Of a stretch of 64,000 nt of DNA, positions 1-64,000 are shown in pieces. The stretch comes from an uncultured bacterium. GTDB lineage: Bacteria > Calescibacteriota > Calescibacteriia > Calescibacteriales > Calescibacteriaceae. Position 1 is the stretch's first letter; each line of letters begins with the position of its first letter. The notes under the pieces were generated by a model that had not been told where the DNA came from, searched no databases, and saw only the letters and a program-made list of their open reading frames with translations. The translations under genes were made by a program, and so were the position numbers. Where the stretch lies: NCBI GenBank assembly GCA_938036315.1, contig CALHPK010000003.1, forward strand, positions 1 through 64,000, written 5' to 3'.

Positions 1-2
1 AG

Positions 3-89
3 TGGATAGAAAAATTAGAAAATAGGGAATACATTGAATATCTTGCAGAGAAATTGTGGGAACTGAAAAGCGAGAGCTCAACAAAATAA
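3..89 (+). CDS. C-terminal end of a protein cut by the window edge
   Basis: An open frame enters from the left edge and stops at TAA 87-89, giving 28 residues rich in Glu, Lys and Leu (begins WIEKLENREYIEY) that would form an amphipathic helix. It is too short to assign to a family. The base composition and codon choice match the neighbours, so it is probably the tail of a real upstream gene on the same strand as the Memo-family gene. Confidence 0.45.
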   Translation, partial: WIEKLENREYIEYLAEKLWELKSESSTK

Positions 90-233
90 CGAAAAATTCT
101 GAAAGCTCCGAATGTTATCTACTCTGCACTAACACGTAAAAAAGAGTTTTTTATCATATTTGATCCATAAAAACCTAAGATAAGATAACATAAATTTTGT
201 TGTCCCATATTAATCTGAATAAATTTTCTGTTT

Positions 234-1442
234 ATGGAGATAATAGACCTTACTCCTAAACCGAAGTTGAGGCAGAATATTGAAGTTATGCCTTTGGGCA
301 ATGGTAAATTTGCACTTCGAGATATCGTCGGATTTACCGAAGAAACTCTAGTTCTCAATGAAGTCTCCGTACTTATATTATCTTTGCTCGATGGCAGAAG
401 GACTCCTACAGAGATAAGAAAGATTATGCAATCATCTTTAGGATTTGACATACCAGAAGATGAACTTAATAACTTCATAAATCTGTTAGATGAGAAGGGA
501 TTTTTAGATTCTTTGCGCTTTAGATCTCTGAAAACTGAGAAGATAAAAGAATTTAGTCTGCAGGTTGTCAGAAAACCCAATTTCGCTGGAAGATCTTATC
601 CTGAAGGTGGCAAAGAAGCCGAGGAATTTTTTGAAGCGATTTTATCTTCTTTTTCGTACAAAGGGAAAGCCAAAAAGCTCTTAGCAATTTTATCCCCTCA
701 TATAGAGATCGTGAACGGAGTAAGGATATATGGTGCAGTTTGGTCATTTGTTAGAGATTTAGCCCCAAAACCCGATATATTCTTTGTGTTTGGGACCTCT
801 CACCCTTACTCCACCTGCCATTTCATCCCTACCGAAAAAGATTTTGAGACTCCGTTCGGAATTCTGAAAAATGCAAAGGAAATATCCTCTGAGATAAGGA
901 AGATCATCGGTGATGGAGCCGAAGACGAAATCATTCATAAAAGTGAACATTCAATAGAGTTTCAGTCAATATTCATCAAATATCTCTTTCCTAATGCCAA
1001 AATAGTTCCAATTTTATGCCCATCCTCCTGGATGGATTCAGAGGAGGGAAAGAAAAGATTTCTTGATACTCTACATTTGATCAAAGAAAGAATTATCAAG
1101 AATCTGAAGGGAACAAACTATATTCTTGTATCAGCTGGAGATTTAGCACATATAGGGACACGGTTTGGAGATCCTCCGGTTACTCAGTACGATGTGTCAT
1201 TGGTTAGGCTGAAGGATATAATCTCTCTTGTGAAGTTTGCAGAAAATAAAGCCGAAGAATTTTTAGAAAGTATAAATTTCGATAGAAATGCCAGGAAAGT
1301 TTGCGGAGTCTCTCCTACTTATGTTCTTCTAAAACTTATAGATGATCAGCAGACTAAAGGAGAGGTTCTCGGATGGGACATATGGGTCGATGAAACACTA
1401 TCGGCAGTAAGTTTTGGAGCAGCCTATATAGAAAAGACTTAA
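234..1442 (+). CDS. Memo-family protein (AmmeMemoRadiSam system protein B) with N-terminal winged-helix-like domain
   Basis: A 402-residue protein. Residues about 115-400 match the Memo family, related to extradiol dioxygenase subunit B folds. Visible signatures are GRSYPEGG (119-126), SPHI with H156, FGTSH with H190, SEHSIEFQ with H239, SAGDLAH with D303 and H306, and a late Cys-Gly (C357). Memo proteins bind metal (Cu or Fe in studied homologues), and bacterial ones often co-occur with AMMECR1 and a radical SAM enzyme; neither partner is present here. Residues 1-100 look like a PqqD-type helix-turn-helix domain (VLNEVSVLILSLLDG, then PEDELNNFINLL). There is no clear Shine-Dalgarno sequence, so the ATG was chosen because it gives the complete N-terminal domain. 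The biochemical role of the family is unsettled. Confidence 0.85.
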   Translation: MEIIDLTPKPKLRQNIEVMPLGNGKFALRDIVGFTEETLVLNEVSVLILSLLDGRRTPTEIRKIMQSSLGFDIPEDELNNFINLLDEKGFLDSLRFRSLKTEKIKEFSLQVVRKPNFAGRSYPEGGKEAEEFFEAILSSFSYKGKAKKLLAILSPHIEIVNGVRIYGAVWSFVRDLAPKPDIFFVFGTSHPYSTCHFIPTEKDFETPFGILKNAKEISSEIRKIIGDGAEDEIIHKSEHSIEFQSIFIKYLFPNAKIVPILCPSSWMDSEEGKKRFLDTLHLIKERIIKNLKGTNYILVSAGDLAHIGTRFGDPPVTQYDVSLVRLKDIISLVKFAENKAEEFLESINFDRNARKVCGVSPTYVLLKLIDDQQTKGEVLGWDIWVDETLSAVSFGAAYIEKT

Positions 1443-1501
1443 TCCGAATAAATAAAAAATTAAAATTTAATACAGATGAAGAATCAATAAAACTATACCT
1501 T

Positions 1502-1777
1502 ATGAGTATTTCTGATAAAGAATTCAATGATATAATAGAGTCACTCTCTCGGCTTTATAGAAAAAGTTTCGCTGAAACTTTAAGGGATCTGTGCAACGAG
1601 GCTGAAATAGAGTTCAAATTAATTCTCACCGCTGAAGATAAGAAGAAAATCATAAGAAAGATTCTTGAAAAGCCAGAAGCACAGAAGATTATCCCCCCTG
1701 ATAAAGCCGGTAAAATAAGGGATTGGTTAGAGACAAAAAAAGGAAAAGGAAGAAGAAAATCGAATGTAGATTCTTGA
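1502..1777 (+). CDS. Small charged hypothetical protein
   Basis: A 91-residue protein, Lys- and Glu-rich and predicted all-helical, with a very basic tail (KKGKGRRKSN). I do not recognise a family. It lies 59 nt after the Memo-family gene and 10 nt before the MATE gene on the same strand, so the three may be co-transcribed. No Shine-Dalgarno sequence is seen before the ATG. The basic tail could bind nucleic acid, but that is a guess. Confidence 0.5.
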   Translation: MSISDKEFNDIIESLSRLYRKSFAETLRDLCNEAEIEFKLILTAEDKKKIIRKILEKPEAQKIIPPDKAGKIRDWLETKKGKGRRKSNVDS

Positions 1778-1787
1778 TCTGAATTGA

Positions 1788-3173
1788 ATGGTAAGCTGGA
1801 GAAAGAATGTACTCGACAGAGTATACTCAGCATTTAAAAATAAAGATGTCATTTGGATTCTCAAGCTTGCAGCAATATCTACTATTTCTCTTTCTGTTTC
1901 GAACATCCACAATTTCTTCGGGACAATTATGGTCGGACACACCGGTGAGATGTCCACAGAGCAAATTTCAGCAACGGGAATTGCTCTACTGATTGTCCTT
2001 CTTTTTTCATCGCCTATGAATGCCTTCAGTTCCGCCACTCAATCTATAATGTCCAAACTGTGGGGTAGTGGAAAAAGAAGGACCGCCTTATTTTCCCTCA
2101 AGTCAGCAATCGGGATAAGTTTCCTGATTAGTTTGACGGCCACAATCTTGATATTGATTGTAGGTGAAAATTTTATCAAAATTATGGCACCTGATCAGAG
2201 CGTGGCCAATTACAGCAAAAGATTTCTTACCATAAGGATAATCGGACTACCATTCACCTCTGTGACTTTTGTTATGAGGGCTTTCTTTGACGCGATTGGA
2301 GAACCTAAAAACCATCTGAAATTCAATCTATATTCTACCGTTCTCTGCATCATTTTGTCATATTTTTTAGTCTTTGGAGTTTTCTTTCCTCGGATGGAGC
2401 TATATGGTTTCGCATTAGCATCATCTCTTTCTTCAATTTTTGCTGCAGTATACGGAGGGCTACTACTTAAGAAATACTTACAGGAAAACTTTACTATTGA
2501 CGAGATAGGAAGACCGGAATATATGGAAAAGATCGCTGACTTTTCCTTGAAAAATTTCAAGGTGGCTTTTCCAGCATTTATAGCTTCTTTTGTCGTAGCT
2601 TTGAGCTTTATTGTCTTTCTGTGGGCATCTGGGGTAGCAGGAGTTGAACATCAGGCAGTAACATTCGCACTTATAAATATCTTGGGAGTTGTAATACTCC
2701 CAGCATCAGCTATTGCCTTCTCGCTCGCTGGCGAGATAGGAAGACTACTGGGAAAAAGAGAAATCAAAAGAGCTAAATTAGCCTTCCACGATACACTCTT
2801 AGTAATGGGAACTGTTACACTAGCTATATCAATACTTTTCCTCATATTTCCAGAAAAGATAATTGATATATTCTCAGATAGAGATAGATTAATTAATATT
2901 GGGAAGGATACTATTTTGTTTTTTTCTCCCTCAATACCCTTGGTCTTTTTAGGAATGCTTATTTCAACTACTCTCGTTTCCCTTGGAGATACAAAGTTCA
3001 TAGTTACTGTTGAATCAATCCTACATTTCTGCTTCTTCCTCCCGTCAGTTTTAATCTTGGGCTTTTACTACAAAGCAGACTCAAAATATCTATGGCTGAT
3101 GATATCAATATATTTTTCTATGTTCTTTGCTGTATTATTTCTAAGGATAAAGTCTGGCAGATGGATAAGATAA
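1788..3173 (+). CDS. MATE-family multidrug/sodium efflux transporter
   Basis: A 461-residue integral membrane protein with about 12 hydrophobic segments in two similar halves, the usual size and layout of MATE transporters. The N-terminal motif region (HNFFGTIMVGHTGE, then ISATGIA) and the segment around residue 160 (FVMRAFFDAIGEPKN) fit the family, in which proton- or sodium-driven export of organic cations is known. The substrate cannot be predicted. It starts 10 nt after the preceding small gene and converges on pdxH, with 26 nt between the stops. Confidence 0.9.
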   Translation: MVSWRKNVLDRVYSAFKNKDVIWILKLAAISTISLSVSNIHNFFGTIMVGHTGEMSTEQISATGIALLIVLLFSSPMNAFSSATQSIMSKLWGSGKRRTALFSLKSAIGISFLISLTATILILIVGENFIKIMAPDQSVANYSKRFLTIRIIGLPFTSVTFVMRAFFDAIGEPKNHLKFNLYSTVLCIILSYFLVFGVFFPRMELYGFALASSLSSIFAAVYGGLLLKKYLQENFTIDEIGRPEYMEKIADFSLKNFKVAFPAFIASFVVALSFIVFLWASGVAGVEHQAVTFALINILGVVILPASAIAFSLAGEIGRLLGKREIKRAKLAFHDTLLVMGTVTLAISILFLIFPEKIIDIFSDRDRLINIGKDTILFFSPSIPLVFLGMLISTTLVSLGDTKFIVTVESILHFCFFLPSVLILGFYYKADSKYLWLMISIYFSMFFAVLFLRIKSGRWIR

Positions 3174-3199
3174 TTGGAACCCCTGACCAGAACATATCA

Positions 3200-3808
3200 T
3201 TACGGACACAAGTATATTTTTCTCCACAACGATTCATCCTGCCTCTCAAAAAGAACTCTTTTGTGCAATCTTACTTGAGTATATACTAAAAATTCGAATT
3301 CTTGGGGTAATATTCTATATCCTCCCCAATGAGGAGGGCGAGGGACATCTTTGTTTTCAAACTGCTTTCTGAACATTTCAAACCTTCTGAGGAGCTCTGC
3401 ATAGGATTCGATAGGGGCACTTTGCTCCGATGCCCAAGCGGCAATCTGAGCCTCGCGCGGCCTCGAATGAAAATAAACTTCGGATTCCTCAGGGGAAATT
3501 TTATACACGCTACCCCTGATCTTGACTTGTTTTTTTATCGAATTCCACCAGAACGCAACAGCTACGAAAGATATACGCTCTATCTCCCTACCTTTGACTG
3601 ATTTATAATTTGTGTAGAAGGTTAATCCATTGCGATCAAAATCCTTAAGAAGTACAAATCTTATATTAGGATTCCCATCCACCCCAACTGTAGATAAAGC
3701 CATTGCAGATGGAATCTCTTCCGTCTTCTGAGCTTCAGAATACCACACCCGAAATACATCAAACGGATCCTGAGAAAGATCCAAAAACTCCTCAAGATGA
3801 TCCTTCAT
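3200..3808 (-). CDS. pdxH: Pyridoxamine 5'-phosphate oxidase
   Basis: A 202-residue FMN enzyme that oxidises pyridoxine or pyridoxamine 5'-phosphate to pyridoxal 5'-phosphate in the cytoplasm. Family signatures in order are IPSAMALSTVGVDGNPNIR, FVLLKDFDRNG, FYTNYKSVKG, VKIRGSV, SRPREAQIAAWASEQS, PRPPHWGGYR and RLHKR near the C terminus. Two family positions are altered: the usual Asn-Pro after the KG-x-E-L motif is missing, and the FWQG before RLH reads FLVYT. The FMN- and substrate-binding arginines appear kept, so an active enzyme is likely. It is a single gene facing the MATE transporter and divergent from the reductase gene. Confidence 0.93.
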   Translation of the reverse strand: MKDHLEEFLDLSQDPFDVFRVWYSEAQKTEEIPSAMALSTVGVDGNPNIRFVLLKDFDRNGLTFYTNYKSVKGREIERISFVAVAFWWNSIKKQVKIRGSVYKISPEESEVYFHSRPREAQIAAWASEQSAPIESYAELLRRFEMFRKQFENKDVPRPPHWGGYRILPQEFEFLVYTQVRLHKRVLFERQDESLWRKIYLCP

Positions 3809-3912
3809 AGCCTATAAAAATTTCTAATAGATCATCAAATTTATAAAAAACTGAAAAAAAAGAAGTTTAAGTGTACTTTCGAAAATTTGGAAACTGAGGA
3901 GGAAATAAAACT

Positions 3913-4659
3913 ATGAGTGAATTCCTTCAAGGAGAGCTTATAGAAAGAATTGATTTTTCGGAAGATCTTGGAATGTTCAAATTCAGAATCGTTGGGGCTC
4001 AAATACCTAAGTTCATCCCGGGACAGTATGCTACTCTCGGGCTCGAAGGAGAAGATGGCAAAATCATATGGAGACCATACTCCATAGTTTCTTCGCCCTA
4101 CGAACCTTTCTTGGAATTTTATATCGAGCTTGTCCCACATGGTAAGCTTACGCCAAGAATATGGAAATTGAAAGTTGGTGATAAAATCTGGATAAGACCA
4201 CGTATTGTTGGTAAATTCAATCTCGACACAAGAGCTAAAAAGCATCTTATGGTTGCAACAGTTACTGGCGCAGCACCATACATAAGTGCGGCGAGAACCC
4301 AAAGATATGACCTCGAAAACGGAAAAATTTCTGAACCCCACAAGTTCCTCATAATCCACGGAGCATCAAGATCTTGGGAATTGGGAATCTACAGAACCGA
4401 ATTAGAAGAACTATCAAAAAAAGTAGATTGGCTGGTATATATTCCTACAGTATCTCGTCCATGGGAAGATACTAAATGGGAAGGTGAAGTAGGTAGAGCC
4501 GAAGATATAGTAAGAAAATACGCAGATCAGTATGGTTTCACAGCTGATGAAACTATAGGTTATGTTTGCGGTAACCCTGATATGATAAACAATGTCAAGG
4601 GAGTTCTGAAAAGAGCAAGGTTCCCAGATGATAGAATAAAAGAAGAAAAGTATTACTGA
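3913..4659 (+). CDS. fpr: Ferredoxin/flavodoxin-NADP+ reductase
   Basis: A 248-residue FAD flavoprotein of the bacterial FNR type. An N-terminal FAD-binding barrel carries the RPYSIVSSP motif (FAD contact). The NAD(P)-binding half carries VTGAAPYISAAR where many members read GTGIAPF, followed by YVCGNPDMI (nicotinamide/Cys motif) and the aromatic tail EEKYY that stacks on the flavin. It would shuttle electrons between NADPH and ferredoxin or flavodoxin. The start is well supported by a strong ribosome-binding site, GAGGAGGA at 3896-3903, nine bases before the ATG. Monocistronic by spacing; it converges on uppP. Confidence 0.9.
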   Translation: MSEFLQGELIERIDFSEDLGMFKFRIVGAQIPKFIPGQYATLGLEGEDGKIIWRPYSIVSSPYEPFLEFYIELVPHGKLTPRIWKLKVGDKIWIRPRIVGKFNLDTRAKKHLMVATVTGAAPYISAARTQRYDLENGKISEPHKFLIIHGASRSWELGIYRTELEELSKKVDWLVYIPTVSRPWEDTKWEGEVGRAEDIVRKYADQYGFTADETIGYVCGNPDMINNVKGVLKRARFPDDRIKEEKYY

Positions 4660-4672
4660 AATCTTCTTTGGA

Positions 4673-4722
4673 TTACCAGATAAGATAAAAAATCAAATTA
4701 CCCGATAAGATAAAAAATCAAA
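4673..4722. repeat. 25-bp tandem duplication across the uppP stop codon
   Basis: Two adjacent 25-bp copies (4673-4697 and 4698-4722) differ at one base. Each contains the core GATAAGATAAAAAATCAAA. The uppP stop codon (TTA on the plus strand, 4698-4700) is the first triplet of copy 2, and copy 1 supplies the same triplet again. The fpr stop lies 14 bases upstream. It belongs to a window-wide pattern of short duplications at gene ends. Confidence 0.9.
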
Positions 4723-5468
4723 GAAACAAATGACATAAGTAATTTGTATAGTCCGAAGATCCAGAACTTCCTTTTTTGAACAACTATTTTTCTCAGTATA
4801 AAAAGAGCAATTAATCCAGAAACAAATGCTGATGCCACCCCGACTATAATACTTGAGATCCCTATATCTTCGAAGAATCGATTTCCTTCGAACAGCATCT
4901 TCAAAAATTCATATCCAGCAGCCGATATTATAGTTGGTAATGAAAGAATGAATGAGAAATTGAAGGCTTCTTGAGGGGTCAATCCCAAGATCAAAGATGC
5001 CGAGATCGTTGAGCCAGAGCGAGATATTCCAGGAACAGCTGCAACCCCTTGAGCAACACCAATTAAGACAAATACCAGAAATTTCCTCAAATTGATTTTG
5101 AAAGAGAACGAACTCAGCAGAATTATTATACTTCCGACAAAAAAAGATATAGACAGAATCACTAAACTCTCCTCCGCTTTTCTTGCGAAGTTCTCCAAGA
5201 CAAGAGCAATCGGCACAGTCGCTAAAAAAGCTATTGCCAACTTATAAATTTCATCTTTGCTTCTCAATCTGGCTAAAATTTCCCTGAACATAAATGCAAT
5301 CACTGCTAATATAGTACCTATATGCAAAGCTATATCAAACGCCAATGGATTTTCAACCTTAATTCCCATTGCGATTTTAAAGAAAGCAAGATGACCTGAA
5401 CTCGAAACAGGCAAAAATTCTGTCAATCCCTGCACTACTCCCAAAATAAAGGCTTCTATGATTGTCAT
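4698..5468 (-). CDS. uppP: Undecaprenyl-diphosphatase (BacA/UppP)
   Basis: A multi-pass inner-membrane enzyme that dephosphorylates undecaprenyl diphosphate, recycling the lipid carrier for peptidoglycan and surface polysaccharides. Both diagnostic motifs are present: QGLTEFLPVSSSGHL near the N terminus (the (E/Q)-x3-E acidic pair) and PGISRSGSTIS in the middle, with about eight hydrophobic segments. The frame is open from an ATG at 5486, but a GGGGGG run lies about 7 nt before the ATG at 5468, which also begins at the conserved MTIIEAFILG; I therefore prefer 5468. The C-terminal codons lie inside copy 2 of a tandem duplication. Confidence 0.93.
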   Translation of the reverse strand: MTIIEAFILGVVQGLTEFLPVSSSGHLAFFKIAMGIKVENPLAFDIALHIGTILAVIAFMFREILARLRSKDEIYKLAIAFLATVPIALVLENFARKAEESLVILSISFFVGSIIILLSSFSFKINLRKFLVFVLIGVAQGVAAVPGISRSGSTISASLILGLTPQEAFNFSFILSLPTIISAAGYEFLKMLFEGNRFFEDIGISSIIVGVASAFVSGLIALFILRKIVVQKRKFWIFGLYKLLMSFVSLIFYLIG

Positions 5469-5520
5469 CCTAATACCCCCCGCCATAATTTAATTATATA
5501 ATCTCCCCCTAAATTACAAA

Positions 5521-7317
5521 TTACCTGATAGAAATCCCAAAATCCTGAAATATCTCAAAAACCGGCTTTATCCTTACCTTAGTGTTACCCATTGTAAACT
5601 CTCCTCCGTTATGAAAATAAATCCTCTTTGATATAAATCTGATCTCATTAAGAAATGATTTTAGCTCGTCTTGCATATTAGCTAAAGCCAGGGCCATTGC
5701 AATCTCTCCCCATTTAGTAAAGTCAAAAATATTAAGCTCATACCCTTTGAGGTAAAATTTAGCTGAATCCTTATACTCATTCTTCTTAAATTTTATCCTA
5801 CCCAAAAGGAAATATATATCAGATATCTCGGGAAAGTTCTTCAGTGCCTCCATAGCCAAATCCTCCGCCTGCTTCAAATCTCCATTCTCCAAAGAAAAAT
5901 TGGAAAGAAGTACAAAAATTCTTGAGATCAAAGCTTTGGAAATCTCCAAACGTATCCTTTCAATATCGCTTATATGCTCAATCCACACATAATCAATGTA
6001 GCTCTTTATATAATCATAATGAGAAAAAATAATTGGGCAGAAAAAATTTGGGAAACCATCTATCTCGCGAGGTAATGGAGATTTAAGAAATTGTTGAGAT
6101 GCAGTCAAAAAGCCTTTATTATCTCCAGCACTATAGAGAAGATAAGCCAAATTATACCAATATATAGAGAACTTCGGATTCAAAGCTAATGCAGAATTCA
6201 TATACTTTATAGCATTCTGCACATATTTCCTCCTCAATTCTACATTCTCCGCCTTAAAAGCTGAAGAAAAAAATAAAAATGATAAATCATTGAATACTGA
6301 GGATTTCAAGATTTTATCCTCACTTACACTTATAGCTATCTCTACCCCAAGATTTTCAATATAGTTTATATTACCTTCTGTAAATTCCTGAGGGCAATTA
6401 AAAAAAAGATTTATCAATGAGCGAAGAGAAGAGACTCTCAAATGTGGATCTTCTCTATCTATCCTCTCCGCCTTTGCATAACTTAGAGTATCTAAGATCT
6501 TATTCCATAATTTCACTCCTTGTACTGCTTCAATCCTTTCAAACCCAGCTGAAGCTACAGTCTCCCTCGCAACATCATCCTCTATATATCTTATAAGTAG
6601 TTCTTCAACATTTTCAGACCTATAAGGTATCGCTTCTGACCACTTGCGGATGTATTTCCACGTCTCTACATTCTCATCTTCCAGAAATAAAAGTGAGCGG
6701 GAATTCAGAGCTTCAAAAGTCCGCATGTTCATCTCTTTGCGTACAGAAAAGTTGAAAACAATTTTTGAAGATGCCAAGACTAACGGATACAAATTTTCAT
6801 CGTAAAGCCCACCTCCAATTACAATCTTGTATCTTTCAGGAAGGAGCAGTATCTTCCTCAAAATATGGTTTCTTCTGGTATGAATCCCCGGATTCAAGTT
6901 CCCCAGAAAGACAACATCTATCTTCTTCTCAAGCTGAGATACCTCACGAAATCTCTTACAGTCGGCTATAATTCCGAAAAGTGGAAGCTCAACAAACTTT
7001 GATGATATCCTCCTTAATCCCAGATATCCAACAGAATCAACAAAGATTACAGAAAATTTCCTAATCTGCTGTAAATATATGTAAGAATTCAGATTCCAAT
7101 CGGTTAATATAACAGGATATGTTCTCGAAAGTAGCGGACAGAAAGAATATTCAGGAGAAATTACAATAAAATCATCCAAATTCTCAAGATAATCTTCAAG
7201 CCCCACAATAGATAGTTTCTTGGGTTCGGATTTTCTGTAATCCTTGTCATCTATATCAAACTCAGTCTCTCCTATTCCAACTTTAGTTGTACCTATAACT
7301 GTAACTTTTCTTCCCAT
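5521..7317 (-). CDS. CgeB-like glycosyltransferase with C-terminal TPR repeats
   Basis: A 598-residue protein. Residues about 1-280 resemble the CgeB/DUF3880-type GT-B glycosyltransferases: a strand-helix pattern, then VVFLGNLNPGIHTRRN, a KIVIGGGLYDE segment and the family hallmark FNFSVRKEMNMRTFEALNS followed by LLFLEDENVE. Residues about 370-530 are helical with TPR-like spacing (for example YMNSALALNPKFSIYWYNLA and LLGRIKFKKNEYKDSA). Such enzymes decorate surface glycans or proteins, and the TPRs may hold the acceptor. No signal peptide, so it is cytoplasmic. It lies 53 nt downstream of the acyl-CoA dehydrogenase stop-proximal repeat on the same strand. Confidence 0.75.
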   Translation of the reverse strand: MGRKVTVIGTTKVGIGETEFDIDDKDYRKSEPKKLSIVGLEDYLENLDDFIVISPEYSFCPLLSRTYPVILTDWNLNSYIYLQQIRKFSVIFVDSVGYLGLRRISSKFVELPLFGIIADCKRFREVSQLEKKIDVVFLGNLNPGIHTRRNHILRKILLLPERYKIVIGGGLYDENLYPLVLASSKIVFNFSVRKEMNMRTFEALNSRSLLFLEDENVETWKYIRKWSEAIPYRSENVEELLIRYIEDDVARETVASAGFERIEAVQGVKLWNKILDTLSYAKAERIDREDPHLRVSSLRSLINLFFNCPQEFTEGNINYIENLGVEIAISVSEDKILKSSVFNDLSFLFFSSAFKAENVELRRKYVQNAIKYMNSALALNPKFSIYWYNLAYLLYSAGDNKGFLTASQQFLKSPLPREIDGFPNFFCPIIFSHYDYIKSYIDYVWIEHISDIERIRLEISKALISRIFVLLSNFSLENGDLKQAEDLAMEALKNFPEISDIYFLLGRIKFKKNEYKDSAKFYLKGYELNIFDFTKWGEIAMALALANMQDELKSFLNEIRFISKRIYFHNGGEFTMGNTKVRIKPVFEIFQDFGISIR

Positions 7318-7359
7318 ACTAAATTCTTATTATATTGATTTGGTTCAAATTTTTTTAGG

Positions 7360-7397
7360 CAAGTTCTCCGCTACCTTACAAGTTCTCCGCTATCTTC
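7360..7397. repeat. 19-bp tandem duplication over the acyl-CoA dehydrogenase stop
   Basis: Two adjacent 19-bp copies (7360-7378, 7379-7397) share CAAGTTCTCCGCTA and differ at two bases. Copy 2 encodes the last residues of the minus-strand dehydrogenase gene; copy 1 contains its TAG stop (7371-7373). Confidence 0.88.
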
Positions 7398-8870
7398 TTT
7401 CCAGAGATCTGCTAATTTTTTGAACAATTCCTCAACCTCTTCTTCCCTTTTCTCATCCGGTAGCTCAAGAAATCTTTCTACATAGTTTTCAGCATCTTTT
7501 AATTTTTTGATTTTAAATTCATCACCTTTGTATTTTTCTTTGAAAAATTCAAACAGCAGTTTGTGGGCATTCTTTTTCGCTATGGTTTCAAGGCCATCAA
7601 GCATCTGCCTATGAGGAGTTCCCTCCCAGATAGAGAGAATAATGGACTCCCTAAAGAGCCTTTCTACAGGGAACTCTTCGAGAATCCCTAATCCTCCCCA
7701 GACTTCCATCACCCACTTTGATGTCTGAATAGCTGTCTCAGCAGTGTAGTATTTTGATATATGAGAAATTAACCGAAAGAGATTGAAGTTGTCTGAATTA
7801 AATGGTGGGAGCTCCTTCCAAACTTTATCGAAGAACTGGACACAATCCCACGCCATATGGAAACATTTCTCAAGCTCGATTAATCTATCATTCAGCTGTT
7901 TTCTCATCAATGGATGCTCTATAACATTTTTTCCAAACGCAAACCTTTGACTTGTAAATTGAATAGCCAAAGAAACTGCTCTTTGGATTACCGCAACAGA
8001 ACCAAAGATATTTGAGACCCGAGATGAATTAAGAACATCTAAAATTTCATATGGTCCCCATTCTTTCTTTCCAAGAAGGATAGCTTCTGAATTTTTAAAT
8101 TCAACTTCTCCGGTTGGTACTGATCTTGTACCGATTTTGTTTTTAAGTCTTCTGACGAAGAAGTTAAGCTCTCCATTTTCTCTGGTTCTTTTTATGAGAA
8201 ATAGACTTAGCCCTTTGATATTTTTAGGTGCTCCCTGAGGTCTTGCTGCAACTACAGCAACTTCAGCCCCAACGTTTGAGGAGAAATATTTCTCACCATT
8301 TAAAAACCATCTGCCATTTTCCTGACGCGCTTCCGTCTCGATCGAGTATCCAATATCTGAACCGCCTTTCACTTCAGTTATCCATGTTGCTCCCTGCCAC
8401 ACACTCTTGTCTCTTTTCCTCATCTTTGGGAGAATTTCGTCCTTTGTTTTTTCATCACCATATTTATCAATTGCTATAGCTGTTGACAAACTTACCGTAT
8501 AGGGACAGGCAAGCCCAGAATCAAAGAAAGTGATTATATACTCCATCAGATAAAATGGCTTCACAGAATTTTTTAGAAAGACATAATCAATTATCCCTCT
8601 TTTATATCCTTCGTACAGGAGCTCCCAGTATTCGGCAGGATACTGAATTTGATCTATTCTCCTACCAGATTCATCGAACATCTTAAGCCAAGGAGTTTTA
8701 TTATTATCAACTGCCCAAGAATAACTTTCTCCCACTTCACACCACCATCTTTCATAATCTTGAAGCTCTTCAAAGTTTACGTACTTAGAAATCGTATCTT
8801 TGCCTACCTTAAAATCAAGATATGCCGAAGGAGAAAAGAGAATTTGATACTTCCTTTTGATATCGCTCAT
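7371..8870 (-). CDS. AidB-like acyl-CoA dehydrogenase
   Basis: A 499-residue flavoprotein of the acyl-CoA dehydrogenase superfamily, closest in layout to AidB and related longer members. Visible are the FAD/substrate segment WITEVKGGSDIG, GEKYFSSNVGAE, the middle-domain beta motif LKNKIGTRSVPTGEVEF, the helix RVSNIFGSVAVIQRA and the C-terminal EVWGGLGILEEFPVERLFRE with IWEGT, whose Glu (about E416) sits at the usual catalytic-base position. It could desaturate a branched or unusual acyl-CoA or act in alkylation defence as proposed for AidB. An acyl-CoA synthetase is encoded 10 kb away, but no beta-oxidation operon is present. The substrate is unknown. Confidence 0.85.
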   Translation of the reverse strand: MSDIKRKYQILFSPSAYLDFKVGKDTISKYVNFEELQDYERWWCEVGESYSWAVDNNKTPWLKMFDESGRRIDQIQYPAEYWELLYEGYKRGIIDYVFLKNSVKPFYLMEYIITFFDSGLACPYTVSLSTAIAIDKYGDEKTKDEILPKMRKRDKSVWQGATWITEVKGGSDIGYSIETEARQENGRWFLNGEKYFSSNVGAEVAVVAARPQGAPKNIKGLSLFLIKRTRENGELNFFVRRLKNKIGTRSVPTGEVEFKNSEAILLGKKEWGPYEILDVLNSSRVSNIFGSVAVIQRAVSLAIQFTSQRFAFGKNVIEHPLMRKQLNDRLIELEKCFHMAWDCVQFFDKVWKELPPFNSDNFNLFRLISHISKYYTAETAIQTSKWVMEVWGGLGILEEFPVERLFRESIILSIWEGTPHRQMLDGLETIAKKNAHKLLFEFFKEKYKGDEFKIKKLKDAENYVERFLELPDEKREEEVEELFKKLADLWKEDSGELVR

Positions 8871-8960
8871 AATATAAAATTTTATAAAGTATAGATTTAT
8901 TTTTTACATAAATTTCGGACTTTGGTTTTTATATATGCATTTTCTGATTCGTAACCCTGC

Positions 8961-10274
8961 ATGGTGTTTGCAAAGGAAAGCAAATTTTTGAAGCAGGTTG
9001 AAGAAATCATATCATCTCATATTTGTTTGAAGATCCCTGAGCCGGTGGATTTTTTCGTTGCAATCCCTACCCTTGCCGACGAAAGTGTGTTCGAAATAAT
9101 TGAATCCTTGCGCATAGCAAATATCCCAGATGGCAAGCGTGTATCAGTGGTAGTACTTGTTAATGATTCCGAAAACACACCAGAACAGATGAAAGAAATA
9201 AATAATAAGATACTTGAACGCTTTGAAAAATCAGGGTATTGTAAAGGTATATCCATATGCGGAAATTTATCTATATATGTAAGATCTTTAAGAAACATCC
9301 CACAAAATATAGCAGGAGTTGGATTCGTAAGGAGAGTCCTTATGGATGAAGCTATATGCGTGTTTACAAGGGAGCTAAAGAAAACAAAATCCCAAAGCGC
9401 AATCGAATTTCTAAAAGAAAAATTTATATTCTCTCTTGATTCTGATTGTACCGTATCACCTGATTACTTTGAAAGGGCACTTGAATTTTTAGAAAAAACA
9501 AAAGCAGATTTTGGGATTTTTCTCTTTGAGCATAGATTATCAGAAGATCCAAAAGCAAAAATCGCAGGCATACTATGGGAACTGTTCCTCAGATACTGGA
9601 GAGATTCTCTAAAGGTCGCAGGATATCCCTTTGCATACTACCCCATCGGCTCACTGTTTGTGTTTAGAGGATACTTATATCCTATCATAGGTAGAATAAG
9701 CTTAAGGAAAGCCGGAGAAGATTTTTATTTCCTTCAAAAAGTTCTTCACTCATTCCAAGTTATAGATATTCCAGCCTTTGTTTTCCCTAAAGCCGAACCA
9801 TCATCAAGAACTCCTTTCGGAACAGGATACGAGATCCTTCAGTATATCTCCGGAAATGAATCAAGATTAAAATATGTATGGAACTATAGATCATTTAAAA
9901 TTATAGAGCAAGTTATAAAGGGAAATGAGCCTGAAGAGTTTATAAAATTTCTCAACTCTGAACCAAAATATAAACTTCAAATTGAGAACATAAGACAACA
10001 CTCTGGCCAGAATTTCAAGAGAAACTTTGTAAAATGGTTCAATCCTTTTAAAGTTCTGAAATTCCTGAGGTTTCTTGAATCTATTTATCCGAAATCTCCA
10101 ATAGACTCAGAAATCCAGAAATTGATAAATGATATAAATCAACAAAATTTGCTAGACCTCAGTTTAGCTGATGAGTTCTTCAGCACAAAGGAAAATGAAA
10201 ATTTTGAGGTAAGAATATTGAAATTTCTAAATATACTTAGAACTTTTGATATGAAAATTTCCTTCCTGCTCTGA
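8961..10274 (+). CDS. Family 2-like glycosyltransferase
   Basis: A 437-residue cytoplasmic protein with a GT-A nucleotide-sugar fold. Visible are VDFFVAIPTLADESVF near the start (strand and turn of the family), VSVVVLVNDSEN, the DxD-like motif in FSLDSDCTVSPDYF, and a later acidic KAGEDFYFLQK matching the ED catalytic-base region. The C-terminal 120 residues are helical and not assigned. There are no membrane segments. It is divergent from the acyl-CoA dehydrogenase gene. A role in surface glycan synthesis fits the other envelope genes here, but the donor and acceptor are unknown. Confidence 0.75.
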   Translation: MVFAKESKFLKQVEEIISSHICLKIPEPVDFFVAIPTLADESVFEIIESLRIANIPDGKRVSVVVLVNDSENTPEQMKEINNKILERFEKSGYCKGISICGNLSIYVRSLRNIPQNIAGVGFVRRVLMDEAICVFTRELKKTKSQSAIEFLKEKFIFSLDSDCTVSPDYFERALEFLEKTKADFGIFLFEHRLSEDPKAKIAGILWELFLRYWRDSLKVAGYPFAYYPIGSLFVFRGYLYPIIGRISLRKAGEDFYFLQKVLHSFQVIDIPAFVFPKAEPSSRTPFGTGYEILQYISGNESRLKYVWNYRSFKIIEQVIKGNEPEEFIKFLNSEPKYKLQIENIRQHSGQNFKRNFVKWFNPFKVLKFLRFLESIYPKSPIDSEIQKLINDINQQNLLDLSLADEFFSTKENENFEVRILKFLNILRTFDMKISFLL

Positions 10275-10324
10275 TTTTTTTTCTCTTTCTTCTTCCTTCA
10301 ATCTTCTACTCTCGCTTTCTCAGC

Positions 10325-11005
10325 TTAAGTCGGATTCAGATTAAAGAATCTAGAATAGAATAAATCGGCTTTTAGTCTATAGGTAGGGTAGATGTTTTCT
10401 GTCTGCTTCATTATAAGCTCTATATCATGTCTGTCGCGGAACCATTCCTCAACAATTTTCGGTGTAACTTCTATGTGAAACTGGAGAGCATACGAATTGT
10501 CGTATCTGAATGCTTGTTCTGGAAAATACTCCGAATACGCCAATCTTGTTGCCCCAAAAGGCAAGTCATATGTATCTCCATGCCACTGAAGAACGGTCGA
10601 AGTACCTGATGGGTCAATAATTGTTCTAAATATTTTATCCACCATACCATCATCTGTTGCAGTGATATTAAGCCACCCGATCTCTTTGATCTTACCTGGG
10701 TATACTTTTGAGCCGAGCGTATGTGCAAGTAGCTGTGCTCCTAGACACACACCAAGGATTCTAATACCCCTTTTCAATGCATTCTCCATTGCTCTGGCAA
10801 CATTTCTGAGGAAATGGTACCTATTCATCTCGTATACAGCCATTGGCCCTCCCATCACTACAAGATATTCGTACTTGTCAAGAGGTGGTATCTCTTCTCC
10901 CAAACCTGCCTCTACTATTCTGTAACCTATAGCATGCTGGGCTAAAAATTCCGCTATTGTACCTGGACCTTCAAGAGGAGAATTTTTTATAATTAATACA
11001 TTCAT
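10325..11005 (-). CDS. Class I glutamine amidotransferase domain protein (GMP synthase-like)
   Basis: A stand-alone class I GATase of about 226 residues. It carries the oxyanion segment VVMGGPMAVYE, the nucleophile elbow GVCLGAQLLA (Cys 87 counting from the chosen start) and the QFHIEVT His-Glu pair (H177, E179), so the catalytic triad is complete. Such free-standing members hydrolyse glutamine or act on gamma-glutamyl substrates; the partner synthetase is not in this window. The frame also opens at a TTG at 11023, but AGGGG lies about 10 nt before the ATG at 11005 and the conserved strand NVLIIKNS begins there, so I take 11005. Confidence 0.85.
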   Translation of the reverse strand: MNVLIIKNSPLEGPGTIAEFLAQHAIGYRIVEAGLGEEIPPLDKYEYLVVMGGPMAVYEMNRYHFLRNVARAMENALKRGIRILGVCLGAQLLAHTLGSKVYPGKIKEIGWLNITATDDGMVDKIFRTIIDPSGTSTVLQWHGDTYDLPFGATRLAYSEYFPEQAFRYDNSYALQFHIEVTPKIVEEWFRDRHDIELIMKQTENIYPTYRLKADLFYSRFFNLNPT

Positions 11006-11055
11006 CAAGAACACACCCCTCAAGAATATTTTTCAGATTAACACATAAATTTAGT

Positions 11056-11637
11056 TTAGGTTATTTCTATTGAGTTGACAACACTCATTGATTTAGCTAA
11101 ACTTTCATTAACTATCATTTTGAGACCACTAAACGATAAATCAAGAATTTTTTTTAGATTTTGCATTTCGTAATCAGAAAATCTTCCGAGAACAAAATTA
11201 GTCACATCAGATTTATCCTTTGGTCTGCTTATCCCAAGTCTTATTCTTATGTTGTTTTTTCCGAGACGTTCTATAACAGAAAGAACCCCTTTGTGTCCCC
11301 CTGCTCCTCCATCCCATACAATTTTCACCCTTCCGAAAGAGATATCAACATCGTCGTGGGCAATAATGATTTCCGCTCCTTCAAGAGAAAAATAATTTAT
11401 AAATTTTTCAGCTGTTTCTCCCGAAAGATTCATATAGGTTTTGCCTTTGAAAACAAAGGTTTCATACATAAACTCCTCCGCTTGGACAAGTTTGAGATAG
11501 GCTCCAAAATCAAGGTTTTTGAATCTTGTTCCAGTTCTGGCGGATATAAAATCCGCAAAGAGAAAACCGAAATTATGTCTGGTGTAAGTAAACTCATCAC
11601 CCCAATTCCCCAGGCATATCAGAAGGAACTTTTTCAT
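11056..11637 (-). CDS. pth: Peptidyl-tRNA hydrolase
   Basis: A 193-residue cytoplasmic enzyme that releases tRNA from peptidyl-tRNA dropped by ribosomes. Family signatures are LGNWGDEFTYTRHNFGF (usually GNPG; the catalytic His is in TRHN), KTYMNLSGE (substrate Asn), IIAHDDVDISFG (catalytic Asp), GGAGGHKGVLSV and RIRLGISRPKD. The Trp replacing Pro in GNPG is unusual but lies in a turn. It sits 21 nt downstream of the ZnuA-like gene on the same strand and 50 nt before the amidotransferase, so the three may form one transcript. Confidence 0.94.
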   Translation of the reverse strand: MKKFLLICLGNWGDEFTYTRHNFGFLFADFISARTGTRFKNLDFGAYLKLVQAEEFMYETFVFKGKTYMNLSGETAEKFINYFSLEGAEIIIAHDDVDISFGRVKIVWDGGAGGHKGVLSVIERLGKNNIRIRLGISRPKDKSDVTNFVLGRFSDYEMQNLKKILDLSFSGLKMIVNESLAKSMSVVNSIEIT

Positions 11638-11658
11638 TCCCTTTCAGAAAAACTTTCT

Positions 11659-12783
11659 TCATTCCTCCATTGTGATTACACTGCTTCTGATCCATCCAAT
11701 GCTCTTACCATCGGTTACCTTTACCCATTCATTTTGTTTATCAAGAATAAGAACTTTCTGCCCTCCCATAATTTTTCCGGCTTGACCTGCTGTTGATTGC
11801 GGACGATCTCTCAAAATTATACTTGAGTATCTTGAAGTTATATATCCATACTTTTGAATTTCAGCCGGTGGTCTTTCAGGTGGTATAGTTGTAATCTCGT
11901 GAGCAAAAGTTTTTGGGGGGATTGGACGGGACATCTCTTCCCTTTGCGGGACCAACTTTTCAGCATCTCCTGTAAAAGATATTCCACTCACAACCGATGA
12001 GAAATCTGGAAACTTTTTACCAAGGTGAGCTGGAATCTTGAGGGTAGCAATTCCCGCAGACATAAATCCTATTTCGGCATCTCTTTCGATGTTATGAGGA
12101 ACGACTACCAATGGTATATTCATCTTCTTCATAAACTCAGCGGAATCTCGTGCAGCTCTGTAGGAGAAAGTTTCGTTTTCTCTCTTTTTGAGTATAAGTT
12201 CGGAGTTAAGTTTCATCTGTGTTACAAAATTGTTCACGCATGGAGAGTAAGTTGCTACTTTTACACCCATATATGGCAACAGGACAGCGCTAAGTTCCGA
12301 GAAAAATTTATCGACTTCGCTGAAGAACTCAGAGAGTCTTTTTTGATAGAACTCTTCTGAAAAATCGGGGGATAGTTTTTTCAGTATTCCTGAAAGGATT
12401 ATCGCTAATTTTTTGACATCTTCTTTGCTATAGATAAAGCAATGAGATCCGTTGAGGTATCTGATGTATTTTGATATATCAACGTGCCCAACTGCTCCTT
12501 CAACTATTTTTGGGTTTCTAGCAAGCCACAAAGCCTCTCCAATCCAGCGCCTTTCAAATGTTCCAGTATGAATAAAAACATCCGCCCTATTGAGTAACCT
12601 AATATGGCTCTCAAGAGGGCTAAAGGAATAAGGATCGTTAACTGTTTCATCAACAATGTAATAGATCTGGTGAGAAGGATCGGCTATATTTTTCACTATG
12701 TAGTAAATATCGTAGTTCGAAGTCACAATAACCGCTGATGCTGAAATAATTCCAGCTGTAAAGATACCGATCATCATAGCCAT
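11659..12783 (-). CDS. ZnuA-like (cluster 9) solute-binding protein fused to an SH3 domain
   Basis: A 374-residue protein. An N-terminal hydrophobic segment (residues 1-20) would export or anchor it. Residues about 20-265 follow the zinc/manganese-binding protein fold: VTSNYDIYYIVKNIADP, DPYSFSPLESHIRLLNRAD, VFIHTGTFERRWIGEAL, a long helix, then VKVATYSPCVNNFV and VVVPHNIERDAEI. The metal-binding His of the usual DPHxYE motif is Tyr (DPYSFS), and the second-lobe metal motif is not recognisable. Residues about 308-374 are a bacterial SH3 domain (ITSRYSSIILRDRPQSTAG, then KQNEWVKVTDGKSIGWI). No ABC permease or ATPase is adjacent. It may have lost metal transport and bind the envelope instead. 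Confidence 0.7.
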   Translation of the reverse strand: MAMMIGIFTAGIISASAVIVTSNYDIYYIVKNIADPSHQIYYIVDETVNDPYSFSPLESHIRLLNRADVFIHTGTFERRWIGEALWLARNPKIVEGAVGHVDISKYIRYLNGSHCFIYSKEDVKKLAIILSGILKKLSPDFSEEFYQKRLSEFFSEVDKFFSELSAVLLPYMGVKVATYSPCVNNFVTQMKLNSELILKKRENETFSYRAARDSAEFMKKMNIPLVVVPHNIERDAEIGFMSAGIATLKIPAHLGKKFPDFSSVVSGISFTGDAEKLVPQREEMSRPIPPKTFAHEITTIPPERPPAEIQKYGYITSRYSSIILRDRPQSTAGQAGKIMGGQKVLILDKQNEWVKVTDGKSIGWIRSSVITMEE

Positions 12784-12811
12784 CTACACTACATATTAAT
12801 TATTAATCTAA

Positions 12812-13969
12812 TCAGAATAAATTAAACATAGCTTGCAAGTAGAATATGTTCTGAGGCAAAGCTGCCTCAGAGAAATTTCCTGTCCACTGTAGCCTTAATC
12901 TAACGTAGTCTGTAGGAAGAAATGTAGCGGAAATCGATATATCTGCAATCTGTGGACGGGATACTACTCCCCCACCTTCTGGAAACACATTACGAGGGAT
13001 GCCGAAGATCTCAGGTCTTATCCCAGCAGCGAAAAAATCAATGGGTCTGACAACAAACTCTGAAAATAGCCCTCCTTCAACCCTTAGTATTTGAGGGATC
13101 GACTCTCTCTTTATTATATATCCGACCCTTGCTGAGAAGATCTCTCCGAGATTGAAGAAAGCATCCCCTCCGAAGAACTCTGTGAAGTTTTCCGCGGGGG
13201 ACACAATAGCAGTTCCCTTGGAATCTAATCTGTCCGCTGAATTATTTTTCCCGGTGCACCAGAAAAGTCCGAATCCACCATTCACTGGTTCCTGCCCAAA
13301 AGTATTCCTTATAGATATGAGGTTAACAAATTCAAAACTCCCTCGGCTACCCCAGGGTTTCTCAGAACCATCAAAAACCTGATAAATAAACTCGAGTGAC
13401 CACGGCAAGGGCGGGAAAAGAGATATCTCTAACCCCTCATCTAAAAAGCCATCTATCCCAAAAAAGTTTCTTATCGTGAACGGTCTTTCTACGAACCATC
13501 TGTCCCAGAATTTTTCTTGGTTCAAATTCCCTATCGCTCCATAGAATCTTCCCATAGTCACCCTTACAAAGGGTAATCCCCGTGTTGATACAAATAACTC
13601 CTTGATTCTTATTATATCTTCTATCGTATCCGCTGAATAAAGAGTTCGTGAAGGGGTACTGAAGAAATCTCGAACTGAAGTCTGCTCCACTGCTATGGAT
13701 TCGGTAAAAAATGATAATGTATAGGGATTAACATCAAAGGATCCCTTAAGGAAAAAGTATCCTCTTGAGCCTTTTGCTTCAAGCTCTAAATTCCTAATAG
13801 CAAACATCCAATAGTTATTTCTCCCTAAAAACGATGCAAAAAGCGAATTGCCTTTAACAGAAAAATCAACCTCTGCAAACAATTGGAGAACACCAATGAT
13901 GTGGAAAACTAAAATAAAAAAGGGAACTCTAAGACAAGTAAGACAGGTCTCAACTACTCCTCTACTCAT
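12812..13969 (-). CDS. Predicted outer-membrane beta-barrel protein
   Basis: A 385-residue protein with a hydrophobic leader (about residues 13-33, FFILVFHIIGVLQLFAEV) ending in a plausible signal-peptidase site. The rest alternates polar and aromatic/hydrophobic residues as in barrel strands. The C-terminal strand IFYLQAMFNLF ends in Phe, the usual BAM recognition signal. Mid-sequence repeats of Arg- and Phe-rich strands (for example RVTMGRFYGAIGNL) look like those of porins that carry sugars or phosphate, but no specific family can be named. The leader follows about 12 residues with two Cys, so the true start may be slightly downstream. Confidence 0.65.
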   Translation of the reverse strand: MSRGVVETCLTCLRVPFFILVFHIIGVLQLFAEVDFSVKGNSLFASFLGRNNYWMFAIRNLELEAKGSRGYFFLKGSFDVNPYTLSFFTESIAVEQTSVRDFFSTPSRTLYSADTIEDIIRIKELFVSTRGLPFVRVTMGRFYGAIGNLNQEKFWDRWFVERPFTIRNFFGIDGFLDEGLEISLFPPLPWSLEFIYQVFDGSEKPWGSRGSFEFVNLISIRNTFGQEPVNGGFGLFWCTGKNNSADRLDSKGTAIVSPAENFTEFFGGDAFFNLGEIFSARVGYIIKRESIPQILRVEGGLFSEFVVRPIDFFAAGIRPEIFGIPRNVFPEGGGVVSRPQIADISISATFLPTDYVRLRLQWTGNFSEAALPQNIFYLQAMFNLF

Positions 13970-14140
13970 CTGGTTCCACCTCTGAAAAAATTTTAAAAAA
14001 ACATTCTGGTTCAGGTTATAGAAATCATTCGTAAAAATTAAATTATTCTTTACTTTAGAGAGACAAAATTTATTGTGGGCGATAAATAGCTTTTACACAA
14101 AAGGGCTTTCCATCCAACTCGGTCAGATTGCGTTGGAGAC

Positions 14141-14872
14141 TCAAAAATCTACGGTTCTGATGAAGATATTATTATCTTCAGAAATTTCCAGAAAAGTTCC
14201 ACGGTTATGTCCCCAAAAACCCGAGTTTGCGTAGGTTTTTCCTTGTGATTTAATCACCATTGGAATATGGCAGTGACCAAAAATTACCACCTCTGCCTTT
14301 TTTTCTTCAGCGATTGCGAAGGCTTTCTCTAACATATTAATAGCTATTTTCATTCTCTTCCCTTTCAAGGCTGGATGCGAATTCCTCTTGTAGGATATGT
14401 ATGACAGAAATTCCCCAACCCTATTTATCGCTTTCTCAAGGTAGCCATTAGCCACTGCTCTAAATAGTTTCTCAGTCCTAAGAACCGCCCTTCTGTAAAC
14501 CATATGAGACAGCTCTCCAGAATACAAATCTCCGTGAGAGAAGAAAAACTTCTGTTTGTTTATCGTGATATACGCCTCTGTAAATCTTCCTATTCCCAAA
14601 TCTTCGAGCCAAACAAGGTGAAAATCATGGTTTCCTTCTATATAAATTATTTTTCTCTCGTTTTTTTTCGCTTGACTCTCAAAAACTGAGATAATCTCTG
14701 AAAAATCATCCTCAAACTCTTTGTTTCTCCCAATCCATATATCAAATATATCTCCAAGCAGTACCACATGGGCATCTGCAGAATTTATAAAATCAGCAAG
14801 AGCCTTTGCTCTGGGATCTTTTCTTTTTAAATGAATGTCAGAAATTATAAAAATTTTCCCGTTGATCTCCAT
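14141..14872 (-). CDS. LpxH-like metallophosphoesterase (UDP-2,3-diacylglucosamine diphosphatase type)
   Basis: A 243-residue calcineurin-type phosphoesterase, the same length as LpxH. Metal-binding motifs in order are ISDIHLK, GDIFDIWIG, EGNHDFH, SHGD and FGHCHIP. The GD-x-FD-x-WIG signature and the helical insertion after HGD (residues about 118-165) are typical of the lipid A precursor hydrolases that split UDP-2,3-diacylglucosamine to lipid X. It reads GNHD where Escherichia LpxH has GNRD, so a general phosphoesterase cannot be ruled out. If correct, it argues for lipid A in this organism. Single gene, divergent from alaS. Confidence 0.78.
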   Translation of the reverse strand: MEINGKIFIISDIHLKRKDPRAKALADFINSADAHVVLLGDIFDIWIGRNKEFEDDFSEIISVFESQAKKNERKIIYIEGNHDFHLVWLEDLGIGRFTEAYITINKQKFFFSHGDLYSGELSHMVYRRAVLRTEKLFRAVANGYLEKAINRVGEFLSYISYKRNSHPALKGKRMKIAINMLEKAFAIAEEKKAEVVIFGHCHIPMVIKSQGKTYANSGFWGHNRGTFLEISEDNNIFIRTVDF

Positions 14873-14954
14873 TTAACAACTACTTTAGGAATTGTAATGA
14901 TCTGAGAAATAAATAAAAATTTGGTAAAACTTTTTTAGCATATATCTGAAGCTT

Positions 14955-14974
14955 AGCAATTACAAGCAATTACA
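14955..14974. repeat. 10-bp tandem duplication in the lpxH-like/alaS spacer
   Basis: AGCAATTACA occurs twice back to back, 90 nt before the alaS start, within the divergent promoter region. Confidence 0.7.
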
Positions 14975-15063
14975 TTCGACAGCCTAAAATAAGTCAAATA
15001 AAATCGGTATTCCGATATAAAATAGAAAAAACATTCTGGAGCGGTTAGAGAGAATAAAGTTAT

Positions 15064-17685
15064 ATGATGAAGGTATCCGAAATAAGGCAAGAATTTTTGA
15101 GTTTCTTTCAAAAGAAAAATCACACAGTACTGCCATCATCCTCGCTTATTCCTCAAGCTGATCCCACACTACTTTTCACAAATGCTGGAATGGTTCAGTT
15201 CAAAAGGTACTTTTTGGGTGAGGAGCCGGATTATATTAATGTAGCAACCTGCCAGAGATGTCTCAGAGCAGGCGGTAAGCATAATGATCTGGAAAATGTG
15301 GGTAAAACTGCAAGACATCTGACATTCTTCGAAATGCTGGGGAACTTCTCATTCGGAGGATATTTCAAAAGAGAAGCTATAAAAATGGCGTGGGAACTTG
15401 TCACAGAAATATTTAAATTACCCAAAGAAAGAATTATTGCTACAGTCTTTGAAGAGGATGATGAAGCAGAAAAGATATGGCTTGAAGAGACAGATGTCAA
15501 AGAAGTTATCAGACTCGGAAAATCAAGTAACTTCTGGACAATGGGAGATGAGGGACCAGCGGGTCCGTGTTCCGAAATAATATACGACAGGGGTGAGGGG
15601 GTCTCAGACAAAGATCACAAATGCAATGGACCCACATGTGATTGTGATAGATTCCTTGAGATATGGAACCTCGTCTTTATGCAATTCAATCTTATAAAGG
15701 ATGGAAGAATTGAACCACTCAAAAGGAAGAACATAGATACTGGTATGGGGCTAGAGAGAATTGCCATGATTTTGCAGAACAAATCCTCTGTATTCGATAC
15801 TGATGTGTTTGAACCTCTTAAAAATGAGCTAAGCATCCATGCACCAGAAGTTATGAAAGATGAATTTACTCTACGGGTCGTACTTGATGCAGCAAGAGCA
15901 GCATCTTTTGCAATAGCAGATGGAATTATGCCATCTAACGAATCCAGAGGATACGTTATAAGAAGAATAATAAGAAGAGCTCTAAGACATTCAATAAAAT
16001 ACACAGACTCACCATTTTTGCACATGGTATCATCAGCAGTCGTAAAATCAATGAATGACTTCTGGACACACCTTAAAGGGAAGGAAAAAATTGTTTCGGA
16101 AACTGTAAAGATGGAAGAAGAAAAATTCTTTGAAAATCTCGCAAGGGCACTACCACTTTTAGAAAGAGAAATAGAGGATACTATCAAAGCTCAGGAGAAA
16201 GAACTAGATGTCGACTCCGCATTTATGCTCTGGGAAACCTACGGCTTACCTTTAGACATAATAAAAGAAGTAGCAGGAGAGAGGGGACTTTCTCTAAATG
16301 AAGAGAAATTATCCCAAAAAATAGAGGAATGGAAACAGAAATCGAAAAGAACGGACAAGGAGGACGAAGAGTTGATAACAAAAAGAATATATTCCATTAT
16401 ACCATCTCAATCAACGGAATTTTTAGGATACTATACCACATACTCGGAAGGTTTAATAACTCACATCCTTGACAAAGACCTTAATACAAAAAAGATAGCA
16501 ACTGAAGGGGACGAAGTATTCATAGCAACAGACAAAACTCCGTTCTATCCAGAGGGAGGAGGACAAGTTGGAGATAGCGGAATAATCAGAACCGAATCGG
16601 GAATCGCAAAAATTTATGACACAAAAAAAATGAAAGGAGATATAATTTTGCATAAAGCTAAAGTCATACAAGGGAAACTTGTCGAAAATAGCAAAGCTTT
16701 CTTGGAAGTTGATAGACTAAAAAGAGAACAGTCGGCAAAACATCATACAACAACGCATCTGCTTCATTCAGCCTTACGAAATCTCTTCGGAACCCATATA
16801 AGACAAATGGGATCTTTAGTTGAACCAAAAAGGCTTAGATTTGATTTTTCCCATCCAGTTCCCCTATCAGAGTCTGATATCGACCAGATAGAGAATACCG
16901 TGAACGAATGGATAATGCTGAACTTTGACGTTGAGCACGAATACGTAAAATTTGAAGAAGCTATCCGAAGAGGAGCTCTCGCGTTCTTTGGAGATAAATA
17001 CGGTAAAATCGTCAGAGTAGTGAAGATCGGAGAGGTTTCATTAGAACTGTGTGGCGGAACTCACTTAAAGCAAACAGGACAAGCAGGAATTCTTAAAGTG
17101 ATAAAGGAAAGTTCCGTAGCCTCTGGAGTAAGAAGGATCGAAGCCGTAGCCGGATTCGAGCTTATAAAATATATCAGAGAAAAAGAAAACTACATCAAAG
17201 AATTAGCTAACATCCTCAAAGTTTCTCCCTCAGATGTCCTCAAAAAAATAAAAAGTATAACTGAAGAAAAAGAAAAGTTAGAGTCAGAAGTCGATTCTCT
17301 CAGAAAGAGGTTGGCAGAAACTATATCTAATCCCCAGATAAAAGAAATAAACGGGAAAAGGATAATATTTGACTACCTAAGAGGTCTCGGCAAAAAAGAA
17401 GCTTCATATCTTGTCGACAAATTACGCGAAAAACTTCAGAATTCGGCTGTACTGGTAGTGACAGAATCCGATGGCAAATTGTTTATTGTTGGTGGAACAA
17501 ATATTCCACAAATCAACATAGGAGATGTTGTGAAGAGAATTTCGAATTTCCTTGGGGGAACAGGTGGGGGAAAACAAAGTTTTGCAGAGGGTAGCGGGAA
17601 AGTAGCAAAACCCAAAAACGAGATCTTCGAAAAATTCGAAGAAATAGTAAAGGAGCAACTGGGCGAAGATAAAAGAATCAACTAA
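15064..17685 (+). CDS. alaS: Alanyl-tRNA synthetase
   Basis: A complete 873-residue class II synthetase that charges tRNA-Ala in the cytoplasm. The aminoacylation domain carries FTNAGMVQFKRYFLG, TCQRCLRAGGKHNDLENVG, ARHLTFFEMLGNFSFG and GPCSEI. The editing domain has the zinc motif HxxxH at 561-565 (HTTTH) and CGGTH at 663-667. The C-terminal DHHA1/oligomerisation region ends in GGTGGGKQSFAEGSGK. Length and motifs are standard for bacteria. A second ATG follows directly (15067). No T-box leader is seen upstream. The MidA-like gene follows after 17 nt and is probably co-transcribed. Confidence 0.98.
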   Translation: MMKVSEIRQEFLSFFQKKNHTVLPSSSLIPQADPTLLFTNAGMVQFKRYFLGEEPDYINVATCQRCLRAGGKHNDLENVGKTARHLTFFEMLGNFSFGGYFKREAIKMAWELVTEIFKLPKERIIATVFEEDDEAEKIWLEETDVKEVIRLGKSSNFWTMGDEGPAGPCSEIIYDRGEGVSDKDHKCNGPTCDCDRFLEIWNLVFMQFNLIKDGRIEPLKRKNIDTGMGLERIAMILQNKSSVFDTDVFEPLKNELSIHAPEVMKDEFTLRVVLDAARAASFAIADGIMPSNESRGYVIRRIIRRALRHSIKYTDSPFLHMVSSAVVKSMNDFWTHLKGKEKIVSETVKMEEEKFFENLARALPLLEREIEDTIKAQEKELDVDSAFMLWETYGLPLDIIKEVAGERGLSLNEEKLSQKIEEWKQKSKRTDKEDEELITKRIYSIIPSQSTEFLGYYTTYSEGLITHILDKDLNTKKIATEGDEVFIATDKTPFYPEGGGQVGDSGIIRTESGIAKIYDTKKMKGDIILHKAKVIQGKLVENSKAFLEVDRLKREQSAKHHTTTHLLHSALRNLFGTHIRQMGSLVEPKRLRFDFSHPVPLSESDIDQIENTVNEWIMLNFDVEHEYVKFEEAIRRGALAFFGDKYGKIVRVVKIGEVSLELCGGTHLKQTGQAGILKVIKESSVASGVRRIEAVAGFELIKYIREKENYIKELANILKVSPSDVLKKIKSITEEKEKLESEVDSLRKRLAETISNPQIKEINGKRIIFDYLRGLGKKEASYLVDKLREKLQNSAVLVVTESDGKLFIVGGTNIPQINIGDVVKRISNFLGGTGGGKQSFAEGSGKVAKPKNEIFEKFEEIVKEQLGEDKRIN

Positions 17686-17702
17686 ACAGAAAAAATATCC
17701 CA

Positions 17703-18725
17703 ATGTTTATAAGCTTTGAAGATTTCACAAAGATATGGTCAGAAAAGTTCTATAATGATCAAACACCACAGGAACACTTCCTAACACTTCCCCAGATTTC
17801 AGATATCTTTGCTCTGGCAATCCTTTCTCACATAAAAAGCTTGGGAATAAACGATAAAATTACACTGATCGAATTGGGAGCGGGAGATGGAGATCTTGCC
17901 GAAAAAATAATAGACTATTCTCATCACTTTCAGCTGAATTTCGACAAATTAATCCTCATCGAGAAAATCCAGAAAAGAATCGAAAATATACTGAAAAAAC
18001 TCGAACGCTATAAAGGGATTGTTTCTGTATCGAAAGAGATAGACAACATAGATTTACATGGATCAAAAAAAAACTTTACAGTAGTCATTGCTAATGAATT
18101 TTTTGATTCTCTACCATTTTCAGTAGTCAAGATCCAACAGCAAAGAATTTATGAGCTTTTCGTAAGCTTAAATAACAATGATATAGTAAAACTCTGCTTT
18201 AAGGAACCGAGAGAAAAAGTCTTAAATTTTATTCTTAGATATATTGGAGATGAAATTTCTTCTACTGCCGATGAGTTTTTCTTTGAGGTCTCACCTTCGT
18301 TTGATGCAATAAAAAATTTCAGATGGGCAGATTATCTTATAATCTCCGACTATGGATACAGGTATTTTTCTGAAAGATCTCCATTTGGGTCGGTATCGAT
18401 ACATTGGAGATTTTGGGTTGAGAAACTTGATTTCTCAGATATTACCTCTGCAGAGGCCAAGATAAGTAAATTTTTTGGGAAAGGAGATATTTCATTCTTT
18501 GTCGACTTTGAAATTCTTGAAAAAATCCTGAAGGAAGAGAGTTTTCACACAGAGATAAAAAGACTATCATCTTTTACGTTATTAAACCTCCAAAATTTCA
18601 AAGAGATATCTGAGAATTTTTTGAAAAGCAGAAAAGAAAATATACTTTCTTTCTCGGATATTATGTCAGGATGGGGGAATTTTTTCGTTCTCACTGCTTC
18701 CAGAGATTGCAGACCGGGTTATTAG
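17703..18725 (+). CDS. MidA/NDUFAF7-like class I SAM-dependent methyltransferase
   Basis: A 340-residue protein matching the DUF185 (MidA) family. Visible are IELGAGDGDLAE (SAM-binding motif I), VVIANEFFDSLPF (family hallmark), IISDYGYR, and KGDISFFVDFEIL near residue 260. Eukaryotic NDUFAF7 methylates an arginine of a complex I subunit; the bacterial substrate is generally unknown. No complex I genes are in the window. It starts 17 nt after alaS and converges on the acyl-CoA synthetase gene; the stops sit in a pair of related repeats. Confidence 0.85.
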   Translation: MFISFEDFTKIWSEKFYNDQTPQEHFLTLPQISDIFALAILSHIKSLGINDKITLIELGAGDGDLAEKIIDYSHHFQLNFDKLILIEKIQKRIENILKKLERYKGIVSVSKEIDNIDLHGSKKNFTVVIANEFFDSLPFSVVKIQQQRIYELFVSLNNNDIVKLCFKEPREKVLNFILRYIGDEISSTADEFFFEVSPSFDAIKNFRWADYLIISDYGYRYFSERSPFGSVSIHWRFWVEKLDFSDITSAEAKISKFFGKGDISFFVDFEILEKILKEESFHTEIKRLSSFTLLNLQNFKEISENFLKSRKENILSFSDIMSGWGNFFVLTASRDCRPGY

Positions 18726-18758
18726 TCAGTGGACAGGGTGGTCCAAGTTGTTAGTCAG
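18718..18758. repeat. Imperfect 12-bp direct repeat covering two convergent stops
   Basis: GTTATTAGTCAG (18718-18729) and GTTGTTAGTCAG (18747-18758) lie 29 bp apart. The first holds the plus-strand methyltransferase stop, the second the minus-strand synthetase stop (18751-18753). Confidence 0.7.
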
Positions 18759-20673
18759 GGATTATCTCATCGAGCACGGAAGGATTTTCAAGCGAGGATA
18801 TATCCCCCAGAGGTTTGCCGAGATATTTGGACCTGATGAGTCTTCGCATAATCTTTGCGTTTCTGGTTTTTGGTAGACCAGAGACGAACTTAACTTTCTT
18901 TGGAGCAAGTGGCTTACCTAATTTCTCAGAAATGGCATAAATCACCTCTTGTTCCAAGCTTCTATCAGGGCTGATCCCCGGGCGTGGTACAGCGAAGATA
19001 ACAATTGCTTCTCCCTTTAGCTCATCTGGTACTCCGATTGCGGCAGCTTCTATAAACTTACCGGTGCCAATAACCACGCTTTCTACCTCTGCTGGTCCAA
19101 CTCTTTTACCTGCAACCTTTATAGTGTCATCACTTCTGCCGTGAAGAAACCAGAAGCCGTCCTCATCTTGTGACGCAAAATCTCCGTGCCACCAAATTCC
19201 CTCCCACCTTGACCAATATGTATCTATGTATCTTTGAGGTGATTTCCATAGTCCTCGGGTCATACCTGGCCAAGGTTTTTTACACACAAGCTCCCCAACT
19301 TCTCCCCTCCTGACAGGGCTACCGCCCTCATCGAATATATCTATATCCATACCGAGACAAGGACCTACAAGGCTTGTCGGCTTTATCTTATCTATAGGGT
19401 GTGGAGAGAGGAAGCACGCTGCAACCTCTGTTCCCCCAGCCAGATTTATTATAGGAACCCTTTTCTGACCTATCTTCTCGAACGCCCACATATACGGTGC
19501 CATATTCATAGGTTCCCCCGTTGAGCCGATATACTTGAGTGAATCCAATGGTTTCTTAATAACCTCCTCTTCCTTGAACTTCATAAGAGATCTGATAAAT
19601 GTAGGAGAAATTCCCAAAGCCGTGATCCTATGCTTGTGAACCATATCAAAAATTCTTGATGGAGCTGGATAGTCAGGAGCCCCATCATAAATAAACAAGG
19701 TTGCACCATTAGCGAGGGCAGCAACAATCTCCCACGGTCCCATAATCCATCCTATATCTGTTATCCAGAAGAGAGTTTCCCCAGGTTTGAGATTCATCTG
19801 AAAAGCCCCCTCCTCTGCTATTTTCACAAGAAATCCACCATGGACGTGAACCGCGCCCTTGGGTCTTCCAGTAGTTCCAGATGTGTAGATTATCATAAAA
19901 GGATCTTCTGAGTCCGTGTCCTCCGGTTCATAAGAAGGAGAAGGAAGATCATCAACTACAAGATCTTTTGACGATAAACCAATTTTCTCACCCGTTCTCC
20001 TGAAGACTATGATCTTTTCAATGCTTCCCACCCCTTCCACCGATGAATCAGCAACCTCTTTCATGTTTACAAACTTTCCTCTCCTAAAGAAGCCATCAGC
20101 AGTTATGAGAATCTTTGCATCAGAATCTTCAAGTCTTATTTTTACTGCTTCTGGTCCATATCCAGAGAACATAGGAACACATATTGCTCCGACATAGGCT
20201 ATTGCTAAAAAGCTAGCAACTGTCTCCGGAACCATAGGCATAAAAAGTCCTACTCTGTCTCCTTTTTTAATTCCTGACTTTTTCAGAAGCGTTGCCACTC
20301 TCTGCACAAGCTCTGATAATTCTTTGTATGTTAACACTCTGGTTATTCCTTCTTCCCCTTCCCATATCAGTGCTGGGGAGCTCGGAATCTTTTCAACAAA
20401 TCTTAAGCAGTTTTCTGCAAGGTTTATTTTTCCATCCGTGAACCATCTCGCCCATTGTATACCTCCCGAGGTGTCCAAAACTTGCGTGTATTTTTTCCTC
20501 CATTTCAGCATCAAAAATTTCTCTACCTCCACCCAGAATCTTTCTATATCTTCAGTGGATTTCTTCCTCAAGTCATTTATATCTTTTGCACCAAACCCGT
20601 GGCAGAATTCAGCAACCCGAGACCTCAGGTATTCTCCGTACGGTTCCCATATAATAGGTAACCTATCGACCAT
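18751..20673 (-). CDS. AMP-forming acyl-CoA synthetase (acetyl-CoA synthetase-like)
   Basis: A 640-residue member of the ANL superfamily that activates a carboxylic acid to acyl-AMP and then acyl-CoA. It has the acetyl-CoA-synthetase N-terminal helix region (residues 1-100), the P-loop IIYTSGTTGRPKGAVHVHGG, the A5 region LAGGTEVAACFLSP, WWHGDFASQDEDGFWFLHGR, and the C-terminal SGLPKTRNAKIMRR with the acetylatable catalytic Lys (K607). The acetate-specific WWQTETGG motif is replaced by AGGTEVAAC, as in longer-chain or hydroxypropionate-type relatives, so the substrate is uncertain. It is divergent from a sigma-54 activator, which may regulate it. Confidence 0.9.
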   Translation of the reverse strand: MVDRLPIIWEPYGEYLRSRVAEFCHGFGAKDINDLRKKSTEDIERFWVEVEKFLMLKWRKKYTQVLDTSGGIQWARWFTDGKINLAENCLRFVEKIPSSPALIWEGEEGITRVLTYKELSELVQRVATLLKKSGIKKGDRVGLFMPMVPETVASFLAIAYVGAICVPMFSGYGPEAVKIRLEDSDAKILITADGFFRRGKFVNMKEVADSSVEGVGSIEKIIVFRRTGEKIGLSSKDLVVDDLPSPSYEPEDTDSEDPFMIIYTSGTTGRPKGAVHVHGGFLVKIAEEGAFQMNLKPGETLFWITDIGWIMGPWEIVAALANGATLFIYDGAPDYPAPSRIFDMVHKHRITALGISPTFIRSLMKFKEEEVIKKPLDSLKYIGSTGEPMNMAPYMWAFEKIGQKRVPIINLAGGTEVAACFLSPHPIDKIKPTSLVGPCLGMDIDIFDEGGSPVRRGEVGELVCKKPWPGMTRGLWKSPQRYIDTYWSRWEGIWWHGDFASQDEDGFWFLHGRSDDTIKVAGKRVGPAEVESVVIGTGKFIEAAAIGVPDELKGEAIVIFAVPRPGISPDRSLEQEVIYAISEKLGKPLAPKKVKFVSGLPKTRNAKIMRRLIRSKYLGKPLGDISSLENPSVLDEIIPD

Positions 20674-20724
20674 ACGAAAAAATCTTAATATTTGTTACTA
20701 ACTTGTTGCAAATATAAGTATCTT

Positions 20725-20817
20725 TGTCGATCTTCTGACATCCTCATATAAATAACTTTGTCAATCTTTTTGTCGATCTTTTGACATCTTCCTATTGTCA
20801 ATCTTTTGACATCTTCC
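20725..20817. promoter_or_regulatory. Three dyad repeats (GTCrATCTTTTGAC) between divergent genes
   Basis: Three related copies lie at 20725-20743, 20771-20792 and 20796-20817. Each contains a short inverted repeat: GTCAA-TCTT-TTGAC in copy 3, GTCGA-TCTT-TTGAC in copy 2, and the weaker GTCGA-TCTT-CTGAC in copy 1. Copies 2 and 3 extend to TGTCrATCTTTTGACATCTTCC. They lie in the spacer between the acyl-CoA synthetase and activator start codons, where operators would be expected. They may equally be another of the window's spacer duplications. Confidence 0.5.
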
Positions 20818-20942
20818 CACCCAACATAGTTTGAAAAATTCAGAAAGCCAAAAAAGCCAAGATTCCACCTAAAGTAATTCCTTCTTGCTTGATAATTAAT
20901 ATTTGAAGGGTTCTTTCACCTAAATTAATATAGTATTGTCGA

Positions 20943-22238
20943 ATGAGTAGCCTCAAAAATAATAAATTGAAAGCTATAGAGGTTGATTGTAGATTTTTTG
21001 ATGCTCTATCTGATGCAATCATCATATTTGATGAGAACTATTCTTTGCTGTATGTATCAAGTGGAGCTGAAAAGATATTCGAAAAACCCAAAAACGAAAT
21101 CATACTCAAAAATTGCAAAGAAATCTTTGGAGAAAATTTCTCAGAGAACATCAGTCCAGAAACTATAATATCAGCAAAAATAACACAGAAGAAGAAAATA
21201 AAGATCAAAATAAATTACCTGTCAAAGTTTGATGAATTCACAATAGCAATAATATCTAAGGTTTCTTCCCTAAGTGATGAGGACTTATTTATGGGGATGG
21301 TCGGGGCAAGTTACAAGATGAAGGAAATTTTTGAGCTAATAAAAATCGTTGCTCCAACAAATTCTCCGGTTATGATAACAGGTGAAACAGGAACTGGGAA
21401 AGAGATGGTAGCAGAAGCCATACACAATCTATCGAAAGTGTCTGGTCCACTTATCAAAGTCAACTGTTCAGCTCTTCCGGAATCTCTGCTTGAGGCTGAA
21501 CTCTTCGGATATGTAAAGGGGGCTTTCACAGGCGCAGAAAAAACAAAACCTGGCAAATTTGAGCTCGCACACAATGGAACATTGTTTTTGGATGAAATAG
21601 GAGACCTCCCACTAGCGCTTCAGCCAAAAATCTTAAGAGCAGTAGAACGAGGCGAAATAGAAAAACTTGGAGATACAAAAGTGACAAAAGTAAACTGCAG
21701 AATCATATGTGCAACAAACAGGAACATCGAAGAAGAAGTTGTGAAGGGAAATTTCAGATCTGACCTCTATTTCAGACTATCTGTATTCAGAATTCATATC
21801 CCCCCCCTTCGAGAAAGGAAAGAAGACATAATCCACCTTGCAGATTACATCCTTGAAAGACTGAACAAAAAATACGGAATAGGAATGAAATACCTCACCA
21901 AACAAGCTATAGAGGAGCTACTTGATTGGCACTTTCCAGGAAACATCAGAGAGCTCGAAAACCTTCTTGAAAGAGCCTATGTTATGTCCAAAGGTAACGC
22001 CATAGATGAGAGCATTATAAAGAAACACAAAGAAGCACTAACTAGCTACCCAGAACAGAGGAACAACCATATAGAAACCCTGTCATATCAAGACATAGAA
22101 AGAGAAAAGATTTGGAATACACTACTGAAAACTGGCTCAATATCATCCACCGCCAAGGAGCTGAATATAAGCAGAGTAACACTATGGAGAAAAATGAAAA
22201 AATATGGAATAGCTTGGAGAAAAAATTCTAATTTATGA
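20943..22238 (+). CDS. PAS-domain sigma-54-dependent transcriptional activator
   Basis: A 431-residue bacterial enhancer-binding protein. Residues about 15-105 look like a PAS sensor ([20 protein letters not shown]). The AAA+ domain (about 117-345) has Walker A GETGTGKE (147-154), the sigma-54 contact loop GAFTGA (193-198), Walker B LFLDEIG and the [15 protein letters not shown] region. A Fis-type helix-turn-helix ends it ([20 protein letters not shown]). There is no receiver domain, so a ligand or redox signal at the PAS is more likely than phosphorylation. It is divergent from the acyl-CoA synthetase, with dyad repeats between them. I found no convincing -24/-12 promoter nearby. Confidence 0.92.
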
Positions 22239-22269
22239 TCTCCGATAAGAAAAATCTCCGACAAGAAAA
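22238..22269. repeat. 16-bp tandem duplication at the activator stop codon
   Basis: Two 16-bp copies (22238-22253, 22254-22269) of ATCTCCGAyAAGAAAA, one mismatch, beginning at the last base of the activator's TGA. Confidence 0.85.
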
Positions 22270-22616
22270 AAGCTCTGGTAACCAAATTGTATCAGCAGTC
22301 TGATAGAAAAACTTCATGGCAGTAGAGAAGACAAAACTGCATTATTTACTAACTAAAATTGGCTATCAACCAAGTTCACCAAAAAATTGGGCTCTGCACA
22401 ATTTGTACGCAAAGCTAAAAGAAACAAACCTCCTGAAATTGATAAAACTCTACTACTTTTGTTGGCTTGCTTTCCGCAAGAACCATGGAAATAAAGCGGT
22501 AGACAATTGTAGACAATTAACTGACTAAATTAGCCACATTTCTGCTCATTGAAAATCAGGCTCCCCATAATTTACGCACCAAAGCTAAACTTCACAAAAC
22601 TATGGATAACACAAAA
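22270..22616. other. Gene-free spacer with a degenerate ~70-bp direct duplication
   Basis: No convincing gene lies here. A 70-codon frame (22316-22528) has no ribosome-binding site, no recognisable family and an odd composition; I treat it as doubtful. About 22348-22428 and 22517-22600 are imperfect copies of each other; both contain GGCTC followed by a degenerate AATTT-ACGCA-AAAGCTAAA string (22390-22419 and 22559-22589). A perfect 10-bp tandem repeat, GTAGACAATT, sits at 22499-22518. The segment looks like decaying repeated DNA. Confidence 0.5.
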
Positions 22617-22627
22617 CTATGGATAAA
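22594..22627. repeat. 17-bp tandem duplication over the SCP2-like gene stop
   Basis: Two 17-bp copies (22594-22610, 22611-22627) of ACAAAACTATGGATAAC, one mismatch at the end. The stop codon of the minus-strand gene (22617-22619) lies in copy 2 and its last residues overlap the repeat. Confidence 0.88.
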
Positions 22628-23042
22628 CTGAGAAAACCCTTACAAGGTGGAACAAACTCCTAAGTTTTTTAGGATTGAACTTTATCTTCATCTCCCCTGT
22701 AACTATCTTCTTCACAAGCGAAACTAAAAGTTTATCCGGCATAGGAATGTACAGAGGTTTTACTAACTTTATCCTTGATAGATCTATAAGATCGGCAGTT
22801 GTCCCGTGGATCTCTATATCTGGACTATAAACTTCACCATCAAATATAACGACTTTATCCTTCCTGAAGGATAAACTTACCTTCACATCAGCATCCTTTG
22901 CATAAATGAAAATCTCCCCCCCAACACAGGAAGCATCTTTTTCTTTCCAACTATTTCTTCTCAAATTATCTTCAATAAGCTGAGAAATCATCACAGCAAG
23001 ACCATTTTCTTTCGCCTTCTCATCAAGCTCAACTTTGAACAT
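22617..23042 (-). CDS. SCP2 sterol-binding-like domain protein
   Basis: A 141-residue protein. The central part resembles SCP2-like lipid-binding domains: VKVSLSFRKDKVVIFDGEV, then SPDIEIHGTTADLIDLSRIK and a helix with a Lys/Pro-rich end (GEMKIKFNPKKLRSLF). The family forms a hydrophobic groove for lipids or acyl-CoA; its role in bacteria is mostly unknown. Here it might link to the acyl-CoA enzymes nearby, but this is inference. The C-terminal residues and stop lie within a tandem duplication, so the original C terminus may have been shifted. Confidence 0.6.
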   Translation of the reverse strand: MFKVELDEKAKENGLAVMISQLIEDNLRRNSWKEKDASCVGGEIFIYAKDADVKVSLSFRKDKVVIFDGEVYSPDIEIHGTTADLIDLSRIKLVKPLYIPMPDKLLVSLVKKIVTGEMKIKFNPKKLRSLFHLVRVFSVYP

Positions 23043-23188
23043 AATTTCCTATTTTTGCAAATTCTAAAAAAGTAACTAATTTGTCAGATTTTTTAACTGC
23101 AATACAAAAAAAATTTCCAACCCTTTTTATTCTATAAAATTTTCTTTTTGATTGATTCTGCTTTGCGTTTCTATAAAAACAAAGGGGG

Positions 23189-23248
23189 AAATGGATTACC
23201 TTTAAATGGATTAACTTTAAATGGATCACCTTTAAATGAAGCACCTTT
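23189..23248. repeat. 15-bp tandem array, four copies
   Basis: Four back-to-back 15-bp units at 23189, 23204, 23219 and 23234, consensus AAATGGATyAmCTTT; the fourth is the most diverged. The array ends 10 nt downstream of the Trm112-like gene's stop (that gene is on the minus strand). Because the unit is a multiple of three, a frame across it reads as a repeated LKVIH pentapeptide, but I see no sign that it is translated. Confidence 0.9.
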
Positions 23249-23258
23249 GTAGGTAGAT

Positions 23259-23465
23259 CTACTTTTTCAGAGGGACCGCTTCGGAAATTAGCATTATGGG
23301 TATCCCATCTTCTATCTTGTATAAAAGCTCACATTTTTGACATATAAGACCTGAATTCTCCTCATCAAGAATAAGATCACCCTTACACTTCGGACACGCC
23401 AGGATTTCCAGCAATTCATCTGCTATTATCTTCTTTTTTCCTTCATCTTTTTTCTTGCTATGCAT
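23259..23465 (-). CDS. Trm112-family zinc-binding protein (YcaR/UPF0434-like)
   Basis: A 68-residue protein matching Trm112: LLEILACPKCKGDLILDEE, then LICQKCELLYKIEDGIPIML. Four Cys (24, 27, 42, 45) make a zinc site. In eukaryotes Trm112 activates several methyltransferases; bacterial members are small accessory proteins. A Lys-rich N-terminal extension of about 14 residues precedes the domain. It lies immediately upstream of the 1017-aa lipoprotein gene on the opposite strand and is divergent from it. Confidence 0.88.
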   Translation of the reverse strand: MHSKKKDEGKKKIIADELLEILACPKCKGDLILDEENSGLICQKCELLYKIEDGIPIMLISEAVPLKK

Positions 23466-23552
23466 ACGATTAAATAAATTAGCTATACTTAAATTTAACT
23501 TTATACTTTACCACAATTCTTTTAGAGTTATTAAAATATATCTTCTATAAAG

Positions 23553-26500
23553 ATGATGAGGAGAAATTCATCTAAAACAATAATAGTAGTATCAGCTCTT
23601 TTTTTCTTCTTTTTGGCTACCTTAGGGTGTGCAAATAAAGAGAGTAAAAGGAATTACGACGCGCAAATTCGGAGAGCATTAGATCTTATCGAGTCAGGTT
23701 ACTTTCCCGAAGCCGAAAAAATTTTCCTTGATGTAAAATCCCAGGATCCACAAAACTGCCAGGCCTCATATGGATTAGTCTTCGTATCAATAAATAAATT
23801 CGTGACCTCCTTAAATTCAATCATCTCTCTATTGTCTGGGGTAGGAGGATTTTCGGCACCTATTGAACTTCAAAGAATACGCGAGCAATCTCTTTCCAAA
23901 CTAATCCATACTTTACTTTCACCGTTCCTATTCCCCATTGATGAAATCTCAAGGAATATAAAAATTGTCATTGATAAAAAGTGTAGTGTTGATGTTGCAG
24001 TTCCTATAACTATAGGTTCGGATACTAACCCAATTTCCAAGTTTTATTTAGGGAAAAAAGGGGGAACAGCTCGGCGCTGGGGACCAGCAGAAGCATCATT
24101 CATAGGGGCTATTGCTAACATGCTGAACTCCTTTTTTAACCTTATACTCTCCATAAATATCGATATAGATCTTGCAAAACTAATAGAAGCTCAGATAAAT
24201 TTTGGTAGTATCGGATTCCAAACAAACCCTCAGAATTTTCTACAGGACCAAAGCACTGAATCTATATTACGAGGATTCGCAACCCAACAAATCAGAATAT
24301 TCTCCTCAGCAATAGAGATAAATCCGGCAGACCCGGTGGGCATCTTCTCATCCTTAGCTTATATTATAGATACAAGTCCAGATTTACTCAAACTTAACCC
24401 AGGTGCAGAATATACAATAGGTAAAACCTTAGAACAACTTTCATACTCTTTCAAACTCCTTTCCGATCTTATCGAATTAATCCCAACAAATGATAAAAAC
24501 AATATTCTGGCTTATGAAGACGTTGGAGAAAAAGGATTATCTGTGGATGACATAATCTATCTCAATGTCTACAATTACTCAGATCTTGAGCAGGGTCTAT
24601 TCACAAGAATCAGGAACATCGATATAAAAATAGATTCAATTCTTCTCTCCTTATTTATAAAACCCATATTAGACAAGGAAACGAGAAGGAAATATCAAGA
24701 TATACTACTGAGATTTTCAAAAGCTTTTGATGTAGAAAATCCTAACATTCCAGATGAACAGAGGTGGATCTACGCTGAAGATATCAGATATCTACTACCA
24801 TTATTTGAGATAAAAAACACAATAAGGTTCAATCCTAAAAAATTTGTAGAAGGTCTAAAATCTAATCCAGAAGGATTAAGAGCTATTCTACCATTCTGGA
24901 CAGATCTTAATGGAGATGGTTTCCCTGATTTTATCATAGAAGCTGAAACAGTTAGAAATTCGAAAAAATTTTGTTTTGAAAAACAGGAAAGGATAGAAAA
25001 ACCTTTTGTGTTGGGTCCCCTCATACAAATCCAAAGAGAGGATGTGATAAAACGAGTAGATTTTATTTACTCAAAGGGAAAGATAACATCTGATTTTTCA
25101 TGCGAAATTCGAACTGATCTCAAATCAAACTCGATCCAAAATTATTCAGCAAGTATTTTAGCATCTCTCTATGCTAAAAATTTTTCAATAGATTTTAAAA
25201 ATTATGGGCTCATATTCCTTGTATCTCCTTGTGAACAGTATGATACGGCTATAGAAAAAAATTTTATCTGCTATGATACCGTTGGGAAAAATGCAGTACC
25301 TAAGACATTTATAGCAGGGAAAAAATATAATTTAGCAGAGGTTATAAAAGATAAAGATTTATCCTCCGAGTTTGAGATAAAAGTAGTAAGAAGCTATACA
25401 GAGCATACCGGTGACACTCCTTGGTTTCATATTTTTGTAGAATCCGACACAGTGAACGTAAGAATTAATTGGCGTCCTGAGATGTACCAGAATGCAACAA
25501 GCTTCACCATAGAAGCATATAATACCGAAGATAATTCGGGTCAGCCGATCACTTCAGCAGTATTTAGCAAAGAAGTTTCATCTGGCAACATATCTATAGA
25601 TATAAAAGAGTACCGAGAAAAGTTTGGTGATATCCCAAAATCCCTTGTAGTGAAGTTATCATACTTCTGGGAAGATTGCAGTAATACAGTATGCACAAAA
25701 TACTCAACCCTAATAAAGAAGATTCCAGTTTATATCCACTATCCTGCCGATTTCGGATTTGAGAACTCAGATTGTACTATTGCCAGCTGGAGAAAACTTC
25801 GCTCTACTCCATTCTCATCTTACCTCCCTGAACTCAATTTTATATCTGATGAATTCCACAAAATAGAATGTAAACAAAAGACTATAGAATTCGGTAACAG
25901 ATCATTTCAGAAATCGGTAGAAGTAGAAGTTGATTCTTGTCTTCTCCCATTCAACAGAATCGCCTTTATCCTTCCGGTCTCTGTGATCCAGAATGAGTTT
26001 ATGCCCGAAGATTTTGAAGTCTATGCCCTACGCAGAGAACTTACTACAGATGAAATAAAAGTAATGTCATTAGGAATAAATGCAGGCTACTACATAAATG
26101 AAAATATATCATTATCAAAAACAAATGGAGAAAACACAGTCTTTTACTACTTTTTCACAGATCCAAATGTTCTACGAGACGAAACATTCAAAAAATTTCC
26201 TAAATACACTAAAGCAGTTATCGGATGTCAAACAGTTATATCAAGATGCTTTTTTAGCCAAGATGAAAGGCACTTCCCATCAAAAATACTCTTCAAGGGG
26301 CAAATCTATAAACCAAGCATAAAAAGTGATTGCATATTTCCAGAGGGGAATTGGTCTTACTATTATGTAGCCTGGCGCGATCCAACATTTTTCGACTCCG
26401 TGGAAGTAAACTTAGAAAACTTAGGAAACTTATGCCCGCAAGATCCCATAGGCTGGATCAAACCCGATCAATACATTATAAACAAAGTTATATCTGATTT

Positions 26501-26606
26501 TTTAAGCAAAACCTTATCTCCAATAAATACCTTAGTATTACAGATAATAGGCTTGGTTCTTGGTGGAAGTAATATTGGACTTGCCTCAGGAGAATTCTGT
26601 CAGTGA
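23553..26606 (+). CDS. Large predicted lipoprotein of unknown function
   Basis: A 1017-residue exported protein. The N terminus has a basic start, a strong hydrophobic core and a lipobox-like TLGC (Cys 26), suggesting lipid anchoring. Residues about 35-75 look like one or two TPR helices (RALDLIESGYFPEAEKIFLD). Residues about 450-460 (FWTDLNGDGFPDF) form a Ca-binding, FG-GAP-like loop. The rest is not recognised; scattered Cys pairs (for example DCSNTVC) fit an oxidised extracytoplasmic location. The next gene overlaps it by 4 nt (GTGA), so the two products are probably made together. Confidence 0.7.
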   Translation: MMRRNSSKTIIVVSALFFFFLATLGCANKESKRNYDAQIRRALDLIESGYFPEAEKIFLDVKSQDPQNCQASYGLVFVSINKFVTSLNSIISLLSGVGGFSAPIELQRIREQSLSKLIHTLLSPFLFPIDEISRNIKIVIDKKCSVDVAVPITIGSDTNPISKFYLGKKGGTARRWGPAEASFIGAIANMLNSFFNLILSINIDIDLAKLIEAQINFGSIGFQTNPQNFLQDQSTESILRGFATQQIRIFSSAIEINPADPVGIFSSLAYIIDTSPDLLKLNPGAEYTIGKTLEQLSYSFKLLSDLIELIPTNDKNNILAYEDVGEKGLSVDDIIYLNVYNYSDLEQGLFTRIRNIDIKIDSILLSLFIKPILDKETRRKYQDILLRFSKAFDVENPNIPDEQRWIYAEDIRYLLPLFEIKNTIRFNPKKFVEGLKSNPEGLRAILPFWTDLNGDGFPDFIIEAETVRNSKKFCFEKQERIEKPFVLGPLIQIQREDVIKRVDFIYSKGKITSDFSCEIRTDLKSNSIQNYSASILASLYAKNFSIDFKNYGLIFLVSPCEQYDTAIEKNFICYDTVGKNAVPKTFIAGKKYNLAEVIKDKDLSSEFEIKVVRSYTEHTGDTPWFHIFVESDTVNVRINWRPEMYQNATSFTIEAYNTEDNSGQPITSAVFSKEVSSGNISIDIKEYREKFGDIPKSLVVKLSYFWEDCSNTVCTKYSTLIKKIPVYIHYPADFGFENSDCTIASWRKLRSTPFSSYLPELNFISDEFHKIECKQKTIEFGNRSFQKSVEVEVDSCLLPFNRIAFILPVSVIQNEFMPEDFEVYALRRELTTDEIKVMSLGINAGYYINENISLSKTNGENTVFYYFFTDPNVLRDETFKKFPKYTKAVIGCQTVISRCFFSQDERHFPSKILFKGQIYKPSIKSDCIFPEGNWSYYYVAWRDPTFFDSVEVNLENLGNLCPQDPIGWIKPDQYIINKVISDFLSKTLSPINTLVLQIIGLVLGGSNIGLASGEFCQ

Positions 26607-27172
26607 AAAAATGGACAAAAACTCTTATAGCAATACCGTTACTTCTACCATCAGAAATTCTAGCTCACAAACTTTACCACCAAAGAAGCTTTGACTTATT
26701 CATCGGTGAGGACAAAATAGAACTATATGTGATATACAGAGTACCACCGGGCGAGAAAGCATATAAAATTAGAAAAAAAGCTGATTTGAACCTAAACAAC
26801 TTCATAGATGATGATGAGATCGAAATTGTAAAGAATGAATTAATAGTAGAAGCCTTATCTGGATTCAGGGTAACTCTTCAAGGATATCCAGTAAATATCA
26901 GAATTTCGGATGTAAAATTAGATCTGGCAAGAGAATCCTATTCCTCTTTAGAAATAAGTGCATTCATTACTGTACCGATATGGCTTGCTCCAGCTCCTCC
27001 ACCTCCTAGCTTCAAAATTGGAATTATAGAAGAAAAATTCGAACACTCACATATAAGAATAAAATCCCAATTCAAAATAAAAACAGAAAAGGGAAAAATC
27101 AAACTCAAGGATGGACTATTTCATGGAGAACTTAGAAGGTTTTCTCCAATTATCATCAGAGTACAGCGTTAA
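26603..27172 (+). CDS. Exported protein with an EF-hand-like calcium loop
   Basis: A 189-residue protein starting at a GTG that overlaps the upstream stop (GTGA), so it is translationally coupled to the large lipoprotein. A signal peptide covers about residues 1-21 (ending SEILAHK). Residues about 62-73, DLNLNNFIDDDE, follow the 12-residue EF-hand/dockerin calcium loop (acidic or Asn at 1, 3, 5; Ile at 8; Glu at 12). A Pro run (APAPPPPS) separates it from a charged beta-rich C-terminal part. No family recognised. Together with its neighbour it could form a surface complex; that is inference. Confidence 0.6.
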   Translation: MKKWTKTLIAIPLLLPSEILAHKLYHQRSFDLFIGEDKIELYVIYRVPPGEKAYKIRKKADLNLNNFIDDDEIEIVKNELIVEALSGFRVTLQGYPVNIRISDVKLDLARESYSSLEISAFITVPIWLAPAPPPPSFKIGIIEEKFEHSHIRIKSQFKIKTEKGKIKLKDGLFHGELRRFSPIIIRVQR

Positions 27173-27280
27173 AAGGAACATTAAACCACTCTAAAATTGC
27201 TTCCTAAAGCGTGGTAAATTTCCCCGTGAGAAACTTTCAATTCAAAATATCCAACTTAACAGTTTTGTAAAATAGCTTTT

Positions 27281-29470
27281 ATGAGGGTACTCTCAATTGC
27301 TACTGCTTTAGTCAATATTGCTATTTCACTTTTTATCATTCTCCTTTCAATTGGAGGGGGACACACCTTTTCACCTTTTGCTCAGCAGACTGGTATCTTA
27401 TACAAAGTCTACGGGATCTTCTTCCTCTCCGTAGGTTACGCGTCTGTTTCCCTTGCTTTGGCTATACTGATACTAAATGCCATAGCAATAGCAAACCTAT
27501 GCTCAAATAGGGCGCTAACCTACATGCTTATCTCTACCCTCTTTGTGACCGCTGGTTCTGCATTTTTACTTTCTTTCATAAATGAATCATTTGGTGGAGT
27601 TATAGGATACCACATCAAAGATTTTCTAATCAAGACTGTAAAGATACCCAACAACACAGCATTCATACTTGCGCTATTTTCAACCATCACCCCTTTATCC
27701 TTATTTTTATACCCAGCAATCACGACCTTGCTAAGGAAGGTAATAAAGAAGGATAGTCAAAATGACCTTACATCTACACAAAATAAACAACAAATAGAAC
27801 CTCTATTATCGTTAGATGAAACCTCACACAGCACAGAACTTATAAAGATTGAATACTCCAAACCCGCAAAAGGCGAAAGGTTAATAGATATAGATCAAGA
27901 AGAAAAAACAGTAGCATTAAATAAAGAAATCAAGAACAAACAGAACTCAAAAAATGAGAAAAAGCAAAAGGAAGAAATTGGGAAAGGAATACTCCCTCAT
28001 ATTTGTGAAAAATTCATCGAAGGCGATGATAGTCAGGAAGATGGCAAGAGTACAAAGGGGGGGAAATATGATTTCATTTTACCATCACTTGATCTCCTTG
28101 ATGAGCCAGAAGCCTCTGAATATGACCCTCCAGCAGTGCTTAGCATAATCTCTCAAGATCTACTCCGCGCACTAGAATCATTTGGAATAACAGGAAAAAT
28201 AATATCAATGACATCAGGACCTGTTGTGAACTTTTTCGAATTTATTCCTGCTTCTGGAATAAGAGCTACACGGCTGATTCAGTATACAGACGACATAGCG
28301 ATAGCGATGAGATTACCCGGGATAAGAATTATAGCTCCGGTTCCGGGGAGTGGAGCTGTTGGATTTGAAGTTCCACGAAGTAAAAGAAGCATTGTGAGGT
28401 TAAAGGAAGTCATAGATGCCCCAGAGTCAAAAAAAATGAAAATTCCCCTTGCTATAGGGAAGGATATATACGGTAGGCCATTTGTTATAGATCTTCATAA
28501 ACTTCCACATCTTCTTGTAGCAGGAACCACAGGGTCTGGCAAAAGCGTGCTTCTTAACTCAATTGTAGCAAATCTTCTTTTTAGGTTCACCCCGGATGAG
28601 CTAAAGCTGATTCTGGTTGATCCCAAAATGCTAGAATTTTCACCATATAGTGGGATCCCGAATCTCATAACAGATGTTATAACTAATCCTCGGGGGGCCA
28701 TCGATGTTCTGAGATGGGCTGTTGATGAGATGCTCAAACGCTACCAAGTTATGAAGAAAGAACAGGCAAAAAACATAGATAACTATGTTGAAAAGACAGG
28801 AGAAAAGATTCCAAAAATAGTCATAGTAATCGATGAATTTGCAGATCTGATGGTGAGTTCTGCAAGAAAGGTAGAGGAATATATTATGAGATTATCACAA
28901 ATGGCAAGGGCAGCTGGGATCCACATAATACTAACAACTCAAAGACCTTCCGCAGATGTTGTCACAGGGATAATTAAAGCAAACCTACCTGCAAGAATAG
29001 CTCTGCGAGTGTCTGATAAAACAAATTCACGCGTTATCTTGGATGTTAATGGAGCAGAAACCTTACTTGGGCAAGGAGATTTTCTGTTCTCAATGCCAGG
29101 AATTATGCCACAAAGAGGGCACGCATGCTTTATATCCGATGACGAAATTGCACGAATAATAGAGCATCTGAAGGCACAAAGAGAACCAGAATACATACAG
29201 ATAGTGTCCCAAGATGAAGAGGAAGACATCTTAAATTCTGAACTTTTTGGGGATAAAGACCCAAAGTTTAGGGAGGCAGTTGAAATAGCCAAAAATTATG
29301 GGCAGGTCTCAATATCACTGCTTCAGAGAAAACTCGGCATAGGATTCAACCGCGCAGCAAGGATAGTGGAAGAAATGGAAGAAGCCGGAATAGTGAAAAA
29401 ACACGATAAAAAATTAGTCTATATAGGACTTAACCCCCACAGGGTGGAAAAATCTCAACAAAATAACTGA
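27281..29470 (+). CDS. ftsK: DNA translocase FtsK/SpoIIIE
   Basis: A 729-residue membrane-anchored motor that pumps chromosomal DNA at the division septum. About four transmembrane segments occupy residues 1-155, followed by a charged low-complexity linker (about 160-270), then the alpha/beta motor with Walker A GTTGSGKS (415-422) and Walker B IVIVIDEFADLM (D518, E519). The C-terminal gamma winged helix (about 655-720, SISLLQRKLGIGFNRAARIVE) would read the KOPS-type polar sequences. Length and order are standard. It interrupts a run of exported-protein genes on the same strand. Confidence 0.96.
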   Translation: MRVLSIATALVNIAISLFIILLSIGGGHTFSPFAQQTGILYKVYGIFFLSVGYASVSLALAILILNAIAIANLCSNRALTYMLISTLFVTAGSAFLLSFINESFGGVIGYHIKDFLIKTVKIPNNTAFILALFSTITPLSLFLYPAITTLLRKVIKKDSQNDLTSTQNKQQIEPLLSLDETSHSTELIKIEYSKPAKGERLIDIDQEEKTVALNKEIKNKQNSKNEKKQKEEIGKGILPHICEKFIEGDDSQEDGKSTKGGKYDFILPSLDLLDEPEASEYDPPAVLSIISQDLLRALESFGITGKIISMTSGPVVNFFEFIPASGIRATRLIQYTDDIAIAMRLPGIRIIAPVPGSGAVGFEVPRSKRSIVRLKEVIDAPESKKMKIPLAIGKDIYGRPFVIDLHKLPHLLVAGTTGSGKSVLLNSIVANLLFRFTPDELKLILVDPKMLEFSPYSGIPNLITDVITNPRGAIDVLRWAVDEMLKRYQVMKKEQAKNIDNYVEKTGEKIPKIVIVIDEFADLMVSSARKVEEYIMRLSQMARAAGIHIILTTQRPSADVVTGIIKANLPARIALRVSDKTNSRVILDVNGAETLLGQGDFLFSMPGIMPQRGHACFISDDEIARIIEHLKAQREPEYIQIVSQDEEEDILNSELFGDKDPKFREAVEIAKNYGQVSISLLQRKLGIGFNRAARIVEEMEEAGIVKKHDKKLVYIGLNPHRVEKSQQNN

Positions 29471-29630
29471 ATTATATCCCTATTATAACCTCACAGAACA
29501 AAAAAGAATCAAAAATCAGATTCGGATTTTAATGAAATAAAAATTTTCAATTCTGTGGAAAAGTTAAAAAAAAATGATTATCATATAAACGGGAAACTTA
29601 TTTTAACAAAAATAAGAGAGGTACCAGGCT

Positions 29631-31454
29631 ATGACGGGGTTAAAAAAGTACTGGGGTTATTTAGGAATAGGGATAGGTATTATACTCTTTTTAGCTTGTG
29701 GTGGTACTGACGACCAACAACCTAAGATGAAGTTCCCGACTGGTGAATTAATAGCGCTTTCGGTCTACGGAGAAAGAGGTTTTACAGACTATAAAGTGTA
29801 TTTCAGAGGATGGGAAACAGATACCCCTCAAACAGTATTCATTACGGATTCAAAGAAGGAAACCACATATGGTTCTGCTTATGTTCTTCCAGTAGAACTT
29901 GTAAAGAGTGTATGGGGAGATAGGCTTCCGGAGCTTTATCATTTCACACCTCAGCCCGATGGGACAATAAACGTAGATGAGAAAACAACAGCACTTTATC
30001 TTGTTATGGTTGCACCTCCATATTTTTGGATGTTTACACCACGGGCTATCGTTTTTGCAGCGGGGCATATAATCCAACATCCTGAGTTCAAAACTCTATA
30101 CCAGAAAGTCGCAGAAGTAAAACCAGGAGAACTCCTAACAGAAAAATCCTCAAATATATTCGCACTTGCCTCGAAAATAGCGGAAGACGTAAGGGAAAGC
30201 TTGCTACCTGCTAAAGCAACACCAAGACTTCAACCTGAGTTGGAAGCTGGAGAAGACTGTGTCAACAGCAGAGTTGCTAAAATAATGGGAGGAGGAGGAA
30301 CAATAAAGTGGAAGGTCAGACATATGATATTTTATGGAATAGGATTCTATAGAGGTTTTGAGATCACAAACGACAAAACTCCAGTGAAATATGCTGTATC
30401 AAAGGCTCAGTATGGAAAAATAGATCTCTCCCTTGACAATATATTGTCATTCAATATATTCAACCCAGAGGAAGAGTTCGGCGTTGACCTTCCCGAGCCT
30501 AAAAGAGACCCGTACGGAATAAGGTGGGAAAAAGGGATAGAACTGAGCACCTCGGTATTTACAAATCCGGTAAAAAGAGTAGGTTTAATCGCAAATTTTG
30601 GAAGAGCAGTAAAGTACACAGTTGAGATAGTGGTTCCTAACATTGCAGCGTGTATCCCAGATGGCGATACCTGGGGATGGGTAGTCGCTACTGCCCAAAA
30701 TCTCCTGACAGGCCAAGAAGAACTTACTCTCAAGTCAATATTTGCGTCAGGAGCATGGGATGAAGCCCTAAACCTGATATCTCAACTCTTTCAAGGTTCA
30801 TTCCTGTCTAACCTGCTAAGTAAGTTTGGGTTCAGCGGATGTGGGTATGGAGTTAACTTTATTATAAATCAGATAGCAGCAACTATAAGGAATTTTCCAC
30901 TTGTTAAACTATGGGATGCCTTTACAAGATACATACCATTTGGGATAGAACTTTTCACAAGACCCAAGACAGCATATTTTAGAGCCTACAATGGACAGCC
31001 TATGCCGGCAGAGTCCCCTGTTCTATCTCACTTCCCTCAGAGCACCTCCTCACCTGGATATATGAAGCTATCCGTACTTCCATACGGATGCGATAGATTT
31101 AACTGCGCAATAAGAATAAATTGTGGAGATGAAAAAGGCCTGTATGAGAAAAGCTTCAGGACCCCTCCCGGAACTTGTGAGTATGAATTAAATTTACCTC
31201 TGCCCCCGGGGTTTTATGGACAAAGCTGTATACTATCACTAATATTCAACAACAATGAGGAAACTAGCAGGAAAACTATATCTATATCCAATTGTCCAAC
31301 CTGTCCAGTTCCTTCTATGGGGGGCAAAGGCGGAGCGCAAGAGGAAGGTGGATGTAGTTCTGCCCCTGTACATAGCCCATACTTTGTATTTGCTATAGCG
31401 ATAATCTTCATACTCAAAGCTGCAAGACAATACTACAAAGAAGAAAGAAACTAA
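29631..31454 (+). CDS. Predicted lipoprotein with a C-terminal tripartite sorting-type signal
   Basis: A 607-residue protein of unknown family. The N terminus has a hydrophobic leader and a lipobox-like FLAC (Cys 23). The C terminus has three parts: GGC at 573-575 after a Gly/Glu linker, a hydrophobic helix (about 584-597) and a basic end (KAARQYYKEERN). This layout resembles the C-terminal signals removed by rhombosortase or myxosortase in other diderm bacteria (GlyGly-CTERM, MYXO-CTERM). A Cys-rich stretch (CPTCPVPS) lies just before. Start supported by AGAGAGG upstream. A 160-nt promoter-sized gap precedes it. Both ends may therefore be membrane-processed. Confidence 0.68.
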   Translation: MTGLKKYWGYLGIGIGIILFLACGGTDDQQPKMKFPTGELIALSVYGERGFTDYKVYFRGWETDTPQTVFITDSKKETTYGSAYVLPVELVKSVWGDRLPELYHFTPQPDGTINVDEKTTALYLVMVAPPYFWMFTPRAIVFAAGHIIQHPEFKTLYQKVAEVKPGELLTEKSSNIFALASKIAEDVRESLLPAKATPRLQPELEAGEDCVNSRVAKIMGGGGTIKWKVRHMIFYGIGFYRGFEITNDKTPVKYAVSKAQYGKIDLSLDNILSFNIFNPEEEFGVDLPEPKRDPYGIRWEKGIELSTSVFTNPVKRVGLIANFGRAVKYTVEIVVPNIAACIPDGDTWGWVVATAQNLLTGQEELTLKSIFASGAWDEALNLISQLFQGSFLSNLLSKFGFSGCGYGVNFIINQIAATIRNFPLVKLWDAFTRYIPFGIELFTRPKTAYFRAYNGQPMPAESPVLSHFPQSTSSPGYMKLSVLPYGCDRFNCAIRINCGDEKGLYEKSFRTPPGTCEYELNLPLPPGFYGQSCILSLIFNNNEETSRKTISISNCPTCPVPSMGGKGGAQEEGGCSSAPVHSPYFVFAIAIIFILKAARQYYKEERN

Positions 31455-31500
31455 GATTCTAAGATTAAGATTCCAAAATTAAGATCTAAGATTAAGATTC
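31452..31500. repeat. AAGATT-rich imperfect tandem repeats at the 607-aa gene stop
   Basis: Starts on the TAA of the upstream lipoprotein gene. Contains CTAAGATTAAGATTC at 31459-31473 and again at 31486-31500 (27-bp period), with extra AAGAT copies between. It lies between two convergent genes. Confidence 0.8.
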
Positions 31501-31542
31501 TAACACCCCATTTTTTATATCTTATCTTTCCTTTATTCGTTA

Positions 31543-34134
31543 TTATTTTATAAAGAAGATGATCCCAGGAGACCCGAGGCATGCAGAAAATTCATAAGAA
31601 CTGTAACATTTCCCCAAAGAAAAATATACTTTATCAAAGTGAGTCTTTTTTATAATATACGGTTTTGATGGATTCTTAATATCAAATTCCATAAGACCAG
31701 AGTAAGAGGAAGCAATAAAGAGGTGATTACCTAAATGAGAGACCCCGGCTGCTATATCGTTAGGTACACCATAATCAAGCGAAATTCTTGTTATCTCAAC
31801 GGGGAAATCACCCGATATATCCCAGATCCTAAATGTATGATCCTGTCCCTCCGCAGAAAAGAGCAGATTCCTTTGTTCATCCACATCTATCTGATAAAAT
31901 TGCATAATTGTCTCGTGCTCGCTCACCTTCGTACCATCAGGAGCGAAAACATAAAGTTTACCAGATGATATAGCATAAACACGCCTTGAAGTGGGAAAAA
32001 CTCCAATTATGGGTTGATCTGTAGTTATTTCCTTACCATTCTTGATGATGATATTTTGAGCATCGGGAGAGACACTAAAAACCAAAAGCTTGTTACCTGC
32101 GCATACAAAAAGTAGCAAACTGCTACCATCCTTTAATGCTGATACACAATTTATTTGAGCAGATAAAAGCCTTTCATCATTAATCGCAACTGATTTCCAC
32201 TCACCTTCATAGTCATAGGAGATTATAACTTTTCCTTCTTGAACCTGAGATGTTTCGATGTCATCAGAGATCCCAACGAAAATAAAGTTATCTTTAGAGT
32301 AAATTGCTGAGGGAGATCCTTCGGGCACCTCAAAATACTTTATAAACGTAAGCTCTTTTGTAAAAACAGCATATCCTCCATCACCTGCTATATAGATTCT
32401 TTCACCATCGAAGAAAAAATCTTTCAGGCTTCTCAGAAGCCTAAAAGTATCCCTTCTATCTTGATAGAAGGTTTCAAGAGATTTTGAAGTTACTGAATAT
32501 ATCTTTCCTCCATTGCTATATGAAAAAAGCGTTTCTCCTCTACCCTTAACACTACTGAATTTCCTTTGGTTAACCGAGAAAACAACAGAGTTGCACGGAG
32601 ATAATTCCCCGTGAACTTCACATGGGAACTCATTCGTACCTAAAAATATTTTGTCTATATCAATGAGTGATATTGACAAAAAAGCAAGTTTCCAATTATC
32701 TCGCTCAAACTTCAGGAGATTTCGATTGCTAACATCCACTATATAAAATGAATCAGAAAGGAGGGATGGCAAAATTACTAATCTGCCATCTATATAATCA
32801 AACTCATAAACGGAGTATAGTTCGGGAAAATCTTCGGTAGTTATTACAAACTCAGTTTGAACTCCCGGAAACTGCCCATAAAGAGGGATCTTTATAAGCT
32901 CAATATACACAGGAGGATCTGTTCCTCGATTGACAAGGAGGAGATGGAAATTTTCAGCATCGTAAAAAGATTTTACGGAGGAATAGAAACCAATCTGTGG
33001 ATGTTTAATCTCCCAACAGTTATTCCAGTCCCTATCACAAATCAAAAGAATTTGATTTATATGATCAATAATTATAGTGTAAGTCAATGGTGAAGATGAG
33101 CCTGAAACTTCTACAGGATAAAGAAAGAGGAAATTTCTGTCTGAAATTTTTTCCGTATACCTTATATCCTCTGCCCACTTGAATGTCCCCGCTGATGATG
33201 AAAAATATAAATAAGCTTTTCCTCCGTTAAAATAGAACTTTGCAAATGCAGGAGAAGAAAAATCACTCAAAAGATCTAGACCGAACCAATCAACTACTTC
33301 TTTGCTATTCTTTATTATCATAACCCCCGGCCTTCCCAAGAGTGCAACATATTCGGTACTACCGTATGTAAAAACATCTCCGATCTTCATTGTTTGCGAG
33401 AAAAAAGGAGCAGAAAATACTTCATTTCCAGATATCACTTCTATATACCTTGAGATTTTAGAGGAGGCGATTTTCTCACAAAAAAAATACTTGGAAACTG
33501 CGTAATTACCTAACTTATCCTCGATAGATACTGTTGAAGGATAAAGCCCGGGATCTGCAAACTGACATAAATTATATGTTGCTTTTGTTGAAAATTCAAA
33601 AATCCCATCTCCATCGCAATCCCATCTGAAGCTACAATCAGAACAATCCTTAATATATAAAGAAAAACCTACAGATAAAGGAGGAGAACCCGAGCAAGTG
33701 CTGGCAACAAGATAAAAATCAAATTCCTTCCTTTGCAAAACTAAAATAGTTTGTGAGTCCTCTTTGACTTTTTCCTCTCCCTCTACCCTAACATAGATAG
33801 TTATAGGGAAACCCGAATATTTGAAATCATCAACAACAGGAAAATCAGGGAAGTAGTAAGTCTCGGTTACAGTTTTTTCATAATTTCTTGAGTTCGGCCG
33901 TTCATCAAGGTCATATTTTCCATCACCATCTAAATCCAGCTGGATCAACCTTATTTTTTTGGTCGAATGCGCAGAAATTCTGACTTCAACCAAAAGTGGT
34001 TCTATTCCCTTCGCTGGCTCAACAGAAAAATCAAGATCTAAATTTTCGGATTGGCACAGCGGAATAAAAGCGAGCGAAGATAACAGTATTACAATTGCAA
34101 CTATCAATACAGCAAAAATAAGATATCTTCGCAT
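31543..34134 (-). CDS. Exported PKD-like/beta-propeller protein
   Basis: An 863-residue protein with an N-terminal hydrophobic signal or anchor (residues 4-27). Two PKD/Ig-like modules follow (about 30-135 and 140-230), each with an Asp-rich loop: DLDGDGKYDLDE and DCDGDGIFEF. These resemble the calcium-binding loops used in secreted repeat proteins. From about residue 230 onwards the sequence is a long series of short beta repeats with DxxSNRNLLxF- and GxLxVFAPDG-type strands, like LVIVD or other propeller proteins. No catalytic motif is visible. It probably acts in surface adhesion or binding. It converges on the 607-aa lipoprotein gene and lies 53 nt downstream of the Cys-rich protein gene on the same strand. 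Confidence 0.65.
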   Translation of the reverse strand: MRRYLIFAVLIVAIVILLSSLAFIPLCQSENLDLDFSVEPAKGIEPLLVEVRISAHSTKKIRLIQLDLDGDGKYDLDERPNSRNYEKTVTETYYFPDFPVVDDFKYSGFPITIYVRVEGEEKVKEDSQTILVLQRKEFDFYLVASTCSGSPPLSVGFSLYIKDCSDCSFRWDCDGDGIFEFSTKATYNLCQFADPGLYPSTVSIEDKLGNYAVSKYFFCEKIASSKISRYIEVISGNEVFSAPFFSQTMKIGDVFTYGSTEYVALLGRPGVMIIKNSKEVVDWFGLDLLSDFSSPAFAKFYFNGGKAYLYFSSSAGTFKWAEDIRYTEKISDRNFLFLYPVEVSGSSSPLTYTIIIDHINQILLICDRDWNNCWEIKHPQIGFYSSVKSFYDAENFHLLLVNRGTDPPVYIELIKIPLYGQFPGVQTEFVITTEDFPELYSVYEFDYIDGRLVILPSLLSDSFYIVDVSNRNLLKFERDNWKLAFLSISLIDIDKIFLGTNEFPCEVHGELSPCNSVVFSVNQRKFSSVKGRGETLFSYSNGGKIYSVTSKSLETFYQDRRDTFRLLRSLKDFFFDGERIYIAGDGGYAVFTKELTFIKYFEVPEGSPSAIYSKDNFIFVGISDDIETSQVQEGKVIISYDYEGEWKSVAINDERLLSAQINCVSALKDGSSLLLFVCAGNKLLVFSVSPDAQNIIIKNGKEITTDQPIIGVFPTSRRVYAISSGKLYVFAPDGTKVSEHETIMQFYQIDVDEQRNLLFSAEGQDHTFRIWDISGDFPVEITRISLDYGVPNDIAAGVSHLGNHLFIASSYSGLMEFDIKNPSKPYIIKKTHFDKVYFSLGKCYSSYEFSACLGSPGIIFFIK

Positions 34135-34187
34135 CTTTCAAATTTTCAAATGTATTTCTCAAGGAAATTAAAACAGAAAAATAAAAT

Positions 34188-36791
34188 TTACTTGTAAGAT
34201 GAACATCCAAAGTTCTCAATAGTACTTACATAAAACTTCTTTGACCACACACTTTCATTACCACTCTTATCTTTTGCTTTTATAACAATTTTATGTATAC
34301 CAGGTTCAAGTCTAAGCGAAAATCTCTTATCCTTCGTCCATGGATAAAATTCCCCGTTATCAATACTATATGAAATCTCAATTTCTTCCTCTGGTGTGAA
34401 TGTATCATAGGTTTTTACAAATACTTCAAATTTTGGAGGTATGACCTCTTCTATATTAGTATTTATCTGCGGGCCTATACTATCTATTAAGAATTCTATT
34501 GTGACCGGTGTTGGATCAAACACCTTTGTTTCTCTATCCGCTGCGAAAATCTTTATACTGTGGTATCCTTCAGGGAACGGTCCGAATCTCATTTTTGGAG
34601 ATAACGAAATCCTCCAGGCCCCTCCATTCACTGAATAGTAAAATACAGGATCTTTCGCTCCAGTAGCTTTTGCCGACACTTCAACTCCCTCCCAAGTTGG
34701 CTTGCTGAGATTCTCTATTTCTGTCTCAATAGTAGCTCTTCCGAGCGGAGGAGAAACCCCGATTTGTCTATCAACAAAGTCAGTAAACCACCGCCCCGTA
34801 AGCGCTCCTGTTATACCAAATCTCATTCTTAAAAAATTACTATTGACATCAAAACTTGAATTCAGATCTGGTTCTCCAAAGCTTCCCCTGGTATAAGTTG
34901 CGTGTGGAACTGGATCTAAATTTGGTGGATTTGCAAGCAATCCTTCTGAATCAAGGATAACAGGAATGAGCCTGTTCCCCCAGTAAAGTCCACCAAATAG
35001 GTTCCCACTTAATATTACACCAACAATATCAGCAACAATAGAGTTCCAGTTACCTCCCGGAGGGAACTGAGGATGTGTTGAATCTTGCTGGACTCCCAAT
35101 ATATCAGGATCTATAACTAATCCAAAATACAGAACTCTACTTTGAGTCGAGCATGGAGCACCAGTACAGTACCACCAGGCTAAATTTAATCCTATAGTTA
35201 GCCGCAGAGGATTGAAAGAGAAAAGCCTTCTCCAGACCCCATCTCTTATCCAGAATTCAAAATCATAATCAACTGTAGCAGCAATATCTGTGGGATAATT
35301 AACTAATGTTCCCCCTGCAGGTCGTTGTACATTCCCACCACATTGGACACTGCCACAGTTTGTAGGAATTGCTCGTATACCCATAAGCTTCCCAGAACCA
35401 TCAGGGCAAAACTGCTTTATCCCCGGGATCAGCATTCTCCATTGCTCACAGGTCCCCAGCAACCCTAAGACCGATCCTAATCCTTGGGTGTTCTTTGATA
35501 CAGGTATCCCTGAACCTGGTGGGTCCTCAAAGTCTAAAACTCTTTCGTTTATGAGGAGACAGAACAACCTTTGGAAAAATGAACAATGAATAGCAGCACA
35601 CATATGAGCTCCCCCACATGGCGAACTGCTACTGCCCGAAACAGATGGGCATGCACACCCACGTGTACCTGGATCTCCGACACCGGGAATATCATCATAA
35701 TCTAGCTCGACATCTATTGCACCACGAATCTGAACTCCCGGTCCGGGTATAGCACAAAAGGCTGTTTCTATTCCTACATCATAGTATATCGTTCCGCCCA
35801 AAAGCCACCCGAACTTTCCCCCATCCCTACATGGTCTTGTGGTAGATGGAGACACACTAACGATATCGGTCCCCATAAAATCCATAAGATCAAAAACAGA
35901 TGCCGGTCCAATGTATGGGCGCTGACCTGCCGGTAGAGTTCCACTACCACCTATCAAATCCTGATTAAATGCCTGATATCTCAACTGAGCTTGTAAGAAA
36001 GCCACGAACTGGGCAAGAGTACGATTTGTAGGGAGTTGCGTCCATCTGATTCCGATACCTGCGGGATTTCCGAGAAAGAAGTATGCAACAGATACGCCTA
36101 TATCCTGTAGGGTTGGTCCCACGCAAGCTTGCAAACTCGGAGCAAGAAAATTTTCAACGTGCCTTATGAAAAAATTGATGCCCGCTCTGAACGGTGCTGC
36201 CGTTACGACAGCCTCTGCTAAATAGATATCATTAGCTCCCCCACCTACCCCAGTCTGATTGGCTCTGATCCGTATATGAGCAGTAATCTGGATATTTCCC
36301 TCTATTTGTATGTAATCAGTAAACATAGGATAGTATCCTGGACAGCTCTGTGTACCATCTACAACAGAAATCGAGCAAGTTAAATTGTTAATAGTCCAGT
36401 TTGTCACCGCTAACTCGGTGATAATTATGTCACCCTTGCCAGGGATGGGGAGAGTAAAATTATTTGTCAGTAAATTACGTGGATTGTATGGTTCTGACAA
36501 AGTACAGTCATACGGACTTTCTTTACATCTGCAGTGTGCGTTGGCACTCTGATTTCCTGTTACCCTTTGAAGAAGACACCGAACAAGGTTTCTGAACTCA
36601 GTTGAATTAAATATACTGCTACATTGAGTGTTAAGCCATGTCCAGAATCCACTTTCAAGCTGAACCCATATACTTCCATTACAGCCTGCTGATGAATTGC
36701 ATTCTACCACATGAGAACTAGCTTTAGACTTCAGTAAAAAGAAGATTAAGGTAAGCCATACTATCCTTTTTATCTTCCCTTTATTCATCAT
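34188..36791 (-). CDS. Cys-rich exported protein with C-terminal Ig-like repeats
   Basis: An 867-residue protein with a signal peptide (about residues 1-27, ending SKASSH). The first 650 residues are rich in Cys (for example CNSSAGCNG, CRCKESPYDC, CACPSVS, CGGAHMC) and Gly/Pro, and match nothing I know; the many paired Cys suggest disulphides outside the cytoplasm. Residues about 680-860 hold two similar beta-sandwich modules with FYYSVNGGAWRISLSPKM and ISYSIDNGEFYPWTKDKR, each followed by a PEGYHSIKIFAADRE-type strand. These resemble OmpL47/Ig-like surface repeats. The product ends GCSSYK without a following membrane helix. Confidence 0.65.
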   Translation of the reverse strand: MMNKGKIKRIVWLTLIFFLLKSKASSHVVECNSSAGCNGSIWVQLESGFWTWLNTQCSSIFNSTEFRNLVRCLLQRVTGNQSANAHCRCKESPYDCTLSEPYNPRNLLTNNFTLPIPGKGDIIITELAVTNWTINNLTCSISVVDGTQSCPGYYPMFTDYIQIEGNIQITAHIRIRANQTGVGGGANDIYLAEAVVTAAPFRAGINFFIRHVENFLAPSLQACVGPTLQDIGVSVAYFFLGNPAGIGIRWTQLPTNRTLAQFVAFLQAQLRYQAFNQDLIGGSGTLPAGQRPYIGPASVFDLMDFMGTDIVSVSPSTTRPCRDGGKFGWLLGGTIYYDVGIETAFCAIPGPGVQIRGAIDVELDYDDIPGVGDPGTRGCACPSVSGSSSSPCGGAHMCAAIHCSFFQRLFCLLINERVLDFEDPPGSGIPVSKNTQGLGSVLGLLGTCEQWRMLIPGIKQFCPDGSGKLMGIRAIPTNCGSVQCGGNVQRPAGGTLVNYPTDIAATVDYDFEFWIRDGVWRRLFSFNPLRLTIGLNLAWWYCTGAPCSTQSRVLYFGLVIDPDILGVQQDSTHPQFPPGGNWNSIVADIVGVILSGNLFGGLYWGNRLIPVILDSEGLLANPPNLDPVPHATYTRGSFGEPDLNSSFDVNSNFLRMRFGITGALTGRWFTDFVDRQIGVSPPLGRATIETEIENLSKPTWEGVEVSAKATGAKDPVFYYSVNGGAWRISLSPKMRFGPFPEGYHSIKIFAADRETKVFDPTPVTIEFLIDSIGPQINTNIEEVIPPKFEVFVKTYDTFTPEEEIEISYSIDNGEFYPWTKDKRFSLRLEPGIHKIVIKAKDKSGNESVWSKKFYVSTIENFGCSSYK

Positions 36792-36885
36792 AATCTTAAT
36801 TTCTTCTTTTCTAAATTATAAAATAATCCTGAGATTTTAAATTTTGAAATCTTGATGACTTTTTAACTTTGGCTGAATTGTAAGC

Positions 36886-36915
36886 TTGATGAGAATCTTG
36901 GATTTAGGCTATATT
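36886..36915 (+). promoter_or_regulatory. Putative sigma-70 type promoter
   Basis: TTGATG (36886-36891) and TATATT (36910-36915) are 18 bp apart and lie 26 bp before the ATG of the small membrane-protein gene, in the divergent spacer with the Cys-rich protein gene. Supported only by box resemblance in AT-rich DNA. Confidence 0.3.
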
Positions 36916-36941
36916 CCCATCTTATACCTATTTTTTGTACT

Positions 36942-37340
36942 ATGAAGCTAAAAGAAGCTGTGGCATCCTTTATAAGTGGCTCCATAATCTCTCTTTTGAA
37001 TACCTTAATTGAACACCTATCCAATAAGTATCAGCTTTATACAATCAAAGGAGAACCAAAGATTTTCTCAACACCAATCTATTTTTTCCTCTTATGGATG
37101 GCTCTTGCAACAGCATATGCTTTAACAAGCTTCAGACTGAAAAAAAGAACTTATTTATATTTATATATACTTATCGGGATTCTTGCGGGGTGGCTCTTTG
37201 ATTTATCAGCATGGAAAATCGGAATTCTGTCTATAGGAGATAGAGGTAATCCACTAATTAACGCATTTATATGGATATTTTTAGTTCCATTGACGATACT
37301 TATTGCTCACTCAATCCGAAAATTGCTCAACAAAGGTTAA
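36942..37340 (+). CDS. Small four-helix membrane protein
   Basis: A 132-residue integral membrane protein with about four hydrophobic segments (near residues 5-25, 45-65, 70-90 and 108-125) and a basic C terminus (RKLLNKG). No family recognised. Its TAA overlaps the aroD stop on the other strand (shared TTAA at 37337-37340), so the genes are tail to tail with no spacer. Confidence 0.6.
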   Translation: MKLKEAVASFISGSIISLLNTLIEHLSNKYQLYTIKGEPKIFSTPIYFFLLWMALATAYALTSFRLKKRTYLYLYILIGILAGWLFDLSAWKIGILSIGDRGNPLINAFIWIFLVPLTILIAHSIRKLLNKG

Positions 37341-38014
37341 TCAGATTTTAGAATTTTATATAATAACGAAGCGGAGGGCTGTCCGGGAGCACTTCCTTCT
37401 CTCCCGACTCTCCCATAGACAAACTTAGAACCAAAAACCGGAAGAACGATTCTTGATATAAGCGAGATCTTAGGATGCCCCATACACATAAGGGAGAGAA
37501 GAGTATCTGAATTTTTAAAAGAGATCCTTCTTGCCCACAAAGCTAACTCTACAATAGTCTTATATGAAGTTGAAAAGACCGCAGCCTTGAATATGTCCCC
37601 TCCATCCAGTTCAGCTCTTCTGAAGAGTTTATCGAGCTCCCTATCGTTAACCCTCCCATCAAAACTGTGATATGATAAGATGACCTTTTTACCCTTTGAA
37701 CGAGCGATCTGAACAACATCTAAAAATTCTGGTAAAGATGATAATTCAATATCAACAAAATCAACTTCGTCTATAAATTCCAAATAAATCTGTTTCCTAT
37801 AGGGAATGTACATTCCGCCTTCACTTTCAGCTCTTACAGTAATTATAATAGGTTTTATCTTCGAAAATTTTCTGATAGCCTTGTGATAATCTTTCTGAAT
37901 TAAATCAGCTCTTATCTCAAGTATATCTGTGTACTTTTTAAATTCTTTTATATACGCCGACTCCAAGGGGAAATATGAAATAACACCTATTACATTCACT
38001 TCTGACAAGGTCAC
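37337..38014 (-). CDS. aroD: 3-dehydroquinate dehydratase, type I
   Basis: A 225-residue cytoplasmic enzyme of the shikimate pathway (3-dehydroquinate to 3-dehydroshikimate). Type I motifs are ILEIRADL, IITVRAESEGG, VDIELS, SYHSF with catalytic H116, DIFKAAVFS with the Schiff-base Lys K143, and the C-terminal SRIVLPVFGSKFVYGRV followed by APGQPS. Length is normal. It is divergent from mrdA with a short shared promoter region. No other shikimate gene is in the window. Confidence 0.93.
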   Translation of the reverse strand: MTLSEVNVIGVISYFPLESAYIKEFKKYTDILEIRADLIQKDYHKAIRKFSKIKPIIITVRAESEGGMYIPYRKQIYLEFIDEVDFVDIELSSLPEFLDVVQIARSKGKKVILSYHSFDGRVNDRELDKLFRRAELDGGDIFKAAVFSTSYKTIVELALWARRISFKNSDTLLSLMCMGHPKISLISRIVLPVFGSKFVYGRVGREGSAPGQPSASLLYKILKSD

Positions 38015-38064
38015 TTATGTGTATAATTTTATATCTATCTAAGGCTTTAGCTAAAATTCAATTT

Positions 38065-39837
38065 ATGAAAACTTTCCGAATAAGAGTTGCTATTTTGTGG
38101 TCAATTTTGCTTTTTTTTGCAGTAGCTCTTATATCAATGTTCTTTCACTTGCAGGTAGTGAATAAAGAAACGATTCTTGAATCGGCAAGGTCTCTAAAAA
38201 CCCGGGTGAGACTTTACCCCCCTGAAAGAGGGAATATATATACCCGCAACGGAAAGCTTATAGCAACCAATACGAATTCAATAGATATAGTAACCTTCCC
38301 ACTTGAACTCAGAGGACAAATACCGGAGGAGTTAGAACAATTTTTCGGCAAAGAAGCAATAGATGAGATAAGAAAGCTAAAAAGCTACTACCCCTATATA
38401 ATAAAAGCGGATATAAGCTATGAAGAAGCAGCTCAGTTTCTACCAATTATGATTAATGCCCCCTATTTCCATATCGCAGTAGTAAAAAAGAGATTTTATC
38501 CATTTGCAGAAATATACGCCCATGTAGTAGGACATATAAAAGCTGAAAAAAATTATAAATTCAAAGGAATGTACGGAATTGAAAGGATCTATGATGAGAT
38601 CCTTGAGGGAGAACCTTCAAGAGCGATCATAGAAGTTAACGCATACGGAAAAGAGCTCAGAGTCATCGATGAGATAAAAGGGAAAAAGGGAGAAGATATC
38701 TTCTTAACGATCCACTCAGAACTGCAAGAACACGCATACAAACTTATGGTAGGTAAAGAAGGAGCTATTGTTGCTATGAATCCTAAAAATGGAGAAATTC
38801 TTGCTTTTGTCTCGACTCCATCATTTGATCCAAATACATTCAGTAGAAGACCAGATCTTGAAAGATGGAAAGAATATGTATCTGATGAGAATAAACCGCT
38901 TCTCAATAGAGCTGTTTTTGGAGGATTTCATCCAGGATCAGTCTTCAAAATCATCGTTGCCATAGCAGCACTTGAGGAAAAAGCAATCTCCCCAGACTAT
39001 AAAATATCGTGCAAAGGAAAATTTCAATTTGGTAAGAGAACTTTCAGATGCTGGAAAAAAGAAGGTCACGGAGCTGTTGACCTTATAGATGCAATTGCAA
39101 AGTCCTGCGATGTATACTTTTACAACCTTGGTCTAAAATTAGGAGTCGACAAAATCTCAAAATACGCGTTCAAACTCGGACTCGGTATGAAAACTGGTAT
39201 TGATTTTTCTGTTGAGTCGCAAGGGATTATTCCAACCCGAGAATGGAAAAGAAAGGTACTGAAAGACAAATGGTACGACGGGGAAAATATATCTCTGGCA
39301 ATAGGTCAGGGATATACCACAACTACACCTCTTCAGATCGCTCGAGCAACCGCTGCCATAGTAAATGGTGGATACCTCGTAAAACCTCACCTTGTCAAAA
39401 GAATTGGCGACAGAGAACTAGAATACAAACCAGAGAAGATAGATTTAAATGAATCCACCCTGAAAATAGTAAAAGAAGGAATGATAAATACTGTGGAATA
39501 TGGAACAGCATACGGAAGCAGAATCCCGGGTCTGAAGTATGGGGGCAAAACTGGAACTTCTCAGGTTATCTCTTTTGAAGGTCTTGAGAAAATTCTGGGG
39601 AAACCAGCAGAAAAGATAAGCTTTGATGAGATTCCAAAAAGGTTCAGAGACCATGCCTGGTTTACTGCTTTTGCTCCCGCTGAAGATCCAGAAATTGTAG
39701 TTACAGTTCTTGTTGAGCATTGTGGAGGCGGAGCAAAATGCGCTGCTCCCATAGCAAAAGAAATAATCCTAAAATATATAGAAATAAAGAATAAGGAACT
39801 AAAAGTCGCTGGTACAAATCCAAAAATGCAGCGGTAA
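38065..39837 (+). CDS. mrdA: Penicillin-binding protein 2 (elongation transpeptidase)
   Basis: A 590-residue class B PBP that cross-links peptidoglycan during side-wall growth. It has a short cytoplasmic start, one transmembrane helix, a PBP dimerisation/pedestal region with ERGNIYTRNGKLIATNT, and the transpeptidase domain with S292 in HPGSVFKI, the SxD motif KSCDVYFYN and KTGTS (K495). The frame opens at an ATG at 38017, but those 16 residues are atypical and would leave no room for a promoter with divergent aroD; the ATG at 38065 begins the usual basic MKTFRIRV, and a TATAAT box lies at 38022-38027. No RodA partner is adjacent. The nth gene follows after 7 nt. Confidence 0.9.
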   Translation: MKTFRIRVAILWSILLFFAVALISMFFHLQVVNKETILESARSLKTRVRLYPPERGNIYTRNGKLIATNTNSIDIVTFPLELRGQIPEELEQFFGKEAIDEIRKLKSYYPYIIKADISYEEAAQFLPIMINAPYFHIAVVKKRFYPFAEIYAHVVGHIKAEKNYKFKGMYGIERIYDEILEGEPSRAIIEVNAYGKELRVIDEIKGKKGEDIFLTIHSELQEHAYKLMVGKEGAIVAMNPKNGEILAFVSTPSFDPNTFSRRPDLERWKEYVSDENKPLLNRAVFGGFHPGSVFKIIVAIAALEEKAISPDYKISCKGKFQFGKRTFRCWKKEGHGAVDLIDAIAKSCDVYFYNLGLKLGVDKISKYAFKLGLGMKTGIDFSVESQGIIPTREWKRKVLKDKWYDGENISLAIGQGYTTTTPLQIARATAAIVNGGYLVKPHLVKRIGDRELEYKPEKIDLNESTLKIVKEGMINTVEYGTAYGSRIPGLKYGGKTGTSQVISFEGLEKILGKPAEKISFDEIPKRFRDHAWFTAFAPAEDPEIVVTVLVEHCGGGAKCAAPIAKEIILKYIEIKNKELKVAGTNPKMQR

Positions 39838-39844
39838 AGTCTCT

Positions 39845-40537
39845 ATGACAACTGCAAAAGAGAAAATCAATATAAAAAAGCTCCAGAAATTAGAAAAACT
39901 TATCAGCGAAAACACTGATGCATACCCCATACGCGAATTCATTGAAAACAAAAAGTCACACAAAAACCTAGTAGATATCATTGTAAAAACAATTTTGTCA
40001 CAAAATACAAATGATAGACTCAGAGATCTGGCATTTTCCAGACTAAAGAGCGAGTTTCCAAACCTTCTCAAAATTCTGAATGCAGAAGATCAGAAGGTAA
40101 TAGAACTTATAAGAATCTGTGGTTTACCTCAAATCAAATTAGAAAGAATAAAAAATGCTCTCAGGAGAATTCTCGAAGAATTTAGGAATCCAGATGAGCT
40201 CTGTAAAATGGGAAAGGAAAAAGCTTTTTTGTTTCTCACATCCATAAGAGGAATAGGACCAAAGAGTGCAGAAGTTATACTCTTTTTTGGATGTGGATTT
40301 GACGCATTCCCCGTAGATACGCATGTGTCAAGAATAATAAGAAGAATTGGAATTGTCTCAGGTTCGCGCGAAAAAATATTTAAATTATGCTCACCACATA
40401 TCAAAAATAAAATCCTAGTTCATGTTTTCCTTATACATCACGGGAAAAAAATATGTACGGCAAGAAACCCAAAATGCAGTTTGTGTATCTTCAAAAATAT
40501 GTGCAACTTTCGGGCTGAATCGAAACTCTGTGGCTAA
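39845..40537 (+). CDS. nth: Endonuclease III-like DNA glycosylase
   Basis: A 230-residue HhH-GPD base-excision repair enzyme acting on oxidised pyrimidines. The helix-hairpin-helix IRGIGPKSAEVIL carries the catalytic Lys (K140), and FPVDTHVSRI carries the catalytic Asp (D158). The [4Fe-4S] cluster ligands C204, C211, C214 and C220 have the canonical C-x6-C-x2-C-x5-C spacing. It starts 7 nt after mrdA, so it is probably co-transcribed. Confidence 0.93.
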   Translation: MTTAKEKINIKKLQKLEKLISENTDAYPIREFIENKKSHKNLVDIIVKTILSQNTNDRLRDLAFSRLKSEFPNLLKILNAEDQKVIELIRICGLPQIKLERIKNALRRILEEFRNPDELCKMGKEKAFLFLTSIRGIGPKSAEVILFFGCGFDAFPVDTHVSRIIRRIGIVSGSREKIFKLCSPHIKNKILVHVFLIHHGKKICTARNPKCSLCIFKNMCNFRAESKLCG

Positions 40538-40599
40538 AACTCTAATCTTAAGCAAAAACTTACACCCCAGAAAATGAAATCAGGATGTAGGAATAACTC

Positions 40600-40621
40600 C
40601 TAATATAATACTAATATAATA
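40600..40621. repeat. 11-bp tandem duplication after nth
   Basis: CTAATATAATA occurs twice back to back in the 131-bp spacer between convergent genes. Confidence 0.75.
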
Positions 40622-40668
40622 CCCTCACTAAACTGCAGAAGAATAAATTTCTTTGCTAAGGCGAGAAC

Positions 40669-42015
40669 TTATAGTCTCCAGTACAAGAAATTTTCTTTCT
40701 CAAAAAGCTCACGAGAATACATTCCCTTCACATCAACAACGATCGGATTCTTATCATCAAGAATTTTCCTGAAAAAGTTTATGTCAAGTTCATAGAAAGG
40801 TTTATGTTTGACTGTTATGACCACTGCATCATACTTTTTTTCGGATCCGAGTCTTTGTACAAAGTTTTTCCACTCAACAAATCCATTAAGCAAAGAAATA
40901 TCAAACTCTTTTTTAACCTCCTCTGGATCGGCAAAAGGATCAACAACATCGACACTTACTCCATGCTCAGCCAAAACATTGTAAACATCAACAACTCTAC
41001 TTTCCCTTGTATCTGGGATATTTTCTTTGAACGTTATACCCATTATAAGAACTTGAGAGCCTTTCACTGCCTTTCCTGCTTTTATCAGAAGCTTAACAGT
41101 ATTTTCGGCGACATACTTTCCCATATTGTTATTAATTCTCCTTCCAGCAAGGATAACTTCTGGGTGATATCCGAATTCCTGGGCCTTAAAAGCAAGATAA
41201 TATGGGTCAACAGATATACAATGACCACCGACCAAACCTGGTTCAAACCTCAGAAAGTTCCATTTTGTTGACGCTGCTTCAAGAACTTCTTTGGTATCAA
41301 TACCCATAAGATGGAATATCACAGATAACTCATTCATAAGTGCGACATTGATATCTCTTTGGATATTTTCTATAACTTTTGCCGCCTCAGCAGTTTTTAT
41401 ACTTTTTGCTATGAAAACCCCGGCTTTAACTGGGAAAGAATACATCTTTGCTATAAACTCAGCAGTCTCTTTGTCCTGTCCCGCAACAACTTTCACAACT
41501 TTATCAAAAGTATGATCCTTATCCCCTGGATTTACCCTTTCTGGAGAGTAGCCAATTCTGAAATCCACTCCCACCTTAAGCCCAGAGAATTCCTCTAAAA
41601 TAGGGACGCATATATCCTCGGTCACCCCGGGATAAACCGTGGACTCAAGAACAACGTAACTACCCTTTTGTAAATTTCTCCCAACAGTTTCACAAGCGGA
41701 CTCAACAAACCTTAAGTCTGGAATCTTATTACGCGTCACAGGAGTCGGAACTGCAATTATTATAAACCTTGATTTGCTTATTGCTTTTGAATCTGATGTG
41801 AATTCTATCCCAGAGTTTATTATTTCTTCTTTTGAAAATTCACGTGTTGAATCAATTCCGATTTTAAGCTCGCTAATCCTTTTGTCGCTTTTATCGTATC
41901 CTATTACCCTAAAGTATTTTGCAAAATTCACAGCAACATGTATACCAACATAGCCTAACCCTACAACACATATTTTTTCCTTTCCGTTAACAAAGCTCTC
42001 TAAACTTGGGAACAT
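40669..42015 (-). CDS. Nucleotide-sugar 6-dehydrogenase (UDP-HexNAc dehydrogenase, TviB/WbpA type)
   Basis: A 448-residue NAD-dependent enzyme that oxidises a UDP-sugar at C6 to the uronic acid. It has the Rossmann start ICVVGLGYVGIHVA, VPTPV-x6-PDL, VLESTVYPGVTED, GYSPERVNPGD (typical of the N-acetylhexosamine-specific group), the catalytic Cys in GGHCISVDPYYL (C266) and the C-terminal GITFKENIPDTRESRV. The product would feed capsule or O-antigen synthesis. It heads a minus-strand group with the lipid-carrier transferase and the PIG-L deacetylase upstream. Confidence 0.92.
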   Translation of the reverse strand: MFPSLESFVNGKEKICVVGLGYVGIHVAVNFAKYFRVIGYDKSDKRISELKIGIDSTREFSKEEIINSGIEFTSDSKAISKSRFIIIAVPTPVTRNKIPDLRFVESACETVGRNLQKGSYVVLESTVYPGVTEDICVPILEEFSGLKVGVDFRIGYSPERVNPGDKDHTFDKVVKVVAGQDKETAEFIAKMYSFPVKAGVFIAKSIKTAEAAKVIENIQRDINVALMNELSVIFHLMGIDTKEVLEAASTKWNFLRFEPGLVGGHCISVDPYYLAFKAQEFGYHPEVILAGRRINNNMGKYVAENTVKLLIKAGKAVKGSQVLIMGITFKENIPDTRESRVVDVYNVLAEHGVSVDVVDPFADPEEVKKEFDISLLNGFVEWKNFVQRLGSEKKYDAVVITVKHKPFYELDINFFRKILDDKNPIVVDVKGMYSRELFEKENFLYWRL

Positions 42016-42091
42016 AATCTACAATAACACCATTTATAAGATAATATAGTCTCTTTGCTACTTATGTAATTTACAGAATCAAGGTTGTTTT

Positions 42092-43267
42092 TTATATTTT
42101 AAAGCTTGCAAACGCGTCTTTAGATGTTCTTCTGTCAAGAAACATCGCAAACCAAAAGGAAAAAGATAGAACAATCACAATACCACCTATGTAAATAAGG
42201 TAAGAAACCCGCAAGAGAATCAAAAAAATAAATACAAAAGACATCAGAGCGGATATAATATAGATCACAAATACTGATTTTCTTTGAGAACCAAGCAGAA
42301 AAAGAAGCCTGTGGTGGATATGGTCCTTACCAGTGAATGAAATCCAATCAGACAGATCCTTTACAAGTCCATATTTTACTCTGAATATAGTTATTTGAAT
42401 CATATCAAAAAGTAAAACCCACATTACCAAGGCTGGTCCTAAGATAGCTTTATAATACTCTCCAGGGTTGGCCCAGGCCACATCTGCTGCAATAGCTGCA
42501 AGTACGAATCCACAGAACTGAGCACCGACATCTCCAAGGAAAATCCATGCCGGATGGAAATTATACAGGAGAAACCCTGCAAGCGCCCCTATAAACGGAG
42601 ATGCAATAAGCACTGGATCAGAAACTCCATTTACTAATGATATAAATGAACAGAAAAATGCTATTATTATACCTAATCCTGCAGCGAGCCCATCCAAGCC
42701 GTCTATAAAGTTGTAAGCGTTGGTAAACCCCACTATCCATATTAACGAAAGTGCTTGATTAGCTTTTTCTCCCCATAAAGTTTGAGTAGGGAATAGTCTA
42801 AGAGATATGCCACTATCAACCACCCACAGTGCAAAGAAAAACTGGAATAGTAACCTCACCTTTGCGGAGAGCTTGAACACATCATCTAAAAGCCCAACAA
42901 CGGCAAGAAGTGAACCAGCAATCATCAAAACTTTATACTTTTGTGGGTAAGAATTTTCAGAGAGCAGTATAGCACCGGCAAAACTCAGAACTACCGCCAC
43001 CCCGCCCAAAAGAGCAATATCCTGCTTATGGATTTTTCTACCTTCACCCGGTTTATCAACTATACCGAGAATTTTTGAGACTTCCACCATAGACGGAGTG
43101 AAAATCAATGAAAGTAAAAAAGCACTAATAAACAGAAAAAATGATTGAGAAATGTTTAGGATATCCCATGTAGAATTTGCCACAAATAGTCCTAAAAAAA
43201 TGATAAAAAAGCCTTTAGGGGTTCTGAAGAAATTTCTCACTCTAAATAGCAGATTATTTTCCTGCAT
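42092..43267 (-). CDS. MraY/WecA-family polyprenyl-phosphate sugar-1-phosphate transferase
   Basis: A 391-residue multi-pass inner-membrane enzyme that moves a sugar-phosphate from a UDP-sugar to the lipid carrier. Motifs are GEGRKIHKQDIALLGG, VVGLLDDVFKLS (the Asp pair), GFTNAYNFIDGLDGLAAG, IFLGDVGAQF and the cytoplasmic HIHHRL. The absence of the MraY-specific peptide-binding residues favours WecA/GT4. It starts 14 nt inside the 3' end of the PIG-L gene, so translation is probably coupled. It would start a surface glycan. Confidence 0.9.
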   Translation of the reverse strand: MQENNLLFRVRNFFRTPKGFFIIFLGLFVANSTWDILNISQSFFLFISAFLLSLIFTPSMVEVSKILGIVDKPGEGRKIHKQDIALLGGVAVVLSFAGAILLSENSYPQKYKVLMIAGSLLAVVGLLDDVFKLSAKVRLLFQFFFALWVVDSGISLRLFPTQTLWGEKANQALSLIWIVGFTNAYNFIDGLDGLAAGLGIIIAFFCSFISLVNGVSDPVLIASPFIGALAGFLLYNFHPAWIFLGDVGAQFCGFVLAAIAADVAWANPGEYYKAILGPALVMWVLLFDMIQITIFRVKYGLVKDLSDWISFTGKDHIHHRLLFLLGSQRKSVFVIYIISALMSFVFIFLILLRVSYLIYIGGIVIVLSFSFWFAMFLDRRTSKDAFASFKI

Positions 43268-43940
43268 TCTTGTGGGTAGAACTGTTATTGTTTTTGTGAT
43301 TCAGGTTGTTTATTATTTCAAGGATCTCAAGCAATTGGAACCTGTAGGGCTGGAAACCTTCAGCATATTCGCATCTTGCTTGTATTCCCCGAAAGTTAGC
43401 AGTAGATTTAGCAACCTCAAGTATATCAAGGCTTCCAATGTTAACTTTATCAACTTGAGACTTGTGTATGGAAAGAAGGGTTAATTTGTCATCAAGTACA
43501 TCTGATATATCTGTGAAAATGTCTGGCTTGAAACTCTGAGATGTACTCGGTACTTCATAAAAAAGAAGATTTTTTGAATACCTTGTAGCAGTTATAGCGG
43601 CTTTCGAGAGAGAATAATGGTCCTGATGAGTATCGTCATAGAAATTCACAAATATTATGTTTGGAGAGATTTTTTTCACAACTGATTCAACAGATTGGAT
43701 AAGTTCTCTGGAATAGAAAAGGAAAGTATCTTTAAAACCACCGAAGAAGATCTCTGCGTTGAGAACCTTTGATGACTCCTTCGCTTCTGAGACCCTCACT
43801 TCAGGATCACCTCCCATCTCTCCTGCGGTGGCAATATACATATATATTTTAGCTCCCATCTTAGAGAGTTTCAACAGAGTTCCTCCGCATCCGAATTCAA
43901 TATCATCTGGATGTGGGCCTATTGCAAGAATCCTCAACAT
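43254..43940 (-). CDS. PIG-L/LmbE-family N-deacetylase
   Basis: A 228-residue zinc hydrolase removing N-acetyl groups from GlcNAc-type sugars. Zinc and catalytic motifs are GPHPDDIEFGCGG near the N terminus and HQDH in the middle. The late RCEYAEGFQPYR is typical of the bacterial BshB/LmbE branch. The start overlaps nothing upstream; the 3' end overlaps the WecA-type gene by 14 nt. Its place with a UDP-HexNAc dehydrogenase and a lipid-carrier transferase suggests polysaccharide modification rather than bacillithiol synthesis, though the latter is not excluded. Confidence 0.88.
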   Translation of the reverse strand: MLRILAIGPHPDDIEFGCGGTLLKLSKMGAKIYMYIATAGEMGGDPEVRVSEAKESSKVLNAEIFFGGFKDTFLFYSRELIQSVESVVKKISPNIIFVNFYDDTHQDHYSLSKAAITATRYSKNLLFYEVPSTSQSFKPDIFTDISDVLDDKLTLLSIHKSQVDKVNIGSLDILEVAKSTANFRGIQARCEYAEGFQPYRFQLLEILEIINNLNHKNNNSSTHKNAGK

Positions 43941-44068
43941 AATTAAATTTATGCTTAAACTAGTTCTAACTCTAACAATTTTAAAATTTTCAATTTTTCT
44001 TGATTTAGCATATTTTCAATAATTTTTATTTTCAAAGCAATAAGATTTAAGCATAGCTAACTTTATTT

Positions 44069-44902
44069 TTAAAGATTAAAAGAAATATTGATAGAAGTTC
44101 CCTTATCTTTTTGGCTTTCAATAAGAAACTTACCATTTTTAAATCTTGTTTCAATAATCTTGTGAATAGTGTAAAGCCCCATACCTCTCCCAGAATGGAC
44201 TGTTGGCAACTCCTTAGAAGATAATCCTTTTACGGACTCAATACCTTCTTTTTTAATCTTCTCAAGAAGGTCCGGTGGAAATCCTGTACCGTCATCGGAA
44301 TAACTGATCCTTATGACATCTTCCCAAAATTCCAAATCTATTTTTATCTCCGCAATGGGATTCTTCCCTTTGCTGATTCTTGTGGCCTCCGGTTCAGTAG
44401 CGTGCTCAACTCCATTTCTTATAAGTGCAACAACAATATGAATTATATCTGGGAAGATTTTTGCGTATCTATCTAAAGCAACATCCCCCCTGATTTCGAA
44501 TTTGAAGTTAATCTTTTTTTTGAGAACTGCCGAATACTCTCTGAAGAACTCGGTCACATAATCCTTAAGGTTCTGAGGAGAATCGATAGTACTTGATCTT
44601 GCAGATGCTATGCGAGCCCTTATAAAAAGCATCTTTTTCTTAATATCCTCTATGACCTCTGGTGGTAACGGAACTTTAGAATCCCTTACTTGTGAAATTT
44701 TATCCTCTATTGAATGTAGTATATCCGCAACTTCCATCATTCCGAAAAAACCTGCCTCTCCTTTCAGTACGTGAACACGTGAATAAAGCTCGAAAACCGA
44801 ATTTTCATCATAGATACTTAATTTATCGAGCTCTTTTACAACCTCATCTACGATGCGTAAAGCATCCTCCTTCAGCAGGAAAAATTCTCCGCTCTCAAGC
44901 AT
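44069..44902 (-). CDS. Reduced CheA-like histidine kinase (Hpt + HATPase)
   Basis: A 277-residue protein. Residues 1-105 form an Hpt domain with H44 in the motif RVHVLKGEAGFFGM. Residues about 135-277 are a HATPase_c fold with the N box LIRNGVEHATEP, the G1 box SDDGTGFPPD and the G2 box GRGMGLYTIHK. The CheY-binding P2, and the CheW-like P5 domains of CheA are missing, and no chemotaxis genes are nearby. It could phosphorylate its own His in trans and pass it to an unlinked receiver, perhaps for motility or development. Single gene. Confidence 0.75.
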   Translation of the reverse strand: MLESGEFFLLKEDALRIVDEVVKELDKLSIYDENSVFELYSRVHVLKGEAGFFGMMEVADILHSIEDKISQVRDSKVPLPPEVIEDIKKKMLFIRARIASARSSTIDSPQNLKDYVTEFFREYSAVLKKKINFKFEIRGDVALDRYAKIFPDIIHIVVALIRNGVEHATEPEATRISKGKNPIAEIKIDLEFWEDVIRISYSDDGTGFPPDLLEKIKKEGIESVKGLSSKELPTVHSGRGMGLYTIHKIIETRFKNGKFLIESQKDKGTSINISFNL

Positions 44903-45115
44903 ACTACAAAATACTCCCTGATTTTATAAAATCGTCCCTTTATCAATTTTTATTTCTCTGACTTTTTGCTACCTCCTATGCACTTAATTTAAAATCATTT
45001 AAATTTAAATACTAAAAACCCTTAACCTAATTTCAGACTTCTATAACTACTTCAATCATTGCAATTTTGTTCCATCACTTTTCTGCATCTACCTAAAGAT
45101 TATATTATAAAATGT

Positions 45116-45679
45116 ATGAAAATTGGCTTCCAAAATGTGAAGTTGTATCCTTTACCTAACGAATTTGGAACAAGAATAAATGTTGTACCTCAATTTGTTG
45201 CTCCGACTTGGATAGCTGGGTGGGAAATAGGGAATGTTGTGAGAATAAAGTCAAAAGCCCTTATGAACGGAGATGTTCCACTAAACTCAAATGTAAAAGT
45301 AAGGTTTATCTTCGTTGACGGGAAAATGGTAGCGGTCGGAGGCAAGTCGGAAGTCTCGATAGTAAAAAAAGAAAAGATTGGGGAAAAAGAATGGTCTCCA
45401 AACTCTAAACTTCCCAACCCACCTGAGGAGGTCTCGGGAAAAGTTGCTCCTGATAGGAGCAATAAAAACAATGGACTCGATATCGGTGCGGAAATGAAAT
45501 TTTTCGAACTACTAGCAAGGTTAGCTATTGCTGACGGGGATTTAGAATTAGAAAGTGAACTTTTGAGAAACTATCTTTTGTTTCTTTCAGGTCTTATGTC
45601 AGATGGAGATTTTCGCAGAAAGCTCAGATCAATAGAAGAGAAAACTTTAGTAGGGAAGAACATAGAACTTCTTGCTTGA
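45116..45679 (+). CDS. Hypothetical protein
   Basis: About 187 residues from an internal ATG. The frame opens earlier at 45059, but those 19 residues (MQFCSITFLH...) are out of character, so I start at MKIGFQNVK. The N-terminal 90 residues are beta-rich (for example IGNVVRIKSKALMNGDVPL); then a Pro/Lys/Glu-rich linker; then about 60 helical residues (MKFFELLARLAIADGDLE). Family unknown. No signal peptide or membrane helix, so probably cytoplasmic. It converges on the MCE gene, 19 nt between stops. Confidence 0.5.
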   Translation: MKIGFQNVKLYPLPNEFGTRINVVPQFVAPTWIAGWEIGNVVRIKSKALMNGDVPLNSNVKVRFIFVDGKMVAVGGKSEVSIVKKEKIGEKEWSPNSKLPNPPEEVSGKVAPDRSNKNNGLDIGAEMKFFELLARLAIADGDLELESELLRNYLLFLSGLMSDGDFRRKLRSIEEKTLVGKNIELLA

Positions 45680-45698
45680 TATAACCAGAACCATTATG

Positions 45699-47027
45699 TT
45701 ATCCTTTAATTTCAAATCCCAAAAGGAAGAATTTTCTATGATTTATGATATTTTCAACGCCTCCGTAAAACTTGAAGAATCTGTACCTTCCTCCAATAAG
45801 TCCCCTTAGGTTTGGTTCTGAAAAGCCGATGTTTTCTCCTCTGATGAAGAGAAAATCAAAGGGACTTAACTCGAGCAGAAAAGACGGCTGACTCCTTAGA
45901 AAACCCACACCTATACCAAGACCAGAAAGTGGGTAAACCCCTAAGATAGAGTTAAACCTTAAGGATTCGATATCTGGAGGAGAAACTATCCCGAGCTCAA
46001 GGAAAGCTTTATTCTTCCTGAAAGAAGCAAATAGTGTAGGAGAAAATGCCATTGTTGGAGCGGTATGAACTGCAACTTCCTCCCCCGGCTGAAGTATGCC
46101 CCCTTCAAGTCTCGCACCAACATCAATTGATCCCACTCCTTCCACTATCTTCTCCGCCCCCACCAAAATATTGTCAGCTTTGCTCAGACTCATGCTTACT
46201 CTTTGCGAAATCTCTTCAAATCCCCTTATAGTTTCTCTAAGCTTATTACCATCCTCTCCAGCTAAAGATAAGAATCCATCTTTTTCAACAACTTCCAGAA
46301 GATTCTTCAATTTAAAAGACGCTTCTTTGACATTTTTTGATGTCTCTGTAATATCTTTTGAAAATTCACCTAAAGCTGGATTAATCTCCTTTACTATGCT
46401 CTCAACATCGTGTAAGACATCCCGAATGTCTCTAACGAAATAATTAATTTCCATTATCGTTTTATCGAGATTTCTTGCAGAACTCCCAATAGAACTTGCA
46501 ATTTTTTCTTCTCTTATCTCAATTATGAACTCATTTATGTTATTGAGCAGTATTTTTAAAGAATCGGCAACTTCTGAGAATTTTACGAGTACCTCAGCCG
46601 CCCCTTCTGAAAGCTTACCTATTCCTCCCTCTTCCTCCCCGATGATTATGATATCTCCATCTTTGAGGTACTCTGAACTTTTACCCTGTCTGAAGGCAAT
46701 GATTCTATCTCCCAAAATTCCTTTCATTCTGAATTCAACTTTTGCATCTTTGGTAATTTTTACTCCCATTTTGATATCTGCCGTTATTATAGCTCTCAAT
46801 CCATCCTCTGAAAGCTGAATCTTCGAAACTTTTCCTATCTGAACTCCACTCAGGACAATGGGGCTACCCACTCCCAACCCCTCCGCGGATGGCGCTACTA
46901 TTTTAAGAGAATAACCAGAAAGTTCCCCAACTTTTAAAATTACCTTGACTATAAAAAAAACAATACCACTGGATATCAATAAAAATACTAAAGAAGCTAT
47001 AAAAGACCTCTTTGGAAACTCAAACAT
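45699..47027 (-). CDS. MCE/MlaD-family lipid-transport protein with a beta-strand C-terminal domain
   Basis: A 442-residue envelope protein. One N-terminal transmembrane helix (about 9-32) is followed by an MCE domain (about 38-118): IVAPSAEGLGVGSPIVLSG, then VQIGKVSKIQL and VEFRMKGILGDRIIAF. Residues about 130-290 are a long helical region. Residues about 320-442 are beta-rich (for example KAFLELGIVSPPDIES, SFLLELSPFDFLFIRGE, KFFLLGFEIKG) with an outer-membrane-like pattern. MCE proteins shuttle phospholipids between membranes. No MlaE/MlaF ABC partner is adjacent, so the transporter must be elsewhere. Confidence 0.82.
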   Translation of the reverse strand: MFEFPKRSFIASLVFLLISSGIVFFIVKVILKVGELSGYSLKIVAPSAEGLGVGSPIVLSGVQIGKVSKIQLSEDGLRAIITADIKMGVKITKDAKVEFRMKGILGDRIIAFRQGKSSEYLKDGDIIIIGEEEGGIGKLSEGAAEVLVKFSEVADSLKILLNNINEFIIEIREEKIASSIGSSARNLDKTIMEINYFVRDIRDVLHDVESIVKEINPALGEFSKDITETSKNVKEASFKLKNLLEVVEKDGFLSLAGEDGNKLRETIRGFEEISQRVSMSLSKADNILVGAEKIVEGVGSIDVGARLEGGILQPGEEVAVHTAPTMAFSPTLFASFRKNKAFLELGIVSPPDIESLRFNSILGVYPLSGLGIGVGFLRSQPSFLLELSPFDFLFIRGENIGFSEPNLRGLIGGRYRFFKFYGGVENIINHRKFFLLGFEIKG

Positions 47028-47105
47028 ATTCTCAAATCCCCTACCGTAAAAATTTAATCATAGGACTAAAAATAAAGCTACAAATCCTATAAAATCGGAA
47101 AAGGG

Positions 47106-47930
47106 CTACATATTTTCTCCACCAGAAGATATTGAATTTTTATTAGACTTGATAAAAGTCTTTTTCATAAATAATTTTGCCATCTTTGTTACAAATGAAA
47201 TAGGTAGGATTCTGACTATTGCACGGTATATAGAATTTGCATCACCTGGGATAAGCGGAGACTTCCCTTTCAAAATACCATCCCATATAAGATTGACTGC
47301 ATCCTCCACTGCCATATAATTTTGAAATCTATATATTCCTTCTGACACGCCTGCTCTTTTTTGGAATTCAGTTTTGACACCACCTGGACAGACTGTAAAA
47401 ACCTTTATATTATAGTCTTCGAGCTCTCTTCTTATTGCTTCCGAAAAACTCAGTACAAAAGCTTTTGTAGCAGAATACGTAGCAAAAAACGGAATCGGGA
47501 AAAAACCCGCTAGCGAAGATAAGTTGATTATACATCCTCCACCCCCCTTTCTTATCCTATCCTTAACAAAATAAGAGGTAAGTTCGACCAGAACCCTGAC
47601 ATTAAGCTCTATCATCTGAATTTCTTTTTTTGTATCAAGGGTATGGAAATACCCTATAGTTCCAAATCCAGCATTGTTAACAAGTAGATCGACATCATGC
47701 TGTCTTGATATTTCCTCATAAAGCTCAGCAAGATTTACCTTTGTAAGATCAGCAGGATAAACCCATACCTTTCCTTTTCCCTTAGCTTCTATTTCTGATT
47801 TGACCTGCAGAAGTTTCTCCTCTGATCTCGCTATCAGGATGACATCTATTGAGTTTTCTGAGAACTTTTTAGCAAGAGCCTCACCTATACCATAACTTCC
47901 CCCGGTTATCAGAGCCAATTTACCAATCAT
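47106..47930 (-). CDS. Short-chain dehydrogenase/reductase
   Basis: A 274-residue classical SDR. Residues 9-16 are the cofactor-binding TGGSYGIG, followed by LLVNNAGFGTIG, IINLSSLAGFF and the catalytic YSATK (Tyr-x3-Lys). The C-terminal 50 residues (ILPISFVTKMAKLFMKKT) are a hydrophobic, basic extension typical of membrane-associated lipid or steroid-like SDRs. Acidic residues after the second strand are absent (ARSEEK), favouring NADP(H). Substrate unknown. It is 79 nt upstream of the MCE gene on the same strand. Confidence 0.88.
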   Translation of the reverse strand: MIGKLALITGGSYGIGEALAKKFSENSIDVILIARSEEKLLQVKSEIEAKGKGKVWVYPADLTKVNLAELYEEISRQHDVDLLVNNAGFGTIGYFHTLDTKKEIQMIELNVRVLVELTSYFVKDRIRKGGGGCIINLSSLAGFFPIPFFATYSATKAFVLSFSEAIRRELEDYNIKVFTVCPGGVKTEFQKRAGVSEGIYRFQNYMAVEDAVNLIWDGILKGKSPLIPGDANSIYRAIVRILPISFVTKMAKLFMKKTFIKSNKNSISSGGENM

Positions 47931-48233
47931 ACTTAAAATTAATTTAATTCAATTGCGATATAAAAAAATTCCGCAATATATTATTTTAGATTTTTCTTAC
48001 CTCTGTTATTTTCAAGCTTCACTAGCCCTCAAGTCAACCTTTTATTGGAAGAAATAGAAAAAGATTGATTTCTTATCTGAATTTCTTTACTTGGAGCACT
48101 CTTTGATGCCCAGACTTTGCTTGGAGCACTCTTTGATGCCCAGAGTCTCACCGTTTGAGCTTTTAAATTCAACTGAAGGGTGAATTTTCACTATGGTTCT
48201 TGCTGGGGATTCAAAGATTCCTTTGATCGATTA
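47931..48233. other. Spacer with a 30-bp tandem duplication and a frame continuing past the FecR-like stop
   Basis: No clear gene. On the minus strand, after the FecR-like gene's double stop (TAATAA), the same frame is open for about 50 codons to another TAA, including the 30-bp repeat at 48085-48144. A GTG with 34 codons after it is present, but no ribosome-binding site is seen. The translated text, ending in repeated GIKECSK, is not recognised. The remaining sequence is AT-rich and holds nothing I can name. Confidence 0.5.
48085..48144. repeat. 30-bp tandem duplication downstream of the FecR-like gene
   Basis: Two copies (48085-48114, 48115-48144) of a unit ending TTGGAGCACTCTTTGATGCC plus CAGA, differing at one base. 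The largest of the window's spacer duplications, and a multiple of three. Confidence 0.92.
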
Positions 48234-48989
48234 TTATTCTGCTGTGGGGATATCGACAATTTCTGGCTGAGATGGTAGCGAAAAAGCTCCTGATTCATCC
48301 TCATACCAAACCTTCCAGAAAAATCTAAGTGAGTACTTGTTGAGCGTCATAGCTTCCGGGAAAAACTTATTTTCCTTTACTTTTATATAGAAGATTGGCT
48401 TGAGAAAATCTCTGTCTAAAGCAAATTCTAACATATAGTGTACTGACTCATTTCCCCGCTCCCAAAAGAATATAGGGATATAGAGCTTTTGCCCTGCCCT
48501 CGGAAATACAAGCTGAACGGACTTTTTCATCATATAAATGTATCCTTCAGCTGGAACGAACCCCTGTCCTTTTTTTATCTTTATCCCATCAGCTTTTACT
48601 TCGCCATCCAATACTTCTACTCTCAGCTTCTCATTGCTAATTCTCAACAGAACTTTAGAATTCTCAATTATAAATGTCTTACCCCTGACAAATTCAAAAA
48701 CACAATTATCAGAGTACAAAAGTACTGTTCCGCTAAAATTATCTAATATTACATAAGGCTTTCCAATATAGATGAAAGCAGATTTGAATTTAACTGAACT
48801 TTGGGGATATAACTTAATCACACAACTACCATATATAGATGGAAAGGAAATAACCGTTACTCCTTCATCGACTGAAACTCCCTTTGGATATTCGGAGAAA
48901 TTTCCATATGAAAAATAGACATTGTAATCAATTTTCTTTTTGCAACTAAAAGAAATAAATACAAATATGAGAGGAACGATCTTTTTCAT
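48234..48989 (-). CDS. FecR-like lipoprotein
   Basis: A 251-residue protein with a short signal and Cys 16 (FISFSC), probably lipid-anchored. Residues about 55-150 follow the FecR beta pattern: a LYPQSSVKFKS strand, ENSKVLLRISNEKLRVEVLDG, then GEVKADGIKIKKGQGFVPAEG. The C-terminal 95 residues look like a fibronectin-type module (VQLVFPRAGQKLYIPIFFWE, then FFWKVWYEDESG). Such FecR proteins sit in the envelope with peptidoglycan- or OmpA-type partners. It overlaps the upstream OmpA-domain gene by 4 nt and is translationally coupled to it. The frame continues open past the stop (see the spacer). Confidence 0.75.
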   Translation of the reverse strand: MKKIVPLIFVFISFSCKKKIDYNVYFSYGNFSEYPKGVSVDEGVTVISFPSIYGSCVIKLYPQSSVKFKSAFIYIGKPYVILDNFSGTVLLYSDNCVFEFVRGKTFIIENSKVLLRISNEKLRVEVLDGEVKADGIKIKKGQGFVPAEGYIYMMKKSVQLVFPRAGQKLYIPIFFWERGNESVHYMLEFALDRDFLKPIFYIKVKENKFFPEAMTLNKYSLRFFWKVWYEDESGAFSLPSQPEIVDIPTAE

Positions 48990-51900
48990 TTTTTAAAGAA
49001 GACCTTAATCTCAACTCTTCTATTCCTGAACTTTAAAGAATCATCTGATGTTTCTTCAATTGGGAAGGAATCTCCATATCCCACTATCTTGAATGGGAAT
49101 ATTACTCCTTTGTTGATTAGGAATTTCCTTACAGACTCAGCACGCTGGTAAGATAACTCAATATTCCACAAAAACTTACCTATATCATCAGTATGCCCCT
49201 CGATTATTATCTCAGATATATTTTCAATATTATTTTTTATAAATTTCACTGCATCCTCTAAATCCACATATTTTTGCGGCGGAATAGATGCAGAACCGAG
49301 CTGGAAGGAATCTATAACTTTTTTAAAAACTATGTTTCCCTCGGCTGAGTAAATGCTAAAAGGCCTAACCGGGAATGATTTCCTAAGTTCTTCATCTACC
49401 TTTGCTAAATCTCCTGAACTGAAACTACTACTAAGCTTCTCTCTACGCTGTATCATTTTTTTAGATAAATCCTTTTCATTTTCGTCTTCGCTTAACTTGC
49501 TCGGCTTATATTCCTTGCCTTCTTCGATGTCTTGTCTTTCACCCTCTGACTCAACGGCAAAAGTTTTCTCAGTTGGTCCGCTTATCTTTTCTGATTTGGC
49601 ACTCTCATTTGACATAGTGTCTTTTTTCTCCTCAATTTTCGTCCAGCCCTGAGTACTCCGCCCGATTCCTAACCACAAAGCGAAACCATCGGAAACATTC
49701 ACTGTGCGCGAAAGCTCACTGACTCTGATCTCGTATTCTTTACTTCCTTCAAGTGTAACATAATAGGCTGAAATATTGAAAGTTTTCCCATCAAAAGATA
49801 TACTCATATCTTGCTCAATAGGAACCCCGCTTCCATCTGATGAATAAAGAACGAGAAGAGAAGATGATCTGCGAACTCTCACTTGTAAGTCCGGATCAGC
49901 AGGAGATACCCAAATCTTCTGGTTCATAAAACCGTCACAAATAAAACTTGCCTCATAAAAACCATAAGGAAGTTTCAGCTCAAATATTCCATCCTTTGCT
50001 TTGTAAGACAAAAAAAGTTTTTCAATAATTATGTTGCAACTTGAAACCTGATTTCCAAACTCATCCACTATTTTCCCTCTCAATTTGAAATACTTGATGT
50101 TATGATTACTTCGAGGATTAAAATTCAATCCAGCTGAGAACATAATTCTAAAATCTGCAGAGCCTAGTCCACCTATAATCCCTTTGCTTCCCCCCACTTT
50201 CAAGAATATATCTTCTAAATCAACCCCGGCTAACAAAGATGCCTCACTTGCTACAAATCCTCTTTTTACAGCTATAGGGAGAAAAGAAAAATTCTCAAGA
50301 GAAAGGAAAAACATTCGAGAAATACTCAGGGTATGTCCGAGTGAAATCAGTAATCTAAAGGGAATGTCCTTACCCCCATAAATAACCCCCGAATTAATAG
50401 ATGTCTGACCTTTAGATATAATGAGGATAGCCCCACCAGAAAAAGGAGTACTTTCCAAATATCTTTTATTTCCAGTTGGGAGACCTAAAAACAATTCAGA
50501 ACCAATCTCATATCTTCCAGCATTACCAATCAACCCTTTCATACCTAAGAAAGTATCCATCAGATGAAGACCTGAATACTCTCCACGAGTATAAGCCATT
50601 GCAGGTAAAAGGTAAAACTCCGTTGAGTTATTTAGTGAGTATATAAAAGCTGGATTTGACACAATAACGTAGTCAAAAATTTTTCTCCTATAAACTTCTG
50701 AATCAAATTTGTAAGCAGTTTCAAACAGCGGAGAATACAGATATGAGCTGATAAATCCGAACTTAAAATTTCCCTCAGGGGAAGTTTGAATTGATCTTAC
50801 AAAGAAGAATTTGTCATAAGAATTTGGTAAGCTTACTATGCTAAATGTGTATCCATAATCGTGTAAAAAAGTTATTACTATGATAATTATCAATAATTTT
50901 GTCAATTTTCTGAGAACCACCAATAATAATATAAGGATAAAAGCCCCAGCAAGTGCGTACAAATGTTGAAGCTCTACTGATATACATCCCCCGCCCCTGT
51001 AAACAATCTCCGGAACTTTGGATCTCCCATACAATATCAGAGTGATTTCTCGATTCGATGGGTCATCAGACAGAATTTTGAGAACCCCCCGAATTTCTCC
51101 CGATTTTCCATTCGGGACAAAAGAAACTTTAATAGGATATGCTCCCCCAGGCGGAATGCTCACAATCTCATCAGATAGTATAAAATTTTCTGAATCAACA
51201 TAAAAGTTAGCATTGAGAGTAACTGTTCCGGTATTCTCCACAGAAAAAGATCGAGAAGAAGAATCATCTGACCAAACATCTCCAAAATCAATAGTTTGTT
51301 CTGCTTTAGAGAGCTTGATGCGAGGATATCCTCCCGCCCCATACAACTTTACCTCAAATATCTTAGATTCCACATTTCTGTACTCATCGAATGAAAAGTT
51401 AGACGAATTCGGAACTACAAAATATAACCTCAAAACAGCGGAATACTCCGTCACATCTTGGGGACTAAAAACCAGAGGGATGGTCACTGGACTTTCATAC
51501 AAGATAATACGAGGTAGCTCAAAATTTAGTGTCAAATTGAAAACCTGATCACCTGAGAGAGATATCTGAGAAATCATAACAGGGAACAAACCAGAATTTA
51601 CGATTGATAGATCTTTTTTGCTCTGATAATAAACTCTTATTCTTTCAAAATTTATACTTTCTGGAACAGATATATTGGGTTTTGATGCTTTGCCAGAGAC
51701 AGAAACTTTCACATAGGTTTTATCTGGATCGTTCGATTCTATATTGATATATGACTGGAAAGACCCTTCCTTCTCTGGTATGAAGAATAATTGAAATTCT
51801 AACTTCTTCATAGGTTCTACAACAAAAGGGAACGTTATCGACTCAATGTAAAAAGCCTGCGATTCAGAACTGATTCTTTTTATAATGAGATTCTCCGCTC

Positions 51901-52666
51901 CGACATTGGAAATAACAAAGCTAAATCTTGACGACTCATTTGGGAATATAGTCCCGAAATCTATTACCGTATTTTGCAGATACAATGACGGAAAAGGGTT
52001 TTTGACACCATACCCCACAGCTGAAATCTTCAGCTCTCCGATGTTTGAAAAGAAAGTTATACTACCTGAGAAATTTCCTTCGGAAGATGGCGTGAATATC
52101 ACGGGCACGAAGAATTTAGATTCAGCATCGACTCTGAAGTTAGTGATTGTGATAAAAAATGGAGATACAAAATAAGTCTGAGTTACAATGAGAGGGAATT
52201 TTCCGAAATTCTCAATCTGAACAAAAATAGTTTTGCTTTTGCCAACAAGAGTCCCCCCAAAATCAATGTTTGATGGGAGCGAGGGAATTGGCGAAGCCCA
52301 CACTCCAGAAATAGTAATAGAAAGCGTATAGCTATCAGAACCACTTCGTAAATTTATAGCTAAATTGTAAGTGAATTCTGAATTCAAAGCTTTAGACTGC
52401 ACAACAATTTTACTTGAACACCTGATTGAGCTTAATTGAGGAACATAATTTAGCTCACAGCTTATGTTCTGATTCTCCACTGTGAATGTGGCTGAGCTAG
52501 AAAAATTTATAATCGTGAAATCAATCTTAGGATCATCCTGAATAAATACATATCCAAGATTTATAATTTCTGGATCAACTTTAATGTTGCTCGAAAAGAC
52601 ATTTTTGTTGTATGATAGTATCAAGAGTGCTCCAATTATCGTAAAGATACTTAACTTCTTCACCAT
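48986..52666 (-). CDS. ASH-repeat / beta-barrel / OmpA-domain envelope protein with an internal sorting-type signal
   Basis: A 1226-residue ORF. A signal peptide (about 1-25) precedes five ASH (Hydin/choice-of-anchor D) beta modules (about 28-120, 127-215, 220-325, 330-445, 450-555; each begins with an I-x-F/L-G-type strand such as INLGYVFI, NIDFGGTLVG, VIDFGTIF). Residues 558-585 are GGGC, a hydrophobic helix and LRK, like a MYXO-CTERM tail. A second signal-like segment follows (TTG at residue 588, then TKLLIIIIVITFL), then a barrel-like region (about 610-850), a carboxypeptidase-regulatory-like module (about 860-935), a charged linker (about 1009-1075) and an OmpA peptidoglycan-binding domain (about 1105-1226; EGHTDDIG, NRRVEIKV). 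Either a fusion of two proteins, or two products from one ORF. Confidence 0.75.
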   Translation of the reverse strand: MVKKLSIFTIIGALLILSYNKNVFSSNIKVDPEIINLGYVFIQDDPKIDFTIINFSSSATFTVENQNISCELNYVPQLSSIRCSSKIVVQSKALNSEFTYNLAINLRSGSDSYTLSITISGVWASPIPSLPSNIDFGGTLVGKSKTIFVQIENFGKFPLIVTQTYFVSPFFITITNFRVDAESKFFVPVIFTPSSEGNFSGSITFFSNIGELKISAVGYGVKNPFPSLYLQNTVIDFGTIFPNESSRFSFVISNVGAENLIIKRISSESQAFYIESITFPFVVEPMKKLEFQLFFIPEKEGSFQSYINIESNDPDKTYVKVSVSGKASKPNISVPESINFERIRVYYQSKKDLSIVNSGLFPVMISQISLSGDQVFNLTLNFELPRIILYESPVTIPLVFSPQDVTEYSAVLRLYFVVPNSSNFSFDEYRNVESKIFEVKLYGAGGYPRIKLSKAEQTIDFGDVWSDDSSSRSFSVENTGTVTLNANFYVDSENFILSDEIVSIPPGGAYPIKVSFVPNGKSGEIRGVLKILSDDPSNREITLILYGRSKVPEIVYRGGGCISVELQHLYALAGAFILILLLVVLRKLTKLLIIIIVITFLHDYGYTFSIVSLPNSYDKFFFVRSIQTSPEGNFKFGFISSYLYSPLFETAYKFDSEVYRRKIFDYVIVSNPAFIYSLNNSTEFYLLPAMAYTRGEYSGLHLMDTFLGMKGLIGNAGRYEIGSELFLGLPTGNKRYLESTPFSGGAILIISKGQTSINSGVIYGGKDIPFRLLISLGHTLSISRMFFLSLENFSFLPIAVKRGFVASEASLLAGVDLEDIFLKVGGSKGIIGGLGSADFRIMFSAGLNFNPRSNHNIKYFKLRGKIVDEFGNQVSSCNIIIEKLFLSYKAKDGIFELKLPYGFYEASFICDGFMNQKIWVSPADPDLQVRVRRSSSLLVLYSSDGSGVPIEQDMSISFDGKTFNISAYYVTLEGSKEYEIRVSELSRTVNVSDGFALWLGIGRSTQGWTKIEEKKDTMSNESAKSEKISGPTEKTFAVESEGERQDIEEGKEYKPSKLSEDENEKDLSKKMIQRREKLSSSFSSGDLAKVDEELRKSFPVRPFSIYSAEGNIVFKKVIDSFQLGSASIPPQKYVDLEDAVKFIKNNIENISEIIIEGHTDDIGKFLWNIELSYQRAESVRKFLINKGVIFPFKIVGYGDSFPIEETSDDSLKFRNRRVEIKVFFKK

Positions 52667-52997
52667 CGCAGAATTAGATCGCTAACCTCTACTTTTCTGT
52701 CCTCTACCCTCTTTCTCCATTGATCTATAAAAAAGATAAAATTAGTAGCAATAATTTTTCACAATTACAGTTAAGCGTAATAGTTTGAAGTAGGTATCAA
52801 CGATAATGATCAAGTAAAAGTAATAGAAATCACAAATGTTAGGCTCCTTAAGGACATTCAAATATAAAATCAACGCAGAAGTAATAAAATTACTGGAAAA
52901 ATAATAAAGATTTTTCGAACTGGGAAATTTCTTTGGATTTGCTTAAAATGATAGACCAGAAGCTTTTTACTTTGCAATTAATGCGGGTAGTGTAGCT
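52667..52997. other. AT-rich spacer before cobI
   Basis: Divergent spacer between the 1226-aa gene and cobI. A 22-codon frame (52836-52904, MLGSLRTFKYKINAEVIK) is present but has no ribosome-binding site or known homologue. I looked for a cobalamin-box riboswitch upstream of cobI and saw none. Otherwise AT-rich promoter-like DNA without a distinct signal. Confidence 0.5.
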
Positions 52998-53723
52998 ATG
53001 AGACTTTATTGCGTAGGGGTTGGACCTGGGGATCCTGAACTAATCACGATAAAGGGACGCAATGTAATTGAAGGAGCTGATGTAATTTTCACTCCGATAA
53101 AGTCTCTACAATCAGAAAGCTTTGCTCTTGAAATCATCAGAAAGGTCGTTGATCTTTCGGGCAAAGAAATAATTAAGCTTCTTTTTCCCATGGTAACTAA
53201 TGAAGAAAAGCTCATCCCGTACTGGGAGAAAGCATATAACAAAATAAAGGAAAAATTAACAGAGAATAAAAAGTGTGTATTCATCGTTGAAGGAGATCCC
53301 TTGATATATTCAACTTTCAATAGTATACTGAAAATGGCAAAAGATAAAAATGAATTCGAAGTTGAGATAATCCCTGGCATATCTTCATTCCAAGCTATGG
53401 CAGCAAGATTGAAAGTACCTATTGTTGATGGAGATGAAATCTTAGCTATTATGCCAGCATCATTTAAGGAAAAATCAGGATGCAGAACCGCAGAGCTCCG
53501 CGAAGATTTTGAGAAAATTTTTGATATTGCCTCTACCATCTTCATTATGAAATCTGGGAGGGTTCTACCAGAACTTATAAATAAATTGAGTAACAAAAAA
53601 ACTCTGGCATTCTTCGGAGAACTCTGCAGCACAGAACAAGAATTTATTTCAGAATTGACCCCGCAACTTATACATAGAAAAAATCAATATTTCTCTACAG
53701 TGATGATAAAAAAGAAATATTAA
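52998..53723 (+). CDS. cobI: Precorrin-2/cobalt-factor II C20-methyltransferase
   Basis: A 241-residue SAM-dependent tetrapyrrole methylase in cobalamin synthesis. Motifs are YCVGVGPGDPELITIKG, VIEGADVIFTPIKS, LLFPMV (a CobI-type feature), IVEGDPLIYSTFN, IIPGISSFQAMAARLKVP and IMKSGRV. It is the right length, but the other cobalamin genes are absent here, so the pathway is dispersed or the gene is an orphan. An SDR follows 33 nt downstream on the same strand. Confidence 0.9.
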   Translation: MRLYCVGVGPGDPELITIKGRNVIEGADVIFTPIKSLQSESFALEIIRKVVDLSGKEIIKLLFPMVTNEEKLIPYWEKAYNKIKEKLTENKKCVFIVEGDPLIYSTFNSILKMAKDKNEFEVEIIPGISSFQAMAARLKVPIVDGDEILAIMPASFKEKSGCRTAELREDFEKIFDIASTIFIMKSGRVLPELINKLSNKKTLAFFGELCSTEQEFISELTPQLIHRKNQYFSTVMIKKKY

Positions 53724-53756
53724 AAGCTAAGTGAGTAAAGTAAAGTAAAGCAAAGG

Positions 53757-54473
53757 ATGGAAATAAGTGGTAGCAGAGCTTTAATAACAGGTGGAGCCAG
53801 AAGATTAGGGAAATTTTTTGCTATAGAGCTTGCAAAAATGGGAGCAGATGTTATAATTCACTTTTTCTCTTCACAAAGAGAAGCTCAAGCTACCAAAAAG
53901 CATTGCGAAAAAGCAGGAGTAAATGTTGAGCTTATAAAATGTGATTTCTCATCATTGCAAAACATAGCACCACTTCTCAGAACCGTTAGAAGGTGTTCAA
54001 TTCTGGTAAATAACGCTAGCTCTTTTTATAAGGTACCAATTGAAAAGATAAACTACGCAGAAATTATCAAAAACATCAACGTAAATTTTGTAGTTCATTT
54101 TCTTCTCATAAAAGAAATGTGGCTTGAAGCATCTACTAAAGGGAGACAAACTAAGGTTATAAACATACTTGACGCAGAAAGAACAAGGAGAAATTTTATT
54201 CCTTATCACATTGGTAAAGTTCTCCTCCAATATACAACTGAAGAACTTGCTAAGTTTTTTGCTCCACAAGTCATAATAAACGGTATAGCTTTGGGTCCAA
54301 TATTGCCGCCTCCGGGTAAGTCCACAAGTCAGCTTCTTAAAATATCAGAGAAAACTCTCTTGAAAAGGCCAGGAACCATCCAAGAAGTGCTGTCCGCTTT
54401 CTTATTTCTCTTGAATAATGATTATATCGTTGGTCAGGTGATATATATTGCCGGCGGAGGGCAGCTAACATAA
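53757..54473 (+). CDS. Pteridine-reductase-like short-chain dehydrogenase (PTR1/FolM type)
   Basis: A 238-residue SDR. It has ITGGARRLGK (a TGGxRRxG cofactor loop like PTR1 and FolM, NADP-preferring), ILVNNASSFYK, and the active-site YHIGK preceded by DAERTRRNFIP. LLKRPGTIQEVLSAFLFLL near the end is FolM-like. It could reduce dihydromonapterin or dihydrofolate. It is adjacent to cobI. GTAAA-type 5-bp repeats fill the short spacer before it. Confidence 0.78.
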   Translation: MEISGSRALITGGARRLGKFFAIELAKMGADVIIHFFSSQREAQATKKHCEKAGVNVELIKCDFSSLQNIAPLLRTVRRCSILVNNASSFYKVPIEKINYAEIIKNINVNFVVHFLLIKEMWLEASTKGRQTKVINILDAERTRRNFIPYHIGKVLLQYTTEELAKFFAPQVIINGIALGPILPPPGKSTSQLLKISEKTLLKRPGTIQEVLSAFLFLLNNDYIVGQVIYIAGGGQLT

Positions 54474-54479
54474 CAAAGT

Positions 54480-55307
54480 CTAGCATGATGAGAATATCAT
54501 CTTCACTTTAGTCCCCTTGTTCGGCTCCGAATCTATTTCCAATTTCGCATTATGAAGATCAGCAACTTTCTTCACCACACTCATTCCCAATCCTATTCCA
54601 CGCGTCTTTGTGGTCAAAAATGGTAGAAAAATCTTTTTCATCATCTCAGGAAGAATTCCACATCCTGTATCCTCAATTTCACATACTATATTACTACCAT
54701 CATCGTAAGTCCTCACAAATATTTCTTTTTTAGGAGATTTTTCGACACTCTCTATGGCATTAAGTATAATGTTTGAAAAAGCTCGCTTCAGCAAAAATCT
54801 ATCACACATAATGAAAATTTTGTCAGAAGAATATTCCTTATTGATTGAAAATTGATATGGGAACAAAAATTCCTTGATCTCCTCAATTTCAAAAATAGTA
54901 TCTTCTAAGATGGACTCCAGATTCTCCTTTTTCATATTTATCTTCTGCCCTTTAACAAAGATCGTTATATTAGTGATAATTGTATCTATTCTATCAAGAA
55001 TAGATTTTATCGACCTTTTACTTTCTTCATCAATATCTAAAGAAAGGATCTTGTTTTTGAGAGCAAAAAGCGGATTTTTTATCTCATGAGCAATAACAGA
55101 AGCCATATCAATCATAGCAGAATACTTTTCCTTCAAGATAAACTCTTGTAGAACACTTCTGGCAAACTCTTGAAAACTCTCATATGAAATGTTAACGACA
55201 AAACTTTCGTGCAGTATTTTAATCATATTTCCGTTAATCTCGAATCTAATCTCCGAGGGATCTGATATAACATAAACTTTTTCTTCCGGAACAGAAGAAT
55301 TGGGCAT
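54480..55307 (-). CDS. NtrB-like orphan histidine kinase
   Basis: A 275-residue cytoplasmic kinase. Residues 1-60 are a small PAS-like or unknown sensor, followed by HisKA with H74 in VIAHEIKNPL and HATPase_c with the N box NIILNAIES, DTGCGILPEMM and FLTTKTRGIGLGMSVVKK. No transmembrane helix, like NtrB-type kinases that act with sigma-54 activators. The sigma-54 activator in this window lacks a receiver, so it is not the obvious partner. Single gene; 7 nt from the convergent SDR stop. Confidence 0.88.
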   Translation of the reverse strand: MPNSSVPEEKVYVISDPSEIRFEINGNMIKILHESFVVNISYESFQEFARSVLQEFILKEKYSAMIDMASVIAHEIKNPLFALKNKILSLDIDEESKRSIKSILDRIDTIITNITIFVKGQKINMKKENLESILEDTIFEIEEIKEFLFPYQFSINKEYSSDKIFIMCDRFLLKRAFSNIILNAIESVEKSPKKEIFVRTYDDGSNIVCEIEDTGCGILPEMMKKIFLPFLTTKTRGIGLGMSVVKKVADLHNAKLEIDSEPNKGTKVKMIFSSC

Positions 55308-55340
55308 AATAATAATTTTAAAATTGGAGCATCTATGAAG

Positions 55341-55400
55341 TTTTTCTCTCAGTTCACCTATTTTTCTCTCAGTTCACTTGTTTTTCTCCCAGTTTACCTG
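55341..55400. repeat. 20-bp tandem triplication over the nadD stop
   Basis: Three 20-bp copies (55341-55360, 55361-55380, 55381-55400) starting TTTTTCTCyCAGTTyACyTG-like. The nadD stop (55394-55396) and last codons lie in copy 3; copies 1 and 2 follow it on the minus strand with TGA in the matching place. Confidence 0.92.
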
Positions 55401-55954
55401 TAAAGTTTCTTCTTCTCTATGTAATCTATAACAGAATCTGGCACAAGCCACTTTATAGATAATCCTTTTTCTATCCTTCTTCTTATCTCAGTTGATGAGA
55501 TCTGGATTATTTCGGAGTTAATCTTTATAAAGCCTGGAATCTCTTCGGATAGACGTATTCTTGGGACCCAACACAGTTTGACCTTCTCCATTATTCTCTT
55601 GTAATCTTTCCAAGTGTTGAAAGAAACTGCAGAGTCTTCTCCCATAATCAAAAATATCTCAGAGTCTTTGAATTCTGAAGTAAAAAATCCGACAGTATCG
55701 ATAGTATATGAAATTCCCCCTTTTTTTATTTCATAATCTGATACTAAAAAATTCTTATGTTGTAAAGTAGCAATATCCACCATAATCAATCTATCCTGTG
55801 CTGAGGCATGCGGAACTTTTCCATGAGGTGGGATGTTGGCAACAACAAAAATTACAAGGTCAAGAGAAAGCTGTTCCATACTTCTCTGAGCGACAACTAA
55901 GTGTCCGATGTGAGGAGGATCGAAGACTCCCCCAAATAGCCCTATTTTCCTCAT
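55394..55954 (-). CDS. nadD: Nicotinate-nucleotide adenylyltransferase
   Basis: An enzyme of NAD synthesis making deamido-NAD from nicotinate mononucleotide and ATP. Nucleotidyltransferase motifs are GLFGGVFDPPHIGHL (HxGH), VVANIPPHGK, MGEDSAVSFNTWKDY and the C-terminal ISSTEIRRRI (ISSTxxR). A GTG at 55963 is in frame, but the ATG at 55954 overlaps the dnaE stop as ATGA, the usual coupled start, so I choose it. About 186 residues, normal length. The stop is embedded in a 20-bp triplication. Confidence 0.93.
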   Translation of the reverse strand: MRKIGLFGGVFDPPHIGHLVVAQRSMEQLSLDLVIFVVANIPPHGKVPHASAQDRLIMVDIATLQHKNFLVSDYEIKKGGISYTIDTVGFFTSEFKDSEIFLIMGEDSAVSFNTWKDYKRIMEKVKLCWVPRIRLSEEIPGFIKINSEIIQISSTEIRRRIEKGLSIKWLVPDSVIDYIEKKKLYR

Positions 55955-58900
55955 TGACGCCACTGAACAAAGTTTTGGACAAAATCTCTTGGCAAAAGCA
56001 CGGCTAAAAATCCATTTCCTAACAACTCTTCCTTCAGAGAAGCGGATATATCTATACTCTTTCTATAGGCAAATATATTCCCATTAACCTCCACTACAAC
56101 CTTCATATTCCCTGCTTCCTGCTTTCTTAGCACCTCTTTTAATCTTTCAACTTTCTGCCCAGATGTAACTTTGATAACAAGGCATGAATCTTCAATCTTA
56201 AAGAATATATCAGATACAAGAATATTTCCGGATCTTTTTCCAAGAAAAACATAACTATCACCTTTTCTTATCTTTCCTGCATCTGGGCTCAAGAGAATAA
56301 CTTCCAATACCTTGCCGTTTGAGACCTGGAGGTTTACAAGATATCCACTCTTGAGAATCAAGATATCTTTGACAATACCTACAACTTCAGAAATATCTCT
56401 TCTGACATCCAAGGGTAGAAATCCTTTTGAAATTTCAGCTATCTTACTCTCAGCATTTTGCGAGGAAAGGAGAACCCCTATAGTTTCTATTTCCCACTTC
56501 TGAATATCATCATCTGATATCTCACTATTATTACTTTTAAATAGAGATAGAGAAAGTTCTCCTGATAATCTGGCGTAGAGTATGTGGAGCGCCTTTTTTC
56601 TATCTATCATCTCATCAAAAGCTCCCGCTTTGACCAATGTCTCAATAACCTTTTTATTTACTCCAAAATTTCTTGCTATATTTAGGAATCCCTCAAAGCT
56701 TGTGATTTTTAACTTTTCTCGCAACTTCAGAATGGATTCAATGGCAGACTCCCCCAGTCCTTTTATTCCCCCAAGACCGAATCTTATCGCGTCGCCTTCA
56801 ACTGTAAAGTCAGCAGAGCTTCTGGAAATTGATGGTGGAAGGATCTTATAACCAAGCTTCAACAAAGTTTCTATGTATGAGGTAAGTTTTTCAAAATTCC
56901 CCATCTCAGACGACAGGAGAACCGAAATATATTCGAGCGGATAATTAGCTTTTAGGTAAGCAGTAACATAGGACAAGAAAGCGTAGGCAGCTGAATGAGA
57001 TTTGTTAAAGGCATAGCCAGCAAACTTTTCCATAATATCAAATATCTCCTCAGCTTTGCCCTTTTCTATTCCATTTTTTACACAACCTGATATAAACTTC
57101 TCTCTTATTGACTCCATCAGCTCAGCCTTTTTCTTCCCCATAGCCTCGCGTAGGATATCAGCTTCTCCCATAGTGAAACCTGCAAGAATATTTGCACAAA
57201 GCATTATCTGCTCCTGATATAGAAAGCTCCCATAAGTTTCTTTAAGGATTGGCTCAAGCTTAGGATGTGGATATTCTATTGGCTTCAATCCCTTTTTCTT
57301 TTCAATAAAATCTGAAACCATTCCAGATTGAATAGGTCCCGGTCTGTAAAGAGCAACCGCAGCTATAAGCTCATAGATATTTTCGGGCTCCAGTTTCATA
57401 AGCATCTCCCTCATACCTGCGCTTTCGAACTGGAAGACACCGAAAACATCTCCCTTTTTGAGCATCTCATAAGTTTTCTTGTCATCAAGTGGGATGCTTT
57501 CAAAACTTAACTCAATACCGTACCTTTGCTTTATAAGTTTGAAAGTTCTATCTACTACAGTCAGGGTTTCAAGTCCAAGAAAGTCGAACTTAACAAGCCC
57601 TATTTTTTCGAGAGATTCCATATCAAAGTGCGTCGTAAACTCATCTTTAGATCTTGAAATCGATGTATATTCGGTTATTGGTTTGTCTGATATAACAAAA
57701 CCTGAAGCATGAGACCCTACATGCCTTATCAGTCCCTCTATTTTTTTCGCCTTCTCCAAAATTGTTTTGAATTTGTGATTTGAATCAACAAGATCTTTTA
57801 ATTCTGGGATTTTCTGATAGGCTTCTTCCAGTGTCCATTTTTTCGATGGTTCTTGTGGTACAAGCTCGGCAAGAGTTGAAACATCTTCTATCGGCTCACC
57901 AAGAATTCTTCCTACATCTCTTATTGCTGCGCGAGCTCCAAATGTTCCAAATGTTACAATATGAGCAACATGATCTTCTCCATATTTTCCCTTTACATAA
58001 TCAAGAATTGATTCTCGCTTCTCTTTGCAGAAATCTATATCTATGTCTGGGGGTTTTTCCCTTTCTGGATTCAAGAACCTTTCAAATAGGAGCCCGTACT
58101 TTATTGGGTCAAGCTCGGTTATTCTGAGACTCCATGAAGTTAGAGCTCCTGCTGCAGAACCTCTGCCCGGACCCACAGCTATTCCCGAATTTTTCGCAAA
58201 TCTGATGAAATCTTCGACAACAAGGAAATATGACGAAAAACCTTTCTGAGAGATTATATCAAGCTCGTATCTTAGCCTATCCCAGTACAGATTTTCGTCG
58301 AATTTCTCTCCTCTTTTTCTTTTTTCTTCTAATCTAATTTTCAGACCTTCCTCTGCTTTTCTTCTTATGGTTTCATCAGGGTCTCCAAATTCAGGTGGCT
58401 TTGGAATTCTCAGACTCCTCGCTTTCTCGAACTCAAAATTACACTTTTTAATAATCTCCTGATGAGTTTCAATAGCCTGCGGGATATCTCCAAAAGCAGA
58501 TTTCATCTCATCATATGATTTCAGATAAAGTCCTCTTATTTTATATCTGAACTTTCTGTCGGATGAATTAAGTTTCTCACCATAAGAGATAGCAACGAGC
58601 ATATCCTGTACCTCAAAGTCAGCTGGATCAGCATAGTGACTGTCTGCAGTAGCCACAACTGGTATTTTGAGCTTTTCCGAAAACTCAAGAAGATAATCAT
58701 TAACTTTTCTTTGTCTTGCAATAGCTTGTATATCTGTTTCTCTATGCGGATCAGCAGGCTCTCCCCTCATCAACTCAAGGTAGAAATCTTCACGAAAGTG
58801 ATATTTAAATAGTTCTGCCATCTTGAAGGCTTCGTCGTATTTACCCTCTACAATAAGGCGCGGTAAAATACCATTAAGACAACCTGATAATACAACCAGT

Positions 58901-59280
58901 CCCTCTTTATACTCAAGAAGAGTCTGGACATCAATTCTGGGCTTTCTGTAGAAACCCTCAATATTAGCTATCTTCAGAAGAAGACATAGATTCCTGTACC
59001 CGATCTCGTTTTTTACAAGAACGGTCAGATGAAAATTTCCTTCTTCTTGTAACTTTTCTGTAAGTCTTCTTGGAGCTACGTATACTTCACATCCTATGAT
59101 AGGTTTCAATCCAGCTTCCTTAGCTTTGAAAAAAAACTCCACTGCTGAAAAAATGTTTCCGTGCTCAGTTAATGCTACCGCTGAGATTTTCCTCTGAAGT
59201 GCCCTTTCTACAAGCTGATCAACTGTCATTGCTCCATCCAGAATACTGTAGTGAGTATGAGAATGAAAATGACCTATCAT
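55951..59280 (-). CDS. dnaE: DNA polymerase III alpha subunit
   Basis: The 1109-residue replicative polymerase. The PHP domain starts FHSHTHYSILDG with its metal-binding His residues kept (possible proofreading function). The polymerase core has PDIDIDFCKEKRESILDYV with catalytic Asp residues D412 and D414, KSHSAAYAFLSYVTAYLKANY, a helix-hairpin-helix region (IRFGLGGIKGLGESAIESI) and an OB-type C terminus (VVGIVKDILILKSG). The start is supported by GAGGAGG about 9 nt before the ATG. It is slightly shorter than typical DnaE1. nadD overlaps its stop by 4 nt. Confidence 0.97.
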   Translation of the reverse strand: MIGHFHSHTHYSILDGAMTVDQLVERALQRKISAVALTEHGNIFSAVEFFFKAKEAGLKPIIGCEVYVAPRRLTEKLQEEGNFHLTVLVKNEIGYRNLCLLLKIANIEGFYRKPRIDVQTLLEYKEGLVVLSGCLNGILPRLIVEGKYDEAFKMAELFKYHFREDFYLELMRGEPADPHRETDIQAIARQRKVNDYLLEFSEKLKIPVVATADSHYADPADFEVQDMLVAISYGEKLNSSDRKFRYKIRGLYLKSYDEMKSAFGDIPQAIETHQEIIKKCNFEFEKARSLRIPKPPEFGDPDETIRRKAEEGLKIRLEEKRKRGEKFDENLYWDRLRYELDIISQKGFSSYFLVVEDFIRFAKNSGIAVGPGRGSAAGALTSWSLRITELDPIKYGLLFERFLNPEREKPPDIDIDFCKEKRESILDYVKGKYGEDHVAHIVTFGTFGARAAIRDVGRILGEPIEDVSTLAELVPQEPSKKWTLEEAYQKIPELKDLVDSNHKFKTILEKAKKIEGLIRHVGSHASGFVISDKPITEYTSISRSKDEFTTHFDMESLEKIGLVKFDFLGLETLTVVDRTFKLIKQRYGIELSFESIPLDDKKTYEMLKKGDVFGVFQFESAGMREMLMKLEPENIYELIAAVALYRPGPIQSGMVSDFIEKKKGLKPIEYPHPKLEPILKETYGSFLYQEQIMLCANILAGFTMGEADILREAMGKKKAELMESIREKFISGCVKNGIEKGKAEEIFDIMEKFAGYAFNKSHSAAYAFLSYVTAYLKANYPLEYISVLLSSEMGNFEKLTSYIETLLKLGYKILPPSISRSSADFTVEGDAIRFGLGGIKGLGESAIESILKLREKLKITSFEGFLNIARNFGVNKKVIETLVKAGAFDEMIDRKKALHILYARLSGELSLSLFKSNNSEISDDDIQKWEIETIGVLLSSQNAESKIAEISKGFLPLDVRRDISEVVGIVKDILILKSGYLVNLQVSNGKVLEVILLSPDAGKIRKGDSYVFLGKRSGNILVSDIFFKIEDSCLVIKVTSGQKVERLKEVLRKQEAGNMKVVVEVNGNIFAYRKSIDISASLKEELLGNGFLAVLLPRDFVQNFVQWRQ

Positions 59281-59475
59281 CTAATTCAGCACCTCCTCTG
59301 TCAAAGGATGCTCTAAAAAATTAAAAATAATTGCCCATGTAATCCAAATGCAATAATTTTAAAAATTATAAACAGAAAATAAAATTATAAAAAGCTGATC
59401 GCAAAAATTAATTGATCGTGGATAACTTTATGAAAATGCATCTGAGTATTTGTCTTTTACATATTACTATCATCA

Positions 59476-60984
59476 TCAGAGAAGGTTAAAGAATGCCTCG
59501 GCTTTCCGTAATCCCAAAGCTTCAAGGATATGCTCCTTTTTTATATTGTTCTCACCTTCCAAATCCGCTATTGTTCTTGCCATCTTCAGAATTCTAAAAA
59601 CTCCGCGTGTAGAGAGCGAAAATTTTGCTATCGCCATCTTTAAAATATTTTCACACTCAGTATCTACTGTGAGAAAATCCTTCTGATACTTAGGAGGAAC
59701 TTCGGAGTTAAGCAGAAAACCAAATTCTTTATATCTCCTCAGTTGTATCTCTCGAGCCTGTAACACCTTCTCACGCATAAATTTAGTCTCACCACGACTT
59801 TCGGATTTTGAGAAAATTTCTTCCGCCTTCAATGCGGGGACTTCAAGATACATATCAAACCTATCGAGCAATGGACCCGATATCTTTGAAATATACCTTT
59901 TTATCTGGGATAAAGAGCAAACACATTCTTTTTCGGGATTTTTGTAATTCCCACATGGGCACGGATTCATTGCACAAATAATCTGGAAACTAGACGGGAA
60001 AGAAACTGTCCTCTGAGCGCGAGATACTACAACTTTTCTATCTTCCAACGGTATTCTTAAAGCTTCCAAAGTTTGCCTTCTAAATTCAGGAAGTTCATCT
60101 AAGAATAGGATTCCCCTATGCGCTAAGCTAACCTCGCCTGGGCGGGGGATTGATCCACCCCCTATCATAGCGACATCAGAAATCGTATAATGAGGAGCTC
60201 TAAAAGGTCTCAACCCAGTTTTTCTCGATATCCCAGCTATAGAGTATATCCTCATAACTTCTAATTCCTCCTCTTCGGAAAGCGGGGGTAATATAGATAA
60301 TATCGATTTAGCTAAAATGGTCTTACCAGCCCCAGGCGGTCCGACCATAAGGATATTATGTCCACCCGCAGCTCCTATAAGTAAAGCTCTCTTTATCGCT
60401 TTATGCCCAACTATATCGTCAAATGTGATCTCAAAGTCCTCCGAATCGAGCTTCAATTCCTCCTTTTTAATCTCGGGAAGAAAACGCTCCCCTTTGATCA
60501 AAGATATCACATCCCTGAGATTCTCAGCGAAAAATCCCTCTGCTCCAACGAAACAAACTTCCCTATTTTCTGCCGGAACCACAATTTTAGCTTTCTTCTC
60601 TTTTGCATACATCGCAATAGATACTATACCCCTTACCGGCTTCAGCTTACCGTCAAGTGAAAGCTCTCCAACAAATATCAATGGAGCAACACTGAACCTT
60701 TCAGTGATAGAGATTATCCCAACAGCAATTGGAAGATCATAAAATGATCCCTCTTTCTTTATATCCGCTGGAGCAAGGTTTACAGTTATCCTCCTCAATG
60801 GGAATTGAAACCCGGAATTTTTTATTGCGCTTTTTACCCTATCCCTGCTTTCTCTCACAGCTGAGTCCGGGAGCCCAACTATATTGAACGATGGAATCCC
60901 ACTGGATACATCAACTTCAACCTGCACATCGTAAGCATCTATCCCTAAAACTCCTGCTGAAAATACCTTTATAATCTCTGACAT
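59476..60984 (-). CDS. comM: YifB/ComM-family AAA+ Mg-chelatase-like protein
   Basis: A 502-residue protein. The N-terminal ChlI domain has FNIVGLPDSAVRESRDRVKSA; the AAA+ core has Walker A GPPGAGKT (215-222) and LFLDELPEFRRQTLEALR; the C-terminal part has FRILKMARTIADLEG. In competent bacteria ComM is a branch-migration helicase that promotes integration of foreign DNA; elsewhere it is often called a Mg-chelatase-related protein. Full length. It starts 1 nt after the SpoIID-like gene stop, so it is the second gene of a pair. Confidence 0.92.
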   Translation of the reverse strand: MSEIIKVFSAGVLGIDAYDVQVEVDVSSGIPSFNIVGLPDSAVRESRDRVKSAIKNSGFQFPLRRITVNLAPADIKKEGSFYDLPIAVGIISITERFSVAPLIFVGELSLDGKLKPVRGIVSIAMYAKEKKAKIVVPAENREVCFVGAEGFFAENLRDVISLIKGERFLPEIKKEELKLDSEDFEITFDDIVGHKAIKRALLIGAAGGHNILMVGPPGAGKTILAKSILSILPPLSEEEELEVMRIYSIAGISRKTGLRPFRAPHYTISDVAMIGGGSIPRPGEVSLAHRGILFLDELPEFRRQTLEALRIPLEDRKVVVSRAQRTVSFPSSFQIICAMNPCPCGNYKNPEKECVCSLSQIKRYISKISGPLLDRFDMYLEVPALKAEEIFSKSESRGETKFMREKVLQAREIQLRRYKEFGFLLNSEVPPKYQKDFLTVDTECENILKMAIAKFSLSTRGVFRILKMARTIADLEGENNIKKEHILEALGLRKAEAFFNLL

Positions 60985-60985
60985 C

Positions 60986-61858
60986 TCAGTATATTCTTTT
61001 GAATTTAAGTAATGGAAAATAAAACTTTAGTATTTCCTTCCAAGAGGCACCCTCCTCCGCTAGCTTCTTTGCTCCCCATTGACACATCCCCACCCCATGA
61101 CCAAAGCCTCTGCCGTAAAATATTATGTTCCCATCACCAACGACCTCAACATCCAAGAAGTTACTCTTTAGAAACTTCCTTATATCATAATAATCAAGAA
61201 ATATTCCATCCTCCGGAAAAATTATAGATATCACCCTTCCATGCTCAGTTTTCTCAAGATACACATCTCTGGTAATCTTATTCCAATTATTGCGAGAAAA
61301 AATAAGCTTAGCAGTAGTATCAGTTAAAATCTTTCCAAAGTTCATAATATCGCGAATTCTCATTTTAACTTTCCAGAAAAAGTGAGGAGAATCATAGCAT
61401 TTCCCACAATTTACAGAAACTATATACTTGAAATCTGGATTTCTCCCCCACAGCTCCCACGCTGATTCTGTACTGCCTCCGCATGTCGAATGAAAAAATC
61501 CCGGAGCTATGGAACCATTTGGGAAGGTTAGAACCCAACCACGTGTTTCATCAACAAGATTTGATATTCTACTTGTCCAGCGATATTTGAATACCTGATT
61601 CTCTGGACCTGCTACAACATACCTTCTTTCATTTTGCAATACATAAAGAACATATGAACGAGAAACGACAGCCTGGGCTTTTATGGCTTCATCTGGCCAA
61701 CCATCAGGAAGCTCCCCAAACACAACCCCTTTCACATACTCTTCAAGATCAACCTCCCTATACTTCCCATCAATGTAAACTTTCACCTTGGGCGGGAATG
61801 ATCCATATGCTGGCGATGTAAACACCAGAATCAGAAAAAAAACAGAAATGTATCTCAC
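60986..61858 (-). CDS. SpoIID/LytB-domain exported protein
   Basis: A 290-residue protein with a signal peptide (residues 1-19, ending AYGS). The family motifs are LEEYVKGVVFGELPDGWPDE, KAQAVVSRSYVLYVL, HSTCGGSTES and GRGFGHGVGMCQWGAKKLAE. SpoIID is a lytic transglycosylase on denuded glycan strands in sporulators; non-sporulating bacteria use relatives in cell-wall turnover. No other sporulation gene is present, so the wall role is likelier. The downstream gene is ComM-like, 1 nt away. Confidence 0.92.
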   Translation of the reverse strand: MRYISVFFLILVFTSPAYGSFPPKVKVYIDGKYREVDLEEYVKGVVFGELPDGWPDEAIKAQAVVSRSYVLYVLQNERRYVVAGPENQVFKYRWTSRISNLVDETRGWVLTFPNGSIAPGFFHSTCGGSTESAWELWGRNPDFKYIVSVNCGKCYDSPHFFWKVKMRIRDIMNFGKILTDTTAKLIFSRNNWNKITRDVYLEKTEHGRVISIIFPEDGIFLDYYDIRKFLKSNFLDVEVVGDGNIIFYGRGFGHGVGMCQWGAKKLAEEGASWKEILKFYFPLLKFKRIY

Positions 61859-61882
61859 AGCTAATTTGAATTTTACTTATCT

Positions 61883-62584
61883 TCATATTAATTTTTTATC
61901 ACAAAGTGTTCTAAAATAGCACAAGGAACATAGATTTTTAGATGCTGAAACTTTTGGTTCTCTCTTGCCCAACCAAAAATCCATTATATCACTCACCGTA
62001 TTTTCCACTGCTTGCTTTAAATCCCTGAAGAAAAAAATCTCAGATCTCATAGATTGATCCACAACATTCAGTACTTTTATCTCCAATTCAAGATCTTTGA
62101 TTTCTACAATATCCGGAAGCATTCTCTCTATACAAATAGCGTACAGGCCACACTGAATTATGTCAGAAACATATACATCTTGATTCTTCCTTGTTTTAAG
62201 CTCCGATATTCTCTTTAACCTTCCTGATTCAAAGAATATCCTATCTGGAATCCCAGAAATAAGGACTTTTTTGTTAATCTGAAAATCCTCCCAGATGAAA
62301 CCCAACTTCAATGTGATCTCCAAATCTCCTTTTGCCTCAAGAACTTTATCAGCTTCCTCAGGTACAATCTTCTCATATGGGAATAGACTATTATGTATCC
62401 GTAAGCCTCTTTCCATCTCTGGTGTAGCCTCAAACCCAAATTTACTCTCGAGTATTTTTCTCCACTCACAGTATATTGAGCTCGAGATATCAGAAACAAA
62501 AATTCTTGGAATTCTATTTTTTGCGGAAAAATCTACCAGCAGAGAAAATTTTTCAACAAGTGAAGATATCAAATTTTTGTACAT
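61883..62584 (-). CDS. Stand-alone Cas4-like PD-(D/E)XK nuclease
   Basis: A 233-residue protein with the Cas4/AddB-type iron-sulphur nuclease layout: C39 in SSIYCEWRK, then H64, D114 (SGIPDRIF), E128-x-K130 (ISELKTRK), Q144 and Y148 (IIQCGLYAI), and the trio C219, C222, C228 (CSLCYFRTLC). Four Cys would hold a [4Fe-4S] cluster and the acidic-Lys triad the metal. No CRISPR array, Cas1 or Cas2 is in the window, so a DNA repair or recombination role is more likely. Unknown gene 62592-63140 lies 7 nt upstream on the same strand and may be its partner. Confidence 0.78.
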   Translation of the reverse strand: MYKNLISSLVEKFSLLVDFSAKNRIPRIFVSDISSSIYCEWRKILESKFGFEATPEMERGLRIHNSLFPYEKIVPEEADKVLEAKGDLEITLKLGFIWEDFQINKKVLISGIPDRIFFESGRLKRISELKTRKNQDVYVSDIIQCGLYAICIERMLPDIVEIKDLELEIKVLNVVDQSMRSEIFFFRDLKQAVENTVSDIMDFWLGKREPKVSASKNLCSLCYFRTLCDKKLI

Positions 62585-62591
62585 AGTAAAT

Positions 62592-63140
62592 CTATAGCTT
62601 ATTCAGAATTTCCTCAATCTTTACAGAAATTGCCTTCCTGACAGAGCTATTTGTGAACTCTCTTTTTTCTCTTTTTTCAATAGCATTCCATATTTTCAAG
62701 AAAAGTTCTTGCGGTATAAGAATCTGATTACTGTGAATTTCAGACTTTCGCATCTGTGAAAATCTTTGCTTAAAATCTTTTATAGAAAATTCTTCACAGA
62801 GTTTTTTAATCAAAAAGCTCCTAAAACTTATCTCATTCTTCTTTATTATCTCGCTTATCTTTTCGTGATTACTAAAATTAAAAATTATATTTACATAACG
62901 AGTTCTTGGAGATATACTACCGCCACATCTGAAGAGCTCAATAAAATCAAGAATAATTTTCCTTTTCCTGCCCCTGAAAAACTCAGCTGCTTTCTCAAGA
63001 TCGCTAAGAGAAAAATCGGCAAACTTCTTCTTTCTCCTCACAACCCCCAACCTATGCTTACCCAGTGTGAATATTTCTAACTCTGCGGGAATATCTTTAA
63101 GACTATTTATTTTCTCCACAAGCTGAGCGACCTCATCCAT
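62592..63140 (-). CDS. Hypothetical protein upstream of the Cas4-like nuclease
   Basis: A 182-residue protein, basic (RGRKRK near residue 58, RRKKKF near 36) and helical, with no signal peptide or known motif. The pairing with a Cas4-like nuclease (7-nt gap) suggests a nucleic-acid role. Unrecognised. Confidence 0.6.
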   Translation of the reverse strand: MDEVAQLVEKINSLKDIPAELEIFTLGKHRLGVVRRKKKFADFSLSDLEKAAEFFRGRKRKIILDFIELFRCGGSISPRTRYVNIIFNFSNHEKISEIIKKNEISFRSFLIKKLCEEFSIKDFKQRFSQMRKSEIHSNQILIPQELFLKIWNAIEKREKREFTNSSVRKAISVKIEEILNKL

Positions 63141-63180
63141 AAAAGTAAAATTTACAATTAATAATTAATTAAAGAAAATA

Positions 63181-63224
63181 TTGACAATAAAAATCAATAA
63201 TATTGACAATAAAAATCAATAAAA
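63181..63224. repeat. 22-bp tandem duplication in the last spacer
   Basis: TTGACAATAAAAATCAATA plus three bases occurs at 63181-63202 and again at 63203-63224. It lies about 40-85 bp upstream of the minus-strand hypothetical gene's ATG, in a 215-bp AT-rich spacer with the next gene's stop at the other end. Confidence 0.85.
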
Positions 63225-63355
63225 AAAAGAAACAAAAATGGAGCACTTGGCAGGATGGTATTTGCTTATACTTTTTACAAAAATCAATTTGTCACATTTT
63301 TAACATATCTGATTTACATACGAGCTATCCTATGCGTATTTGTATAAAGGTTATG

Positions 63356-64000
63356 TTAGAAATCCCTCGCTGAGATGAAGTCTATAATTTTATATATGTT
63401 ATTTTTTCTTTCCTCGCTATATGGGATCAATCTCAGGAGTTTTTGTACTTCCGATCTGATTCGCATAAGCTCATTCTCTGCCATCTTTAAACCGCTACCT
63501 TCTCTTACAAGTCTAGAAATCTCCCAAAGTTTCTCAGATGTTAATACTCCATTACTACTTTTTACAATGTTAAATATAGTATCAAAATTTTCAGAAAGTA
63601 GAACCGGTAAGGTAAGCTTTCCTTCTTTTATATCGTTGAGAATAGGTTTACCAGTCACCAAAGATGTAAAATCAAGAATATCATCTTTTATCTGGAATAA
63701 AATACCTATAAGACGACCGATTTCTGAGAACATACCAGAAAGTCTACAATTTGAATCTTTTGCATCTTCTGTATTATCTTTAATGACCATATCTTCATAT
63801 ATCACAAAAGGTAAAGATGAGCTCAACTTGAAAAGAGAGGCTGTTTTCTTTTCAATAACTTGAAAGTACAATTTAACGAGATTTTCTACGTCTGGTTCCA
63901 CAATATTATGAATCATTATTTTGCTCTCGAGTATTTGTCCCTCAGCCATAGCTTTCGCAACTGAAGAGAAAAAATTCACTAACCTTAGGCTTCCGAGTGT
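63356..64000 (-). CDS. Polyprenyl (geranylgeranyl/octaprenyl-type) diphosphate synthase, N-terminal part outside the window
   Basis: The C-terminal 214 residues of a trans-isoprenyl diphosphate synthase. The frame is open to the window edge (TLGSLRLVNFFSSVAKAMAEGQ), so the first Asp-rich motif lies off-window and the GTG at 63979 is not the start. Visible are the substrate helix MAEGQILESK, KTASLFKLSSSLP and the second Asp-rich motif FQIKDDILDF with K and D residues that bind Mg-diphosphate. The chain length of the product is not determined by what is seen. It would make the side chain of a quinone or a carotenoid or lipid carrier precursor. Confidence 0.85.
   Translation of the reverse strand, partial: TLGSLRLVNFFSSVAKAMAEGQILESKIMIHNIVEPDVENLVKLYFQVIEKKTASLFKLSSSLPFVIYEDMVIKDNTEDAKDSNCRLSGMFSEIGRLIGILFQIKDDILDFTSLVTGKPILNDIKEGKLTLPVLLSENFDTIFNIVKSSNGVLTSEKLWEISRLVREGSGLKMAENELMRIRSEVQKLLRLIPYSEERKNNIYKIIDFISARDF

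Follow-up and report, generated by a model that had tools for sequence, protein, structure and literature searches.

An uninterrupted Calescibacteriaceae reading frame joining an adhesin-like half to a TraB-type barrel and OmpA domain across an internal sorting signal: a possible precursor of two envelope proteins

The closest described systems come from Myxococcus xanthus. The MYXO-CTERM tag of TraA is cleaved by the myxosortase MrtX, although a part of TraA still arrives at the surface when MrtX is missing (Guo, Haft, Wall 2025, PMC11980579), and traA and traB, which overlap by 4 bases, are both required for outer-membrane exchange (PMC3325183). A further M. xanthus protein, MXAN_5598, has its MYXO-CTERM inside the chain, with an adhesin before it and a barrel-OmpA part after it, like TraA plus TraB, and its N-terminal part was proposed by the authors to be processed and surface-anchored (PMC11980579); besides that paper, a literature search found MXAN_5598 named in a vesicle study only. 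According to the work that PMC11980579 cites, an LPXTG signal has been reported to function at a non-C-terminal position, and an ArtA (archaeosortase) tag to function away from the C-terminus (Abdul Halim et al. 2017).

The two-in-one idea is thus already known from MXAN_5598, and the ORF described here is a divergent variant of it outside Myxococcota. It lies in a 64,000-nucleotide stretch of DNA from an uncultured hot-spring member of the Calescibacteriaceae (the window, meaning the whole stretch analysed). The initial annotation had read it as a single ORF made of two envelope proteins, an anatomy that our analysis bears out, as the frame is 1226 codons long, free of stops, and each part could be located:

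48986..52666 (-), complete ORF of the precursor, 1226 aa and a terminal stop, otherwise stop-free; each of four relatives has a single-ORF orthologue
52589..52666 (-), N-terminal signal peptide, residues 1-26, boundary approximate (KK, hydrophobic core and FSS, judged by eye)
51011..52588 (-), adhesin-like half with ASH / choice-of-anchor-D / HYDIN-type Ig repeats, residues 27-552 (NF012200, PF22544, PF15780)
50984..50995 (-), GGGC motif, residues 558-561, proposed lipidation/cleavage site of a MYXO-CTERM-like tag (invariant G-x-G-C in family and paralogue)
50906..50956 (-), tag helix 1 and basic R586-K587, residues 571-587 (hydropathy; low-confidence AlphaFold2 helix)
50840..50905 (-), second signal-peptide-like segment, residues 588-609, with a possible signal peptidase I site TFS/IV (small-x-small aligned in all relatives)
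50111..50839 (-), outer-membrane beta-barrel, TraB-type / COG4313-like by comparison, residues 610-852 (hhalign, AlphaFold2, Foldseek)
49667..50095 (-), periplasmic beta-sandwich-like stretch, residues 858-1000 (AlphaFold2 strands, pLDDT mostly 56-84)
49322..49666 (-), charged low-complexity linker, residues 1001-1115 (family identity 14-25%; AlphaFold2 pLDDT <50)
49019..49306 (-), OmpA peptidoglycan-binding domain, residues 1121-1216, with EGHTDD and SYQRA (PF00691; Pal and OmpA structures)
48234..48989 (-), downstream gene, 251 aa, with a lipobox-like ISFSC and a 4-nt overlap with the stop of the precursor ORF

Pfam and NCBIfam scans assign the N-terminal half to the choice-of-anchor D / ASH type (NF012200, E 1.3e-32, 112.5 bits against a cut-off of 45) and resolve four separate choice_anch_D stretches in it, so that the previously annotated beta repeats stand but not their clean number of five. 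The features typical of TraA, a PA14-like domain and Cys-rich repeats, were not found in this half by domain scans, which returned ASH/choice-of-anchor-D-type repeats alone. At the other end, one OmpA domain (residues 1121-1216, PF00691, E 5.3e-14, 52.8 bits against a gathering score of 27.2) confirms the earlier assignment. The orthologues L002-L005 have about 100 extra N-terminal residues, forming an additional beta domain, relative to residues 1-66 of the window protein. The downstream 251-aa gene is kept in three of the four relatives at 38-39% identity and has no Pfam match; it is a probable operon partner of the precursor ORF, and this lipoprotein-like product may be a third partner of the two precursor halves.

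The junction reads ..EIVYRGGGCISVELQHLYALAGAFILILLLVVLRK|LTKLLIIIIVITFLHDYGYTFS|IVSLPNSYD.., and the GGGC lies at residues 558-561, where it had been placed before, with the hydrophobic stretch at about 571-585 and R586 and K587 after it. The three elements of a tripartite sorting signal, a Cys motif, a helix and a basic cluster, are therefore present as GGGC-helix-RK, although 639 residues lie C-terminal of the RK and the tag is consequently not at the extreme C-terminus. Residues 588-609 (LTKLLIIIIVITFLHDYGYTFS), beginning at a TTG codon (50903-50905) with GGTGG 11 nt upstream, do resemble a second signal peptide, as the initial annotation had it. The G-x-G-C is invariant in five of five orthologues and in the paralogue, within surroundings of 34 residues that are just 18-26% identical; the Lys at the cytoplasmic end of the tag is invariant in the five orthologues, and every orthologue has a small-x-small motif after helix 2, followed by the start of the barrel (TFS|IV, ALS|LN, SYS|LN, SWA|LN, SLA|LN). 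The window tag was unmatched by the curated models TIGR03901 and TIGR03382, with no NCBIfam match at E values up to 10. AlphaFold2, run on residues 553-1226, draws the junction as a single continuous helix at low confidence, too poor to be read for topology.

A long ORF of this kind could in principle arise when a sequencing indel in AAAATTGA removes a stop, as a TGA overlaps in another frame and a one-nucleotide slippage would place it directly after the LR codons, overlapping the TTG. However, a search across whole genomes recovered a full-length homologue, encoded by one stop-free ORF, from each of the four genomes of the same family (Candidatus Calescibacterium sp. SKYB43, Ca. C. nevadense, Bacterium HR19 and a bacterium MAG; 34-36% identity), which refutes a stop-loss because the relatives share the uninterrupted ORF. 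Furthermore, two close relatives (84% aa identity) differ across the junction by no indel, with a dN/dS of 0.29 and a dS similar to that of the rest of the gene. Frameshift and assembly error are ruled out along with stop-loss by the uninterrupted ORF and the indel-free junction; the same unbroken frame in five independent genomes and in a paralogue, together with purifying selection across the junction, makes the sequencing artefact scarcely credible.

The paralogue, which this genome also encodes (G000:C1, 2248 aa), and its counterparts in three relatives have a matching layout with GGGCSCS or GSGCSCS. All five Calescibacterium-group genomes retain the fusion together with the GxGC, the helix and its basic residues, helix 2, the small-x-small, the barrel and the OmpA domain, so the relatives combine the uninterrupted fusion with the retained motif; two separate genes, which the initial annotation had suggested looking for in close relatives, occur in none of the four and are found instead in other genomes, as described below. 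The gene-fusion reading of the initial annotation, with a sorting signal inside the ORF, is supported by both the family-wide layout and these adjacent pairs. Among the ORFs of at least 600 aa in 98% of the genome, an internal Cys-motif helix hairpin between two large exported-type regions occurs in this ORF only; two others that passed the hairpin filter are without the Cys motif, and the paralogue escaped the filter and was detected by homology.

Alternatively, translation could begin internally at TTG588 and yield a separate C-terminal half, a reading that would fit the GGTGG 11 nt upstream and the 4-nt traA/traB overlap in M. xanthus (PMC3325183). Against this, the 70 junction codons of the Ca. 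C. nevadense orthologue hold no ATG, GTG or TTG, and the GGTGG is not conserved among relatives and is simply coding sequence for Leu-Val-Val. The internal start near 50905 that had been suggested is thus unsupported, and we consider it very improbable.

The barrel-like region of the initial annotation is backed by both structure prediction and homology. AlphaFold2, given five sequences, predicts a beta-barrel of 15 strands (mean pLDDT ~70, pTM 0.66), for which Foldseek ranks 4rl8, a COG4313 outer-membrane channel, first among solved structures (E 5.7e-4; TM a modest 0.47). A comparison by hhalign with barrels from other-genome proteins whose best NCBIfam match is TraB (NF033763, 117-312 bits) gave a probability of 96.7% and an E value of 3.6e-10 over 241 columns. 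Some of these comparison barrels also match PF13557, which is presumably associated with COG4313 and would then agree with the 4rl8 match. In G182 and G184 the TraB match spans the full length; these scores do not reach the 700-bit cut-off, nor does that of the C-terminal half of the window protein, at 39.4 bits on the OmpA part alone. A five-member profile search for the barrel outside the family, across 386 genomes, returned weak matches only, and the homology is clear only through profile-profile comparison. Judged by that comparison the C-terminal barrel is homologous to TraB-type barrels, and the order of barrel then OmpA domain (PF00691) is shared with TraB.

Large OmpA-bearing ORFs were inspected in other genomes, and the same layout was found there both fused and split. 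Three fused proteins have a clear tag: G032 (3001 aa; GRGC..GRRARR..LVAPAARA|QAP), contig C5 of G272 (L266; 1032 aa; SCSLNP..FRKKK..SPAKA|LDV) and G291 (8019 aa; DCTLNP..DRRRR..GNAHA|Q). The internal tag of G032, probably a myxobacterium, passes the MYXO-CTERM model TIGR03901 (20.1 against 20), and all three genomes have a myxosortase (Mrt) above the cut-off (G032 141.6, G272 134.6, G291 104.9). Two more fused proteins, G037:C15 (L084; 3336 aa) and G182:C68 (L267; 896 aa), have doubtful tags with a weaker Cys context; the G182 protein carries a CarboxypepD_reg-like domain at the position equivalent to residues 858-1000. Split pairs occur in G272:C15 (L274; adhesin end GGCGCSIST..ILRRRTVKKH followed by a stop) and G184:C127 (L270; GCGGCSASS..VRRRRK followed by a stop), each with the barrel-OmpA gene directly downstream. 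In these pairs the latter gene has its own signal peptide and one or more stop codons divide the genes. Both forms coexist in G272. No tagged adhesin adjoins the barrel-OmpA genes of G032:C38, G037:C4/C5, G094, G250 and others checked. In L270 (2663-6856) the tagged adhesin and the barrel-OmpA gene are in frame with one stop between them, which may reflect readthrough, a recent fission or a pre-fusion state.

It seems probable to us that the ORF encodes a single precursor that is cut by a myxosortase-like enzyme at GGGC and by signal peptidase I after helix 2, giving two partner products. Both halves need export, and the chain would therefore cross the membrane twice, an arrangement that a stop-transfer tag with a second signal peptide behind it would provide. 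In this model, signal peptide 1 would direct the ASH-repeat half through Sec until helix 1 halts transfer, leaving GGGC periplasmic and RKLTK cytoplasmic, and helix 2 would then re-enter as a second signal peptide, so that both halves are exported. The myxosortase-like CPBP protease would cleave at GGGC, probably once the Cys is lipidated, and the adhesin half would pass to the cell surface, possibly via the type II system, whose secretin GspD was found above its cut-off (477 bits). Signal peptidase I, cutting after TFS (residue 609), would release the TraB-type barrel with its OmpA domain; the freed barrel would insert in the outer membrane and the OmpA domain would bind peptidoglycan. The two products would probably be partners, as the genetics of traA/traB suggests, supplied 1:1 from one chain.

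It is also conceivable, if fairly unlikely, that the protein stays whole or is partly processed, as an inner-membrane hairpin with both halves periplasmic that bridges the inner membrane, the wall and perhaps the outer membrane. The fusion is without exception in the family, and the two unrelated fused proteins of G037 and G182 occur in genomes where a profile search found Mrt absent, so the hairpin layout alone does not demand Mrt. Yet the C-terminal half is homologous to an outer-membrane barrel, which could not arrive there as long as a hairpin held it in the inner membrane and would need to be released; likewise, the signal-peptidase-like site on helix 2 is conserved and an equivalent layout exists elsewhere as two separate proteins. 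The G037 and G182 proteins themselves may have a different sorting enzyme or be unprocessed hairpins.

The case for the first of the two proposed cuts draws on the rest of the genome. A census of tags covered 1.83 of 1.87 Mb, read as stretches, and a heuristic filter (exported, a single C-terminal helix, a basic tail) gave 17 C-terminally anchored candidates. A Cys stands just before the helix in 13 of them, against 20% of random windows (binomial P 8e-7), and in nine of these 13 tags the Cys comes as GC; a few of the 13 (e.g. C6:13827) may be chance. Examples of tags are ..VFGCSSSSAAGIPSLGLMILLFGFVSAILKSRKR and ..KFGCSVSGFGYLIFISALPLILLLRKRKKKVF, each followed by the stop, and, within the window, the ..EEGGCSSAPVHSPYFVFAIAIIFILKAARQYYKEERN end of the ORF at 29631-31451(+). 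This last ORF encodes a 607-aa lipoprotein-like protein with a lipobox-like FLACGG, is 48% identical to G000:C26:6954-8861, and is odd in combining an N-terminal lipobox with the Cys-helix-basic C-terminal end. The products of G000:C1:202135-207798, C6:185735-187666 and C25:48716-49936, the last of which extends to the contig end, form a multi-copy tagged family with near-identical C-termini (TSQTDQTEFTSDQDQ..TSKFGCSVSGFGYLIF..LLLRKR).

A candidate enzyme is the sole Rce1/CPBP protein of the genome, G000:C6:54932, which has the CPBP motifs EE...R, H and H...N and whose best family matches are the myxosortases Mrt_core, MrtP, MrtC and MrtX. Its Mrt_core score of 86.9-87.9 bits (E 8.8e-25) lies under the cut-off of 100, and Mrt_core is matched exactly once in each of the five family genomes, at about 88-99 bits. 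Exosortase and rhombosortase were rejected as the enzyme, as no exosortase was found in this genome and rhomboid matches were only at the level of control genomes. Together, the tags and the protease point to a putative myxosortase-type sorting system in Calescibacteriota.

These scores also bear on a reading in which signal peptidase I cuts alone, with the N-terminal half left anchored in the inner membrane or leaving with its helix uncut, and GGGC lipidated or structural. In its favour, every relative keeps the second signal peptide and the small-x-small aligned after it, the Mrt scores lie under the curated cut-off, and TraA is partly at the surface in the mrtX mutant (PMC11980579). We nevertheless think it unlikely, given that GxGC is invariant within a fast-evolving stretch and that the genome combines a Cys-tag repertoire with a single Mrt-like protease. 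The cleavage into two proteins raised in the initial annotation thus gains indirect support from this repertoire, the myxosortase-like protease, the signal-peptidase-like site and the MXAN_5598 precedent.

Compared with known systems, the window ORF resembles MXAN_5598 in having an adhesin half, an internal tag, an outer-membrane barrel and an OmpA domain in one ORF, a likeness drawn from the published description. It differs in coming from outside Myxococcota, in its ASH-repeat adhesin, in a tag that falls outside the MYXO-CTERM model and in its neighbourhood, which for MXAN_5598 is ftsA/ftsZ. With TraA/TraB it shares a surface protein tagged by Cys, helix and basic residues and an adjacent barrel-OmpA partner, the barrels being homologous by profile; TraA and TraB, however, are two genes, TraA has PA14-like and Cys-rich repeats in place of ASH, and outer-membrane exchange is known for them. 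The split pairs of G272:C15 and G184:C127 likewise have a tagged adhesin and then a barrel-OmpA protein, differing in the stop codon(s) between them. The archaeosortase substrate with the non-terminal tag is similar in that a tripartite signal is reported to be processed though non-terminal, as cited in PMC11980579. It belongs to Archaea, and its enzyme and motif are unrelated. It is not known to have a barrel-OmpA half. By the curated cut-offs the window protein is neither a MYXO-CTERM protein nor TraB, but we judge it reasonably likely that it works like those systems.

What the locus adds is a family-fixed fusion outside Myxococcota, a divergent tag and protease, the homology to TraB-type barrels and the alternation of fused and split forms, which turns what had been a remark on one M. 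xanthus protein into a pattern that reaches beyond Myxococcota. A whole deep-branching family has the arrangement as a fixed feature, a paralogue repeats it, and other lineages carry it fused or split. A more general proposal, for and against which we hold the case to be evenly balanced, is that TraA/TraB-like pairs have repeatedly become one precursor across phyla, which myxosortase and signal peptidase I would convert into one surface lipoprotein and one outer-membrane protein at 1:1, with fusion and fission occurring freely as the junction consists of opposite-facing export signals. Bacterial polyproteins that are split into two different envelope proteins are rare. If the model is true, two unrelated proteases would mature one chain and fix a 1:1 supply of both products, and the protein would offer a compact substrate for questions about myxosortases, namely what enzyme attaches the lipid to the Cys and whether a tag inside the chain suffices.
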